Below, one piece after another: positions 1-64,000 of a stretch of DNA of 64,000 bases. The notes under the pieces were generated by a model. It was given only the letters and a program-made list of their open reading frames with translations, had not been told where the DNA came from and did not search any database. The position numbers and the translations under genes are program-made. The DNA comes from an uncultured Turicimonas sp. (GTDB lineage Bacteria > Pseudomonadota > Gammaproteobacteria > Burkholderiales > Burkholderiaceae_F): contig CANTYJ010000027.1 in the NCBI GenBank assembly GCA_947854175.1, positions 1-64,000 on the forward strand, given 5' to 3'. The stretch's first letter is position 1; each line of letters starts with the position of its first letter.

Positions 1-716
1 GTAAAGCAGATATCCGGAAGAAAGTTGAACCTTTGCTGGAGCTTGTTGGTCTAACCGAACATGCGAACAAATATCCTTCGCAGCTCTCCGGCGGTCAGAA
101 ACAGAGAGTCGGCATTGCCCGTGCCCTTTCCTCGGATCCGAAGATTCTTCTTAGCGATGAAGCGACCTCCGCACTCGACCCGGAAACTACTCAGGCTACT
201 TTGCAGCTCCTCAAAAAGATTAATCAGGAACTGGGCCTAACCATCGTCATGATTACTCATGAAATGGATGTCGTTAAGCAAATTTGCCATCGAGTCGTAG
301 TGATGAATAAAGGACAAGTAATCGAAGAAGGAAGCGTTCTGGACGTTTTCCGCGATCCTAAGCATGAAGTTACGCAGGCTATGCTCGGAACCGCCTTAGC
401 TGCACGAACCATCCCTGCTTCTATGAAAGAAAAGATTCAGAAGCTCATGCGCGGCACAGACTCTAAAGGAAGACCAATGCACTTGCTGCGCTTAACCTTT
501 GTCGGATCCAATACGACGGAACCGGTTCTTTCCGCTGCTTGCCACAAATACGATCTTGACTTCAACATTCTTCTCGGCCAAGTCGACGAAGTCCAAGGCG
601 AAAGCTACGGCACGCTTACCCTGGTAATGATGGGAGAAAAAGACGATTACCAAGCCGCCGTTGAATTCATTAAAGCCAATAACGTCAAAGTCGAGGAGTT
701 AAGCGATGTCATCTAA
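1..716 (+). CDS. metN: Methionine ABC transporter ATP-binding protein MetN (5' truncated by window edge)
   Basis: LSGGQKQRVGIARAL signature, DEATSALDP Walker B, C-terminal ACT-like NIL domain; reading frame is open back to the window edge; overlaps a MetI-like permease. Confidence 0.9.
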   Translation, partial: KADIRKKVEPLLELVGLTEHANKYPSQLSGGQKQRVGIARALSSDPKILLSDEATSALDPETTQATLQLLKKINQELGLTIVMITHEMDVVKQICHRVVVMNKGQVIEEGSVLDVFRDPKHEVTQAMLGTALAARTIPASMKEKIQKLMRGTDSKGRPMHLLRLTFVGSNTTEPVLSAACHKYDLDFNILLGQVDEVQGESYGTLTLVMMGEKDDYQAAVEFIKANNVKVEELSDVI

Positions 717-1359
717 TATTATTCAACTGCTGTGGGACTCCTTTCTTGAGACCATATTGATGGTCGGTATTTCCGGAGGCCTCGGAGCCGCTATCGGCAT
801 TCCTTTGGGTGTGTTTCTTTTTATCACCTCTCCCAAAGGGATCATGCCGAAACCTTTAGCCAACAGAATTATCGGCACTCTTGTAAACGCCGTTCGTTCC
901 ACCCCATTCATCATTCTTTTGGTTGCCATCATTCCATTTACCCGTTTGATTGTGGGCTCTTCCATCGGTACCGTTGCCGCTATTGTCCCCTTAACTATCG
1001 CAGCTGCTCCTTTAATTGCCCGTTTAGTTGAAACCAGCCTTCGCGAAGTGGACAAAGGTCTCATTGAGGCAGCTCAATCCATGGGTGCCTCAAACCAGCA
1101 GATCATCATGAAAGTTTTGCTTCCGGAAGCTATGCCAGGCATTCTTGCCGGCTTAACCATTGCTTTCGTAGCCCTTGTCGGCAGTTCTGCCATGGCAGGT
1201 GCCGTCGGCGGCGGCGGTCTCGGTGATATGGGCATCCGCTACGGTTATCAGCGCTTCATGCCTGATGTCATGGCAGCCGTTGTGGTTATCCTTATCATTT
1301 TCGTTCAAAGTCTTCAAAGCTTTGGAGACTGGGCGGTTCGCCGAGTTTCTCACAAATAA
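706..1359 (+). CDS. metI: Methionine ABC transporter permease MetI
   Basis: 217 aa D-methionine permease-like protein, EAAQSMGAS..I..KVLLPEA motif, overlaps metN. Confidence 0.9.
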   Translation: MSSNIIQLLWDSFLETILMVGISGGLGAAIGIPLGVFLFITSPKGIMPKPLANRIIGTLVNAVRSTPFIILLVAIIPFTRLIVGSSIGTVAAIVPLTIAAAPLIARLVETSLREVDKGLIEAAQSMGASNQQIIMKVLLPEAMPGILAGLTIAFVALVGSSAMAGAVGGGGLGDMGIRYGYQRFMPDVMAAVVVILIIFVQSLQSFGDWAVRRVSHK

Positions 1360-1406
1360 AAAAATATGGAAGAAGAGTTCTAATTTGATGTAGAATTCCT
1401 TCTCCT

Positions 1407-1480
1407 GCGGGTGTAGCTCAATGGTAGAGCAGAAGCTTCCCAAGCTTACGACGAGGGTTCGATTCCCTTCACCCGCTCCA
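1407..1480 (+). tRNA. tRNA-Gly(CCC), CCA encoded
   Basis: 74-nt cloverleaf: GCGGGTG/CACCCGC acceptor, GCTC-AATGGTA-GAGC D arm, loop TTCCCAA (anticodon CCC), GAGGG-TTCGATT-CCCTT T arm, TCCA end; very similar to E. coli glyU as recalled. Confidence 0.93.
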
Positions 1481-1625
1481 TTTGCTCCTTCTATCTTTTC
1501 TTGTCTCCTCTGAGATTCACGAATTTTCTTATCCAATTCAGAAACTTCTAGGTATTAAGACGCTAGAACCAAATAACTGCTCTATAGCTTGGTAGAATAA
1601 CACTCCGCGATTTAGAGATCTCACG

Positions 1626-3143
1626 ATGAATCCATGTCTTAAACTTCAAAATATTACGAAGCGGTACGGCAGTACCGTCGCTAATCGTGCAATTTCACTT
1701 GAGGTTATGCCCGGAGAAATCCTCTCAGTTTTGGGCGAAAACGGAGCCGGTAAAAGTACTTTGATGAAAATTATTTTTGGTTCCGTTATACCTGACGAGG
1801 GGGAAATTTATTTCGATGGCAAACCGGTTCATATTTCTTCTCCTGCTGATGCCAGAAAACTCGGTATCGCCATGGTCTTCCAACATTTCGTTTTGTTCGA
1901 AACATTAACGGCAAAAGAAAACATTCTGCTCGGAATGCCAAAAGACACTGACCCCGTCAAACTTGAAAAAGAAATCGTCGATAAAAGCAAGCACTATGGC
2001 ATAGAGGTCGATCCAAATGCGATTATCAATGATTTGTCCATGGGAGAAAGGCAAAGAGTTGAAATTCTGAGAGCTCTTCTAACAAATCCAAAACTTCTAA
2101 TTCTTGATGAGCCGACTTCTGTTCTTTCTCCATTAGCCCTTAAAGCATTATTTAAAACTCTTCGGCAGTTGTCCTCAGAAGGCGTTTCTATTATTTTCAT
2201 TACTCATAAACTTAATGAAATTCGGGAATTGTCTGACCATTGCACTGTCATTCGAGCCGGTGAAGTTGCAGCAAATGTAAATCCTAAAGAGATGTCTGAG
2301 CAGGAATTGGCCAAGTTAATGATTGGTAGTGATTTACCGCAGATTCTTCCCCGGCCCTTTATTAAGCCTTCTCCAGGTCTGGAGGTTGAATTAGATGGAG
2401 AGAAAATCAGCTTCAAGAGTCACTACAGTCTGCAAGGGAAAATCTCGGTTCCCAGGGGAAAGATAGTCGGTATCGCCGGTATCTCAGGAAACGGACAATC
2501 TGATCTGATGAAAGCCATCTCCGGTGAAGTACTTCTGTCCAAGCAAAGCATCCGTATCTGTGGCTCAGAAGCGGGTGACCTGAGAGTCAAACACCGCAGA
2601 GCCTTAGGCTTGAGATATGTCCCTGAAGAAAGATTGGGGGCAGCAACCGTTCCTGAGATGAATCTGGAATCTAATACGCTCCTGACAAGCAACCTTTTCT
2701 TAGCCAAAGGGTTCATGCGTAATAAGATGATCCACCGGTTTACAAATTCCGTCATCGAAAAATTTAAGGTCAAATGTTTCGGTGGCAGGGCTCCTGCAGA
2801 AAGTCTTTCAGGGGGAAACTTACAAAAATATATTGTTGGCCGTGAGCTTCTTCATAATCCCAAAGTTCTAGTATTAAATCAGCCAACCTGGGGCGTAGAC
2901 GCCGGCGCAGCAACCCTGATACGGAATGCTTTAATCAGACAAAGAAGTGGCGGAAATGCAATTTTGGTTGTTAGTGAAGAACTCGATGAGTTGTTCGAAA
3001 TTTGTGATGAATTAGTTGTTATGAGTGAAGGAAAGATTTCTCCACAAGTTAAAACCTCTGATGTCACAGTTGAAGAAATAGGACGTTGGATGTCCGGTCT
3101 ATGGCCCAAAAACGAACAATCTGCTCGGGAGGCTAAACAATGA
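1626..3143 (+). CDS. Nucleoside/BMP-type ABC transporter, tandem ATP-binding protein
   Basis: Two ABC domains (GENGAGKST; LSMGERQRVEILRAL; second SLSGGNLQKYIVGREL), sugar/nucleoside importer type; followed by two permeases and a BMP lipoprotein. Confidence 0.9.
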   Translation: MNPCLKLQNITKRYGSTVANRAISLEVMPGEILSVLGENGAGKSTLMKIIFGSVIPDEGEIYFDGKPVHISSPADARKLGIAMVFQHFVLFETLTAKENILLGMPKDTDPVKLEKEIVDKSKHYGIEVDPNAIINDLSMGERQRVEILRALLTNPKLLILDEPTSVLSPLALKALFKTLRQLSSEGVSIIFITHKLNEIRELSDHCTVIRAGEVAANVNPKEMSEQELAKLMIGSDLPQILPRPFIKPSPGLEVELDGEKISFKSHYSLQGKISVPRGKIVGIAGISGNGQSDLMKAISGEVLLSKQSIRICGSEAGDLRVKHRRALGLRYVPEERLGAATVPEMNLESNTLLTSNLFLAKGFMRNKMIHRFTNSVIEKFKVKCFGGRAPAESLSGGNLQKYIVGRELLHNPKVLVLNQPTWGVDAGAATLIRNALIRQRSGGNAILVVSEELDELFEICDELVVMSEGKISPQVKTSDVTVEEIGRWMSGLWPKNEQSAREAKQ

Positions 3144-4228
3144 TATTTCCTCTTGGTCTTTTTCAAAGAGAACGCCCAAATAAATTTCTTGCCTCGGCCT
3201 CTCCTTTTATCGCTGTATTTCTGACTTTATTGTTGGGAGGATTAGTCTTTGCGGTTGTAGGAAAGGATCCCTTGTATTCGCTATACGTCTTCTGCGTCGA
3301 GCCTTTGCTAACTCTTCGCGGTTGGGGAGAACTTGGTGTAAAAATGACACCATTAATTCTCTGTGCCTTAGGTCTGGTGGTTTGTTACCGGGCCAATATT
3401 TGGAATATCGGAGCAGAGGGACAACTTATAATCGGAGCTCTTTGTGGAGGCGTTGTCGCCCTTAAAGCCGGTCCCGAAGCAAGTCAGCTCTATATGATTT
3501 GGGTCATTCTTGCGGCGATGGCCGGTGGTGCACTATATGCCGGTATCGTTGCATGGCTCAAAGATAAATGCAATGCCAATGAAATTCTGGTTTCATTGAT
3601 GTTGGTTTACATTGCTGAACTCTTTCTTTCCTGGGCGGTTCAATCGCCATTAAGAGATCCTCAAGGATTGGGCTTTCCACAGAGCCCGATGTTTGAAACT
3701 GCAGCCACTCTTCCAATGATGATTCCCGGAACCCGGCTTCACTGGGGTGTGGCTCTGGTTGTAGTTTCTTTGTTTTTCATCTGGCTGATCATGTCCAAGA
3801 TGTTTATCGGGTTTCAAGTCAGAGTTTCGGGAATGGCTCCAAAAGCAGCTATATACGCCGGTTTTTCCAACCGGGCCATGATCTATTTTGCTCTACTTTT
3901 ATCCGGAGCTTTGGCGGGATTGGCCGGTGTCATTGAAGTATGTGGTCCGATTGGCCAGTTAACTCCAAAAATTTCTCCGGGATACGGTTTTGCAGCAATT
4001 ATCGTTGCTTTTGTTGCACGTCTCAAACCACTTGGGACAATCCCTGCAGCCTTTGTAATGGCACTTTTTTATCTTGGGGGAGAGCTGGCTCAGTCCAGAC
4101 TCGGAACTCCTGCAGCTCTGACGGGCGTATTCCAAGGACTCTTATTGTTCTGCATTATGGCTTGTGATTCATTAATTTTCTACCGTGTCCGTTGGTTAGG
4201 ATTCGGTTCTAAGAAGGAGGCAGCATGA
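3140..4228 (+). CDS. Nucleoside ABC transporter permease (first)
   Basis: Polytopic, NIWNIGAEGQLIIGA motif of BPD_transp_2 permeases; overlaps neighbours. Confidence 0.9.
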   Translation: MIFPLGLFQRERPNKFLASASPFIAVFLTLLLGGLVFAVVGKDPLYSLYVFCVEPLLTLRGWGELGVKMTPLILCALGLVVCYRANIWNIGAEGQLIIGALCGGVVALKAGPEASQLYMIWVILAAMAGGALYAGIVAWLKDKCNANEILVSLMLVYIAELFLSWAVQSPLRDPQGLGFPQSPMFETAATLPMMIPGTRLHWGVALVVVSLFFIWLIMSKMFIGFQVRVSGMAPKAAIYAGFSNRAMIYFALLLSGALAGLAGVIEVCGPIGQLTPKISPGYGFAAIIVAFVARLKPLGTIPAAFVMALFYLGGELAQSRLGTPAALTGVFQGLLLFCIMACDSLIFYRVRWLGFGSKKEAA

Positions 4229-5142
4229 GTGTTCTAGCTTCTGTCATCGCCACAACCATGAATGCGAGTACTCCTTTGTTGCTCGCCGCTATTGGAATTC
4301 TTGTTGCAGAACGATCCGGCGTTCTTAATCTTGGCGTGGAAGGCATCATGCTAATGGCGGCTATCTGCGCCTATATCGGTACTGTAGAAACCGGTAGTTT
4401 CGCAATAGGTTTTCTTTGTGCGATTATGGTCGGCATTCTTTTTGCTTTATTTTTTGCAATATTTGCCGTCGGGCTAAGAGCTAACCAGCAGGCTTCAGGT
4501 TTAGGTATAGCAATCTTTGGCGCTGGCCTGTCTGCTTATATCGGAATTCCTTATCAGGGTGCAGTTCTACCGGAAAGAGGAGCAGACGGGATCCCTCTTT
4601 TAGATCAAATCCCGTTTATCGGACAGGCATTTTTCAGCCAGCACTGGATTGTTTACCTCTCTTTGCTAATGGTCCCGGCTGTCTGGTACTTTCTTTTTAG
4701 AACAAGATCCGGTCTCGTTGTCCGTGCTGTAGGAGAATCTCCTTTCAGCGCAAATGCCCTCGGCTACTCCGTTCCTTTCATCCGCTGTTCTGCTTTGGCT
4801 TTCAGCGGAGCCTGTATCGGATTATCAGGCGCCTATCTTTCTTTAATCTACACTCCCTTATGGGTAGAAGGAATGGTTGCAGGCCGCGGATGGATCGCCT
4901 TGGCTCTCGTAACCTTTGGTACCTGGCGGCCGTTCAGAGTATTCCTAGGGGCCTATTTATTCGGCGGCATGACGATGATTCAGCTCAATCTACAAAGTAT
5001 GGGAGTTTCTATTCCGACTCAATTTATTTCGATGGCTCCCTATTTAGCCACCATACTCGTATTAGCATTGATGTCGCGTAACCCGACCTGGATACGTTTG
5101 AATATGCCTGCTTCTTTAGGTAAACCTTTCATTCCGCATTAA
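4225..5142 (+). CDS. Nucleoside ABC transporter permease (second)
   Basis: ERSGVLNLGVEGIMLMAA motif; 4-nt overlap with preceding permease. Confidence 0.9.
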   Translation: MSVLASVIATTMNASTPLLLAAIGILVAERSGVLNLGVEGIMLMAAICAYIGTVETGSFAIGFLCAIMVGILFALFFAIFAVGLRANQQASGLGIAIFGAGLSAYIGIPYQGAVLPERGADGIPLLDQIPFIGQAFFSQHWIVYLSLLMVPAVWYFLFRTRSGLVVRAVGESPFSANALGYSVPFIRCSALAFSGACIGLSGAYLSLIYTPLWVEGMVAGRGWIALALVTFGTWRPFRVFLGAYLFGGMTMIQLNLQSMGVSIPTQFISMAPYLATILVLALMSRNPTWIRLNMPASLGKPFIPH

Positions 5143-5179
5143 CTAATAAAAGACTTTGATTTTCACTTAGGAGATAACT

Positions 5180-6325
5180 GTGAGAACTTCTTTTAAATTG
5201 CTTGCCGCCACTGCGGCCTTTGCTTCAGCATTTATGCTGACTGCCTGTGATGACAAAAAAGCCTCTTCGGCAAAATCTGAGACAGGTAAGCCGGCTGCAG
5301 AAGCAAAAACAGATGCCAAAGAACCTCTTAAGGTCGGCTTTGTTTATGTAGCTCCGATTGCTGATGTTGGTTATACCAAGCAACATGATATCGGCAGACT
5401 TTATGCCATCGAGCAAGTCGGAAAAGATAAGGTCACAACTTCTTACGTCGAAAATGTACCTGAAACAGCTGATGCAGAACGTGTCATCCGGCAAATGGTC
5501 GCCGACGGCAACAAACTGATTTTTGGTACAAGCTTTGGATATATGAACTATATGCAAAAGCTGGCTAAAGAATATCCGGATGTTAAATTCGAGCACGCCA
5601 CCGGCTACAAAACAGCTCCAAACATGACCAATTACAATATCCGCTTTTATGAAGGCCGTTATCTAGCAGGTATGCTTGCAGGCGGAATGACTAAGAGCAA
5701 TATCATCGGTTATGTCGCTCCATTCCCAATTCCTGAAGTCTTACAGGGCATCAACGCCTTTACTTTAGGTGCAAAATCGGTCAATCCTAATATCCAGGTC
5801 AAAGTCATTTGGACAAACGCCTGGTACGATCCACCTAAAGACACAGACTCCGCCAAAACATTGTTAGGTCAGGGCGCTGATATTTTGACTCAACATACCA
5901 ACACTTCAGCTGTTGCAAGTGCTGCGGAAGCTGCCGGCAAGATGGTTATTCCTTACAACAGCAATATGAAGTCAGTTGCACCTAACGCACAAATTGCCGC
6001 GCTTGTATTGAACTGGGGTCCTTATTACGCTAAGAAGATCAACCAAGTCAGAGAAGGTAAATGGGACGCCAATCCCGTCTGGATGCATATGAAAGACGGC
6101 GCCATCTCCATTGAAGGTGTCAGCGATAAGGTTCCTGCTGATCTAGTCAAAAAGATGGAAGACGTCAAAGCAAAAATCAACAGCGGAGAGTTCCATCCAT
6201 TTACAGGACCTTTCAATAACAATGAAGGCAAAGAGGCTGCTAAGAAAGGACAGGTCCTTTCCGATAAAGACTTAGCAACAATGAATTATTACGTTGACGG
6301 TGTTGTCGGTAAAGTTCCAAACTAA
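5180..6325 (+). CDS. BMP family substrate-binding lipoprotein (GTG start)
   Basis: Lipobox LTAC, basic membrane protein fold (KVGFVYVAPIADVGYTKQHDIGR, NYNIRFYEGRYLAGMLAG). Confidence 0.9.
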   Translation: MRTSFKLLAATAAFASAFMLTACDDKKASSAKSETGKPAAEAKTDAKEPLKVGFVYVAPIADVGYTKQHDIGRLYAIEQVGKDKVTTSYVENVPETADAERVIRQMVADGNKLIFGTSFGYMNYMQKLAKEYPDVKFEHATGYKTAPNMTNYNIRFYEGRYLAGMLAGGMTKSNIIGYVAPFPIPEVLQGINAFTLGAKSVNPNIQVKVIWTNAWYDPPKDTDSAKTLLGQGADILTQHTNTSAVASAAEAAGKMVIPYNSNMKSVAPNAQIAALVLNWGPYYAKKINQVREGKWDANPVWMHMKDGAISIEGVSDKVPADLVKKMEDVKAKINSGEFHPFTGPFNNNEGKEAAKKGQVLSDKDLATMNYYVDGVVGKVPN

Positions 6326-6351
6326 TCTACCCAACTAAAACACGTAGTTAT

Positions 6352-6383
6352 CCGGCTGTCAATGCACAGCCGGTTTCTTTTTT
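6352..6383 (+). terminator. Intrinsic terminator after BMP lipoprotein
   Basis: CCGGCTGT-N6-ACAGCCGG followed by TTTCTTTTTT. Confidence 0.85.
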
Positions 6384-6464
6384 GAGTACTCGGAACCAAG
6401 GAAGATAACCGCTTGATTCTTATTTCAATTACAATCTCGCCATCAATAAGATGGAAGTAAAACG

Positions 6465-7184
6465 ATGTCCAAAGAACTCTCTCCGGAAGAGCTCGAAGAG
6501 CTTAAACATAAACACATACGCAGTTTTAGTACAAGAAAAGGAAGAATTAGCAAAGCTCAAGAACGAGCAATTGTTGAACTTTTTCCAAAGTACGAACTGA
6601 AATACGATCCTTCAAAAAAAATTGATAAAGAAATCATTTTTGCAAATAGTAACCCGCTGGTTTTTGAAATCGGCTGCGGTATGGGAGAAACTACGGTTGC
6701 CATTGCTGAGGCTCATCCGGATGTTAATTTCATAGGTTGCGAGATCTTTCCTTCCGGCATCGGTGCCATCTCTTTGTTGCTTGAACAAAAAAATATCAAA
6801 AATGTCAAAATCTTCAGGCATGATGCCGTTGAGGTTGTAAAAGACATGCTCCCCGACAATTATCTGGACGGTGTCCATATTTTCTTTCCGGACCCTTGGA
6901 GAAAAGCCCGCCATCATAAGCGTCGTCTTGTTTCCACGCCCTTCATTGATCAGTTAGCTCCGAAGTTAAAAACAGGTGCCTATTTGCATTGTGCAACTGA
7001 CTGGGAGAATTATGCTGAGCAAATGATGGAAGTGCTCTCGGGATGCACTGTGCTCGAAAATAAATATGAAGCTTTCTCTCCCGAACCCGCCAACCCGATA
7101 ACCCGTAGACCCGTTACTAAGTTTAATGAGCGCGGCAATCGTCTGGGACATGGATGTTGGGATTTGGTTTTCCTAAAAAAATAA
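6465..7184 (+). CDS. trmB: tRNA (guanine-N7-)-methyltransferase
   Basis: FEIGCGMGE SAM motif, FFPDPWRKARHHKRRL. Confidence 0.95.
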   Translation: MSKELSPEELEELKHKHIRSFSTRKGRISKAQERAIVELFPKYELKYDPSKKIDKEIIFANSNPLVFEIGCGMGETTVAIAEAHPDVNFIGCEIFPSGIGAISLLLEQKNIKNVKIFRHDAVEVVKDMLPDNYLDGVHIFFPDPWRKARHHKRRLVSTPFIDQLAPKLKTGAYLHCATDWENYAEQMMEVLSGCTVLENKYEAFSPEPANPITRRPVTKFNERGNRLGHGCWDLVFLKK

Positions 7185-7199
7185 TCCCGTTAGATTAAA

Positions 7200-7226
7200 C
7201 GCCGGCACTAAGACCGGCGTTTTTCA
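7200..7226. terminator. Intrinsic terminator between convergent trmB and uppP
   Basis: CGCCGG-CACTAAGA-CCGGCG followed by T-run. Confidence 0.8.
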
Positions 7227-7252
7227 CAGAATAGTCTTTTACTTTACTCGAT

Positions 7253-8080
7253 TTACCATTGAACCAGGCCTGTCATCCAAGTAACCAGAATTACACCGCC
7301 GAAGAAAATACGGTACCAGCCGAACGCTGAAAAATCGTGTTTAGAGACGTAGTGTAGTAACCACTTAACAACCACAAGCGCTGAGAAGAAAGAGACAATA
7401 AAGCCAACGCTGATCTCCGGAAGACTATCGGCTGAGAGAATATCTCTTGAAGACCATAATTCGTAAACGGTCGCTCCAAAAATAGTAGGGATGGCTAAAA
7501 AGAAAGAAAACTCGGTAGCGGCTGTCCGAGAAAGGCCGATAACTAGACCCCCGATGATAGTTGCTCCGGAACGGCTTGTACCAGGAATCATTGCAATACA
7601 TTGAAGAAATCCAATCTTTAAGGCATCTTTCCAGCTCATGTCGTCCATGGTCATAACACGAGGACGATATGATTTTTTATCCTGATAATGCTCAACCCAT
7701 AAAATAATAATACCGCCAATGACTAGAGCCGTTGCTACAGCAACCGGATTGAAAAGCCATTCTTTAATGTATTTAGCAACTAAAACTCCGATAATAGCGG
7801 CCGGTAAAAAAGCAATAATGGTGTTCCACGCCAATTTCTGCTGTGTCGGATCACTAAACAAGCCTTTGCAAATTTGAATGATTCTTTCCCGATAGAACCA
7901 GCAAACAGCGACTATGGCGCCCGCTTGAATGGCAATATAAAAGGTATCGGCTTTAGCTCCTGTGTAATCCAGTAAGGAACCTGCCACAATCAAGTGCCCT
8001 GTCGACGAAACGGGCAAAAACTCTGTAAGTCCTTCTACAATGCCAAGAATTACAGCTTTTATATAAACTAACCAATCCAT
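7253..8080 (-). CDS. uppP: Undecaprenyl-diphosphatase
   Basis: EGLTEFLPVSSTGHLIV and PGTSRSGATI motifs. Confidence 0.96.
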   Translation of the reverse strand: MDWLVYIKAVILGIVEGLTEFLPVSSTGHLIVAGSLLDYTGAKADTFYIAIQAGAIVAVCWFYRERIIQICKGLFSDPTQQKLAWNTIIAFLPAAIIGVLVAKYIKEWLFNPVAVATALVIGGIIILWVEHYQDKKSYRPRVMTMDDMSWKDALKIGFLQCIAMIPGTSRSGATIIGGLVIGLSRTAATEFSFFLAIPTIFGATVYELWSSRDILSADSLPEISVGFIVSFFSALVVVKWLLHYVSKHDFSAFGWYRIFFGGVILVTWMTGLVQW

Positions 8081-8084
8081 AACG

Positions 8085-8435
8085 TTACTTGCTTACAAAA
8101 AATTTTTTAAAAACCGGGACCAACTCTTTTTGTTGTTCCGGTGTTAATTTGTTTATTACTTCGTCACTCTGACGATTGCAAAAAACTTTTTCTTTATTTG
8201 AACCGATACCACAACGATAAAATTCAAATAAAGCCATTGAATTTATAAGTGGATGCTCACCTCCAATTTTTTCCTTCACCTCATTAACAAAAGGGACAAA
8301 AGTAGCTTTGTCATTAGCAATAACTTCTGCCTCTTTTTTAGAATCAGTATCTATTTTCAGGAAGGTAGCAATTGCAATTAAAATAATAAAAACCGCTGCG
8401 ACCCAAGGTCCACGGTTGCGGGAAACTATCAGCAT
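8085..8435 (-). CDS. Hypothetical membrane-anchored protein
   Basis: 116 aa ORF with N-terminal TM segment; packed between uppP and mnmC. Confidence 0.6.
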   Translation of the reverse strand: MLIVSRNRGPWVAAVFIILIAIATFLKIDTDSKKEAEVIANDKATFVPFVNEVKEKIGGEHPLINSMALFEFYRCGIGSNKEKVFCNRQSDEVINKLTPEQQKELVPVFKKFFVSK

Positions 8436-10324
8436 CTTAATGTCTTATAAATGAATCTTCCCGGATCCATTGCAAGCAATAAATCCTTCTCGATAGGAGA
8501 TGGCTCTCCACAAATATCAGCCGCAATTATACGGGCTGCTAAATCACTAAAAACCAAACCTCGTGAACCCATGCCCGAACTAATGTAAAGAGCTTTTTCT
8601 CGCTTAATTTCTCCTAGAGCAGAAAGTTTTTCAGGCTGATATTGGGAAGGAACTTTCCCAACCAAAGGAAGTCTATCAGGGGTTGAACACCTCACACCTT
8701 TATAAAAGCCTGAGACTAATACATTTTGTTCATTCGGGAGTAGTTGTTTTAATTTATTTAGATTCTTTTCATGAGCAGAATATTCATCTGTCTCGCTGCC
8801 CTCCGGCTCATAAGTCGCTCCAACTCCGATCCAGTCATCTTTGGTTCTGATGACATAACCCGGACCTGTAATAGCACCAACAAAATTTGGGAGATCCTCA
8901 TCAGTCAACAAAGACAGTCTTCCGGTCCAATTTCTTATAGGTAGGTGTTGATTCAAGAGAGCGTTAGAACGGTTGCCGGCACAAATAACGCAAACAGAAG
9001 CTGAGGCAATCAGCTCTCCTCTGTTTCCATAGGCCGCCCATTTGTCATTATCGTTTTCCAGCTTGCTCACTTTGCGGTTAAAGATTAATTCGGCACCTGA
9101 GTCATACAGCCGCTGTTGTACAAAACGACTGACCGCTACAAGTCCGGAAGAAGGATGAAAAAGAATGGAACGCTGATCATTTAACCCAAAGACATGGGAA
9201 AACTCGTTTGCTTTTGTTAAGTAAAGCAGTTTTGAAGGAAACTCAAAAGGTTGTTTTGTAGAAAACCAATATTCCCATAACTTCTCTTCCTGTTTGTCTC
9301 TCGGGAGCTGAGGAAGACCGTTTAATTCAAACAACTTAGAATATTTAAGAGACTGCTCATGGAGTAGATCCAGACCTCTCCGGGTAATCCGAAACAACTG
9401 ATTATCGTCAGAAGAAGGCTGGCTGTGAGCAATTCCATAGCGGATGGCAGAGGCCCCGGTAGCCGCAATTGCACCTTCATCAATGACAGTCACCTTCCAG
9501 CCCCGGCGACAGAATGCAGAAGCCACCGCAGAACCGGACAAACCGGCCCCAATAACCATCAAGGTTTTGTCTTTCGGCGAAGAGGAATACTCAAAATCTT
9601 TAGATCTTTGATGAGTAAATTTTGGACGATACACGCCTGTTGTCATCTGAGATTTTTTACCAAATCCCGGCTTTTTGACTATTTCAAAACCGTTATTTTC
9701 GAGTGCTCTTCTGACAAATCCGGCAACACACCAAGTAGATAATGTAGCATTCTTCTTGGCTTGTTTACACAAGGCCGTTAGAATTGACGGTTCCCACATT
9801 CCGGAGTTCTTAGAGGGGGCAAACCCGTCAAGGTATAGTGCATCAAACTCTAATAACAGCCTTTTGGAGGCCATCCTGACATCCATAAAATATAAAGTCA
9901 GAGCTACCTGCCCATCATTAAATGATAATTCGTGTACACCGGGGACGGGTGCGGGCCACCTTTCAGCCAGCTCTCTTGCTTCCGAAATTAAATGAGGATC
10001 CGCAAAGGTAATGAGTTGTTCAGCGCTCAGAGGATATTTTTCTATAGATACAAAATGAAGTTTAGACGAATGATTGGGATCGTTTCTCCATGCTTTTAAA
10101 GTAGCAAGAAAATTCGTCCCCAGCCCAAATCCATTCTCCAAAATAACAAAGTTCTCTTGGCCTTGCCATCTTTCAGGAAGACTATTACCGCCTAAAAATA
10201 CGTGACATGCTTGTTCGAAAGCCCCTTGTTTGGAGGCATAAATATCTCCGAACTCGGGGCTAAACGGACAACCGTTTTCATCAAGCGAAATGGCAGCCCG
10301 TCTGACTGCCGTATCAATTGACAT
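8429..10324 (-). CDS. mnmC: Bifunctional tRNA mnm5s2U biosynthesis protein MnmC
   Basis: N-terminal methyltransferase (LENGFGLGTNFLATL; DALYLDGFAPSKNSGMW) plus C-terminal FAD oxidoreductase (VIGAGLSGSAVASAFCRRGW). Confidence 0.93.
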   Translation of the reverse strand: MSIDTAVRRAAISLDENGCPFSPEFGDIYASKQGAFEQACHVFLGGNSLPERWQGQENFVILENGFGLGTNFLATLKAWRNDPNHSSKLHFVSIEKYPLSAEQLITFADPHLISEARELAERWPAPVPGVHELSFNDGQVALTLYFMDVRMASKRLLLEFDALYLDGFAPSKNSGMWEPSILTALCKQAKKNATLSTWCVAGFVRRALENNGFEIVKKPGFGKKSQMTTGVYRPKFTHQRSKDFEYSSSPKDKTLMVIGAGLSGSAVASAFCRRGWKVTVIDEGAIAATGASAIRYGIAHSQPSSDDNQLFRITRRGLDLLHEQSLKYSKLFELNGLPQLPRDKQEEKLWEYWFSTKQPFEFPSKLLYLTKANEFSHVFGLNDQRSILFHPSSGLVAVSRFVQQRLYDSGAELIFNRKVSKLENDNDKWAAYGNRGELIASASVCVICAGNRSNALLNQHLPIRNWTGRLSLLTDEDLPNFVGAITGPGYVIRTKDDWIGVGATYEPEGSETDEYSAHEKNLNKLKQLLPNEQNVLVSGFYKGVRCSTPDRLPLVGKVPSQYQPEKLSALGEIKREKALYISSGMGSRGLVFSDLAARIIAADICGEPSPIEKDLLLAMDPGRFIYKTLRC

Positions 10325-10328
10325 CAGA

Positions 10329-11990
10329 TTAGTCCTTCAGGGATTTAAATCTGAGACGATGAGGAGCAGCTGCTTCTCCAAGTCTGCGCTTTTTGTCCGC
10401 TTCGTACTCGGTATAGTTACCGGCAAAGAATTCGACTTTTGAGCCACCTTCAAATGAAAGAATGTGCGTAGCAATTCTATCCAGGAACCAGCGGTCATGA
10501 GAGATCACCAAGGCACAACCTGCAAACTCCAATAAAGCCTCTTCAAGAGCTCGCAGGGTCTCTACATCAAGGTCATTGGAAGGTTCGTCAAGCAATAAGA
10601 CATTACCTCCGTTTAAAAGAGTTTTTGCCATGTGCAAACGACCTCTTTCGCCTCCTGAGAGATTACCAACAATCTTCTGCTGATCTCCGCCTTTAAAGTT
10701 GAATCTTCCTAAATAGGCACGACTGGGCATTTCAAATTTCCCGACCTTGAGAATATCCAACCCATTGGAGACGGCTTCCCAAACGGTTTTATCATTCGGT
10801 AACGATTCTCTGGTTTGTGTGACCGAGCTGATTTTCACGGTTGGGCCAATATCAATTTCACCGGAATCCGGTTTTTGTTCCCCGGTGATCATTTTGAACA
10901 AGGTAGATTTACCCGCCCCGTTAGGTCCGATAACCCCGACAATTGCCCCCGGTGGAATAGTAAAACTTAAATCGTCGATTAAGAGTCTGTCGCCGAAAGC
11001 TTTGGATACGTTCTTAAATTCAATAACCTTGTCTCCAAGTCTGTCAGCAACCGGAATGAAAATTTCATTGGTTTCATTTCTCTTCTGATATTCGTAGGAA
11101 CTCATTTCCTCGAATCTTTGGAGACGGGCTTTGCTCTTAGCCTGTCTGCCTTTAGCATTTTGTCTGACCCATTCAAGCTCGTGTTTCATTGCCTTGATAC
11201 GGGCATCTTCCTTTTTCTGTTCCATCAAAAGACGTTGTTCTTTCTGGTCGAGCCAGGAAGAATAGTTGCCTTTCCATGGAATACCATGACCACGGTCTAA
11301 TTCAAGAATCCATTCTGCGGCATTGTCAAGGAAGTATCTATCGTGTGTCACTGCTACGACTGTACCCGGGAATCTTTGTAAGAACTGTTCCAACCAATCA
11401 ACACTTTCTGCATCCAAGTGGTTTGTCGGCTCATCCAATAGCAACATATCCGGCTTAGAAAGCAGTAGTCTGCACAATGCAACACGACGTTTTTCACCAC
11501 CTGACAAGTTTTTGATAACAGCATCCCATGGAGGCAAGCGCAAAGCATCGGCTGCAATCTCCATTTGTGTTTCCGCGTTCGTACCGGCTGAAGCAATGAT
11601 AGCTTCGAGCCTGGCCTGTTCAGCTGCTAACGCGTCAAAGTCGGCATCCGGATCAGCATAAGCTTCATAGACTTTGTTAAGTTTTTCTTGTGCAGAAAAT
11701 ACATCGCCTAAGCCTTCCGCAACTGTTTCTTTTACAGTTTTTTCCGGATCGAGAATCGGTTCCTGAGGGAGATAGCCGATATTTAATCCCGGCATCGGAA
11801 TTGCTTCACCTTCAATTTCCGTATCGACACCGGCCATAATTTTTAACAGTGTTGACTTACCGGCACCGTTTAAACCCAGAACGCCGATCTTTGCACCGGG
11901 GAAAAAGGACAATGATATGTCTTTTAAAATCTGTCTTTTGGGAGGAACAATCTTCCCAACGCGGTTCATCGTGTAAACGAATTGAGCCAT
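10329..11990 (-). CDS. ettA: ABC-F protein, energy-dependent translational throttle EttA
   Basis: Two ABC domains with LSGGEKRRVALCRLLL / LSGGERGRLHMAKTLL, MAQFVYTMNRVGKIVPPKR N-terminus. Confidence 0.95.
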   Translation of the reverse strand: MAQFVYTMNRVGKIVPPKRQILKDISLSFFPGAKIGVLGLNGAGKSTLLKIMAGVDTEIEGEAIPMPGLNIGYLPQEPILDPEKTVKETVAEGLGDVFSAQEKLNKVYEAYADPDADFDALAAEQARLEAIIASAGTNAETQMEIAADALRLPPWDAVIKNLSGGEKRRVALCRLLLSKPDMLLLDEPTNHLDAESVDWLEQFLQRFPGTVVAVTHDRYFLDNAAEWILELDRGHGIPWKGNYSSWLDQKEQRLLMEQKKEDARIKAMKHELEWVRQNAKGRQAKSKARLQRFEEMSSYEYQKRNETNEIFIPVADRLGDKVIEFKNVSKAFGDRLLIDDLSFTIPPGAIVGVIGPNGAGKSTLFKMITGEQKPDSGEIDIGPTVKISSVTQTRESLPNDKTVWEAVSNGLDILKVGKFEMPSRAYLGRFNFKGGDQQKIVGNLSGGERGRLHMAKTLLNGGNVLLLDEPSNDLDVETLRALEEALLEFAGCALVISHDRWFLDRIATHILSFEGGSKVEFFAGNYTEYEADKKRRLGEAAAPHRLRFKSLKD

Positions 11991-12049
11991 TGTTTAAATC
12001 CTTTAAAAATCACCGCAGAAAATAATTTCTTACGGTCGTCAATATATTT

Positions 12050-12724
12050 TTATTTATCTTTCTTTTTGAGCGGGTGGAATAACCAGATTCTACGGACCTT
12101 TTCAGTTTTTTCTGCGGCAATCCGTCGTTTTGTACCCATTTCATCAGGACGAAAGACCATCCACTTCTTATAGACCCCTCTTAAGTCAATCGCTCTAAGA
12201 AGCCTTTTAACGCTTTTTGGAACAAAATTTGTTCTCATCGCTGATTGAAAGTCTATTAAGGCAGGACGATTATCCGGTTTAACAAGCCAATTACCCATGG
12301 CTCCTGTATCGAGATGAACGTATCCTTTTTTGTGAATTTCCGAAAGGATTTTTTCACATTCGAGTAGATATTCAGTTGAGATCTCATCTTTTGTACAGTC
12401 TCTCAACCGTTTGCCTTCAATAAATTCAAAAGCAATGCAGTCTTCATCAACCAGAAAAGGTTCTTTGGGAATTCCTTCTACATCATTAAGGCTACAAATA
12501 TTATTGAGCTCTTTTCTTAACAAGAAACGCCCATAAGTATTTCTTACGATCCAGTTGCAACGAGAATAGTCCTTAACCGTCCATTTTTTCCCGTCATGAC
12601 TAAAAACGCCAACTTCCGGATGCCATGAAGATGCGGGTCGCATTGTGAAGAAGTTAACGTTTTTATTAAGAAGGTCTTTTCTCTTAAACAATTTTTGAAT
12701 CGATAACCTATTCTTCATCTTCAT
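12050..12724 (-). CDS. Kinase-like protein (RIO/LPS-kinase-like fold), function unknown
   Basis: FEFIEGKRL, GYVHLDTGAMGNWLV (catalytic-loop-like) and ALIDFQSA (DFG-like); overlaps tatC by 17 nt. Confidence 0.55.
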   Translation of the reverse strand: MKMKNRLSIQKLFKRKDLLNKNVNFFTMRPASSWHPEVGVFSHDGKKWTVKDYSRCNWIVRNTYGRFLLRKELNNICSLNDVEGIPKEPFLVDEDCIAFEFIEGKRLRDCTKDEISTEYLLECEKILSEIHKKGYVHLDTGAMGNWLVKPDNRPALIDFQSAMRTNFVPKSVKRLLRAIDLRGVYKKWMVFRPDEMGTKRRIAAEKTEKVRRIWLFHPLKKKDK

Positions 12725-13481
12725 CGAGATCTTTTGCCCTGCCGAAAATACTACAGAGCCAAATTCCCACTTGATAGAGAATTACTAAAGGCAATGCTAA
12801 TAAAAGCTGGGATAAAACATCAGGAGGGGTGAAAATAGCAGCAATAATAAAAGCACCTACAATCATGTAAGGTCGTGCTTTTTTGAGCTTTTCTACCGTT
12901 GTGATACCCAACCGGTTGAGAACCACTACGACAATGGGTACCTCAAATGTCACACCGAAAGCAATAAAGAGAGCCAACACAAATCCGAAATACGAATCAA
13001 TGTCCGGTGCGAAATTAACAGAATCAGGAGAGAATCCGGCGATAAACTGGAAAACCATCCTAAAGACAATGAAGTAGCAATAGCACATCCCAAGAAAGAA
13101 CATCAATAACGATGAAATAATAATCGGGAGAGCTAAGCGTTTTTCTTTTCGATATAGGCCAGGTGCGATAAATCCCCACAATTGGTAAAGGACATAAGGC
13201 AACGCGATGATGAAAGCAACGAATAACGTGACTTTCAAAGGCACCATGAACGGAGCGATAACTCCCGTTGCAAGCAGTTTTGCTCCTTGAGGCAAAGCAA
13301 CCATAAGCGGCTGACTCAAGTAATCAAAAATTTGCTTCATAAACGGGGAAAGGCAGGCGAACACAATGAGGATAGCCGCTGCCATCTTAACTATTCTGGA
13401 GCGTAACTCAATTAAATGAGCAACAAGGGTTTGCTCCTTGTCGTCCTCCGGGCCGTCGTACTCTAACTCTTTTTCGCTCAT
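12708..13481 (-). CDS. tatC: Sec-independent protein translocase TatC
   Basis: LVAHLIELRSRIVK, six TM segments, FGVTFEVPIVVVVL. Confidence 0.96.
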   Translation of the reverse strand: MSEKELEYDGPEDDKEQTLVAHLIELRSRIVKMAAAILIVFACLSPFMKQIFDYLSQPLMVALPQGAKLLATGVIAPFMVPLKVTLFVAFIIALPYVLYQLWGFIAPGLYRKEKRLALPIIISSLLMFFLGMCYCYFIVFRMVFQFIAGFSPDSVNFAPDIDSYFGFVLALFIAFGVTFEVPIVVVVLNRLGITTVEKLKKARPYMIVGAFIIAAIFTPPDVLSQLLLALPLVILYQVGIWLCSIFGRAKDLDEDEE

Positions 13482-13486
13482 GAGTT

Positions 13487-14281
13487 TTATAGGTTAATTC
13501 TTTTTTTGGAAATTCTGTTGAGTTTGGAAGCAGTTCCGAATCGAGAGACTGCATAATGCTTTTTGGGTCTGCCACTTCTGGCAGATAACCGAGTTTTACC
13601 CAACACAACAGCTTTTAAGCTTTCTAATTCTTTTGATAAAGCTTCGAGTCTTGTCTCAGCATCTTCAGTCATTGCAACGGTTCTATCCGTTTTGGTTATA
13701 AGAGCTTCTGCTGAGCTTTGTGCAGATACCTGAGGGGTGAAGTCAGTATCAAAAGGATCGTTCCAGGCAAAGGCTCCTTCGAGCTTGGAAGTGTCAACTT
13801 CTTCAGATGTGATACTCCACTTTGTTTCCGGAACTTTGACGGTCTCTGCCGGAGAGCCGCCTTCAACCATATTTTCAATAGAGGCTTCGAGATCAGTATT
13901 CTTAGGGGCAGTGTCAGAAAGCCATTGTTCCTTAACTGAGTTAATTTCAGAAGTTGCCTGTTGAGCTTGTTCCTGAATGTTTTTTCCGACAGACTCAACC
14001 GATTTATTAAGATCGTTGACTTCTTTTTCTATCTGAGACTGGGTGTTTTTCAAGTTATCCTGAAGTTCGGATGCCATTTTTTTAGCATCTTCCTGGATTT
14101 TCTTGAGTTCGGAGAGTTCTATTTCTTTGTCAATATCGTTTTTGACTTGCGAAACAAAACGCTGCGCTTTCCCCATCAGAGAACCCGCAGTTTTGGCGAC
14201 TTGTGGGAGCTTATCCGGCCCTAATACAACTAATGCTACTGCTGCAATAAGGCCGATCTCCCCCATGCTGAAATCAAGCAT
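13487..14281 (-). CDS. tatB: Sec-independent protein translocase TatB
   Basis: MLDFSMGEIGLIAAVALVVLGPDKLPQVAKTAG; between tatA and tatC. Confidence 0.93.
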   Translation of the reverse strand: MLDFSMGEIGLIAAVALVVLGPDKLPQVAKTAGSLMGKAQRFVSQVKNDIDKEIELSELKKIQEDAKKMASELQDNLKNTQSQIEKEVNDLNKSVESVGKNIQEQAQQATSEINSVKEQWLSDTAPKNTDLEASIENMVEGGSPAETVKVPETKWSITSEEVDTSKLEGAFAWNDPFDTDFTPQVSAQSSAEALITKTDRTVAMTEDAETRLEALSKELESLKAVVLGKTRLSARSGRPKKHYAVSRFGTASKLNRISKKRINL

Positions 14282-14298
14282 AGGATAATTCTTTTAAA

Positions 14299-14529
14299 TT
14301 AAGCTTCTTTCTTTTCGGTTGGCTTTACGTCAACAACGTCGTCAGCCTTCTTTTCTGCAACTTGCGGTGCATCTTTTTTCATTTCTGTCTCGGCTTCTTT
14401 CATACCTTCTTTAAAGCCTTTGACAGCGCCACCTAAATCTTTACCCATATTCTTGAGTTTACTGGTACCGAAGATTAATACAACAATGACAAGAACGACC
14501 AGCCAATGCCAAATGGAAAATGAACCCAT
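14299..14529 (-). CDS. tatA: Sec-independent protein translocase TatA
   Basis: [40 protein letters not shown]. Confidence 0.96.
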
Positions 14530-14538
14530 TATTTACTC

Positions 14539-14883
14539 CTAGAGTTTGGTCCAAGGACGTGGGCCGCCGAGGACATGTACATGAATATGATTTACTTCCT
14601 GACCACCGTCGTGACCAGTATTGATCACTACACGAAAGCCATTATTTGCACCTGCTTCTTTTGCCAGAACAGGAGCCAGAGCAAGCATTTTACCCAAAAG
14701 TGCTTCTTCCGCTTTACCCATTACAGCCAAAGAATCGTAGTGTTGTTTAGGGATGATTAACAGGTGAACTGGAGCTGCCGGATGTATATCCTTGAATGCG
14801 AGCACGTCTTCATCTTCATAGACTTTTTGTGACGGAATCTCACCTCTGGCAATCTTACAAAACAAGCAGTCTTCTTTCTGCAT
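14539..14883 (-). CDS. hinT: HIT family hydrolase (HinT-like); start placed at MQKEDCLFCKIA
   Basis: FCKIARGEIPSQKVYED...HIHVHVLGG histidine triad. Confidence 0.92.
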   Translation of the reverse strand: MQKEDCLFCKIARGEIPSQKVYEDEDVLAFKDIHPAAPVHLLIIPKQHYDSLAVMGKAEEALLGKMLALAPVLAKEAGANNGFRVVINTGHDGGQEVNHIHVHVLGGPRPWTKL

Positions 14884-14975
14884 AATCTTCTCCGCTTTAA
14901 TTTTCGTATTTTTAATAAAAAAACAGGATTCGATCAACCCTATAATCCCTTAGTTTTTACATTTTATGAACGTTT

Positions 14976-15302
14976 TTATTGTTCTTTACGGTTTGCTTTT
15001 TCCACCAGACCGGAGACGCCTTCCCTTCTTTTAAGTTCAAGAAGTACTTGTTCAGGTCTTAATCCTGCCTGGGCTAGTACCACCATACTATGAAACCACA
15101 AATCTGCGACTTCGTATATCAGATGTTCAGGATCGCCGTCTTTTGCTGCCATTACGACTTCTGTAGCTTCTTCCCCAACTTTTTTCAAGGCAGCATCAGG
15201 TGCTTTCGAAAATAATTTGGCTACATAAGAACTATGAGGATCCGCACCCTTCCTACTGTCTATAACATCAGCAATTTCACTAATAATTTCAATTCGTTCC
15301 AT
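14976..15302 (-). CDS. hisE: Phosphoribosyl-ATP pyrophosphohydrolase
   Basis: [27 protein letters not shown]; his operon context. Confidence 0.94.
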
Positions 15303-15311
15303 GTTTTTCTC

Positions 15312-15698
15312 TTACCGGTGATTGGCATACATTACCTCAGGTGACTTGATCACCTCAGAATTTTCTTTCCAACTACCGTCTCTAAGTGTTTTATAAAAGC
15401 AGCTTCTGTGGCCGGTATGACAGGCTATACCCCCTACCTGTTCGACTTTATAAATCAATGCGTCCCCGTCACAATCCAAAAGAATCTCTTTGACAATCTG
15501 ACGGTTTCCGCTTTCTTCTCCTTTTCTCCACAATTTAGATCGTGAACGAGAAAAATAGGTCCCGAATCCGGTTTGAATAGTTTCTTCTATAGCGTCCTTG
15601 TTTGCCCAGGCGAGCATTAATACTGCGTTATCAGCCACGTCCTGTGCAATCACGGGAATCAGTCCTTTACTGTCAAACTTTATCTCATCCAGAAGCAT
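15312..15698 (-). CDS. hisI: Phosphoribosyl-AMP cyclohydrolase
   Basis: MLAWANKDAIEET, CDGDALIYKVEQVGGIACHTGHRSCFY. Confidence 0.95.
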   Translation of the reverse strand: MLLDEIKFDSKGLIPVIAQDVADNAVLMLAWANKDAIEETIQTGFGTYFSRSRSKLWRKGEESGNRQIVKEILLDCDGDALIYKVEQVGGIACHTGHRSCFYKTLRDGSWKENSEVIKSPEVMYANHR

Positions 15699-15699
15699 T

Positions 15700-16461
15700 T
15701 CAATCCAACCTGACCGTTACGCCATGGTCTCTCATATATTCTTTTGCCTGACGAATGGTATATTCACCGAAATGGAAGATGGAAGCAGCTAAAACTGCAT
15801 CAGCTTCACCAATCTTGACTCCGTCTACTAAGTGTTGCAAATTACCCACACCACCGGAAGCAATGATTGGGATATTGACAGATCGACTAACGGCTCTTGT
15901 TAATTCCAGATCGAACCCTTTTTTGGTTCCGTCACCGTCCATGCTTGTCAGCAAAATTTCGCCGGCACCTAAACTTTGAACTTTTTTAGCCCATTCTATT
16001 GCATCAATTCCGGTGTTGACTCTGCCACCATGGGTAAAGACCTCCCATTTTCCCGGAGCTGCCCTTCGGGCATCAATAGCAACCACAATACATTGTGAAC
16101 CATAAATGGCAGAAGCATTTCCAATTAAGTCCGGGTCTTTAACTCCTGCAGAGTTAATTGAGACCTTATCTGCTCCTGAGTTCAGCAGTCTTCTCACATC
16201 TGAAACTTTTCTGACTCCGCCACCCACAGTCAACGGAATAAAAACCTGAGCGGCAACATCTTCTATAACCTTAAGAATCAAGTCCCGGTTATCAGAAGTT
16301 GCCGTAATGTCTAAGAAAGTCAGCTCATCAGCACCCTGCTCATCGTATCTTCTTGCAATTTCAACAGGATCTCCGGCTTCCCTTAATTCGACAAAGTTAA
16401 CGCCTTTGACGACCTTACCGTCCGTGACGTCCAAACAAGGGATAATTCGTTTGGCGAGCAT
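15700..16461 (-). CDS. hisF: Imidazole glycerol phosphate synthase subunit HisF
   Basis: [35 protein letters not shown]. Confidence 0.97.
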
Positions 16462-17216
16462 TAAAAACTCCAGTTCGGTTTATGGTTCTTCACCAATTCC
16501 AACGCTTCTTTAAAGTCCAATGTTTTTTCATAAAGGGAGCGTCCGAGGACTGCCATTGTGACACCATCGTACTCAACCTCGAGCAGTTTACGGATATCAT
16601 CTAAGTCGCGTATACCGCCTGAGGCAATGACAGGTATATTAATGGCTTTCGCTAAATCAGCTGTTGCTTCGACATTGCAACCGGTAAGCATTCCATCCCG
16701 GGAAATGTCTGTATATAAAATCGCATCGACACCATAGGCTTCAAACTTTTGAGCCAAGTCGATTGCACTATGTCCTGATGATTTTGTCCAGCCATCAGTC
16801 ATGACAATACCATCTTTGGCATCGAGACCGACAATAATGCTTCCTCCAAACTGACTACAAACATCGTGCAGAAAGCCCGGAGCCTTAACAGCTGCAGTGC
16901 CGATAACAACATAGTCAATGCCGGCATCAAGCGTTTTTTCAACACGCTCAAGGTTACGCATTCCACCGCCAACCTCAATTTCCACATCCTCTCCGAATTC
17001 ATCTGCAATCTTGCGGATAATCGGAAGATTCACAGGTTTTCCTGTTCGTGCTCCGTCCAGGTCAACGATATGGATACGTTCCGCTCCCATATCAACCCAT
17101 TGTCTGGCCTGAGCAACCGGATCTTCATTGAAGACTGAAATGTTTGTTGTCAGATCACCTTGACGAAGACGGACACACTTCCCGTCTTTGATATCAATAG
17201 CAGGTATTAAAAGCAT
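16461..17216 (-). CDS. hisA: ProFAR isomerase HisA
   Basis: [30 protein letters not shown]. Confidence 0.97.
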
Positions 17217-17237
17217 GATAGAACCATCTCTTTAAGA

Positions 17238-17873
17238 CTAAGGTTTCCAATTAATGAAATTCTGGTATAAGCACAGTCCCATTGCGGCACTCTTTTCCGG
17301 ATGGAACTGAGTTGCAAAGACATAATCTTTTTCAACAGCTACGGTGACCTTTCTACCATATTGCGTTGTTCCTGAAATTAAATTTAAATCTTCCGGAACC
17401 ACGTAGTAGCTGTGAACAAAATAGAACCAGGAGTTATCAGGGATACCACTCCACATAAAGTGATCTGTGGTTTTGGCCACACGGTTCCATCCCATTTGTG
17501 GAACCTTCAGGCGACTGCCGTCTTCTCCGTATTGGTTCGCAGGAAAGCGTACAACTCTGCCGGGAAAGACTCCAAGACCTTTGACGTCGCCCTCTTCGCT
17601 AAATTCGAAGAGCATTTGCTCTCCAATACAGATGGCAAAAAAAGGTTTAACTTTTATTGAGTCCCTTACAGCTTCTTCCAAGCCTGCCTTTCTAAGATTA
17701 GCCATGCAGTCCGGCATTGCTCCTTGTCCGGGGAAAATAACTCTATCAGCATCACGGACTTTTTGAGCCTCTCCTGTCACCACAATATCAGTATTCAAAG
17801 GAGCGACTTTTTTGATGGCCTGGTAAACGGAGCGAAGATTACCTGAACCGTAATCGATAACTGCTATTTTCAT
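17238..17873 (-). CDS. hisH: Imidazole glycerol phosphate synthase subunit HisH
   Basis: [14 protein letters not shown], GATase triad region. Confidence 0.96.
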
Positions 17874-18460
17874 AACACTCCCTTAGTTGAAGGAACAACG
17901 TCTTTGTTTCTTTCATCAATAGCTACTGCCATGCGTAAAGCTCTTCCAAATGATTTGAACACTGACTCGCATTGATGATGAGCATTAATTCCTTTGAGGT
18001 TATCAATATGTAAGGTCATTAAAGCGTTATTACTCAATGCCAAGAAAAACTCTCTTGGAAGTTGGCTATCAAGCTGTCCAATCATCGGTGCCGTGAAAGC
18101 GACATCCCAAGACAAATAAGGTCTTCCGGAAAAATCGATTACTGTACGGGATAAAGCTTCATCGAGCGGGACATAAGAGTGGCCATAACGGATAATCCCT
18201 TTTTTACTGCCCAAAGCGATTGCAAGAGCTTGTCCCAATGCAATTCCGACGTCCTCAACAGAGTGATGTCCGTCAACATAAAGATCGCCTTCGCATGTGA
18301 CAGTCAAATCAATCAGACCGTGACGGGCAATCTGATCGAGCATGTGATCAAAAAATCCGATACCGGTATTGATCTGAGATTTTCCTGTTCCGTCTAAATT
18401 TATACCCACGAATATCGATGTTTCGTTTGTTCTTCGTGAGACCTCTGCAGTTCTATTCAT
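17870..18460 (-). CDS. hisB: Imidazoleglycerol-phosphate dehydratase (start placed at [14 protein letters not shown])
   Basis: [45 protein letters not shown]. Confidence 0.96.
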
Positions 18461-18467
18461 AATCTTT

Positions 18468-19775
18468 TTACTTTTCAAGGTCCTTGACACGGTACATTGC
18501 ACTTCCGGCATGGGCTGTCAGGAATTCTCCTCTGGCAAGCACATCAGCAACCTTACCTAGTTCAACTGCTCCCTTTGGAGATACTTTAAGAATGCTGGTT
18601 CGTTTCTGGAAATCCCAAACTCCTAATGGAGAGGAATAACGGGCTGTACGTGATGTCGGTAAAACGTGATTTGGACCGGCACAGTAGTCACCGAGTGCTT
18701 CGCATGTGTAAGCACCAAGGAACAATGCCCCGGCATGATGAATTAAATCAACATATTTTTCCGGCTCTTCAACTGACAACTCTAAGTGTTCCGGGGCAAT
18801 ACGGTCAGCAATCTTACAGGCTTCCTCAACCGAACGTGTCACGATGATTGCTCCACGGTTTTTGAGGCTGGCTGAAATAATGTCCTTACGAGGCATTTCA
18901 GGAAGCTGTTTTTCAATGGAAGCAACCACTTTCTTCGCAAATTCTTCATCCGGTGTAAGGAGAATTGCTTGTGCAAGCTCATCGTGCTCGGCCTGGCTGA
19001 ACAAATCCATTGCAATCCAATCCGGATTAGTCTTGCCATCACAAATCACCAAAATCTCTGATGGTCCGGCAATCATATCAATACCGACTGTCCCGAAAAC
19101 GTAGCGTTTAGCTGCTGCAACGTAAGCATTGCCCGGTCCGACAATCTTGTCAACGGCCGGAACAGTTTTAGTACCATAAGCTAAAGCTGCAACAGCCTGT
19201 GCTCCGCCAATTGTAAAACAAGTTGAAACACCGGCCAGACAGGCAGCAGCTAAAACAAGCTGATTAGGTGTACCACCGGGAGTCGGGACGACCATCACAA
19301 TATCCTTAACTCCGGCAACGTGAGCGGGCATTGCATTCATCAACACAGAAGAGGGATAAGCTGCCTTTCCTCCCGGCACGTATAGTCCGACTGAATCCAA
19401 TGCGGTATAACGAATACCCAACTCGGTTCCGTCCTCCTCGGTAATGGACCAGCTCTTACCAAGTTCATGTTCATGGAAGGAGCGAATTCTATTGGCAGCA
19501 ACTGTTAAGGCATGTTTTTGATCTTCAGGCAGAGTTTCCAGAGCCTGCTGAAGTTGTTCCTGAGTAATACGGAACTCTTCCATGCTCTTGGCATTCATGC
19601 GATCAAAGCGGTTGGTGTATTCAAGAACGGCTTCGTCACCTCGTTTATGAACATCTTCGACGATTGCTTCAGCACGTTTAGTAATTTCAGGGTCAACTGA
19701 ACTGTCTACTGCAACCAAAGCCGAAAAATCCTTATCAAAATTTGCATCTTTGGTATTTAAAAATCTAATCGTCAT
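18468..19775 (-). CDS. hisD: Histidinol dehydrogenase
   Basis: [46 protein letters not shown]. Confidence 0.97.
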
Positions 19776-20409
19776 ATTTCACCGTTTTTTCAAAAATATC
19801 TATTAAAGGCAGGAGCTCTTCTCGTTTTAACTTCATTGCGGACTGACCAACAATCAAACGGGATGAAACTTTATCAATTTCTTCAACCTCAACCAGATCA
19901 TTTGCCCGCAAGGTTGCACCGGAACTGACTAAATCGACAATTGCATCTGATAGCCCTGCGATAGGAGCCAACTCCATTGAACCATAGAGCTTAATCAAGT
20001 CGACATGCACCCCCATCTTGGCAAAGTAATTCCTGGAATACTTCATGTACTTCGTCGCAATTCTCAACCGAGCTCCACGTCTGACTTTAGCGTGGTAATC
20101 AAAATTACGCGGACAAGCAACACACATTCTGCATTTAGCAATGTTTAAATCCAACGGGATATAAAGGCCGGCCCCACCATGTTCGTAAAGAGAGTCTTTA
20201 CCGGCAACTCCCATATCTGCGGCTCCGTACTGAACATACGTCGGAACATCACTTGCGCGGACGACCACAATTCTTACATTAGGGTTATTGGTCCCGATTA
20301 ACAACTTGCGCGAAACTTCCGGATCCTCATTCGGAATGATCCCCGCAGCTGCCAAGAACGGCAGCGTTTCAGTAAATATTCTGCCTTTTGATAAGGCGAT
20401 CGTTATCAT
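19765..20409 (-). CDS. hisG: ATP phosphoribosyltransferase (short form)
   Basis: [33 protein letters not shown]. Confidence 0.96.
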
Positions 20410-21659
20410 TTGTTGACCCTCTCTATTTTTGCGCCGAGAGCTTTTAATTTCTCTTCCATTTTCTCGTAACCGCGGTCAAGGTGATAAATTCTGTCTACTG
20501 TTGACTCACCTTCAGCAACCAGTGCCGCAATAACCAATGCCGCGCTAGCTCTCAAATCGGTTGCCATTAAAGGTGCGCCTGATAATTTAGCTACACCGCG
20601 GACAGTCGCCGTATTACCATCGATATTAATATCAGCACCAAGCCTTTGTAATTCCGGGACATGCATGAAACGGTTTTCAAAAATCGTCTCAGTAATATGA
20701 GATGCTCCCTCGGAAATGGTATCTAAGGCCATAAATTGGGCCTGCATATCGGTTGGGAATCCGGGGTATGGAACAGTGCGAATATCAACTGCTTTGGTTC
20801 TACCCAAAGAACGGGCTCTTACCCAGTCATCACCGGTTATAACTTCTGCGCCTGCTTCGAGCAATTTATCAATAACTGATCCCAGATACTCCGGCTGACA
20901 ATGAGTAACTGTGACATCTCCTCCGGTTGCAATTCCGGCGACCAGAAAACTTCCGGCTTCAATTCGGTCGGCCATAACGGAGTATGTAGTACCATGAAGT
21001 TTTTTGACTCCGTTAACAACAATCGTCACGGTGCCTTCACCACTAATGTCGGCCCCCATGGACTTCAGACAGCGTGCCAAATCAACAATTTCCGGTTCTC
21101 TTGCTGCATTCTCAATAATGGTCTGACCTTCAGCAAGAACTGCTGCCATCAGAAGGTTTTCAGTACCGGTCACCGTAACCATATCCGTTAATATCTTTGC
21201 GCCTTTTAATTTTGGAGAAGCCGCATTGACATAACCGTGTTCCAAACTGATTTCAGCACCCAGGGCTTTCATACCTTTGATATGCTGATCGACCGGTCTA
21301 GCGCCAATGGAACATCCTCCCGGCAATGAGACTTTTGCTTTGCCGAATCTGGCAAGCAAAGGTCCAAGAACCAGAATTGATGCTCTCATGGTCTTAACCA
21401 AATCGTAGTTGGCTTCTGTGGAATTTACTGCAGAGGCATCAATCTCCACACGATGTCCGTTTCTTTGCACCTTACAACCAAGATCCTCCAGCAAATGGAT
21501 CATAGTTGTAATATCTGCCAATTCAGGAACATTTTCAAACACCACCGGTTCATCTGTTAGAAGAGCAGATGCCAAAAGAGGCAATGCTGCATTTTTAGCC
21601 CCTGAGGCAACTACTGAACCCCTAAGCGGCGTTCCACCGGTAATTACTAACTTCTGCAC
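20406..21659 (-). CDS. murA: UDP-N-acetylglucosamine 1-carboxyvinyltransferase
   Basis: [33 protein letters not shown]. Confidence 0.97.
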
Positions 21660-21778
21660 TATTTACTCCGAAATCTTTTGTGGGGTCCGGAAGCATAAAA
21701 ATTTCGAATCCCAACTTTTAAGTTTAAAACGTGACTAGCTCTTAATACGTTGATCTTAGGATTATTTATTGGTCGTTA

Positions 21779-23437
21779 TTATTTTGAGTACTCACGCCAC
21801 TCACCTTTATCCATCTTCACATAATCTTTGTTCTGATAATGGATAACTTTGGCGTTCGCATTTTCAGACACAGCTTCTGTCTGGGGTAAATCTTTGACCA
21901 GGTCTGCTAAAGGAACTGAACCATGTTCTTCACCAAAATAATTGGATTCAAGAACTCTTCCGATAAGGCTACTGATAGCAAGATAACTTGTTGGTTCTTT
22001 AACCTGAACCTGTTCATCGCCATCGCCGATGCCGATGAATTTAACCATGGCCGGAACATGAGTAATCAAAGGACTGGGAATATCTCTCAAGTGTGCAACT
22101 TGAACTTTATCTCCTCTTTCAGCTGCACCGTGCTCAGGAACAACAACGAGCATAACCTTCTTTCCGGAAGCTTGAATGTCTTTAATCAGCGTTCCAAGAT
22201 CATCGAGCATGGCTTTTGCTCTGGGTTTAAAAGGAGCCAGACGTCTCTTATTCGCGAACCTGTTACCATCATGAAGTGCGATGAGGTTAAAGAATGTTGC
22301 GCTTCGCTTGTCTTTATTAGACGCAAGAATCTTTTCCCATTCTTTGAAAACGGCTCTGGCATCTCCAATCGGTTCTTCATCAAATGAGTCGTATCTCTTC
22401 GGATAGCTCATCGGCCCTAACTGCGGGCTGAGTCCAGCTAAATGTCGCAGACTTTGATAAAAATTATCGTATTTACCGCTATGGTCCATGAAAACGTGCT
22501 GGTTGTAACCAAGGTGGCCCAAGCGGTTCATCAGTTCACATTCAGGATTTCTTCCTTCATACAAATCTTCATGAGAAGGCTGACCGCAAACGGATTTCAA
22601 CAGTCTCAACGCAGCCGGCCCCGAATAGGATGTCGCCGAGTTGAAGTTATCAAACACAACATTAAACTGTTTTAAAACAGGGTGGTCTGTCAGGCCGGCA
22701 AAAGCCAAATCGTCGTTTGACAAAGAGCAAATATTAATCAGCAAAATATCAAACGGCGTGTCGTCCTTACCAAGCTTATCCGGGAACTGAGCTCTTCTCT
22801 GTTTTTCTTTATTATGAAATTCAAATAACCAAGAATCGAGATTGGCGTTGGTAGGCTTGGCTGTCTGCGGTAAAAGATCGGACTTTTTCTCTTCTTTGGC
22901 GGATGCGCCAGTGTTGTTTTGAGCTACGACTTGGGTAACCGGTTCAGCCGGTTTTTCAAACCATGGTTGCCAAATTGGGGCGCAAATCAACAAGAAAAGA
23001 TAACCCAACGTAAAAGTCGAAATTCTCAAATAATCTTTTAATCCGTAATAAGCAATTATCAGAAGAATCCCCAAACCAATCATCTGGAAGTTCAGGAAAT
23101 TTAAGGCTGAATCCAGAAGATAACCGCCTTCCATCGCCTGCAAGTTGTGCAGATTGCCTTTGATACTTTCGATACCGGGCAACCAACTTTCTGAGTACAC
23201 CAAAGCAGCGGCTGCAACGACAGCTATCAATGTCCTGATCCATCGGAGGTAACGATTTCCGATGGGAAAAATAACGAAAGCTGCCAGCAAACAGTTTTGT
23301 GCCAGATTTAAATGCAGATATCCGAACCCGGCTAGTAAAAATTCTCCTATGAAAAATACATTCCACAGGCCCAACCCGTTCCATTTGGCTATACCGGCTC
23401 TGCTCATCGTTTTGAACCTTTCTTCTTTATCTCTCAC
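21779..23437 (-). CDS. bcsG: Cellulose biosynthesis protein BcsG (phosphoethanolamine transferase-like)
   Basis: N-terminal TM region, sulfatase-like C-terminal domain (SLSNDDLAFAGL, VVVPEHGAAERGDKVQVAHLRDIPSPLITHVP); adjacent to bcsZ/B/A. Confidence 0.88.
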   Translation of the reverse strand: MRDKEERFKTMSRAGIAKWNGLGLWNVFFIGEFLLAGFGYLHLNLAQNCLLAAFVIFPIGNRYLRWIRTLIAVVAAAALVYSESWLPGIESIKGNLHNLQAMEGGYLLDSALNFLNFQMIGLGILLIIAYYGLKDYLRISTFTLGYLFLLICAPIWQPWFEKPAEPVTQVVAQNNTGASAKEEKKSDLLPQTAKPTNANLDSWLFEFHNKEKQRRAQFPDKLGKDDTPFDILLINICSLSNDDLAFAGLTDHPVLKQFNVVFDNFNSATSYSGPAALRLLKSVCGQPSHEDLYEGRNPECELMNRLGHLGYNQHVFMDHSGKYDNFYQSLRHLAGLSPQLGPMSYPKRYDSFDEEPIGDARAVFKEWEKILASNKDKRSATFFNLIALHDGNRFANKRRLAPFKPRAKAMLDDLGTLIKDIQASGKKVMLVVVPEHGAAERGDKVQVAHLRDIPSPLITHVPAMVKFIGIGDGDEQVQVKEPTSYLAISSLIGRVLESNYFGEEHGSVPLADLVKDLPQTEAVSENANAKVIHYQNKDYVKMDKGEWREYSK

Positions 23438-23443
23438 TGCGTT

Positions 23444-24547
23444 TTACTTCGCAGCGTCTGTTGTTTGAACTTTGATTAGTAAGTTATCTTTCGGCAGGAA
23501 AAGTCTTCCTTTTTCATCAAAAGCATAATACTTGTAATCAAAGCCTAAACCGTAAATAGTCAGTACATTACGATAATAATTGTCGCCTACCATCTTGGTA
23601 TTTGTCAGAAGAGTTCTAATCACTGCCCCGCTTTTATCGCTTGAGACATATGGTAAGAAGCAGGCTCCGAAGGCATTGACGTCCCGCTGGCTAAAATGCA
23701 TATTTCCAAGATTAACTTCTTCAGGCGGCACATTAAGTGTTTTTACCGCATCTATCATGGGTTGGTAGTGCTTATAAAGAACTTCATAAAGAGGATCTTT
23801 CGGCGACATCATTGCTGACCACAGGTACGTTCTGATAGCGTTATAACTTCCTACCATACCGTCCGGGTTTAGCAATTTGCCGTCAGGACCAAATTTTGCC
23901 CAGTCGGGAGCTGCACCGCCGGGGGAGCAAATCATCATCGCATTAATAGAGCCCTCCAAAACCGGCAACCAGTAGGCATCATGCTCGGCAAAACGTCTGA
24001 GAATAAATGGAGGGTAGTAGCTCGGGTTAATAGTAATAACCCCTTTTTCTTCGAACCCAACCCTTCCCGGAAGGATCACTTTTCCGACATTTGGAATATC
24101 TCTGACCAGTTCTTTGAGCTTGGCCAAATAGCCTTCAGCTTTTTCCATGTATTTGGGCTCATTCCAGATGCGAGCTGCCTCCATTAAGCAATAAGCAATC
24201 CACATATCGGAGTCAGTTGCGTTATTCGTATCCAGAATTTTTCCCTGACTTTCTTTTTTGCCGTCCGGAATCCCCCAATACCAAGCAGGCTGGTCTTTGC
24301 CCAGATTTTTTTCTGTCCAGTTAAAAAGTTTGTCAAAACTTTCTCTGTCGTTGGAGACCAGAGCAAAGAACATACCGTAGGACTGTCCCTCGGAGGTTGT
24401 AATGAGTTTCGAGTCGCTGTAATCGACAACTCTTCCTTCTTCCGTCACGTTTACTTGCTTGAATTCATCCCACAGATTCCAGGCATGTGCCGGAAGCTGT
24501 ACCGCAAAAGCCAGAAGACAAGCTGCGAATAATTTCTGTTTAATCAT
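23444..24547 (-). CDS. bcsZ: Cellulose synthase-associated endoglucanase, GH8
   Basis: Signal peptide, TTSEGQSYGMFFALVSNDRESFDKLFNWTEKNL and NATDSDMWIAYCLMEA. Confidence 0.93.
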   Translation of the reverse strand: MIKQKLFAACLLAFAVQLPAHAWNLWDEFKQVNVTEEGRVVDYSDSKLITTSEGQSYGMFFALVSNDRESFDKLFNWTEKNLGKDQPAWYWGIPDGKKESQGKILDTNNATDSDMWIAYCLMEAARIWNEPKYMEKAEGYLAKLKELVRDIPNVGKVILPGRVGFEEKGVITINPSYYPPFILRRFAEHDAYWLPVLEGSINAMMICSPGGAAPDWAKFGPDGKLLNPDGMVGSYNAIRTYLWSAMMSPKDPLYEVLYKHYQPMIDAVKTLNVPPEEVNLGNMHFSQRDVNAFGACFLPYVSSDKSGAVIRTLLTNTKMVGDNYYRNVLTIYGLGFDYKYYAFDEKGRLFLPKDNLLIKVQTTDAAK

Positions 24548-24565
24548 GTTTCCTCACCTTTCTTC

Positions 24566-26863
24566 TTACTTATTGCGACGACTGCGGAATCTGATAAGAG
24601 AGTGCATCAGATAGTAGATACCGCCGGCAAACAGTGTGGCACAAACCAGCGTAAACAAGACCAGTAAAAGAGGCTGATCAAGCATCGAATACCAGATCCT
24701 CTGATGCCAGGGAAGTGAACCGGTGTAATAAGTCTGAACACCTTCATACGTGACGGGAGCTGCATTTGTCCTGAAAATAGCAACACCACCGTCGATTAAT
24801 TTAAGATCTCCCGGGTACATCAGACGTTTATTAATTAAGAAGCTTCCGTCTTGTCCGTCACCTAAAACAGCAACAACGGACCGTTCACTGTCAAATGGTG
24901 ACTGATATTGAACAATAGCAGCAACACCGGCATCTTCGGCAACGACTGCAGAACTATTCTTTTGTGCTTTATCTCCGATAAAGGAGTCGGAAATGCCTTT
25001 CTTCAATGCTTCTATAGCGACTGAAGAATCCTTTCCATCCAAACTATTTAGAACACCGCTTGAATCTCCGAAGACCAGAATATCTTTATCTTCCAGTGTT
25101 TTCTTATCGATGTTTTCTACGACAACTGCTTTAGTTACAGGATAGCCGGTCTGAGCAGACATACGAGCCATCGTGTTCAGATAGGTCGTCAGAACTGCCG
25201 GAGAGGCATCCTTACCAATAACAATACCGGTCTCAGATAAATCGGCGTACTTAGTAAACGGGAATCCGCTTACTGTAAATAAATTGAGATTAGGAAGCTT
25301 GGCAAAATGATAAAAGCCCGAGAAATCAATGGTGGAACCTGGATCAATTTCTACCTGACTCGGAATTAAAGCAACCGACTTACAGTTTTCTACGGAGCCT
25401 CCAGGAACTGCCAAGCCATACTGGAAATCAAACTGAAGAATGTTGTCAGCACCAAGCAGACCTGAGGGCACAGAAGTGCCGTTCCACATATTGGCTAAGC
25501 CATTGAGCAAAGAAAACTTAGAATTGAATGAGCTACTGTTTTTATTTGGATCAAGATCAAAAGACTCAACCAATTGCTCATTGAGCAAAAAGCGCATCTG
25601 AGCCGGTTCTCCGCTTGTCGGCTTGGTATAACGGTATCTCAGATCCAGATCAACATTGCTTCGGTTGACCATATAAAGATCAGGCGGAAGGCGGATCTCT
25701 AAAGTAATAGGTGCCGGATGTAATCCCGAGCTTCTCAATTGGCCACGATATTTTGCCAACGACTCAAATGTGACTTTGTCACCGGTTGGAATCCAGTTAG
25801 GCGCATCGTATGCCTGACGGTTAGGGGCCGGCTTAAAATCTTTGATTTCAGCCGAGCTGCCGGTTAATGTCTGTGAGTTTGTTGCTAACCACTCTGTTGC
25901 GACTACCAAATCATTTTCATCGCGGCCGGCAATGACTAACACTTTTGCAAACGATGTTTTAGGTGCGTCAACAATTGTCACCAAAGGTCCTTTTACCTGA
26001 GGGAAATCTTTCAGGAACTCGGGACGTTCTGTGTTAGTAATAAAAGTAACGAAATTCTTTTGTTGAGGGAGCTCCTTGATATAAACCGGAAATTCTGCCC
26101 CTCTCCAATCTGTTTTCGTTCCTACCCAGGAAGCAAAAGTACCTGCAGCTTTTTTAAGCGTAGCAGATGGGTTCTGAGTAAATAAAACCGGTAATGTTGT
26201 CGCTGCCGGACTCAAAGTGTTTGCAAACGGTACCGGCAATATGCTGAGGTCATTTGCCAATCTAAGCTGTTGTTTGCTAAAGGACATGTAGCTTGATTCA
26301 TCAATTGTCAGCCACAGCGAAGGATTGGCTACGTTGCCACAGTTATTTGTATAAACCCCGACAAATTCAATAGTCATGCGGTTGCTTTCTTCAATATTTT
26401 TTGTATTGAGTTCAACCACTGCGGTTACAGGATTTCCAAGTTGCTCTTTTGTAATCGGCAGAGTCTTTTGGATCTGTCCGTTCAGAAATATATTTAATTG
26501 ACTTTGCTGAGGAATCAAAGACGGCGAAGGAGTGTATTTCAGCGTTACGGAAGCCTTAGAAATAATTTCATTTTTAGGGCTGTAAAACCTGAAACTTCTT
26601 TCCGGATAAATACCTGTCAACTTGATTTGTTCGACTTTACCTTCCGGCACAAAATCAAATAAAGAGCTTTCGGAACGAATGACAGGAATCTCATCGGTTC
26701 TATAGTTAGGTTCAACATCCCGGATAAAAACTGTATTGTTATCCGGAGCAGAATTCACCGGACTAAACGGAAGCATGGCCGCTAAAAAGGCCGCTGCCCA
26801 AAGTTTCAAAGAGTGTTTTCTGCAAAAATTCTTACCATTCATGCTTTTTTTATTGCTCGGCAT
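24566..26863 (-). CDS. bcsB: Cellulose synthase regulatory subunit BcsB
   Basis: Signal peptide, BcsB-type domains, C-terminal TM anchor; between bcsA and bcsZ. Confidence 0.93.
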   Translation of the reverse strand: MPSNKKSMNGKNFCRKHSLKLWAAAFLAAMLPFSPVNSAPDNNTVFIRDVEPNYRTDEIPVIRSESSLFDFVPEGKVEQIKLTGIYPERSFRFYSPKNEIISKASVTLKYTPSPSLIPQQSQLNIFLNGQIQKTLPITKEQLGNPVTAVVELNTKNIEESNRMTIEFVGVYTNNCGNVANPSLWLTIDESSYMSFSKQQLRLANDLSILPVPFANTLSPAATTLPVLFTQNPSATLKKAAGTFASWVGTKTDWRGAEFPVYIKELPQQKNFVTFITNTERPEFLKDFPQVKGPLVTIVDAPKTSFAKVLVIAGRDENDLVVATEWLATNSQTLTGSSAEIKDFKPAPNRQAYDAPNWIPTGDKVTFESLAKYRGQLRSSGLHPAPITLEIRLPPDLYMVNRSNVDLDLRYRYTKPTSGEPAQMRFLLNEQLVESFDLDPNKNSSSFNSKFSLLNGLANMWNGTSVPSGLLGADNILQFDFQYGLAVPGGSVENCKSVALIPSQVEIDPGSTIDFSGFYHFAKLPNLNLFTVSGFPFTKYADLSETGIVIGKDASPAVLTTYLNTMARMSAQTGYPVTKAVVVENIDKKTLEDKDILVFGDSSGVLNSLDGKDSSVAIEALKKGISDSFIGDKAQKNSSAVVAEDAGVAAIVQYQSPFDSERSVVAVLGDGQDGSFLINKRLMYPGDLKLIDGGVAIFRTNAAPVTYEGVQTYYTGSLPWHQRIWYSMLDQPLLLVLFTLVCATLFAGGIYYLMHSLIRFRSRRNK

Positions 26864-26999
26864 AAAGTCACTTTAATTTGTTAAGTCAAACTACTTAGAT
26901 ACAGCAATTACTCTACCTTACCAGTAGTAGGTACCATTATATTTTATGGAATCCGTAATTTCGAGGTAGTAATCTTTGGTCCCAAAGGAAGCACGCTAC

Positions 27000-29654
27000 T
27001 TAATTAGCAAAAATTCTATGTTTTTTTATGACAGTAAGTTTCGGCATCCTTGGCATAAAACTCAGCAACCACTTCACTGAGCCAAAGGTTGCCATGAAGA
27101 TCCAATTGGTTGACGGAGGCGTGTAATTTAGAAAAGCATCAACACCTTGTTTGGCCATTCTTACCAACGCCACAAAGCCGTCAAACATACCAAAACCCCG
27201 TACTTTGGCTTGTCTTTGAATCCATAACTCAGGAACTCCGAAGGTACAAGCTGTAAATTCTTTTTCCTTTTCCAAAGTTTCCTGATGAACTATCAAATCA
27301 ACGATTCCCGGAGAAATAATTCCTGCGACAGTGCAATTAAAAGTATGGGCACGTTTACCATGTCCAAACGTGATTGTTACTTTTTCATCCAATTTGAGAT
27401 TCGGCATTAGAGAAGGCACTTTAAATACGACCTGACAGTCCTTTTGTGAAAATGCAGCCATCGTAGCCGTCGTTTTTGTTCCGTCCGGCAATCCGATTTG
27501 GACTTTTTGCGTTGCAGATACTCTCGGGAATTTTCTTTGTTGGGCGCTTTCCACACAGACGGCAACAGAAGCGAACAAGATGATCAAGTTATAAATAATC
27601 CAGCCAATGTTGATAGCTAGCATCAGAACCTGGTATTGATCAGCTCCAATCATTTTATAAAGACCAAATCCCAAACCCGCTAAGTTTAAAAACAGCAAAA
27701 TGAGGTAAGGTTTTGCTACCGACCATTCGACAAATGCTTTATCAATCACACCTCCCTTCGCGGTCACGTTGAATTTACCTTTATGAGGTGCAAACAAAGC
27801 GACCAAAGTTGGAACGAAGATATACCAGGACAGGATCGTTTCGTAAATTGCACTGACAAACGGAAACCTATAGCCTTTATGAATGACATATGTTGTCATT
27901 GTCGAATGAACCATATGCGGGATCAAGTACACGAAGATAGCGATCGCACTGGCATAAATGACGTAAATATTTGCAAACAAAAATGGTAAAGGGGCCAATA
28001 AGAAAATGATTCTAGGCAGACCATGAAGAAAATGGATCATGGCATTTAAGAAACAAAGCCGTTGAGGAATTGTCAGTCCTTTTCCAAAGAGAGGATTATC
28101 GAGCCGGAAAATCTGCACCATTCCTCTTGCCCAACGAATTCTCTGTCCAATATGTGCGGCTAATGTTTCTGTGCTCAATCCTGCCGATAACGGAGTGCTT
28201 AAAAATGCCGAAGACCAGCCTTTACGGTTCAATTTCAACGAAGTATGGGCATCTTCGGTCACGGTCTCAACCGCGATACCGCCAACTTCTTCCAGAGCTT
28301 TTCTTCGCATAATAGCGCAAGATCCGCAGAACATCGTAGCATTCCAGGTGTCATTTCCTTTCTGGATGAAATCATGGAATAAAGAGTTTTCGTTCGGAAC
28401 ACATTCCGTTAAACCCAAATTTTTCTCGAACGGGTCCTGGGAGTAAAAATGATGAGGAGTTTGAATTAAAGCAATATGTTTATCTTTAAAAAACCATCCC
28501 ATCGTTTTTTTAAGGAAACTTCGGACGGGCACATGGTCACAGTCAAAAATCGCAACGAAATCTCCATGAGTTTTCGTCATTGCGTGATTAATATTACCTG
28601 CCTTGGCATGATTATGCTGTTCGCGTTTGATATACCCGGCACCAACCGCATTAGAAAAGTCTTCGAACTCCTTCCGGCTTCCGTCATCGAGGACATGAAC
28701 ATGTAATCTGTCTTTTGGCCAGTCCATCGTCAACGCCGCATAAACTGTTGGTTTTACGACATCGAGAGGCTCGTTATAAGTCGGAATAAAAACATCGACA
28801 TGTGGCCACTTTGACTCATCTTTCGGTAAAGATGTGGGTTTCCTGTCCAAGGCCCAGCAAACCTGGAAATAGCCGAGGAGCATCACAATAAAGGCATAGG
28901 TCTCGGCCAGAATCAGTAACCATGAAAAAATAACGCTTAAAAAGCTATTGGGATTAATGGTTTCTGTATAGCGCCACCACATATACCGGCTCGAAACGAT
29001 CACACTGATGACTACTAACATCAGCAATGTTAGTTTGGTTTGAGCCTGGAACAATAACAGAGCACTCACCCATAAAATCGACAAGAAGATGATCTGTTCT
29101 TCCAAGCTAAACGGCTGAGTGATACACAAAACGCAAAGAACAAAGCCTACACTTAAGAGAGCTCCTATAAAGATTTTTTTTAATAGGCTGAATTTAGGGG
29201 GCTCAACGTTATTTTCTTCATCTTCGGAACTTTGCTCTGACGGAGAGTCTGAGAGTAGAAGTTTAGAGACTGTCTCAGAAAGACTTCTCAGCATTTTGCC
29301 GACTTTAAGCCGGACAAAGCGAATCGAAGCGATCACAAAATTGGGTTTGTTTTTCTTTCCTTGTGAGAATTTATCTTTTGTAATGACAAAAAAACTCAAG
29401 AAGATTAACTGAAATAAGATCCTTATTGAATCCAAGGGACGAAGATTATGGAAATTAATTTGAGGAAAATAAAACGCCCTATTTCTAAAAATTTTTTTAT
29501 AAAGTCTGTTTTCCAAGGGAAATACAGCCAGAGCAAGCAGAAAAGCAACTGCGTTTAAAGCATAGCTCCACTTCGAGGAGCAACGGGTTTTTAAAAGACC
29601 CAGATCTGTCTTCAGACTAAGATCAAAACTCCTTACTAACTGACCTAGAAGCAT
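27000..29654 (-). CDS. bcsA: Cellulose synthase catalytic subunit BcsA with C-terminal PilZ-like domain
   Basis: GT2 motifs DDGS, FDCDH (DxD), TVTED, QRIRW; C-terminal QQRKFPRVSATQ. Confidence 0.95.
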   Translation of the reverse strand: MLLGQLVRSFDLSLKTDLGLLKTRCSSKWSYALNAVAFLLALAVFPLENRLYKKIFRNRAFYFPQINFHNLRPLDSIRILFQLIFLSFFVITKDKFSQGKKNKPNFVIASIRFVRLKVGKMLRSLSETVSKLLLSDSPSEQSSEDEENNVEPPKFSLLKKIFIGALLSVGFVLCVLCITQPFSLEEQIIFLSILWVSALLLFQAQTKLTLLMLVVISVIVSSRYMWWRYTETINPNSFLSVIFSWLLILAETYAFIVMLLGYFQVCWALDRKPTSLPKDESKWPHVDVFIPTYNEPLDVVKPTVYAALTMDWPKDRLHVHVLDDGSRKEFEDFSNAVGAGYIKREQHNHAKAGNINHAMTKTHGDFVAIFDCDHVPVRSFLKKTMGWFFKDKHIALIQTPHHFYSQDPFEKNLGLTECVPNENSLFHDFIQKGNDTWNATMFCGSCAIMRRKALEEVGGIAVETVTEDAHTSLKLNRKGWSSAFLSTPLSAGLSTETLAAHIGQRIRWARGMVQIFRLDNPLFGKGLTIPQRLCFLNAMIHFLHGLPRIIFLLAPLPFLFANIYVIYASAIAIFVYLIPHMVHSTMTTYVIHKGYRFPFVSAIYETILSWYIFVPTLVALFAPHKGKFNVTAKGGVIDKAFVEWSVAKPYLILLFLNLAGLGFGLYKMIGADQYQVLMLAINIGWIIYNLIILFASVAVCVESAQQRKFPRVSATQKVQIGLPDGTKTTATMAAFSQKDCQVVFKVPSLMPNLKLDEKVTITFGHGKRAHTFNCTVAGIISPGIVDLIVHQETLEKEKEFTACTFGVPELWIQRQAKVRGFGMFDGFVALVRMAKQGVDAFLNYTPPSTNWIFMATFGSVKWLLSFMPRMPKLTVIKKHRIFAN

Positions 29655-29877
29655 GAGAGCCTTCCTTACCTTATTTTTTCTTTTTTACTCTTCAAAAATA
29701 TGATTAGTATTCTACGAGATTACTTAGCTCAACCGAGTTTTTTTCGGGTAGCCTCAGCAAAGAGATGTTACCTTTAACTGAATCTTTGTCTCCATTTGGT
29801 TTATCCACGCACTCTGAACGGAAATCAGTGTTTTATTATTCAAACTATCACGTTAAAGAAATTACAAGGTGAGCCCA

Positions 29878-30384
29878 ATGGTATCTATAAAAAACGTTGC
29901 ATTAGCTTCTGCAGTTGTTGCTATTCTTGCCGGATGTCAGGCAAACGGTGATATTTACCGTTCTGATGTTTATTCTGCCGGACAGGTTAACCAGGCCCAA
30001 CAAGTGCAAACAGTGCAGATTATCGCCATTCAACCAGCACGGGTTGCGGTAAACAACTCAACGGACAGATCAACTAATCAATTGCTGGGCACTGTTATTG
30101 GCGGACTAATTGGCGGCGTTATCGGTCACTCTATTGACAGAGGAAGCGGAACAACAATCGGCGCTATTGCCGGCGGTGCACTTGGAGCTGCCGGTTCCAG
30201 TTATGCTTCTCCAAAAGATGCACTTGTGAACGGTGTGCAGTTAACATTCAAAATGAACGGAAGGATTTTCAATTCAGCACAAGTCGGCAAGATGTGCGAG
30301 TTTAAATTAGGTCCTGCAATTATGACTTCGACAAGTCCGACCAGCACCCGCATTCAACCTAATAACCCTTACGGATGTAACTAA
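29878..30384 (+). CDS. Glycine-zipper (17 kDa antigen/SlyB-like) lipoprotein; ATG at 29878 preferred over GTG at 29869
   Basis: Lipobox LAGC; GTVIGGLIGGVIGHSIDRGSGTTIGAIAGGALGA glycine zipper. Confidence 0.8.
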   Translation: MVSIKNVALASAVVAILAGCQANGDIYRSDVYSAGQVNQAQQVQTVQIIAIQPARVAVNNSTDRSTNQLLGTVIGGLIGGVIGHSIDRGSGTTIGAIAGGALGAAGSSYASPKDALVNGVQLTFKMNGRIFNSAQVGKMCEFKLGPAIMTSTSPTSTRIQPNNPYGCN

Positions 30385-30401
30385 TTAATCAGAGAACGGC
30401 A

Positions 30402-30905
30402 ATGAAGAAAACGTTATTGACTGTTTTTATCGGTTTTGCATTAAGTAGCGGTGCATACTCTCAACAGATCGTTGAGCAAACTTACCCGATTGCTCCTGTT
30501 TCACCTGTAGACCAACAGATTATGGCTGTTCAGCAAGCTGAACAGGAAATCCGCTCTACCGAGCAGGCAATTGCTTTACAAAAAGCACAGGCCGCTGAAA
30601 GGCAAGCAAAGATTAATGCTCAAGCAGCAGCAAAGAGACGGGCTGCACAGGCAAAAATAACTGCCGAAAAGAAAGCTAAACAAGCAGAAATTGACGCACA
30701 ACGACAAGCGGCTGCTGCTGAAGAAAAGAACTACAACGATCAAATGAAACAGATCGATCTGGAAATGAAGAAACTTGATCTTGAGTTAAAACGTTCACAA
30801 GTCAAAACTCAGATCGATATGAACGATGTGGCTCAACAGAAGGCAAGGATGCAACTAGAGAAAGAAGTTGGCGCATTAAAACAGAGCTCAGATATTCAAA
30901 AATAG
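30402..30905 (+). CDS. Secreted Ala/Gln/Lys-rich coiled-coil protein, unknown function
   Basis: Signal peptide then long charged coiled coil; 18 nt downstream of lipoprotein. Confidence 0.65.
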   Translation: MKKTLLTVFIGFALSSGAYSQQIVEQTYPIAPVSPVDQQIMAVQQAEQEIRSTEQAIALQKAQAAERQAKINAQAAAKRRAAQAKITAEKKAKQAEIDAQRQAAAAEEKNYNDQMKQIDLEMKKLDLELKRSQVKTQIDMNDVAQQKARMQLEKEVGALKQSSDIQK

Positions 30906-30931
30906 TAAAATCTGCGCCGATGGAATCTGTA

Positions 30932-30956
30932 GAAAACGGCCGTTTCGGCCGTTTTC
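30932..30956. terminator. Bidirectional intrinsic terminator between coiled-coil gene and mlaB
   Basis: GAAAACGGCCG-TTT-CGGCCGTTTTC palindrome with A/T flanks. Confidence 0.85.
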
Positions 30957-31214
30957 TTATGAGGTTAATAAATCAGTGACGTTATATAGATCGGAGAGTT
31001 TATTGAGATTCTCCGGAACGTTAATAAATTTGATGGAAGCTTTTTTCTTTTCCGCTTCCTGTTTCCAACGAACCGCAACAGCAATGGCAGCGCTATCAAT
31101 TTTTTGAACTTCACTCAAATCAAATGTGTAGTCCTCGCTATCGATAGCTTTCAAACCTTCATTGAGAACGTTCATCGCATTGGAGCAACTGACCTCCTTA
31201 TAGGTTAATTTCAT
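30957..31214 (-). CDS. mlaB: STAS domain protein MlaB
   Basis: FDLSEVQKIDSAAIAVAVRWKQEA; end of mla operon. Confidence 0.85.
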   Translation of the reverse strand: MKLTYKEVSCSNAMNVLNEGLKAIDSEDYTFDLSEVQKIDSAAIAVAVRWKQEAEKKKASIKFINVPENLNKLSDLYNVTDLLTS

Positions 31215-31217
31215 AAA

Positions 31218-31841
31218 TTATTTACTTCCTTTGGAAGTACGGTCTCTTAACTGTTTAATCAAGTTATTCAGACCTCCATTTGAAATAACGGATGCAAATT
31301 GACTGCGGTAGTTTTCAACAAGCCAGACACCGCCGACATTGACATCAAAAATTTTCCAGGAACCGTCCTTATTCTTCAAAAGACGATAGTCAAGTTGAAT
31401 CGGGTCTCTTTGGGAAGCTGACAGTTTTGTTCTGACGATAACCAAGCGATCATTGGTTTCAAAATTATTTCTTGCCATCTCCAATTTATAGTCAGCAGCT
31501 TCTTTTAATGCTCCTGAATAAACTGCTATCAGAAGTTGTCTGAACAAAGACTGAATCTCCTGTTTCTGTTCAGAAGTTGCATTTCTCCACTGAGGGCCAA
31601 CTGCCATTCTGGTCATTCTTTGAAAGTCAACATACGGAAGAATATTCTCGTCGACCAATTTATTGATAGCAGATGAATCCTGAGCCTGTAATTCCGGATG
31701 GTCTTTAATTTGCTTAAGAACGTCATTCGTCACTTCTGTTATTAAAACATCCGGTGCTTTATGTAAATCAACTGCGGCTACAGAAAGAGAAGAAACCGCG
31801 GCAAAGATAAACGCTATAAAAGAGAACCAAAATTTTTTCAT
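31218..31841 (-). CDS. mlaC: Phospholipid-binding protein MlaC
   Basis: Signal peptide; ENILPYVDFQRMTRMAVGPQWRNAT; KIFDVNVGGVWLVENYRSQF. Confidence 0.93.
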   Translation of the reverse strand: MKKFWFSFIAFIFAAVSSLSVAAVDLHKAPDVLITEVTNDVLKQIKDHPELQAQDSSAINKLVDENILPYVDFQRMTRMAVGPQWRNATSEQKQEIQSLFRQLLIAVYSGALKEAADYKLEMARNNFETNDRLVIVRTKLSASQRDPIQLDYRLLKNKDGSWKIFDVNVGGVWLVENYRSQFASVISNGGLNNLIKQLRDRTSKGSK

Positions 31842-32635
31842 TTCTTCATTTCCTTAGAAGTTTTATTTGAGTCCGGCGCTTCTTCATCTTCTGCAAACGG
31901 ATCCAATAAAGAGTTTGGCTGAATCATGGCCGGTTCATCACCGTCGGCAATAGCGCTTTGTCTGGACTGCAGATAAGCATTTCTTGTCGCTACGTACGGA
32001 TCAACAGTGTTTTCCAGCATGTCAGTAACCGGCAGGAGTCTTTCACGTGCACTGATATATTTAGCGCCCCACCATGGCCATGTAAACCAGGGTTCTCCAA
32101 CATAAGTATTTGGATCGAGGAATACTTCGGGGATATAAGCTAAGCCGTCACGTACAGTGGATGGCCCAAAAATCGGAATAACAAAATAAGGACCGCTTGG
32201 GATACCCCATACTGCCAATGTTTGTCCGACATCTTCTTCTTTACGCTCAATGCCTACTTCCTGAGCAACATCAAAGATTCCGGCAATACCGACAGTTGAA
32301 TTAATTAGTAATCTGAACAGAGATAAAATGCCGTCCTCAACCTTTCCTTGAGCGACATTATTTACTGCGTTGGCCGGCTCCATGGTATTTTTGAAGACAC
32401 GAGTAACACTTTCTCTAACTGGTTTCGGAGTGATAAATTGATAACCTTTGGCCAATGGTCGCGAAATGACAGTATCAAACCCTTGGTTAAAAGCATAAAT
32501 CTGTCGGTTAAGAGGTTCCCACGGATCTTTCGGATCAGAACCTGCATTGTCAGGTACGGATGCGCATCCACTCAAAAACAAAGTACCAACTAATGCGGTG
32601 GCGATAAGTTTTCGCATATTGTTTTTGTTTTTCAT
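31838..32635 (-). CDS. mlaA: Outer-membrane lipoprotein MlaA/VacJ
   Basis: Lipobox LSGC; DPWEPLNRQIYAFN; GIPSGPYFVIPIFGPSTVRDG. Confidence 0.95.
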   Translation of the reverse strand: MKNKNNMRKLIATALVGTLFLSGCASVPDNAGSDPKDPWEPLNRQIYAFNQGFDTVISRPLAKGYQFITPKPVRESVTRVFKNTMEPANAVNNVAQGKVEDGILSLFRLLINSTVGIAGIFDVAQEVGIERKEEDVGQTLAVWGIPSGPYFVIPIFGPSTVRDGLAYIPEVFLDPNTYVGEPWFTWPWWGAKYISARERLLPVTDMLENTVDPYVATRNAYLQSRQSAIADGDEPAMIQPNSLLDPFAEDEEAPDSNKTSKEMKK

Positions 32636-32638
32636 TTT

Positions 32639-33118
32639 TTATTCCTTCTTTGAGGAGTTATTTTCTTCAGCCTTATTAAATAAGAATTGACTGATCAGAT
32701 TCTCTAATACTACCGCGCTTTGTGTAAATAAAATTTGAGATCCGTTTTCTAAATTTTCTTCTTCGGCTCCCGGTTGAAGACCAATATATTGTTCTCCGAT
32801 AAGACCACTGGTTAGGATCTTGGCTGATGTATCTTCAGGAAATTGATATTGGCTTTCAATATCCAAAACTAATTTAGCTTCAAACTTTTTGTTATCGTAA
32901 GAAATACTTTTCACACGACCGACGGTTACTCCTGCACTTCTAACCGGTGCTCTGACTTTTAAGCCTCCGATATTGTCAAAATAAGCTGTGACCTGATAGG
33001 TTTTCCCGGTCGTAAATGAAGTGAGATTCGAGGCCTGAAGTGAAAGAAAAAGCAATGCGACAATGCCGAGCAACGCGAAGAGGCCGACAAGTAAATTAAT
33101 TTTTGTATTATTTTGCAT
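32639..33118 (-). CDS. mlaD: MCE-domain protein MlaD
   Basis: YFDNIGGLKVRAPVRSAGVTVGRV; LTSGLIGEQYIGLQPG. Confidence 0.94.
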   Translation of the reverse strand: MQNNTKINLLVGLFALLGIVALLFLSLQASNLTSFTTGKTYQVTAYFDNIGGLKVRAPVRSAGVTVGRVKSISYDNKKFEAKLVLDIESQYQFPEDTSAKILTSGLIGEQYIGLQPGAEEENLENGSQILFTQSAVVLENLISQFLFNKAEENNSSKKE

Positions 33119-33131
33119 AGTTCTGCCAACC

Positions 33132-33923
33132 TTATGAACTTGTAAACATAAGAGCGGTGAGCATAAAGTCTAAACCTAGCACCACCAACGAAGAAATAAC
33201 AACCGTTTTTGTTGTTGCTCCGGAAACACCTTCCGGAGTTGGGCGAGCTGTATAACCCTCATACAGAGAAATCAATCCGACAGCAATTCCAAAAAAGAAT
33301 GACTTCAAAATACCGTTACCGATATCTTCCCAAAGAGCAACACCAGCCTGCATTTGCGACCAGAAAGCTCCATCATCCAAACCAATCATGGGGACAGCCA
33401 CAATCCAACCGCCAATAATACCGACAGCAGAAAAGAGAACCGCCAAAATCGGCATGGAAATAATAACTGCTAAGAACCGGGGCTCCAAAACTTGTTTAAT
33501 TGGATCGACCCCCATCATTTCCATCGCAGATAACTGTTCTCCGGCATTCATTAACCCAATTTCTGCAGTCAGAGAAGTTCCCGCCCGACCGGCAAAAAGA
33601 AGAGCTGTAACGACAGGCCCTAATTCACGCAACAAGGACAGAGCCACTAAGACGCCAAGTGCTTGCTCACTTCCGTAAGAGGACAAGACATAATCACCTT
33701 GAAGTCCGAGCACAAAACCGACGAATAAGCCGCTAACAAGGATAATCAGAAGAGAATAGTTTCCGACAAAATAAATCTGTTTCAAAGTTGCCTGGAAATG
33801 AGTTAACGCGGCACCTAAATTTTTGAACAAGCGCAAACTAAATAATGTGAAAACACCAAGTGTCTGAACTTGTTTGATGCACCATGCGCCGAAATCACTT
33901 ATTTTTTCAAAAATGCCCATCAT
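33132..33923 (-). CDS. mlaE: Phospholipid ABC transporter permease MlaE
   Basis: GREL/AGRAGTSLTAEIGLMNAGEQLSAMEMMGVDP. Confidence 0.95.
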   Translation of the reverse strand: MMGIFEKISDFGAWCIKQVQTLGVFTLFSLRLFKNLGAALTHFQATLKQIYFVGNYSLLIILVSGLFVGFVLGLQGDYVLSSYGSEQALGVLVALSLLRELGPVVTALLFAGRAGTSLTAEIGLMNAGEQLSAMEMMGVDPIKQVLEPRFLAVIISMPILAVLFSAVGIIGGWIVAVPMIGLDDGAFWSQMQAGVALWEDIGNGILKSFFFGIAVGLISLYEGYTARPTPEGVSGATTKTVVISSLVVLGLDFMLTALMFTSS

Positions 33924-34723
33924 TAAATTCCTAAGTCTTCAGCTAAAGGAGGTGCAGGATATTGGAATTTAACCGGACCGTCCGGATAACCATTGATAAA
34001 TTGCACGACAAACGGATCTTTACTATTTTTCAGCTCTTCCGGTGTCCCTTGTGCCTGTACTCTTCCGTTAGAAATCATATAGACATAGTCGACAATCTCG
34101 AATGTCTCTGCCACATCATGTGTTACCACAATACTGGTAGAACCTAAAGCCTCATTCAATTTCCGGATTAATTGCGAAGTCACACCCATAGAAATTGGAT
34201 CAAGCCCTGCAAACGGCTCGTCATACATAATGAGCAAAGGATCCAGAGCTACGCTTCTTGCTAAGGCAACACGACGGCTCATCCCTCCGGAGATTTCAGA
34301 AGGATATAAATGAGCAGCACCTCTTAATCCGACAGCATCGAGCTTTAACAATACAAGTGTCCTGATCAAATCTTCAGAAAGATTTGTCTGTTCTCTTAAA
34401 GGGAAAGCAACATTATCAAACACAGTCATGTCGGTAAACAGCGCACCGAACTGAAAAAGCATTCCCATACTTCTTCTGAGCTTGTAAAGAGAGACTCTGT
34501 CGGACGTGTCAACGCGAGTACCGTTTAAAGTAACCGTACCTTGCTGAGGAGTCAGAAGACCTCCGATGAGTTTCAAGAGAGTGGTCTTTCCCATACCGGA
34601 GCCGCCCATGATGGCAACAACATCTCCAAGCTTGAAGGAAAGATCAACATTTTCAAGAATTACTCTGTTCCCGTAAGCAAAACTCAGATTCTTAATATCT
34701 AATAAAGTGTCTCCCTTTCTCAT
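33923..34723 (-). CDS. mlaF: Phospholipid ABC transporter ATP-binding protein MlaF
   Basis: GGSGMGKTTLLKLIGG; SEISGGMSRRVALARSVALDP. Confidence 0.95.
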   Translation of the reverse strand: MRKGDTLLDIKNLSFAYGNRVILENVDLSFKLGDVVAIMGGSGMGKTTLLKLIGGLLTPQQGTVTLNGTRVDTSDRVSLYKLRRSMGMLFQFGALFTDMTVFDNVAFPLREQTNLSEDLIRTLVLLKLDAVGLRGAAHLYPSEISGGMSRRVALARSVALDPLLIMYDEPFAGLDPISMGVTSQLIRKLNEALGSTSIVVTHDVAETFEIVDYVYMISNGRVQAQGTPEELKNSKDPFVVQFINGYPDGPVKFQYPAPPLAEDLGI

Positions 34724-34750
34724 AAATCTGCACTAAAAAAATAATAAAGA

Positions 34751-34766
34751 CTGAACAACCGTTCAG
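34751..34766. promoter_or_regulatory. Perfect palindrome upstream of mla operon, candidate operator
   Basis: CTGAAC-AACC-GTTCAG, 28 bp upstream of mlaF start. Confidence 0.35.
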
Positions 34767-35371
34767 CCTTGCTTGGATTATGCCACATTGAAAGTTGTTC
34801 AGGTAACCACTTTTTTGGGATTTTATTGGATTTTTTTAAGGATTCTCTACACTTAAAGACCGGTTCAATTACTTTTCCAGAAAAAATTCAATAGCTTTTC
34901 TTATGAAATAAAGAGACGATATCTTTGAGCAATATTTTTTGAATTTTCTGTCCTGCGACTTTAATTGCTTTGGGAGAAAATCTATTGTGCATATGTAAGT
35001 TCAATCTTTACGACAAATTACTCCTTCACGACTCTGAGTTTCTTTGGATTAAAAGAACAGGCTTCGATCAAAATACAATAAACGATTGGCTTTTTACATC
35101 ACCAGGGCTAACGCCCAGGCTCCTTTTATTAAGGGAGGTCCCATCGGATAAGCAGCAGTATTAGGCCAGAAATGTGATACAGCAGTATTCACATGCGCAC
35201 CATTTTACAAAAGAGCTTTATTTTCAAAAAAAAGACTAAGCAATTTGGAAAGAGCTGATTAAATCTGTTCTAAATGATAGGGTTAGCACTACTGTAAGTT
35301 ACTTGAAAGTGTGACAAAATTTTAACAGTTTTTACACTCAATCCCAAAAATATGATAGAAGGAGTTCATTT

Positions 35372-36646
35372 ATGTCTTTAACCGCTTGGATTGCAGTACT
35401 CGTGGTTATCGCCACGGTTTACTGTCTAGTTAAACGATATGAAACCCGCTTAGTTCTTTTTACAGCGGGCTTGTTTCTTTGTTGCATTTCTATGCACCCA
35501 ATGGCAGCATTGGATCAGTTCGCAAAGAGCATGACTAATGCAGCGCTGATTATGGCTATCGGCGGTTCCATGGGTTTTGCTTATGTAATTACTCACACCA
35601 AATGCGACAGACATCTCGTTACATTGCTGGCCGCTCCTTTAAAAAGTATAGGTATCTTTCTTATCCCCGCTGCCACTGCGATTACCTTCTTTGTGAACAT
35701 CGCCATTCCATCGGCTGCCGGATGTGCTGCTGCTGTAGGTACAACATTTATCCCTATCATGATTCGGTCTGGTATTCGTCCGGCCGCTGCAGGAGCTGCA
35801 GTTCTGATGGGCACCTACGGTTCTATTTTGGCTCCTGGCTTGAGTCATAACAACTTTGTATCCAAGATTGCAAATATGAACGTCATGGACTTCATTGCTC
35901 TTCATACTCCGTTCTCGCTGATCATGGGTGCTATTGGTGTAGTTGGTATTGCTATCGTTGCTTTAGTATTAAAAGACAACAAACCGACAGCTGAAGAAAT
36001 GGCTGTCTACAATGCTCAGGCAGGCGATACTGGAAGCATAGGCAAAATTAATCTGTTCAAAGCTCTGGCACCACTGGTACCACTAGTCATTCTTGTGGTA
36101 GGCAATCTCTGGCTTCCTGCACTGAAGATGGGCGTTGCACAAGCTATGATTATTGGAGCACTCTACACAATCGCTGTAACGTGGACAGATCCACAAGTCT
36201 TTACCAAAGAATTCTTCAAGGGTATGGGAGACGGTTATGGTAGCGTAATGGGCATTATCATTACCGCCGGAGTTTTTGCCGCTGGCTTGAAGTCTGCTGG
36301 TTTGGTAGATGCATTTATTAACACTCTTAAAGCATCTAACGAAATTGCAAGATGGGGTGGCTCTATCGGACCATTCGTACTTAGCGTAATTTGCGGTTCA
36401 GGCGATGCTGCTACTTTTGCATTTAACGAAGCTGTAACTCCGCATGCTGCCTCTTTTAATATGTCAGTTCCAAATCTTGGAGCCTTAGCATTAATTTCCG
36501 GAGCTCTCGGACGCACTATGTCTCCAATTGCTGGAGTGACGATTCTTATTTCTGGTTTAGCAGCGGTTACCCCCATGGCTCTAGTTAAGAGAACATGTGT
36601 TCCAATGATCGTTGCCGTAATTACCTTAGCCTTAATTGCAGTTTAG
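35372..36646 (+). CDS. DcuC-like anaerobic C4-dicarboxylate carrier
   Basis: 12-TM-type protein with conserved GFAYVITHTKCDRHLV and GSILAPGLSHNNFVSK; DcuC family assignment by similarity recall. Confidence 0.75.
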   Translation: MSLTAWIAVLVVIATVYCLVKRYETRLVLFTAGLFLCCISMHPMAALDQFAKSMTNAALIMAIGGSMGFAYVITHTKCDRHLVTLLAAPLKSIGIFLIPAATAITFFVNIAIPSAAGCAAAVGTTFIPIMIRSGIRPAAAGAAVLMGTYGSILAPGLSHNNFVSKIANMNVMDFIALHTPFSLIMGAIGVVGIAIVALVLKDNKPTAEEMAVYNAQAGDTGSIGKINLFKALAPLVPLVILVVGNLWLPALKMGVAQAMIIGALYTIAVTWTDPQVFTKEFFKGMGDGYGSVMGIIITAGVFAAGLKSAGLVDAFINTLKASNEIARWGGSIGPFVLSVICGSGDAATFAFNEAVTPHAASFNMSVPNLGALALISGALGRTMSPIAGVTILISGLAAVTPMALVKRTCVPMIVAVITLALIAV

Positions 36647-36668
36647 ATTTCATCGATATATCTTGATT

Positions 36669-36708
36669 TGCTCTCTTAAGTTCTTACTTATTCGAACATA
36701 AGAGAGCA
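36669..36708 (+). terminator. Hairpin after DcuC-like gene
   Basis: TGCTCTCTTA...TAAGAGAGCA 10-bp stem, short T tract. Confidence 0.55.
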
Positions 36709-36779
36709 TTTCTGAGAGAATAAATGGATCGCTGGAACACACGGCGGACGCAGTAAATAGAATTTCTACTAAATATAGG

Positions 36780-37430
36780 CTACAGAGCCGGGCGGGAAAT
36801 TCCTAAAGCATCAGCGATACAATCGAGGGCAATTTTAGGATTTTTGCATCTTGTCTGTAAAACTTGAATTGAAATGCCATTAAGCTCTTTAAGTTCTCCT
36901 CGGTTCCATAGCCGGAAACGGTAGTTTTCTAAAAAAGCCAAAGCCAACTTGTTTAGATTTGCTCTATTAGCAATGTAATTAGGATTATTGGCTTGCATTT
37001 TATCTTGGTTCCAATGCATATTAAGAATCCAATGTAAGTGCTTTTCTATACTCCGGTGCGAACGTGCAATCTCTCTAATTCTCTCTACGTTATTTTCATC
37101 GGCAGGTAAGGAGCTGATGTAATAGGCCTCGTCCATAGTCTTTTTTCTCGTCCGTTTTTCCTTGACTTCTTTTAGAATTTTTACAATGTATCCCTCAGCA
37201 AATCCAATCCACTTCTGCTTTAAGGGAGCTGATAAGAAAGAAACGGCCTGGAATCATTTCGACTGTCCGTTGCTCAATTCTTCGTGTTCTAATTCAAGCT
37301 CTCCTTCTAAACGATAAAGGTGACCGGGATGAATAGTATGAAATAAATTTTGTACTTCCATTAGGCTTTTGTCTTGATTTCCTTTGAGGCTTAACAAATA
37401 ATTTGTTCCTTGAGCCAAGTCAGACAACAA
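36780..37430 (-). pseudogene. ISAs1-family (H-repeat-like) transposase remnant, 5' truncated and frame-disrupted
   Basis: Frame 1: LSDLAQGTNYLLSLKGNQDKSLMEVQNLFHTIHPGHLYRLEGELELEHEELSNGQSK*; other frame: REIARSHRSIEKHLHWILNMHWNQDKMQANN..NRANLNKLALAFLENYRF, i.e. ISAs1 C-terminal half. Confidence 0.8.
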
Positions 37431-37440
37431 AAAACACAGT

Positions 37441-37480
37441 AAAAAGGTCCGGAAGATTTTTTATTTCTTCCGAACCTTTT
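37441..37480 (-). terminator. Intrinsic terminator of flavoprotein gene
   Basis: Minus strand GGTTCGGAAGA-N-TCTTCCGGACC followed by TTTTT. Confidence 0.75.
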
Positions 37481-37500
37481 ATCGCATGAATAAGTCCGCT

Positions 37501-39018
37501 TTACTTCATTGTTGCAACTGCGTTTTTAGCAGCATGTCTGCCCGAATATGCAGCGAAGCCAAATGCTTGGCCGGAGAAGAAATCCGGATATGTCGGGCCG
37601 ACCATATTAGAGACTTCTAAACCTGCGGCGTACAAACCTGGAATCGGTTGATGTTTAGCATTGAGAACCTGATGCTCTCTGTTGGTTACTAAACCACCAT
37701 AAGCACTAAAGAAGAAAGATTTGAGGCGCAGAGCATATAACTTTCCTTCCAAAGGACGCAGATATCTGCGATCTTTAAGGAACATCGGGTCATGCTGAGC
37801 TTCAACAACACGGTTGTACTCTTTGACCGTATTTTCTAAATTAGCCACAGGAACATTGATAGCTTTGGCCAATGCAGCAACATTATCAGCGGCCTTGAAG
37901 CCATCACTATCAGCAGCCAAGGCTTCTTTGATGTCGTTCTTAAGATTGGTCAACTTTGTTCCGATTGGAACGAGAACACCAATGCCGGAATCAACTCCTT
38001 TTTCCATGTAGTAGTCGATGTCTTTTTCATCGAAAATCGCCCAACCCTCATGATCGGGTTGTGCATAAATACCGTTGGCCGCTTCACTAAATGCATTGCA
38101 GGTCGATTCGTCTGTAAAGCGCAAACCGAGGTTATTTACCCAAAGATTACCGGGCTGCCAGGAGACTGCATAAAGATTACTCAAAAACTTTATGCCCTTT
38201 CCTTCTGTGCCAAGATGACCGATAAAGCTTACCGGACCTCTTTCAGCACCTATTTTTGTAGCCATCACAATGCCGTCGCCGGTCTTATTGATTGGCACGG
38301 AGCTCTTCCAGGCTTTCGGATCCCGATGTCCCCATTCTTCAACTTTTTTCGGATCATCGCCAAAACTTCCGGAAGCTAAAATGACGGCATTACTATTGAT
38401 AGTATAGGTGTCGCCTTTGTTATCCTTTGCTTTGACGCCGATCACTTTTCCGTCTTTAGTGATCAGTTCAACTGCAGGTGTTGAAAGTTTTGTTTCAACG
38501 CCGAGTTTGTCAGCGGCTTCTTTCAAACCTTTAATTAAGCCGGCACCGTGGTTGGTTCCCTTAAAGTTTTTAATGACATGCCATGTATTGTCTTTCAACG
38601 GTGTTTCACGGATGACTTCAAACTCAATACCGTGAGAGGAGAGCCATTTGATGTTTTCTCCGGATCCTTCAACGAAGTCCTTTGTTTTATAAGGATCAAC
38701 CAAGTGATTTTGTTTTTCAATAAAAGCTTCATAAGCTTCTTGTCTTGTAAGAGGATCGGCTCTTAATCTATTCCATTCAGAATCAACGGCAAATAAACCC
38801 TCAGCATGTTGAGAGTTACCACCAACATACGGATTTTTTTCAAGAAGAATTACTTTTTTGCCCAATTCGGCACCTTGGACGGCAGCGCTTAACCCGGCAG
38901 AACCTGCACCAACTACAACCAGGTCAGTGCTTAATTTGTGGTCTGCTGCATAACCAAACGTTCCGAAACTAACGGCTAAGGCTGCTACAACCAGTTTTAA
39001 TCCAGTTTTTTTCATCAA
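37501..39018 (-). CDS. Periplasmic FAD-dependent fumarate reductase/urocanate reductase-family flavoprotein
   Basis: Sec signal peptide; DLVVVGAGSAGLSAAVQGAELGKKVILLEK; HLGTEGKG, GLYAAGLEVSNMVGPTYPDFFSGQAFGFAAYSGRHAAKNA. Confidence 0.85.
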   Translation of the reverse strand: MMKKTGLKLVVAALAVSFGTFGYAADHKLSTDLVVVGAGSAGLSAAVQGAELGKKVILLEKNPYVGGNSQHAEGLFAVDSEWNRLRADPLTRQEAYEAFIEKQNHLVDPYKTKDFVEGSGENIKWLSSHGIEFEVIRETPLKDNTWHVIKNFKGTNHGAGLIKGLKEAADKLGVETKLSTPAVELITKDGKVIGVKAKDNKGDTYTINSNAVILASGSFGDDPKKVEEWGHRDPKAWKSSVPINKTGDGIVMATKIGAERGPVSFIGHLGTEGKGIKFLSNLYAVSWQPGNLWVNNLGLRFTDESTCNAFSEAANGIYAQPDHEGWAIFDEKDIDYYMEKGVDSGIGVLVPIGTKLTNLKNDIKEALAADSDGFKAADNVAALAKAINVPVANLENTVKEYNRVVEAQHDPMFLKDRRYLRPLEGKLYALRLKSFFFSAYGGLVTNREHQVLNAKHQPIPGLYAAGLEVSNMVGPTYPDFFSGQAFGFAAYSGRHAAKNAVATMK

Positions 39019-39165
39019 TGTCTCCTTGTGGATTTTTATCTTTATCGCTAGCGTACCAAAACAGGACTTTTAACTGTGTAAGGCATCTAACACTTCACAA
39101 AGAGAAATATAAAAAATAACGAAATTAGTTACGAAGTTAACGAAAAAAAGCGATGGAACGTTCGG

Positions 39166-39630
39166 TTAAAGGACCGCTTTAAAAAGAATTGTTTTAATCC
39201 CAAGATCTTTAAAAATAGGATCCCCTGGTGCAACAATCGGAAAATCAGAAGCAATCTCTTGCGGTATTTCAACTGCCCGGGAAGTTCTTATGTCAATAAA
39301 AGCCCACTGCGTTGAACCGAGCATGCAAACCTTTTTATCCCGCATGAGATAAAAGCGTCTTAAGCTGGTTTTTTCTTTCATATTTTCAATCCATGTGTAC
39401 ATCGTCAGATTGTCGCCTTCAAATGTCGGTCTCAAATATTCAATCCAGTGGGCTTTTGCAATAAATGCTCCTCCGAAATCAAAATATCTTTTAGTTGTCC
39501 AGCCTAGTTCAGCAGAATGAGCTGCGGCAGCTTCTTCCATCCATTTCAGATATTCTTTGTTGTTGGTATGTTGCATCAAATCAATGGACTCTCTTCCAAC
39601 AACAATCGGCATTGCAAATATTCTTGGCAT
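39166..39630 (-). CDS. Acyl-CoA thioesterase, 4HBT hot-dog family
   Basis: DLMQHTNNKEYLKWMEEAA; short hot-dog domain length. Confidence 0.75.
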   Translation of the reverse strand: MPRIFAMPIVVGRESIDLMQHTNNKEYLKWMEEAAAAHSAELGWTTKRYFDFGGAFIAKAHWIEYLRPTFEGDNLTMYTWIENMKEKTSLRRFYLMRDKKVCMLGSTQWAFIDIRTSRAVEIPQEIASDFPIVAPGDPIFKDLGIKTILFKAVL

Positions 39631-39638
39631 AGTTCCTG

Positions 39639-41114
39639 TTATTTATTGTTTTCAAAATACGCTTGGACAGCTTCAGCGCAACGGCGCCCCTCTGCTAAAG
39701 CCCAAACCACGAGACTTTGTCCTCTTCGGCAGTCCCCTGCTGCGAATACTTTTGGAGAACTCGTCTTAAAGCAGCCTTCTCCTTCATATTTAGCCCGAAT
39801 ATTACCGCGAGGATCGGTATCTAAATCAAAATCCTTAATAACAGACTGATTGGGATGAGCAAAACCCATTGCTAAAACAGCCATGTCCGCCTCTATTTCA
39901 AATTCAGAGCCTTCGATTTCTTCAGGTTTTGGTCTCTGCGTGACCGGGTCGGTTACCCAATTGAGTCTTACCGCTTTTACACCGGTGAGCTCACCTTTCT
40001 TGTTGTGAATAAACTCTTTGGTCATAATTGCCCAATCTCTTTCTCCTCCTTCTTCATGTGAAGTAGAAGTTCTGAGAATTCTGGGCCACAAAGGCCAAAC
40101 AGTCATCTTGTCATAATCAACCGGCGGCTTCGCCCCTAAATCAATCTGGAGTACTTCAGCAGCTCCTTGACGGATAGCGGTTCCAAGACAGTCGCTTCCG
40201 GTATCTCCGCCACCGATAACAAGAACTTTTTTGCCTTTCGCGCTAATCGGTTCTTTAACTTCTACCTCTGCGTTGATTTTATTTTGCAAGGGTAGATATT
40301 CCATTGCAAAGTGAATTCCTTTCCTATCGCGTCCTTTAACAGGAAGATCTCTCGGTTCTTCGGATCCAATCGCTAAAACAACTGCATCAAAGTCCCTGAG
40401 GATCTCGTCAGGGCTAATCGTCCGTTCTGCCTCAGAAAATACGCCTTTTGGCAGCTCTGATTTGCCGACATAGGTATTGAAATTAAAGTGGACGCCTTCA
40501 GCTTCCAATTGTTTAATCCGTCTGTCGATTACTGCCTTATCCAGCTTGAAATCAGGAATTCCAAATCTCAATAAGCCACCGGCTTTACTGTTCTTTTCAA
40601 AAACAGTCACAGAGTAGCCCTTCCGAGCTAACTGCTGAGCACATGCCAATCCGGCAGGTCCACTTCCGACAATCGCCACTGATTTACCATTGAGCTGTGT
40701 TGGAGTCTGAGGTTTGACCCAACCCTGATTCCAGGCATGCGTGATAATTGCACGCTCAACGGATTTCACACCCATCGGTTTACTTGTGTAATTAAGTACA
40801 CAACCGTTTTCGCACAATGCCGGACAGACTCTGGAAGTAAATTCCGGAAAATTATTGGTCGCTGACAATATTTCGTAAGCTGCTTCCCAGTCTTCGTTGT
40901 AAACCCTGTCGTTAAAGTCAGGTGCCACATTATGCAGAGGGCAACTAAATGTGCAGAAAGGCGTACCGCAGTCCATGCAACGGGCGGCCTGCTGCTTTGC
41001 TTCTTTTGGATTCAGAGGTGTAATAAATTCTCTGAAATGTGTTTTTCTTTGAGCAGCCGGTTCATGTTCCTGCTCAAGTCTTTCTATTTCTAAAAATCCG
41101 GTAACTTTTCCCAT
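39639..41114 (-). CDS. gltD: Glutamate synthase small subunit
   Basis: CMDCGTPFCTFSCPLHN; GSGPAGLACAQQLARKGYSVTVFEK. Confidence 0.96.
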   Translation of the reverse strand: MGKVTGFLEIERLEQEHEPAAQRKTHFREFITPLNPKEAKQQAARCMDCGTPFCTFSCPLHNVAPDFNDRVYNEDWEAAYEILSATNNFPEFTSRVCPALCENGCVLNYTSKPMGVKSVERAIITHAWNQGWVKPQTPTQLNGKSVAIVGSGPAGLACAQQLARKGYSVTVFEKNSKAGGLLRFGIPDFKLDKAVIDRRIKQLEAEGVHFNFNTYVGKSELPKGVFSEAERTISPDEILRDFDAVVLAIGSEEPRDLPVKGRDRKGIHFAMEYLPLQNKINAEVEVKEPISAKGKKVLVIGGGDTGSDCLGTAIRQGAAEVLQIDLGAKPPVDYDKMTVWPLWPRILRTSTSHEEGGERDWAIMTKEFIHNKKGELTGVKAVRLNWVTDPVTQRPKPEEIEGSEFEIEADMAVLAMGFAHPNQSVIKDFDLDTDPRGNIRAKYEGEGCFKTSSPKVFAAGDCRRGQSLVVWALAEGRRCAEAVQAYFENNK

Positions 41115-41116
41115 TT

Positions 41117-44100
41117 TTAAACTCCTGCAGGACGAGCCAGCCCACGAATGAGTGCCTGTTTATATTCTTTCGGGAACACTTTGATAAATTTCTGCCGGGC
41201 TTGCGGCCAGTTATCTAAAATTTCACGTGCCCTTTGGCTTCCTGTGTACTGGAAGTGTTTTTCAATTCTTTCGAGCAGAATTTCTTCGTCTGTCCTACCC
41301 AAGTGCCAAGAGGAAGGCTCTCCGGAAGCCATTTGTTCTTTGCTTGACATTACTGACTCAAGTTCAACGCTTTCCCGGTTGCAGTTTCCCGCAAAAGTGC
41401 CGTCTTTGTCATAGACATAGGCCACACCACCAGACATACCGGCAGCAAAATTCTGACCGACATTACCGAGAACAACTGCGGTACCTCCGGTCATGTATTC
41501 ACAGCCATGGTTACCGGTTCCTTCTACCACGGCAGAAGCTCCTGAGAGTCGAACCGCAAATCTTTCTCCGCTCACGCCATTAAAGAATGCCTCACCCGAA
41601 GTTGCGCCATAAAGAACGGTATTTCCGGCAATAATGTTTTCTTCACCCTTGCCTCTGAAGTCGGTCGGACAACGAACGATGATGCGCCCGCCGGATAATC
41701 CTTTACCAACGTAATCATTGGCCTCCCCAACCAAATCAAGAGTAATACCCTTAATCAGGAAAGCTCCAAATGATTGGCCTGCAGTACCTGTCAGCTGAAT
41801 ATGAATCGTGTCGTCTTCCATTCCTTTATCGCCAAATTTCCTGACCACTTCTGAGGAAAGACGTGTTCCTACACAGCGGTGAATATTTTTAACCGGAGAC
41901 AGGAAGCTTATCTTTTCTCCTTTCTCAAACACAGGAGCACAGGTTTCAAGCAGTTTAAAATCAAGTTCTTTTTCGAGACCGTGATCCGGGCTACAACTAT
42001 TGCGTCTCTTTAGAGGATCTTTTTCTTCAGGATCATAAAGAACTCTTGATAAATCAATCTTTGAACATTTCTCAAGATCTTTGTCTTTTTGTCTGAGCAA
42101 ATCAACACGGCCGACCAAGTCTTCGAACTTGCGGATTCCCAGGCTTGCCATTAATTCTCTGACTTCTTCAGCAACGAAGAAGAAATAGTTAATGACATGT
42201 TTCGGCTCCCCTTTAAATCTCTTTCTTAAGACCGGATCTTGTGTAGCAATACCGACCGGACAAGTGTTCAAATGACACTTTCTCATCATGAGACACCCTT
42301 CAACAACCAGGGGAGCTGTTGCGAACCCGAATTCATCGGCACCTAATAAAGCTCCGATAACCACATCACGGCCTGTCTTAATCTGACCGTCAACCTGCAA
42401 AATCACACGATCACGTAAATTGTTCAAAACCAGTGTCTGTTGGGCTTCAGACAAGCCGAGTTCCCAAGGAGTACCGGCATTCTTGATAGAAGACAGAGGA
42501 GATGCTCCGGTACCACCATCATGGCCGGCGATTACGATGTGTTCGGCTTTAGCTTTGGCAACACCGGCAGCCACGGTACCAACGCCCTGTTCACTAACCA
42601 GTTTCACGCTGATGGAGGCCTGGTCATTTGCCATCTTCAGATCACGTATAAGCTGAGCCAGATCTTCAATGGAATAAATATCATGATGAGGAGGTGGCGA
42701 AATCAGTCCCACACCCGGAACTGAATATCTCAGCTGGGCAATATATTCAGATACTTTATGTCCGGGCAATTGGCCACCTTCACCGGGCTTTGCTCCCTGG
42801 CTCATCTTAATTTGAATCTGATCTGCACTATTGAGATATTGTGTCGTTACACCAAAACGCCCGCTGGCAACCTGTTTAATCTTTGAACGCAGTGAATCTC
42901 CTTCCTGTAGAGGAATGTCTTTGACAATTCGGTCAGAGCCAAGAATCTTCTGCAAAGAGTCTCCGTCTTTGATAACCGGTTTCCCGGCTTTCATTTCTTC
43001 GGTATAACGTTTGGGATCTTCACCGCCTTCACCGGTGTTACTCTTACCGCCGATTCTGTTCATTGCAACAGCGAGGACAGCGTGGGCTTCAGCTGAAATG
43101 GAGCCCAAAGACATGGCACCGGTGACAAATCGTTTAACAATTTCCGAAGCCGGCTCAACCTCGCTTACAGGTATAGCTTTTCTCGGATCGATGTTAAATT
43201 CCATCAATCCTCGGAGAGTCATCTGGCGGCGACTTTGATCATTGATAATCTCAGCGTATTCCTTATAAGTCTGGTACGAATTTGAGCGTGTTGCATGCTG
43301 AAGCTTGTAAATTGCTTCAGGGGTCCACATGTGTTCTTCTTTTCCGTATCTCCAGTTATATTCACCGGAGAGAGGCAACAATTTGCCATCATCTTTATTT
43401 TGGAAGGCTTCTTTGTGTGAATTGCAGGCTTCCTGCATCACGTCAAATATTCCCAATCCTCCGACTTTGCAGGAGGTTCCCGGAAAATAGCGGTCTACAA
43501 ATTCTTTTTCAAGACCAAGTGCTTCAAAAATCTGAGCACCACGGTAACTCATGTAAGTTGAGATACCCATCTTGCTCATAATTTTCTTGAAGGATTTACC
43601 GATTGCTTTGATGTAATTTTGGATAGCTGTATCTGCATCTAATTCGGAATTGTCTTTGTAGTGCTTCTTGAGCGTTTCCAAAGCGAGATAAGGATGAATA
43701 GCTTCGGCACCGAACGCAGCAAGAACAGCCATGTGATGAGTCTGAACTGCACCTCCGGTTTCAACAATAATACCGGTTTCCATACGCAGCCCGTTCTTAA
43801 TGAGATGTTGATGCAAGGCACTCAAAGCCAAAGGCGCAGGAATAGCTACCCTGTCTTTATCCATTCGTCTGTCAGTAAGAATGATGATGTTATTGCCTTC
43901 TTTAATAGCATCAACTGCTCGTGCACAGATAGAGGCAAGCCGTGCTTCCACTCCTTCTGCACCCCAATCTGCAGAGTAAGTGATGTCAAGTTCGTATGAC
44001 CGGAACTTACCATTGGTATATTTTTCGATCTGTCTCATCTTGGCAATTTCATTAAATCCAAGAATTGGCTGACTTAACTCCAGACGAAGCGGCGGATTAA

Positions 44101-45793
44101 CATTGTTAATGTCCAACAGATTCGGTCTCGGTCCCACAAAGGAGATCAAAGACATCACCATTTGTTCACGGATGGGATCGATCGGAGGATTTGTCACCTG
44201 AGCAAACAGCTGCTTGAAATACTGATACAACGGCTTGGATTTTTTAGAAAGCATCGGCAACGGAGAGTCATTCCCCATAGACGCAATTGCTTCCTGCCCT
44301 TTTTCTGCCATCGGATAGAGAACGAATTTCAAATCATCTTCGGTGTAACCGAAGGCTTTTTGTCTTGCTTTCAGAGGTACCGGATTGTAAGAAGGAAGAG
44401 GAGTCGGAGCGACAATATCCGATAAATGAACATTCAAACGTTTAGTCCATTCTTTGTATGGGTTAGCCAAAGCAAATTGACGTTTGATTTCCTCATCTTC
44501 AATGATTCTTCCTTGTTCAGTATCGATAAGGAACATCTTTCCGGGTTGCAGACGCCATTTTTTCTTTATTTTGCTCTCGGGTACGGTCAATGTACCGGAC
44601 TCGGAAGCAAGAATAACGATGTCATCGGTTGTCAGCAGGTAACGAGCCGGACGCAGACCGTTTCTATCAAGGGTTGCACCGATTCTCGTGCCGTCTGTAA
44701 AACAAATTGCGGCCGGTCCGTCCCAAGGTTCCAGCATTGCTCCATAGTACTCATAGAAGTCTTTTTGTCCGGGTTTCATGTGAGTAGCTTGCTCCCATGC
44801 CTCCGGCATAATCATCATTACAGCCTGCGCAATCGGATATCCGCTCATAACAAGAAGTTCCAGCATGTTATCCAGGCAAGCGGTATCACTCTGTCCTTCG
44901 TAAATAATCGGAAGAAGTTTTTTAACATCGTCCCCGAGTACGTTGGACATTACCGTTCTTTCCCGTGCTCTTAACCAGTTGAAGTTACCTTTGACTGTAT
45001 TGATTTCTCCGTTATGGGCAACCATTCTGTAAGGATGAGCCAACTCCCAGCTAGGGAAAGTGTTGGTCGAGAATCTTTGGTGGACCAAGGCAATGGCTGA
45101 CACTACTCTGGCATCTGTTAAGTCGTTGTAGTAAAGACCGACCTGATGAGCCAACAGTAAACCTTTATACACGATGGTCCTGGTTGACATGGACGGCACA
45201 TAAAACTCTTTTCCGTGCTTCAGATTGAGGGCCTGAATCTTGTGGCCGGCTAATTTCCTGATCACATAAAGTTTTCTTTCCAAAGCGTTCGGAACCATGA
45301 CATCGGAGCCTCGGCCAATGAAAATCTGTTTGATTACCGGAGCCGCCTTACGTACAGTTTCAGACAGTTCAATATTTTCATTAACAGGCACATCACGCCA
45401 ACCAAGAACAACTTGGCCTTCTGACTTTACAGTTCTTTCGAGCTCCTGCTCGCAAGCACGCCGTGAAGCGTGTTCACGTGGAAGAAAAACCATACCAACG
45501 CCATAATCTCCGGGTTGAGGTAAAAGTACATTCTGTTTTGCCATTTCAGCCCGGAAGAACTCATCCGGGATTTGAATTAGAATGCCGGCGCCGTCACCCA
45601 AAAGAGGATCTGCACCTACCGCACCGCGGTGATCAAGATTTTGAAGAATTAATAAGGCTTGGGAAACGATTTCGTGGCTTGGGATGCCTTTGACGCTTGC
45701 GACAAAACCTAAACCACAAGCATCATGCTCAAACTTAGACTCATAAAGTCCGAAGCGCTCTGCTCTCTGCCTGGTTTCTAGACTGGTAATCAC
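41117..45793 (-). CDS. gltB: Glutamate synthase large subunit
   Basis: 1558 aa; [10 protein letters not shown] GATase; [11 protein letters not shown]-terminal GXGXG domain. Confidence 0.97.
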
Positions 45794-45885
45794 TGGGAAC
45801 TCCTATGAATAGTTTTATTTTTTTAATTCTGATAACTCAACTTTAAGCTCTGGAGTTCACGAAATGCGCTCTAAATCGTTTACTG

Positions 45886-45935
45886 TGTCCCTAATAAAAT
45901 ACACGGTATAATTACTTACCTAATAATTAGGGACA
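45886..45935. repeat. Inverted repeat TGTCCCTAAT / ATTAGGGACA next to RAYT-like gene
   Basis: Perfect 10-bp arms at 45886-45895 and 45926-45935; related CTGTCACTAATT on the other side of the gene (around 46655-46666). Confidence 0.7.
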
Positions 45936-45940
45936 GAATA

Positions 45941-46636
45941 TTAGTGATTTTTGCTATTTTTAGGTCTTCCTCGCCCTCTTAAAGGGGATATCCTTTCAGG
46001 AGCGATATGATTTTCAATTAGAAAGCTTCGATCAGCCCATGGCCAGCCCATTTTCAGATGCTTTTCAATTTCCTTACTACTCTTTTGAGAATATCCCATC
46101 TGAAATATTTCACGATAATGTTTTTGACGTTCAAAAGGAGTGTTCCCCAAATTCCAATATTCTTTGGCCGGATTCATAAAATAATCATTACGCAAACCGG
46201 CATGATGAAAGTAACTGGACCAGGGATAAGTTTCTGCATCCTGTATTTTTAATAGTTCAGGCAACCATTCCATATACAAAAGAGCATCTGTCCTTCTTTC
46301 ATTTCCCTGAATGATAGAAGATCGAAAGCGACCGTGCCATATTGTTCCTGTCCGGCTATATGTATCGTTGAAATATCGGCTATAGAGCCGGGAAAAACTT
46401 TGAACGAATTTCGACAAGTCCTCGGTTGACCGCCTTGGAGACAACAGTAAATTGATATGTTCCGGCAGAATTACATAACCGGAAATATCAACCTGATAAA
46501 TTAGCGAGACCTTGGAAAATAGTCCGAAAATCACATCCAGATCTTCAAGTTGCGGCATTAGAGATAGTTCATTTGAACCGTACAACCTCACATAGTGAAT
46601 CTGATTGAGCATTGAAAGTCTTGATAATCTAGCCAT
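45941..46636 (-). CDS. REP-associated/IS200-like tyrosine transposase family protein (RAYT-like), degenerate HUH
   Basis: MARLSRLSMLNQIHYVRLYG, YVILPEHINLLLSP, FSRLYSRYFNDTYSRTGTIWHGRFRSSII. Confidence 0.85.
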   Translation of the reverse strand: MARLSRLSMLNQIHYVRLYGSNELSLMPQLEDLDVIFGLFSKVSLIYQVDISGYVILPEHINLLLSPRRSTEDLSKFVQSFSRLYSRYFNDTYSRTGTIWHGRFRSSIIQGNERRTDALLYMEWLPELLKIQDAETYPWSSYFHHAGLRNDYFMNPAKEYWNLGNTPFERQKHYREIFQMGYSQKSSKEIEKHLKMGWPWADRSFLIENHIAPERISPLRGRGRPKNSKNH

Positions 46637-46747
46637 TTCTTTCTTTTTATTTATCTGTCACTAATTAAGCCGGTCGAATCATTCTACCTCCATTTTAAAA
46701 ATTGAAGCTCACATTTTCTAAAATATCGGAACCAGGGAAAAATAAAA

Positions 46748-47419
46748 ATGAGCGCACAAACATTAGGACTTTACCTTTTAGTTGTATTTATCACCTCAAT
46801 TACACCCGGTGCGGGTGTTTTGTACACTTTGCACAATGCCGTTACCTATGGAGTCAAAAACGCCATTTGGTCTCCGACGGGTAATGCTACCGGTGTGGCT
46901 GTAATGTCTGTAATTGCTGCCAGCGGCTTAGGTACCATCATTCATGCCAATGAAGTCCTCTTTTACGGCCTTCAAACCGCAGGTTGTCTGCTGATGATAT
47001 ATTTCGGCTGGAAAAGCTGGAACGCCCCTGTCATTTCCTTAGAGAGCGATGTCTCAAAGTTAGAAAAAAACTCAAATAAAACCCACAACGTTCACGCTTC
47101 CGGGAACAATAATCCGTGGAAAATCTTTTCCAGTGCCGCTCTGCTGCAGGTAACTAATCCGATGCTTATCGTTTTTTTGTTATCTTTGATGCCTCAGTTT
47201 ATTGACCCGAACACCAACTATTGGACACAGATTATCTTATTAATTAGCCTATTTGTTTTTATCTGCTGGCTGGTTCATATTTTTTATAGCTATTCTGCGG
47301 CGTTAGCCTCTGATAGATGGATGAGTGCTAAATTTTCTTTTTGGCTCAATAAAATAAGTGCCATACTTTTTTGGCTTCTGTCCGGTTCAGTTTTATTAAA
47401 GCTCTACGGCGCGATTTAA
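46748..47419 (+). CDS. LysE/RhtB family translocator
   Basis: SITPGAGVLYTLHNAVTYGVK; TM pattern. Confidence 0.85.
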   Translation: MSAQTLGLYLLVVFITSITPGAGVLYTLHNAVTYGVKNAIWSPTGNATGVAVMSVIAASGLGTIIHANEVLFYGLQTAGCLLMIYFGWKSWNAPVISLESDVSKLEKNSNKTHNVHASGNNNPWKIFSSAALLQVTNPMLIVFLLSLMPQFIDPNTNYWTQIILLISLFVFICWLVHIFYSYSAALASDRWMSAKFSFWLNKISAILFWLLSGSVLLKLYGAI

Positions 47420-47428
47420 TTTAATACT

Positions 47429-47456
47429 TGGCAGATCATAAAGATCTGCCATTTAT
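47429..47456. terminator. Intrinsic terminator between convergent lysE-like and M20 genes
   Basis: TGGCAGATC-ATAAA-GATCTGCCA then TTTATTT. Confidence 0.75.
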
Positions 47457-48563
47457 TTAGCCGAGAAGTTTCTTGACGAAAGCGACGACAAGATCTGAGC
47501 CTGACGGAAGAATCGAGTCGTCAAAGGTCATATTTCTGTCGTGTAATCCCGGTGTAGCACCTGCTCCAATTCCAAAATACACTGTTCGAAGCTCGGGCTT
47601 GGAATGCTTATAGAAATGAAAATCTTCTCCACCGCCACCACATGGTGCAGCTAATGCCTGTTCTCCGAACTGTTCTTTAATGGTTTCATCCATCGTCTTC
47701 ATCAATTCTTTATCATAATCGGGACCCGGACAAAATTCAGTTCTCTCAAAGTAATTCTGTGTTCCAAAAGAAATTTCCAGTCCGTCACTGGCGGCTTTCA
47801 TCTTTGACAAAATTTCATTGAGCACTTCATTGTCTTGGGCACGGACGTCAAAAGCAAGTTTGACAAAGGAAGGAATTGAGTTTGTAGCACCTTTTTCAGA
47901 ATGGATCTGTGTGGGTTTTATAGACCAGGATTTATTTGGATTGACTTTCATCAAACCAACCGTTGTGATGTATTGAACAGCAGCCTCGATAGGATTAATT
48001 CCAAGATGAGGCCTTGCTGCATGTGCCTGGCGACCTTTAATTTCTACTTCGATTGTTGCGCATGCGACATGAGTGATAGCGGAACAAAATGTGCCAAAAG
48101 GCATGTCTTGGATCGGACGGATATGGAATCCGCAGGCAATATCTACACCTTCAAGAACGCCGTCTTTTGTCATATCCAAAGCACCGGACAGACTTTCTTC
48201 ACCCGGCTGGAAGACCAGGCGGACTTTTCCTTTTTTAATGACGTCCTTTATTGTTTGAGCGCTCGCAAGCAAAACAGCAGAATGAGCGTCATGACCACAC
48301 GCATGGATCGCAATAAGCTTGCTAGGATCTTCTTCCGAAACATACGGTAATGCATCCATATCAGCCCGAAGCATGAGAGTCGGTCCCGGAACGCCGGAGT
48401 CTATGTCAACGACCAGTCCGAAGCCACCGACATGTTCTTTAACGGTAAAACCCATTTCGCGGAGCTTTGTCGCGATGTATTGGGATGTTTTTTCTTCGTG
48501 TTTGGAAAGCTCTGCCAAGTTATGAAGCTCTCTTCTGAAATTAATTGCGTTTTGAGTAGTCAT
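47457..48563 (-). CDS. M20 family amidohydrolase/carboxypeptidase
   Basis: RADMDALP, HACGHDAHSAVLLASA, QPGEE, GGGGEDFHFY. Confidence 0.9.
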   Translation of the reverse strand: MTTQNAINFRRELHNLAELSKHEEKTSQYIATKLREMGFTVKEHVGGFGLVVDIDSGVPGPTLMLRADMDALPYVSEEDPSKLIAIHACGHDAHSAVLLASAQTIKDVIKKGKVRLVFQPGEESLSGALDMTKDGVLEGVDIACGFHIRPIQDMPFGTFCSAITHVACATIEVEIKGRQAHAARPHLGINPIEAAVQYITTVGLMKVNPNKSWSIKPTQIHSEKGATNSIPSFVKLAFDVRAQDNEVLNEILSKMKAASDGLEISFGTQNYFERTEFCPGPDYDKELMKTMDETIKEQFGEQALAAPCGGGGEDFHFYKHSKPELRTVYFGIGAGATPGLHDRNMTFDDSILPSGSDLVVAFVKKLLG

Positions 48564-48724
48564 AGAAAATTGAAATAGTAAAACCGGCCGGTAACACTAT
48601 CGCCCTAATCCTCCGGTTTCAATTATGTTCCCGGTAGAGCGTGATGAACCAGCATCTACCGGACTCATAGAAGTAGTAAAGTTTAGCTTTATCCCTTCGT
48701 TCTTTCAATGAGTGCTTTGACTAA

Positions 48725-49876
48725 TCAATTTCGTTCCTCATAAACAGGATTAAAAATCCGTTCGTATTCTCTTAGAGCAAAGCGGTCTGTCATCCCCGCA
48801 ATATAGTCAGCGACTGTTCTTTGAACGCCTTCATGCTGAGAACGTATATAAAAATTAGGAGGTAAGAGGTTAGGAGAATGAGTAAACTCATCAAATAGCA
48901 GTTCGATAACCCTGGAGGATTTGTTCATCACTCTCAAGACCTGATAATGACGATAAAGAGCATCCATCAAATAGGCCTTGAGTGTCTTCATTTCTTTGAG
49001 GCCCTCATCAGAGAATGAAACCAGCGGAGTGTGTAAAGCTCTTACGTCTTCAACTGACTTTAAAGTGACGGAGTTAATTTTTTCGAGACTGGTTGTAACC
49101 AAATCATCTACAAGGTAGCCTATTATCCGTCTGACCACTTCTTTTTGTGCTCTCCTCAGAGTTATTTGTGGATATTCTTTCATGACCTCATCAAAATATT
49201 TTTTATAAATCGGTACATGAGATAACAGACCTTCGTGTTTCAGGAAAGAACTTCTTAATCCGTCATCCAAGTCGTGGGTACTATAAGCGATGGCATCCGC
49301 GATGTTGACTAATTGAGCCTCAAGACTTGGTTGTGTTTTTTCCAAAAAGCGTTTGCCTAAGTCACCCAATCGCATAGCATCAAGTGTTTTGCAATGCTTT
49401 AAGATACCTTCTCTTGTCTCCCAAGTCAGATTCAACCCGTCAAAAGTCGGATACTGCTCTTCGAGTTTATCGACAATGCGTAAGGACTGCAGATTATGCT
49501 CGAATCCTCCGAAATCTTTCATGCAGTCATTTAGAGCTGCTTGCCCTGCATGTCCGAACGGAGTATGTCCTAAGTCATGCGCTAATGAGATTGTCTCGGC
49601 CAAATCAGAATTCAATTGCAAACGTGATGCCGCGGTTCTGGAAATCTGGGCAACTTCGAGAGAATGCGTCAATCTAGTACGGAACAAGTCCCCCTCGTGA
49701 TTTATAAAAACCTGGGTTTTGTATTCCAGACGTCTAAATGAACCTGAGTGGACAATTCTGTCATGGTCTCTTTGGAATTCCGTCCTAGTCTTACTAGGCT
49801 TTTCTTTGAATATTCTTCCGCGTGACTGAACTGAATGACAAGCATAAGGAGCGAGGACTAAATTTTCTTTAATCAT
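48725..49876 (-). CDS. dgt: Deoxyguanosinetriphosphate triphosphohydrolase-like protein
   Basis: HD motif LAHDLGHTPFGHAGQ; FRRLEYKTQVF. Confidence 0.92.
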   Translation of the reverse strand: MIKENLVLAPYACHSVQSRGRIFKEKPSKTRTEFQRDHDRIVHSGSFRRLEYKTQVFINHEGDLFRTRLTHSLEVAQISRTAASRLQLNSDLAETISLAHDLGHTPFGHAGQAALNDCMKDFGGFEHNLQSLRIVDKLEEQYPTFDGLNLTWETREGILKHCKTLDAMRLGDLGKRFLEKTQPSLEAQLVNIADAIAYSTHDLDDGLRSSFLKHEGLLSHVPIYKKYFDEVMKEYPQITLRRAQKEVVRRIIGYLVDDLVTTSLEKINSVTLKSVEDVRALHTPLVSFSDEGLKEMKTLKAYLMDALYRHYQVLRVMNKSSRVIELLFDEFTHSPNLLPPNFYIRSQHEGVQRTVADYIAGMTDRFALREYERIFNPVYEERN

Positions 49877-50955
49877 GGCTTGTAACCTCCCTCTAACAGG
49901 ACTTCACGGATAATTTCTTCCGGCACCTCTGAGACATAGGACTTTCCAAGTCCGTCCATTAGTACAAAATGAATAACTCCCGAAGTACTCTTCTTATCTC
50001 CTCTCATTGCCTCGATTGCATCGTCAATTGATAGTCCTTCAATCCGGGTAGGAAGATTGGCTCTTTTTAACAGTAGCTCAACTTTATTGACTTCTTCTTC
50101 AGAAACTTTTCCAAGTTTTCTGCCGGTCTGAGCGGCCAGCAGTAAACCGCATCCGACTGCTTCGCCATGCAACCACGTACCATAACCGGTCAATTTTTCT
50201 ATGGCATGACCGAATGTATGCCCCAAATTTAGACAAGCTCTTCTTCCGGCTTCTTTTTCATCTTCAGAAACCACTGCTGATTTTATTCTGCAGGAACCGG
50301 CTACAATCTTTGCTATTTCTTCAGCTTCAAGCTCCCGAAGCTGCTCCATCTTGGCTTCAAGCTCAGCAAAATAATCTTTATCGGCGAGCATTCCGTGTTT
50401 GATTATTTCTCCGAGACCGGCACTAATTTCTCTCGCAGGCAGAGTTCTCAGAACATTTGAGTCCGCAATAACTACGCTGGGTTGATGAAAGGATCCAACC
50501 ATGTTTTTACCATATGGCATGTTCATTCCTGTTTTGCCTCCCACAGAAGAATCTACCTGTGCTAACAAGGTTGTCGGTACTTGAATAAAGCGAATTCCAC
50601 GCATATAAATTGATGCAGCAAAGCCTGCCAAGTCTCCGACTACTCCGCCTCCCAGAGCAATAACCACAGACTTTCTGTCAGCTTTCATCCCAGCCAGCTT
50701 ATTGAGTATCATCAGAACTGAATCCCAATTTTTATAAGCCTCGCCATCGGGCAATCGAACGCTTTCTGTTCTTACTACAGCATTACAAATATTTGAAATC
50801 TGCTCTTCATACAAAGGACCGACTGTAGTATTAGTGACAATTAATGCAGAGGAAGCTTTTAGCTTTTGGAGTTCTGAGCCTATCAAAGAAAGAATATTTT
50901 CTCCCAAATAAATTTTATAAGGTGAGTTTTTAACATTTACATCAATTGTTATCAT
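49873..50955 (-). CDS. aroB: 3-dehydroquinate synthase
   Basis: ALGGGVVGDLAGFAASIYMRGIRFIQVPTTLLAQVDSSVGGKTG. Confidence 0.97.
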   Translation of the reverse strand: MITIDVNVKNSPYKIYLGENILSLIGSELQKLKASSALIVTNTTVGPLYEEQISNICNAVVRTESVRLPDGEAYKNWDSVLMILNKLAGMKADRKSVVIALGGGVVGDLAGFAASIYMRGIRFIQVPTTLLAQVDSSVGGKTGMNMPYGKNMVGSFHQPSVVIADSNVLRTLPAREISAGLGEIIKHGMLADKDYFAELEAKMEQLRELEAEEIAKIVAGSCRIKSAVVSEDEKEAGRRACLNLGHTFGHAIEKLTGYGTWLHGEAVGCGLLLAAQTGRKLGKVSEEEVNKVELLLKRANLPTRIEGLSIDDAIEAMRGDKKSTSGVIHFVLMDGLGKSYVSEVPEEIIREVLLEGGYKP

Positions 50956-51494
50956 TATCGTTCTTCCTTGTTTAAAACTTCTAAAACGGCGTTGCTCATC
51001 TGGCTAAAGGTCATTTTTTCAGTATCAAATGTCATTTTCTTCACCTCTTCATAAAGAGGTGTTCTCTTTTCAATTAGTTCCTCTATAGTTTTGAACGGGT
51101 CTTCAGTTTGAAGCAGAGGACGGTTTGAATTCCTTGTTCTAAAAAAACAGACTTTTGGCGATGCCAGCAGATGGATAACATGGGTAGCATTGTTTTTAAG
51201 AATTTGTCTATTTTCTTGTATGGTTACGACACCTCCACCGGTAGCAACAACAAGATTTTCAGATTGGGAGAATTCTTTTAATAGTTGGGTTTCTCTTCTC
51301 CGGAAGCCGGCCTCCCCTTCTTTTTCAAAAATCTCAGGAATGCTCACTCCGCTTCTTCTTTCGATTTCTTCGTCAAGATCTACGAATTGGGAACCCAATT
51401 CTCTACTTAAATATTTACCGAATGACGATTTACCAACCCCCATCATTCCTACCAAGAAAATAGATTTGTGTCCTTTTATTGATTTAGCGCTCAT
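50955..51494 (-). CDS. aroK: Shikimate kinase
   Basis: LVGMMGVGKSSFGKYLSRELG, FVDLDEEIE, ATGGGVV. Confidence 0.96.
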   Translation of the reverse strand: MSAKSIKGHKSIFLVGMMGVGKSSFGKYLSRELGSQFVDLDEEIERRSGVSIPEIFEKEGEAGFRRRETQLLKEFSQSENLVVATGGGVVTIQENRQILKNNATHVIHLLASPKVCFFRTRNSNRPLLQTEDPFKTIEELIEKRTPLYEEVKKMTFDTEKMTFSQMSNAVLEVLNKEER

Positions 51495-51587
51495 AAACCA
51501 CCAAAATCGGCCTTATTTAATCATTGGAAGAGTTTTCAATTTTATAATGTCCCGTTGTTTTCTTTTAACTTTTTCCGATATTCAGTT

Positions 51588-54002
51588 GTGATTTCGAACA
51601 AAAAAACTCAGACCAAAAAAGCACCGGCCAAGGGCACAGCTACTAAGAAAGCGGCACCGAAGAAAAGTTCGGGGTTGTTCTCATTTATAAAGATATCACT
51701 CGCAACCATTATTGCTTTGGTTCTCGGTGGTATCGGAATTGCCCTGTTTGTTTTTGCTCTTGTTTACTCTCAACTGCCTCCGATTGACACAGTCGTTGAC
51801 TACAAACCAAAAGTTCCAATGCGTGTCTGGACAGCCGATGGCAAGCTCATAGCTGAATTCGGAGAAGAACGTCGAGATTTTGTCACGATCGATGAAATGC
51901 CGGCTCATGTCAAACAAGCGGTTATTTCAGCTGAAGATGACGGCTTCTATCAGCACCATGGTATTGAACCGAAAGGCTTTGTTCGTGCAGCTCTAGCCAA
52001 TTTTGCCTCGGGAAAAAGAAGCCAGGGTGCTTCTACGATCACGATGCAAGTTGCCAGAAACTTCTTCCTTTCCAGTGAAAGAAGTTACGTCAGAAAACTT
52101 TATGAAGTTGCGATGGCGTTTAAGATTGAAGCAAATCTAACCAAAGATCAGATTCTTCAAATTTATATGAATCAGATCTTTCTCGGCAACCGTGCCTATG
52201 GATTTGCAGCTGCAGGAAGAACATATTACGGTAAGAACATCCAGCAGTTAAGCGTCGGAGAAGCTGCAACATTGGCCGGACTCCCGGCTGCTCCTTCTGT
52301 CTACAACCCCTTTGCCAGTCCCCAAAGAGCTAAAGTCAGACGTGACTATGTTCTAGGTCGTATGAGAGATCTCGGCTACATTGATGAAAAACAGTACCTG
52401 ACTGAAGTCAATGCCCCGATCCAAACCAGGTTGACCAGACAAGCAGAATCCTCCGTGACTCCGACAAAGATGAATTCTTCGCTACATGCGGAATATGTGG
52501 CTGAGCTGGTTCGAACTTTAATGTTTGATGTATTCCAGCAAGAAACCTACACCAGAGGACTTAACGTTTATACAACCATCAACTCTGAAGATCAAAACTA
52601 TGCTTACCGCTCTTTGAGAAGTCATGTTCAAAGTTATGACCGCTCACGAGGCTATAGAGGACCGGAAGATAAAGTTGATTTATCTGATCCGGCAACAGAA
52701 CAACAAAACATTAGAAATGCTTTGCGGGAAGCTTTGATCGCCAGTGATATGCCGGCTGTTGTTGTCCTGAAGGCATCACCTTCTGAAGTTGTGGTTCAAA
52801 ATGCATCAGGAAAGCAAATTACGATTAAAGGAAAGAATCTGGACTTTGTGAAAAAAGCCCTTCAGCCCAAAGCCAAAGAAGATTTAAAAATCCAACGCGG
52901 CTCAGTTGTCCGTATTCAATCCGGTAAGAACAATGAGTGGGAAATCACTCAAATACCTCAGGTAGAAGCAGCCTTTATTGCGACAAATTATGCGACCGGT
53001 GCAATTCAGGCATTAGTTGGCGGATATGACTTTAATTTAAATAAATTCAATCACGTTACTCAAGCCTGGAGACAACCAGGATCCTCTTTCAAACCATTTA
53101 TTTACTCAGCCGCAATCGAGAAAGGATTTTCACCGCAAACTGTGATTAATGATGCTCCTATTGTGTTGGATCCGTCTGAAACCGGCTTCAAGAAATGGAA
53201 TCCGAAGAACTTCTCCAGAACGTTCAACGGACCAACTATGATGAGAGATGCCCTGAGGAAATCTCTAAACCTGGTTTCTATAAGAATTCTACAAGCTATC
53301 ACACCAAGATATGCGGTTGATTTTATCCAACGTTTTGGTTTCGAGCCCGATAAGCATCCGCCTCATTTGTCCTTGGCTCTCGGAGCCGGTAGCGTAACGC
53401 CATGGGAAATGGTCAGAGGATTCTCTGTCTTTGCCAATGTCGGTAAACGGACTGAACCCTATCTCATCTCTAAAGTGACCGATCAGAACGGGAAGATTCT
53501 GATGCAATCGGCAGTCGAAGCAGAGCATATCGCCGGTGTTGAGGCAGTCGACCCGAGAAATGCATTTATCATGCATAAAATGCTCCATGGAGTTGCTACT
53601 TCCGGTACGGCTGCCCGTTCGACAGCAACACTTAAACGAGGTGATATTGGTGGAAAGACCGGAACCAGCAACGATTCATTTGATGTCTGGTTTGTCGGAT
53701 ACGCCGGGCCTCAGCTGGCAGCGGTATGGCTCGGTTATGATCAACCCAGAACAATGGGTAGACGGGCCCAAGGCGCGAGCTTGGCGTTGCCGGTCTGGAT
53801 TGATTATATGAAGTTTGCCGTGAAAAATGAGCCTGAAGTTGTCCGCCAAGCTCCTCCTGGAGTGACAGTGGACGGCCCCAACTATTACTACACGGACCGA
53901 CAGAATGCTATTACCTCACTCGGTGTGGATGAACCTCCACAATCGGCTGATCCGTTGGGTGATTTGATCCAGAACACCAATATCAGAGGGCAGATATTTT
54001 AA
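51588..54002 (+). CDS. mrcA: Penicillin-binding protein 1A (GTG start at 51588 proposed; ORF open from 51555)
   Basis: Transglycosylase EDDGFYQHHG, RSQGASTITMQVARN; transpeptidase GSSFKPF, KTGTSND. Confidence 0.95.
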   Translation: MISNKKTQTKKAPAKGTATKKAAPKKSSGLFSFIKISLATIIALVLGGIGIALFVFALVYSQLPPIDTVVDYKPKVPMRVWTADGKLIAEFGEERRDFVTIDEMPAHVKQAVISAEDDGFYQHHGIEPKGFVRAALANFASGKRSQGASTITMQVARNFFLSSERSYVRKLYEVAMAFKIEANLTKDQILQIYMNQIFLGNRAYGFAAAGRTYYGKNIQQLSVGEAATLAGLPAAPSVYNPFASPQRAKVRRDYVLGRMRDLGYIDEKQYLTEVNAPIQTRLTRQAESSVTPTKMNSSLHAEYVAELVRTLMFDVFQQETYTRGLNVYTTINSEDQNYAYRSLRSHVQSYDRSRGYRGPEDKVDLSDPATEQQNIRNALREALIASDMPAVVVLKASPSEVVVQNASGKQITIKGKNLDFVKKALQPKAKEDLKIQRGSVVRIQSGKNNEWEITQIPQVEAAFIATNYATGAIQALVGGYDFNLNKFNHVTQAWRQPGSSFKPFIYSAAIEKGFSPQTVINDAPIVLDPSETGFKKWNPKNFSRTFNGPTMMRDALRKSLNLVSIRILQAITPRYAVDFIQRFGFEPDKHPPHLSLALGAGSVTPWEMVRGFSVFANVGKRTEPYLISKVTDQNGKILMQSAVEAEHIAGVEAVDPRNAFIMHKMLHGVATSGTAARSTATLKRGDIGGKTGTSNDSFDVWFVGYAGPQLAAVWLGYDQPRTMGRRAQGASLALPVWIDYMKFAVKNEPEVVRQAPPGVTVDGPNYYYTDRQNAITSLGVDEPPQSADPLGDLIQNTNIRGQIF

Positions 54003-54015
54003 CAAAATGTAAAAG

Positions 54016-54062
54016 TTGACTAATGATATTGATAATCGTTATCAATTAGTTTATAGTTTGAA
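54016..54062 (+). promoter_or_regulatory. Fur box 1 overlapping sigma70-like promoter
   Basis: TGATAATCGTTATCA (54030-54044; 14/15 to 7-1-7 Fur motif TGATAATNATTATCA); TTGATA (54029-54034)-N17-TATAGT (54052-54057). Confidence 0.85.
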
Positions 54063-54192
54063 CCATCGGATCTTAATTGATCCACTCCTTGAAGAGAGAC
54101 TTCTCTTAAATGGTAGTTAGTTAATGGGGATTGCCTAAAAATTTCAGGCTTAAACCGCAAGTTAAAAAAGAGACTTGCGGTTTTTCTTTTTT
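54063..54192 (+). ncRNA. Predicted iron-regulated sRNA, copy 1
   Basis: Fur-box promoter; hairpin GGATC-TTAATT-GATCC; unpaired CTCCTTG; hairpin AAGAGA-GACT-TCTCTT; conserved AATGGTAGTTAGTTAATGGGGAT; GCCT/AGGC hairpin; terminator CCGCAAGT-N10-ACTTGCGG + TTTTTCTTTTTT. Confidence 0.82.
54153..54192 (+). terminator. Intrinsic terminator of sRNA copy 1
   Basis: AACCGCAAGT-TAAAAAAGAG-ACTTGCGGTT + U-rich tail. Confidence 0.85.
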
Positions 54193-54236
54193 CTTGAAAC
54201 CTCTTCAAATGAAACAATTTGTAAATTTATATTGTT

Positions 54237-54273
54237 TGTAATGATAATCATTATCAATTTGTTTACAATTACA
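54237..54273 (+). promoter_or_regulatory. Fur box 2 overlapping sigma70-like promoter
   Basis: TGATAATCATTATCA (54242-54256; 15/15 to 7-1-7 motif); ATGATA (54241-54246)-N17-TACAAT (54264-54269). Confidence 0.87.
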
Positions 54274-54399
54274 ATCATTGAATCAGCAATGATTCGCTCC
54301 TTGAAGAGGGAAACCTCGAATGGTAGTTAGTTAATGGGGATAGCCTAACAAATAAGGCATTTTTAACCGCAGGAATCTTGAGCGACCTGCGGTTTTTTC
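54274..54399 (+). ncRNA. Predicted iron-regulated sRNA, copy 2
   Basis: Same architecture as copy 1: hairpin AATCATTG-AATCAG-CAATGATT; CTCCTTGA; GAGG-GAAA-CCTC; identical AATGGTAGTTAGTTAATGGGGAT; GCCT/AGGC; terminator AACCGCAGG-N12-CCTGCGGTT + TTTT. Confidence 0.83.
54365..54399 (+). terminator. Intrinsic terminator of sRNA copy 2
   Basis: AACCGCAGG-AATCTTGAGCGA-CCTGCGGTTTTTT. Confidence 0.85.
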
Positions 54400-54558
54400 T
54401 TGCTCCTTCCGGTTGTTGGCTTGGTCATTTCACTTCAAATGCTATCCATAACAGATGACAGTTTCTACGAAAACTTAAGTAGTGTAAAGAATGCTGCCTT
54501 GAAACCATTTTTGTTAAATACATGGAAAACCCAATGGAAATGCAAAAAAACCTTAGAT

Positions 54559-54584
54559 ACACTCAAAAGTGTTAAGATCTTAAC
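54559..54584. promoter_or_regulatory. Overlapping palindromes before the Crp/Fnr-type gene, candidate autoregulatory operator
   Basis: ACACT-CAAA-AGTGT (54559-54572) and perfect GTTAAGATCTTAAC (54571-54584), ending 18 bp upstream of the ATG at 54603. Confidence 0.6.
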
Positions 54585-54602
54585 AAATTGAATGGTTGAG
54601 TC

Positions 54603-55406
54603 ATGAGACAAATCGTTTTTGGCCAGCAATGGATTCATTCTGAAGAACCTCCTGAAATCCAGGAAATTTTTCTTTCACACGGTAAAAAAAGAAAAATAAA
54701 ACGCGGTGAAGAGCTGAAACATGGCGGTCCCTATGGAGAGATCGGACTGCTTTTAAAAGGTCTGGTTTTTTATCGCTTTTGGGATTGGAATGATAAAGAA
54801 CATATCTTTAGTCTGATTATCCCGAAAAGATGTTTTGGCGATATCGACGCTGCATCGTGCACTGTAGCGAACGTCAGTGCTTATGCCGCCAAAGATGGTG
54901 AAGCTTTATTCTTAACATACGATGAGTGGCACAAGTTGATTACAGCTGACATAAAAACTTTCGAGCTTTTTTCTTCGAGAGCTGTCAAGAAACAAGAAAG
55001 CCACATAGAAGCGCTTTTGGCTTGTTTTACCATGGAAGTTGATATGCGTCTAATCTGTTTTTTCCATGCTCTCGTAAAGGCTTACTACGTTCCTAAATTA
55101 AACGAGTGGAATCCCATTCCCGTACAACTCAATACTGTAATGCTCTCTAAAATCGTATCTTCGAGCAGAACCTCTGTTTCTTTAAAACTAACAGAATGGA
55201 TTGATAGAGGCTTGGCAAAAAAGGACGGAAAATTCTTATTACTTCACGGAAAACTTTTCGAAGAGGTCTATGACTGGTGGGAAAACAAAAAGGATTCATC
55301 CAAAGCTCCTCATTCTCAACCAGAACTGAACCACTCTTTTAACCACAGGTTCTGGCCAATTCCACCTGCAAAAATTAACGAACCGGAAGACAGCCGCGAA
55401 CAATAA
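54603..55406 (+). CDS. Crp/Fnr-family transcriptional regulator without an FNR-type N-terminal cysteine cluster
   Basis: cNMP-like beta-roll (GEIGLLLKGLVFYRF...HIFSLIIPKRCFGDID), C-terminal HTH (LNTVMLSKIVSSSRTSVSLKLTEWIDRGLAKKDGKFLLL). Confidence 0.82.
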   Translation: MRQIVFGQQWIHSEEPPEIQEIFLSHGKKRKIKRGEELKHGGPYGEIGLLLKGLVFYRFWDWNDKEHIFSLIIPKRCFGDIDAASCTVANVSAYAAKDGEALFLTYDEWHKLITADIKTFELFSSRAVKKQESHIEALLACFTMEVDMRLICFFHALVKAYYVPKLNEWNPIPVQLNTVMLSKIVSSSRTSVSLKLTEWIDRGLAKKDGKFLLLHGKLFEEVYDWWENKKDSSKAPHSQPELNHSFNHRFWPIPPAKINEPEDSREQ

Positions 55407-55411
55407 AGAAC

Positions 55412-55431
55412 GTCCGGCATTGGAGCCGGAC
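55412..55431. terminator. Hairpin between convergent regulator and dehydratase operon
   Basis: GTCCGGC-ATTGGA-GCCGGAC. Confidence 0.6.
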
Positions 55432-55457
55432 TGTTGATCTTTTAAGCGATTGTTGCT

Positions 55458-56235
55458 CTATTTCCCTGTGCTTTCCGCTGTCTCTATGCATTTAGCGACA
55501 GCTTTTAAAGCCGGGTTATTCTCCGGTAGTTCAAGAAGCGAACGGCCTTCCAAATCAAACTGTTCCACCTGTTTGTCGTAAGGCACGGAACCTATCACAT
55601 GGATATGTTCTTTTTCAGCGAATTCTTTGAGAGCTGAAACATCGGATTGGGCACGATTAAATACCACACCTAAATTCTTGCAAGCCGGAACCAGTCCTTC
55701 ATCAACCATCTTCTTGATATGACGGACCGTCTGAAGTCCTCTGAAAGAAGTATCCGTAATTAGAATCAATGTATCAATTTTTTCAATGACCTGACGGTTG
55801 ATTTGTTCAAGACCGGCTTCTCCGTCAATTAAAACGATTTCAAATGAATGCATGATATTTTCAATAGCATTCTTAAGAAGATCATTGATAGAGCAAAAAC
55901 AACCGATAGTGTTCATCCGGCCCATCGCCAGAAATGAAAAATTATCTTTTTCGTCTAAAGCCTGAGCCGTCAGGTACTCGACACTATCAGCAAGTTCCGT
56001 TAATTCATTTTTAGTGCTCTTCTCTGCTTTTTGGAGAACCATTTCGCGGATAGAACCAATGGTGGTTTCACTTTCGCGGCCGATCGCATAATTCAAACCA
56101 AGTGCCGGGTCTGCATCAACAACCAAAAGCTTTCCCGGAGCTTTTTCCATCAAAACTTTGGTCAGCATTGCCGTAAAAGCCGTTTTACCAACACCGCCTT
56201 TACCACAAACAGCAATTACTTTTTGTTCACTCATT
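55458..56235 (-). CDS. CooC-like nickel/Fe-S accessory ATPase (start placed at MSEQKVIAVCGKGGVGKT)
   Basis: Deviant Walker A CGKGGVGKTAF; LLVVDADPALGLNYAIG; CxC in NTIGCFCSINDLL; MinD/ParA-like. Confidence 0.83.
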
Positions 56236-56952
56236 TTTGTTCTCTTGCTCCTGATGTTTATGCACAAGGATACGATCTATTTTCTTGATATTTGCACAGA
56301 GTTTTTTGTCGGCACATTTTCCGCAATGCCCGATGACATGACAGTCTTTAAAGTTATACCCACGTTTATCCCAGACTTGTGCCTTCAATGCTTCCTGCTC
56401 TTTGCTCCAGGCTTCTGACGTTTCTTTCACGATATCGAAAGCTCGGCCTTCGACAGTAATAAAAAGAACTTGAACGGTTTCTAACTCGTCATATTCTTCC
56501 CGGAGGCGGAAAAGAAGAGCTGAGCCTAAAACAGAAAGATTCAGTCCCTCTGCGATACTGTCAACTGAAAAACGAAGCCAGATCTTATTACCGGATCCTT
56601 TGACCATCACTCCTCTAACCTGTAGTTCCCGCTTTAAATTTTGAATAATCAAATAAAGCAGCTCGTCGGTCACTCTTTGACCTGAGATATTTAACTGCAA
56701 AGCCAAAGGTTGAGAGCCCGGTAATTCGTTGATATCAGGACCGATAAGATATACGCCATTTGGAAAAATTGACGTTTCCCGGGAAAAGCTAAGGTAAGAG
56801 CGATTTGGATTCTCTCCAAGATCAACTGCCGTATTTGTCTTTAATACAAAGTTGGACTTCGTTTTTAAAGATTCAACAAATTCAGAGCTCAACGATTCTG
56901 ATACATCAGTTGCCAGAGCCAATAGCTCGTCCCAGGTAACGTTTTTTGTCAT
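56227..56952 (-). CDS. Conserved-type hypothetical protein with C-terminal four-cysteine cluster
   Basis: CHVIGHCGKCADKKLC (C-x5-C-x2-C-x5-C), probable Fe-S or metal site; overlaps CooC-like gene. Confidence 0.7.
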   Translation of the reverse strand: MTKNVTWDELLALATDVSESLSSEFVESLKTKSNFVLKTNTAVDLGENPNRSYLSFSRETSIFPNGVYLIGPDINELPGSQPLALQLNISGQRVTDELLYLIIQNLKRELQVRGVMVKGSGNKIWLRFSVDSIAEGLNLSVLGSALLFRLREEYDELETVQVLFITVEGRAFDIVKETSEAWSKEQEALKAQVWDKRGYNFKDCHVIGHCGKCADKKLCANIKKIDRILVHKHQEQENKNE

Positions 56953-56955
56953 TTC

Positions 56956-57765
56956 TTAAGCCTCTTTATGTGCTTTTTCTTTTGCAAACAAAGCTGCGCC
57001 TAAAGCACCGGCTAGTTGAGGATCTCCCTCAAGCTGGCCAAGCTTCATTTTCAGGCGTTTTTCCAAAGCTTTTTGAAGAGCTTTGTTTTGAGCACAGCCT
57101 CCTGTCAAAACCACTTCTTCTTCAATTCCGACTTTAAATGCCATTCCATGAATCCTTCTGGCAATAGACTCATGGATTCCGGCACAAATATCAGGCAAAG
57201 GAACATCATTGTTCAAAAGAGAAATGACTTCGGATTCAGCAAAGACGCTGCACTGCTTGGAGATAGAACAAGGTTTAGAGGATTTCAGAGCTTCGGAAGC
57301 TAAATCTTCAAGGCTAAGGTCAAGCACCCTGCTCATCACTTCAAAGAACCTTCCTGTCCCCGCCGAACATTTATCATTCATCTGAAAGTCCAGGACCCGG
57401 CCATTTTCATCAACAGAAATAACCTTACAGTCCTGACCTCCGATATCAATAATAGTTCGTGTTGAAGGACGAAGATAGGTAGCTCCTCTGGCGTGACAAG
57501 AGATTTCGGAGACCTCTTCATTGACGTTTTCCACAGCACCTCTGCCATAGCCGGTTGTCACAATGAAGACATTGTTCGGCAGACCGGTCTCAGGATTAAC
57601 ATCTGTGATTCCAGCCTTCTCCAAAGCAATCTGGAAGGCGTGCTCCATCGTTTTTTTGGGTCCTCTTGCAGAGCGGACTATAGAGGAGCCGAGAATCTTT
57701 TCAGATTCATCCATGATTACTACTTTTCCGGTCGTCGAGCCTAAGTCACATCCAACATATAACAT
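56956..57765 (-). CDS. 2-hydroxyacyl-CoA dehydratase/benzoyl-CoA reductase activator ATPase (HgdC/BadF/BcrA family)
   Basis: GCDLGSTTGKVVIMD; DIGGQDCKVI; NDKCSAGTGRFFEVM; KQCSVFAESEVISLLN. Confidence 0.93.
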   Translation of the reverse strand: MLYVGCDLGSTTGKVVIMDESEKILGSSIVRSARGPKKTMEHAFQIALEKAGITDVNPETGLPNNVFIVTTGYGRGAVENVNEEVSEISCHARGATYLRPSTRTIIDIGGQDCKVISVDENGRVLDFQMNDKCSAGTGRFFEVMSRVLDLSLEDLASEALKSSKPCSISKQCSVFAESEVISLLNNDVPLPDICAGIHESIARRIHGMAFKVGIEEEVVLTGGCAQNKALQKALEKRLKMKLGQLEGDPQLAGALGAALFAKEKAHKEA

Positions 57766-57784
57766 GTCCTATCTCCCTTCTTTA

Positions 57785-59095
57785 TTATTTTTTGATTTTT
57801 TCAAATCCATTTGCACTCAGGAAATTAGATATGTCATTTTTGACTTTATCCATCGGTGTATATCTTTCATCAAACAAGCTGGTTGTCAAAGTGCAAAGAG
57901 GAACTTTCATGTCTTTGCAGACCTTCTTCATAAACTGATTGATACCGGCTTGGTCTTTATGCCCCATGTGGCCTGAGAATAAGACGGCGTCGATGTTGTA
58001 GTCCTGAATTGCCTGTGTCAAGTCTTCAATAACAACATCAACCCAACCTCTGCCCTGACGAATCATCGGGACTTCAGCAACATTTCTTCTGGCCAAACCG
58101 AAAAGCATGCTTTCTTCAGTCGATGTGTCAATCGGAGTATACGGTGACAAGCCCTGGAAGGAGTTAACAACAACGGCGCCCCATTCTTCAGCTAACCAGT
58201 TTCCAAGTTTCTCTCCCCAAAGAGGATTCAAGTCGGGCCAGAACAGACGAATCTTTTCATTCATAACCGGTCCAACGCCTTTTTCAACGTTGGCTTTAGC
58301 AACGTCACGGACCGCTGCCATCACGGCGGTTGCTCTCGGGTCACCGGCAGGCAAATGCTGAGTCAAAGCCCAGAAAACGTCGCCGATAACGAAAGAAGGC
58401 ATCGGTGCAGGAGAAGCTTTCATTAAGTCATTAACTTCAGCCCAAATTTCATACTGTTTATTTGTTTCTTCAACAACAGCCTTTACTTTTTCAAATTCGT
58501 ATTTAGCGCCGGTATGTTTTTCAATAAAAGGAATCATTTCCTTTAATTGCTTAGCAACGTATTCAAAATCTTTGTCTTCATGACCATAACTTGGATCGAT
58601 GGTGTAAGACGGAACATCCTTTAAGAATTCTGAACGTGCAAAAGCCTGGTGCAACATCAATTGACCGTCACAGGGTTCGGCCATCACAATGAAGCAATCC
58701 GGTTTCGGATGCAGCCTGTTTTCCATTGAATAAACGGCATATCTGACCAGAGAGCACATCTTATTGTCGAGATTGAACTTATCGCATTCTTTTGCGTCGG
58801 CATAATCTGTCAAACCAAGATGGAACATTAAATCAAACACCGGGTTGTAATAAACAATACCCATGCCGGCGAAAATTTCCTGGCTGTTGCCATACCAGGT
58901 GCATAACAACGGTTTCTTGTTTTCGGATGCATCGATCATCTTTTCATTATGATCTTTCATCAAAGACACAACAGCGATCTGCACCGGGTTCTTTTTATCT
59001 TCAGGCAATGTATCGAAAAACTTCAATACACCGTCAAGTCTGTCTCTATATTCTTTGGTTCTTTCGACACCGGTAAGTTGTGATAAATCTGCCAT
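57785..59095 (-). CDS. 2-hydroxyacyl-CoA dehydratase family subunit (HgdB/BcrC-like)
   Basis: GMGIVYYNPVFDLMFH, AEPCDGQLMLH, DAVLFSGHMGHKDQAGINQFMKK; operon with activator. Confidence 0.88.
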   Translation of the reverse strand: MADLSQLTGVERTKEYRDRLDGVLKFFDTLPEDKKNPVQIAVVSLMKDHNEKMIDASENKKPLLCTWYGNSQEIFAGMGIVYYNPVFDLMFHLGLTDYADAKECDKFNLDNKMCSLVRYAVYSMENRLHPKPDCFIVMAEPCDGQLMLHQAFARSEFLKDVPSYTIDPSYGHEDKDFEYVAKQLKEMIPFIEKHTGAKYEFEKVKAVVEETNKQYEIWAEVNDLMKASPAPMPSFVIGDVFWALTQHLPAGDPRATAVMAAVRDVAKANVEKGVGPVMNEKIRLFWPDLNPLWGEKLGNWLAEEWGAVVVNSFQGLSPYTPIDTSTEESMLFGLARRNVAEVPMIRQGRGWVDVVIEDLTQAIQDYNIDAVLFSGHMGHKDQAGINQFMKKVCKDMKVPLCTLTTSLFDERYTPMDKVKNDISNFLSANGFEKIKK

Positions 59096-59110
59096 AACTT
59101 TTCTCCTGGA

Positions 59111-60265
59111 TTAGATGTTCTTTTGAGCCTTCAGACTTTCTACAAAGGCCTGAGCGCGGGTGCGGATCTGTCCCTGAGAGTCAGGTACATAGTCGATTTC
59201 TAATTCAAGGCCCGGGATGCCTTTTTCAGCTAAATAGCTGCGCATAATATATTGTTCAAAAGCCCAAATATCGCACATGTAAATGCGTGAAGAAATAACA
59301 CCGTCAACCTTGAAATCATCAATCAACTGACCGAGACGATTGAGTCTGTCGTCTTGGGTACCCATTTGACGGGTAGCAGCCGGCATTTCATCAAAATAAT
59401 AATCAACGATAGCTTCAAGAGGGTCTTTGTTTTCATCGATCAGCACAGAGCATGAACGACTTCCGAAACCGAGATTATCTACGACAATTTCTCCGCCCTG
59501 ATTTTCGAGAATTTCAAAAAATTCTTTGCTGTCAGCATGACCGCCTGTGTAAAGAAGACGGACTTCCGGCTTAATCTTGGGACCCTGTTCTTTCAGCTCT
59601 TCAATAAGTTCCTTAAGAAGTTTGTTGTATTCTTCCAAAGGCATGGAGATTCCGGCAAGCATAATCATAATTAACTCGGAACCTCTGAGGTAAACAGATT
59701 CACCCTTTTGCATTTCATAAAGTTCGGCCTGCAGGCGTCTGGTCTCGTTATGAAGTTTGATAGCTTTTCTTAAGTCGTCATCTGTAATTTTTACACCGAA
59801 CTTCTTTTCGGTAGCCTCAATAAACTTCTTCATTTCTTCCTTATAGAAATCTTTAGCTAAATCGCCACGTTTCTTAGGAATGTACATAAAGTGGTATACA
59901 GGGTTTCCGGGAATTGTCAGCCAGTTATCATAAATTCTTCTGGCATGGTCGCAACTGTTATAAAACACTGCTCCGTCTAAGAATTCCAGTTCATCATTAA
60001 GAATCTGGTTGTAAGTATGACGAACGTAATTACAAGCCAATTCACGGAAATAAGCATCGGCGAATTCAGTTCCTTCAGATCCTGTTCCGCGGATGAAATA
60101 AGGAACAGCACCGGCGGCAGTCAAGATTTCAACCGGCATTTCCTGATACAGGAAACCAACAACCTTCTTTCCTTCTTCTTTGGCTTTTTCAATGGAAGGA
60201 TTATTTAATGAAGTCGCAGCTTGAATTAATGTGTTTAGAGCTTTTGGTCTATCTGCAATTTGCAT
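59111..60265 (-). CDS. 2-hydroxyacyl-CoA dehydratase family subunit (HgdB/BcrB-like)
   Basis: VVGFLYQEMPVEILTAAGAVPYFIRG; FYNSCDHARRIYDNW; DNLGFGSRSCSV; SRIYMCDIWAFEQYIMR. Confidence 0.9.
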   Translation of the reverse strand: MQIADRPKALNTLIQAATSLNNPSIEKAKEEGKKVVGFLYQEMPVEILTAAGAVPYFIRGTGSEGTEFADAYFRELACNYVRHTYNQILNDELEFLDGAVFYNSCDHARRIYDNWLTIPGNPVYHFMYIPKKRGDLAKDFYKEEMKKFIEATEKKFGVKITDDDLRKAIKLHNETRRLQAELYEMQKGESVYLRGSELIMIMLAGISMPLEEYNKLLKELIEELKEQGPKIKPEVRLLYTGGHADSKEFFEILENQGGEIVVDNLGFGSRSCSVLIDENKDPLEAIVDYYFDEMPAATRQMGTQDDRLNRLGQLIDDFKVDGVISSRIYMCDIWAFEQYIMRSYLAEKGIPGLELEIDYVPDSQGQIRTRAQAFVESLKAQKNI

Positions 60266-60354
60266 TCATGCTCTCCTTGAGGTGGGGAAATAAATTTTAT
60301 TTTGTGGGTTCACCACGCATGAATACACTATAAATCTGGCGTATTTTTGACACT

Positions 60355-60368
60355 GTTAAATGTATAAC
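60355..60368. promoter_or_regulatory. Candidate Crp/Fnr-type operator A upstream of dehydratase operon
   Basis: GTTAA-ATGT-ATAAC (9/10 to GTTAA-N4-TTAAC); center about 41.5 nt upstream of the TSS predicted from minus-strand TATAGT. Confidence 0.6.
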
Positions 60369-60425
60369 AGAACCAATATACGAGCTTTCACTTAGAAGTA
60401 AAAACAACAAACAAAACCTCATTTC

Positions 60426-60439
60426 GTTAAGTAGTTAAC
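60426..60439. promoter_or_regulatory. Candidate Crp/Fnr-type operator B in dehydratase/porin intergenic region
   Basis: GTTAA-GTAG-TTAAC, same half-sites as the palindrome at 54571-54584. Confidence 0.55.
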
Positions 60440-60565
60440 GGAATCTCTTCTCTTCAGATAAATTACCCAAAACCTCCCATTTTTCTGTTTTCCAGCTAAC
60501 ACAGTGCAACTATCAAGACGTTCAAAATTGAATCACTAACACTATAACTCTCAAGGAGATCCAGC

Positions 60566-61678
60566 ATGAAATTAAGAACATTGTCTGTACTTTGTGCCTC
60601 TGCTCTTTGCTCAACTGCATTTGCTGCCAACGTTGAACTATTCGGAGCTGTTGATACATTCGTTGCAGTTAACCACACCTCCGGCATCGATGGAAAATGG
60701 AAAGCAGCTTTGATGTCAGGCGGTACAACAGCCTCCCATTGGGGACTTAAAGGCACAGAAGATTTAGGCAACGGGGTTGAAGTCTTCTTCAATTTAGATA
60801 ATGCATTTTTAGTTGATAACGGCAATGCAACATTCGGCAATGAAGGTAAAGCTTTCAGCAGAGAAGCCAACATCGGTATCCGCGGAAAATACGGTCAATT
60901 ATCTTTCGGTCGCCAGTACACACCGCACTTCCTGGTATTTGCTATTTCTGATCCGACAAAATTAAGTCTTGGATCTTCTGATTCTCCATACTTCTTCCCG
61001 GGCTCTGCCTCAGTTACAGGTCAGGACGGAAATTTAGTACGTATGGATAATTCCATCCAGTATGTTTTACCGACACCGTTTGGTCTGACTAACTTCTTCT
61101 ATTTAAGTTTAGGTGAAACTGAAAACTCCAATACAAGAAACAATACCTACAACTACATGGCCAAGTTCGACTATGGTAAATTCACAGGTATGGTCAGCTA
61201 CCTTTTCCGTTCAATGACTAACCCAGGCAACAACGATCGTTACCATAACAGTTATATCAATTCTGCTTTAATTTATGACTTTGGCTTCACAAAACCGGTA
61301 ATTAACTTCACTAAGAAGTTTGGTAGCCCAGAAAACGGTTCTGACAACTTCTGGATGGCCCAGATCGGAACATCAACTCCATTATGGGGCGGTGATTGGC
61401 AGATTTCCGGTTCTTACTTACGCAACCAGTCCAAAGACAAAGCCAATGCATGGTCTCTCGGCACCAAATACAACTATCCTCTCTCTAAGAGAACATCCGT
61501 CTACGTCGGTATAGAAGCTCTCTTTAACGGAGATAACGCCGGTTACGCTATTGAAGCCGGTCCGGATAGCTCATTGCACTTTAACTTCAATAAAGATGAT
61601 ATTGGAACCGGCTACGGCACCAACTACAAAGGAAGCAACGTCCAACAATTCTTCGTTGGTATTAATCACCAGTTCTAA
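60566..61678 (+). CDS. Gram-negative general porin
   Basis: Signal peptide, AANVELFGAVDTFVAVNH, HWGLKGTEDLGNGVEVFFNLDNAF, SFGRQYTPHF, C-terminal ...VGINHQF. Confidence 0.93.
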   Translation: MKLRTLSVLCASALCSTAFAANVELFGAVDTFVAVNHTSGIDGKWKAALMSGGTTASHWGLKGTEDLGNGVEVFFNLDNAFLVDNGNATFGNEGKAFSREANIGIRGKYGQLSFGRQYTPHFLVFAISDPTKLSLGSSDSPYFFPGSASVTGQDGNLVRMDNSIQYVLPTPFGLTNFFYLSLGETENSNTRNNTYNYMAKFDYGKFTGMVSYLFRSMTNPGNNDRYHNSYINSALIYDFGFTKPVINFTKKFGSPENGSDNFWMAQIGTSTPLWGGDWQISGSYLRNQSKDKANAWSLGTKYNYPLSKRTSVYVGIEALFNGDNAGYAIEAGPDSSLHFNFNKDDIGTGYGTNYKGSNVQQFFVGINHQF

Positions 61679-61704
61679 TCTGTTGAGTACTTTCTTCTAA
61701 AACT

Positions 61705-61734
61705 AGAAACGCCCGTCTCGGGCGTTTCTTTTTT
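61705..61734 (+). terminator. Intrinsic terminator after porin
   Basis: AGAAACGCCC-GTCTC-GGGCGTTTCTTTTTT. Confidence 0.85.
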
Positions 61735-61741
61735 GGTTGGT

Positions 61742-62239
61742 CTACACAATATCAATGGATTGATAAGTCCTGCCAGTCGCTGGGATGAACTTAGTTAAGA
61801 TTTCATAGACAGGTATTTTTAAGCTACAGTCATTGGTGCATGGGTGCAGATCAATAAATTCAGCAGAAAGTACTTCTTTATCAATCACCGGCATGACATC
61901 TTTTTCTTTATTAAAGAGCAAGCCTAACAAAGAGACCGCCCCTGCAAATGTATTGAGTTTTTCTTTCAATTCCTCTTCGTCAGCAAATGAAAGATGCCCG
62001 CTTCCAAGTTGCTTAGCAATACTCTTTGAATCGAAACGTTTATTACTTTCAATGACGACAAGAAAATACTGCTTCTTTTTATTTTTAACAAAAAGAGATT
62101 TACAACATAGTGAATCGATAGAAGCCGCTATTTTTCTACCTTCTTCAACAGTATAGATTGGTTCGTGTTCATGGACTTCATAGGACAGGTTAAGTTCATC
62201 CAGCTGTTTTAGTATTTGCTGTTTCGGTGAGTCTGACAT
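61742..62239 (-). CDS. YbaK/ProX-type aminoacyl-tRNA deacylase
   Basis: YbaK/EbsC domain: YEVHEHEPIYTVEEGRKIA, CKSLFVKNKKKQYFLVVIES, LHPCTNDCSLKI. Confidence 0.85.
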   Translation of the reverse strand: MSDSPKQQILKQLDELNLSYEVHEHEPIYTVEEGRKIAASIDSLCCKSLFVKNKKKQYFLVVIESNKRFDSKSIAKQLGSGHLSFADEEELKEKLNTFAGAVSLLGLLFNKEKDVMPVIDKEVLSAEFIDLHPCTNDCSLKIPVYEILTKFIPATGRTYQSIDIV

Positions 62240-62241
62240 AA

Positions 62242-63069
62242 CTATCCAACCGGTACAAATAATTTAAAAACTTGGTCTTTCTCGTTGCCATTATGAAGAT
62301 ATTCAAGCATCGTCATGCAAATGACTTCCCCTTGAATTTCCAAACCTTCCTCTTTTATTGCGGTAAGAAATTTCTTTGAGGTAGATATTTTCACCCTCTG
62401 TCCGCCTGTTCCATACCAGACCGCAAATTTGCCTTTCTTAACTTTTAGTTTTGTTTCAGACTCAAATGTCCCTTTGATAAACAAATAACCTTCAACTTCC
62501 CATTTTCCATTGCTCAATGCTTCATTATTGAGACAGAGGCCATACGGAGGAACCAACGGTTTGGCTGAGAACCGATCAAAAAGCTGTTCGGAATTATCCT
62601 TTTCCGCAGCCTCACTGCTTGCGGAAAGTTCAATAAGTGAGAAACTCTGTTTCGGCAACTTCGTAATAATAATTTTATTTTTTTCTGTCTCCTGCATCTG
62701 AGAGAGTTCCTCAGAAAAGACTTCGAAGAACACTTTTTCTTTTTCAAGTTTTTCTATCTGATTTGATATCTGCAAGGTTCTTTCTTGAAAAGCCGAAATA
62801 TTTGCTTTAGAAGTACCGTCTTTGAATATAGTTTCTATATCCTTAAGAGAACAGCCAGCGTCCTTAAGCCCGGATAAAAACAAAAAATCCAAATACTTAT
62901 TGTAAGAGTAGTAACGGTAGCCATTCTTCAGAACTCGGTCAGGCTTCAGTAAGCCGAGTCTGTCATAATGAAACAGTGTTTCCTTAGTTGTTTCACAAAG
63001 TGTGGCGAACTCTTGAGTCTTATACATTTCTGAGCCTTTTGAACGATTTTTTCTGAGTTTAACGAACAC
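62242..63069 (-). CDS. MerR family transcriptional regulator with BmrR/GyrI-like effector domain
   Basis: TQEFATLCETTKETLFHYDRLGLLKPDRVLKNGYRYYSYNKYLDFLFL. Confidence 0.85.
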   Translation of the reverse strand: MFVKLRKNRSKGSEMYKTQEFATLCETTKETLFHYDRLGLLKPDRVLKNGYRYYSYNKYLDFLFLSGLKDAGCSLKDIETIFKDGTSKANISAFQERTLQISNQIEKLEKEKVFFEVFSEELSQMQETEKNKIIITKLPKQSFSLIELSASSEAAEKDNSEQLFDRFSAKPLVPPYGLCLNNEALSNGKWEVEGYLFIKGTFESETKLKVKKGKFAVWYGTGGQRVKISTSKKFLTAIKEEGLEIQGEVICMTMLEYLHNGNEKDQVFKLFVPVG

Positions 63070-63132
63070 GCGCCCACTTTGCCATATTTTTTCTAACCGT
63101 ACACGGATCTACCAGCACCTGAAAAGTAATAA

Positions 63133-63978
63133 TTAACCGAAAGTTCCGTTCACATAATCTCTTGTTCTTGCATGCAATGATCGATTGAAAATTTGATCAG
63201 TATTCCCAAACTCAATGAGCTCTCCCATATAAAAGAAAGCCGTTTTGTCTGAAATGCGCATGGCCTGTTGCATGTTGTGGGTGACGATGACAATGCACAG
63301 TTCGCTTTTGAGTTCCAAAATGCTTTCTTCAAGCTTTTGTGTTGCAATTGGATCGAGGGCACTGGCCGGTTCGTCCATGAGGAGGACTTCCGGATTGACG
63401 GCTAAAGCTCTTGCAATACAGAGGCGCTGTTGTTGACCGCCTGACAAGGCCAGAGCGGAATCCTTCAATCGGTCTTTGACTTCTTTCCAAAGAGCGGCTT
63501 TTCGCAGACTGTCCTCCACAACGGCATCAATATGGGACTTATCGGTGTCTCCGGCAAGCCTCAGCCCGTAGGCAATGTTCTCATAGATGCTTTTTGGAAA
63601 AGGTGTGGGTCTCTGAAATACCATCCCAACTCTTCTTCGCAAGGACACAACATCGCATTCCGGGGAATAAATATCTTCATTGTCCAGCGTGATTAAGCCT
63701 TGAACTGAGGTGCCGGGAATGAGATCGTTCATTCGATTCAGACACCTCAGAAAGGTACTTTTACCGCATCCGGAAGGACCAATCAATGCAGTGATTTCTC
63801 TATCTGCAAAGTCTAAGGAAACGTCTTTTATGGCCCGGTGCGAACCGTAATAGAAATCCACGTTTTCGGATTTCAACTTGAGATGCCGCGCCTGAGAATC
63901 TCCCAATTGAAATGTTGAGAGTACGGCTGCCCGAGGATCATTTTGCTGTGCGATGTTGATTTCTGTTTGAGCAATCAT
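63133..63978 (-). CDS. pstB: Phosphate ABC transporter ATP-binding protein
   Basis: [57 protein letters not shown]. Confidence 0.96.
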
Positions 63979-64000
63979 TTTTCTGAAAAAAGGTTGTTTT

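Follow-up and report, generated by a model that had tools for sequence, protein, structure and literature searches.

Two tandem Fur-box RNA genes of Turicimonas as candidate iron-sparing regulators of anaerobic respiratory enzymes

Two tandem transcription units were located on the plus strand of a 64,000-nt stretch of DNA from an uncultured Turicimonas sp. (the window), in the interval between mrcA, which encodes PBP1A and has its 3' end at 54002, and a Crp-like gene (54603-55406). As read from the sequence, the locus comprises two conserved, structured RNA genes with Fur-box promoters, of a family that is absent from Rfam (Table 1). On balance we favour the reading that they encode sibling Fur-repressed and probably Hfq-dependent trans-acting small RNAs (sRNAs), which would spare iron through pairing of a conserved element B and sometimes also of an element A. 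They probably represent a new sRNA family with a RyhB/PrrF-like action on anaerobic respiratory enzymes. In the proposed mechanism, both RNAs (about 125 nt) would accumulate when iron is scarce and Fur leaves its operators. Element B (GGUAGUUAGUUAAUGGGGAU) would then base-pair with the 5' leaders of transcripts that encode haem, Fe-S and molybdenum enzymes of respiration, including those of the DMSO-reductase type, formate-dehydrogenase-like enzymes, NapC, NrfA-like cytochrome, pyruvate:ferredoxin oxidoreductase, cytochrome bd, hydrogenase and the double-cubane/dehydratase operon. On some targets, hairpin 2 would be looped out and element A (CUCCUUGA) would simultaneously pair with the Shine-Dalgarno sequence immediately 3' of the element B site. 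Such pairing, mainly by B and helped by A, would block ribosomes, repress iron-dependent respiratory enzymes and spare iron.

Table 1. Coordinates of the RNA genes, their elements and two predicted target sites in the window
Feature	Position	Strand	Basis or remark
Fur box, copy 1, GATATTGATAATCGTTATC	54025..54043	+	2 mismatches to GATAATGATAATCATTATC; 0.04 expected in window
sRNA gene, copy 1	54064..54190	+	start from -10 element, end from terminator (inferred); folding z = -3.9; homologues
Element A, copy 1, CTCCTTGA (anti-Shine-Dalgarno type)	54085..54092	+	invariant in 5 homologues; CUCC predicted to base-pair with GGuAG in element B
Element B, copy 1, GGTAGTTAGTTAATGGGGAT, main predicted seed	54112..54131	+	identical in the 4 Turicimonas copies; G005 lacks 4 nt; target enrichment
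Intrinsic terminator, copy 1, with U tract	54152..54190	+	12-bp stem; covaries among homologues
Fur box, copy 2, TGTAATGATAATCATTATC	54237..54255	+	2 mismatches to GATAATGATAATCATTATC
sRNA gene, copy 2	54276..54400	+	start from -10 element, end from terminator (inferred); RNA model match 54274-54401
Element A, copy 2, CTCCTTGA	54297..54304	+	sequence; homologue alignment
Element B, copy 2	54322..54341	+	sequence identity with copy 1; homologue alignment
Intrinsic terminator, copy 2	54366..54400	+	folding; stem covaries among homologues
Predicted composite target, leader of first dehydratase-type gene, UCCCCA-CC-UCAAGGAG	60273..60288	-	rank 4 of 770; co-fold rank 36 of 1558
Predicted composite target, porin leader, ACUAACACUAU-AACUC-UCAAGGAG	60535..60558	+	rank 25 of 770; co-fold rank 20 of 1558

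The Fur box of copy 1 overlaps the -35 element TTGATA (54029), with the -10 element TATAGT ending at 54057 (promoter scan, 10/12), and that of copy 2 lies directly 5' of a likely -10 element, TACAAT (54264-54269). Each short intergenic RNA gene thus possesses a Fur operator overlapping or abutting its promoter, the arrangement of a Fur-repressed sRNA. Both boxes agree with the consensus GATAATGATAATCATTATC at 17 of 19 positions. Scanning of 2.07 Mb of the genome yielded only four 19-mers with three or fewer mismatches, and the sRNA boxes are two of the top three. The best Fur-like 19-mer of the genome (one mismatch; C67:53417) precedes an ABC-transporter-like gene, and the same contig carries a TonB-receptor-like gene, which favours reading the motif as a Fur box in this genome. 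Boxes of the Fur type were weaker in the relatives described below, with 5-6 mismatches in T. muris and 5 in G005. The genome contains a single fur gene and a single hfq gene, and the presence of hfq together with U-tract terminator ends suggests that both RNAs depend on Hfq. The RyhB-like logic of iron starvation put forward in the original prediction is supported computationally by the Fur boxes, the terminators, the hfq and fur genes, covariation and target enrichment.

The positions first reported for the octamer CTCCTTGA and for the 23-mer AATGGTAGTTAGTTAATGGGGAT (54109-54131 and 54319-54341) were confirmed, as was the identity of the 23-mer between the two copies; with up to three mismatches allowed, the 23-mer occurs at these two sites only in the genome. 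Both elements are also conserved in a second species, T. muris YL45 (Sutterellaceae), which possesses two sRNA copies, and in G005, a genome of another genus of the family. The T. muris copies read GTGGGTAGTTAGTTAATGGGGAT, which shortens the invariant 23-nt element to a core of 20 nt, GGTAGTTAGTTAATGGGGAT. Octamer and core are identical in the four copies of the two Turicimonas species. The fifth homologue, in G005 (RNA model E = 6e-7), displays a Fur-like box, the octamer and GGTAGT----AAATGGGGAT, with a 4-nt deletion in element B. In an alignment of the five homologues whose register was set by hand, hairpins 1, 2 and 3 and the terminator covary, 11 of the 20 pairs carrying changes in both partners and 99 of 100 cells being paired. 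Considering that these surrounding hairpins carry compensatory changes while elements A and B hardly vary, the conservation of the elements is not due to chance.

The layout of Fur-type box, element A, element B, covarying hairpins and terminator is common to T. muris (twice) and G005, and it bears on another reading, in which the repeats are the untranslated 3' end of mrcA or a gene for a very short peptide and no trans-acting sRNA exists. Copy 1 indeed starts about 60 nt past the mrcA stop codon, and AUG GUA GUU AGU UAA is readable in the two copies of the window; however, T. muris (GTGGGTAG) and G005 lack this AUG, and one copy in T. muris is flanked by MFS genes while that of G005 adjoins a parC-like gene, both equipped with a Fur-type box and a terminator of their own. 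The peptide was rejected because its start codon is not conserved, and the reading as a whole appears extremely improbable. At the T. muris locus L001:59-2947, the sRNA copy is flanked by two paralogous genes for MFS transporters on the minus strand, which apparently arose by tandem duplication around the sRNA or beside it, and the contig continues with the neighbours known from the window, Crp-like and CooC-like genes. The other T. muris copy, on the mrcA side (L003:1588-1706), runs directly into sequence resembling the 5' end of a group II intron, after which the contig stops; this stretch gave no Rfam match at the gathering score.

Searches of 67 genomes of the family and 398 of the order gave no further homologue. 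Matches of the RNA model in other genera (L184-L191, L194) turned out on reading to be bare terminators, and an order-level pattern match (G308) was ascribed to chance from the matched string alone. Neither sRNA gene of the window matched an Rfam family at the gathering score, the RyhB, PrrF, NrrF and HrrF families gave no covariance-model match, and a relaxed Rfam search (E up to 10) returned chance matches only, with no iron sRNA among them. The sRNA family is apparently undescribed.

The two elements had been presented as unpaired, which the predicted structures did not bear out for element A. In the minimum-free-energy structures, ACUCC of A pairs with GGuAGU of B in three of the four Turicimonas copies (both of the window and the mrcA copy of T. 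muris), a pairing that is possible in all five homologues; for the second copy of T. muris, the predicted partner of A within B is UUAAUGGGG. The probability that the element A 8-mer is fully open is only 0.001-0.006. The stretch UUAGUUAAUG is predicted to be fairly open in copy 2 and partly paired in copy 1. The free RNA may hide both seeds in each other; since the A–B pairs do not vary, covariation neither supports nor refutes them.

The original prediction took the anti-Shine-Dalgarno octamer as the main seed while doubting its specificity, and the doubt was justified. The pattern TCAAGGAG-N3-11-ATG gave 31 matches (about 29 distinct start sites) genome-wide versus 9 for the reversed pattern, and the element A octamer alone is unspecific. 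Element A could nevertheless be the working seed of a Fur-regulated sRNA, mimicking the 16S anti-Shine-Dalgarno sequence (CUCCUU) and shutting off a few UCAAGGAG leaders, those of flavocytochromes, the dehydratase and the porin. Such a role would suit the invariance of the octamer in five homologues, the conservation of the frdA and dehydratase octamers in T. muris, and the share of exported flavocytochrome-type FAD proteins among genes with a CAAGGAG Shine-Dalgarno sequence, 17 of 42 versus 4 of 106 other AAGGAG genes (Fisher p = 8e-8). The same tendency was seen in T. muris, where 6 of 29 octamer sites precede flavocytochrome-type FAD genes. On the other side, the CUCC is predicted to be buried, the octamer contains the generic Shine-Dalgarno core, and the same CAAGGAG–flavoprotein link (24 of 73 FAD genes) is seen in the control genus g6, in which no sRNA homologue was detected. 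The link was therefore dropped as proof of targeting by A, being a family-wide property and no evidence for the sRNA, unless an RNA with that seed has gone unrecognised in g6. We regard element A as an unlikely sole seed. Genes of the flavocytochrome-type FAD_binding_2 family are present in about 48 copies in the Turicimonas genome studied here, 60 in T. muris (G001) and 73 in G006, and CAAGGAG is overrepresented among their Shine-Dalgarno sequences both in genera where an sRNA homologue was detected and in those where none was. In the comparison of target leaders with T. muris, which covered a few genes, the frdA leader kept both sites, AUCCC and UUCAAGGAG, having diverged elsewhere along its length.

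Element B appears to be the better seed and to carry the target signal. The search for targets covered 2.07 of the 2.45 Mb and used crude gene calls. In an accessibility-weighted helix scan of 1558 leaders most top predictions ran through element B, above all UUAAUGGGGA. Iron proteins were defined by CxxCH, 4Fe-4S motifs or the molybdopterin family (60 genes). Element B retrieved 10 of them in its top 50 (mean in dinucleotide shuffles, 2.8) and 14 in its top 100 (mean 5.4), counts reached by 0 of 1300 shuffles in either case, an enrichment to be read as exploratory because a first inspection of the matches preceded the choice of this class. The best matches are long and perfect, such as UUCCCAUUAACU and AUUAACUAACUA. 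Predicted targets with a family match are a DmsA-type reductase and two formate-dehydrogenase/thiosulfate-reductase-like enzymes; NapC/TorC-type and NrfA-like c552 cytochromes; the pyruvate:ferredoxin oxidoreductase gamma subunit, the [NiFe] hydrogenase small subunit and a NapG-type 4Fe-4S ferredoxin; and CcmH, DcuC and a porin with a 12-bp match, where several family matches fell below curated cut-offs and the subfamily names are approximate. These data also weigh on the possibility of a Fur-regulated sRNA of another kind, one that binds a protein, acts as a sponge or controls a few iron-unrelated mRNAs, with the enrichment arising from C-rich unstructured leaders. Controls with shuffled B likewise favour iron genes (3.4 of the top 20, where 0.8 would be expected from 60 of 1558), but element B surpasses every composition-preserving shuffle and does so with long perfect matches, and we hold such an RNA to be improbable.

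Pairing through element B may be complemented by element A. In several leaders a B site lies directly upstream of an A site, an order that lets one sRNA bind both with hairpin 2 looped out; the composite reads UUCCCAUU-CU-UCAAGGAGU in the DmsA-type leader and AACUGACUAUC-UC-UCAAGGAG in the Fdh/Phs-like leader. The top 20 composite A+B sites included 8 iron genes versus 3.3 in B shuffles, none of 700 being as high, and many of these 8 are named respiratory metalloenzymes; cydB ranked 21 of 770. At lenient thresholds, composite sites were no commoner than with shuffled B, and full co-folding of 1558 leaders gave 6 iron genes in the top 20 versus 3.4, with 3 of 32 controls as high. It is conceivable, and we propose it tentatively, that A (anti-Shine-Dalgarno) and B (the G-rich leader arm) form a two-part seed, mutually paired in the free RNA and opening together on sites of the UUCCCAUU-2 nt-UCAAGGAG type with hairpin 2 looped out, which would silence anaerobic respiratory reductases in iron starvation.

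By its predicted action, the Turicimonas pair would work like RyhB, PrrF or IsrR, and by sequence it is a member of none of them. PrrF1 and PrrF2 of Pseudomonas aeruginosa are tandem siblings, 95% alike, each with its own Fur site and terminator; they are induced by iron limitation and lower iron-containing proteins (PMC4211561). The Turicimonas genes share the tandem arrangement with a Fur site and terminator each, whereas they are clearly less alike than 95%, belong to another order, occupy another genomic place and gave no Rfam match, hence no detectable homology; elements A and B are not described for PrrF. RyhB of Escherichia coli resembles them in Fur control and in the proposed repression of Fe-S and haem enzymes (PMC4211561, PMC7377471), and differs in that no Rfam match was obtained and that the targets predicted in Turicimonas are anaerobic respiratory reductases. 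BrrF of Burkholderia cenocepacia, from the same bacterial order, is induced by low iron and acts on central metabolism; its gene lacks a separate Fur box and has a constant position 3' of hemP (PMC7377471), in contrast to the Turicimonas-type genes, which have their own Fur boxes and sit at mrcA, between MFS genes or beside a parC-like gene. The Fur-regulated IsrR of Staphylococcus aureus pairs with ribosome-binding sites through three C-rich regions, and its targets include FdhA, NarG and NasD, of anaerobic nitrate respiration and formate dehydrogenase (PMC11257911). The Turicimonas RNAs resemble it in their predicted Fur regulation and in their predicted targets in anaerobic respiration and formate dehydrogenase; the Gram-positive host and the three C-rich regions set IsrR apart, as does the lack of a described G-rich seed like element B, and no homology was detected. 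A literature search found no Fur-controlled sRNA for Sutterellaceae, gut bacteria whose genomes contain dozens of flavocytochromes and Fe-S/Mo reductases. If the proposal is true, it would add a further independent invention of iron sparing by sRNA, aimed at anaerobic respiration and not mainly at the aerobic TCA cycle. Because T. muris YL45 has the same RNA pair, the predictions are directly testable.

Two targets had been named beforehand, the first gene of the dehydratase operon and a porin, and TCAAGGAG is present at both start sites. Target prediction ranked both leaders high, in the top 2.5% of 1558 by co-folding, although the iron enrichment by that measure was modest. The dehydratase gene is a good candidate, because UCCCCA precedes the octamer at a distance of two bases and T. 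muris retains this octamer in the syntenic location, whereas the porin was weaker in the helix scan. In T. muris, about 10 nt separate TCAAGGAGAGCGTCAATG from the place where the dehydratase gene is expected to start, the synteny being based on the orthologous Crp-like and CooC-like genes of a contig with one sRNA copy. As to the porin, the T. muris sequence next to the dehydratase start yielded no TCAAGGAG site. The dehydratase operon itself (55458-60265, minus strand) encodes two HGD-D proteins, a BcrAD/BadFG activator ATPase, a small CdhC-like protein of the acetyl-CoA synthase/CODH beta type and a CooC/MinD-like NTPase. The first HGD-D protein best matched the NCBIfam double-cubane reductase, at 204 bits and below the 350-bit cut-off. 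The operon is an unusual Fe-S gene set adjoining the Fur-box sRNA genes.
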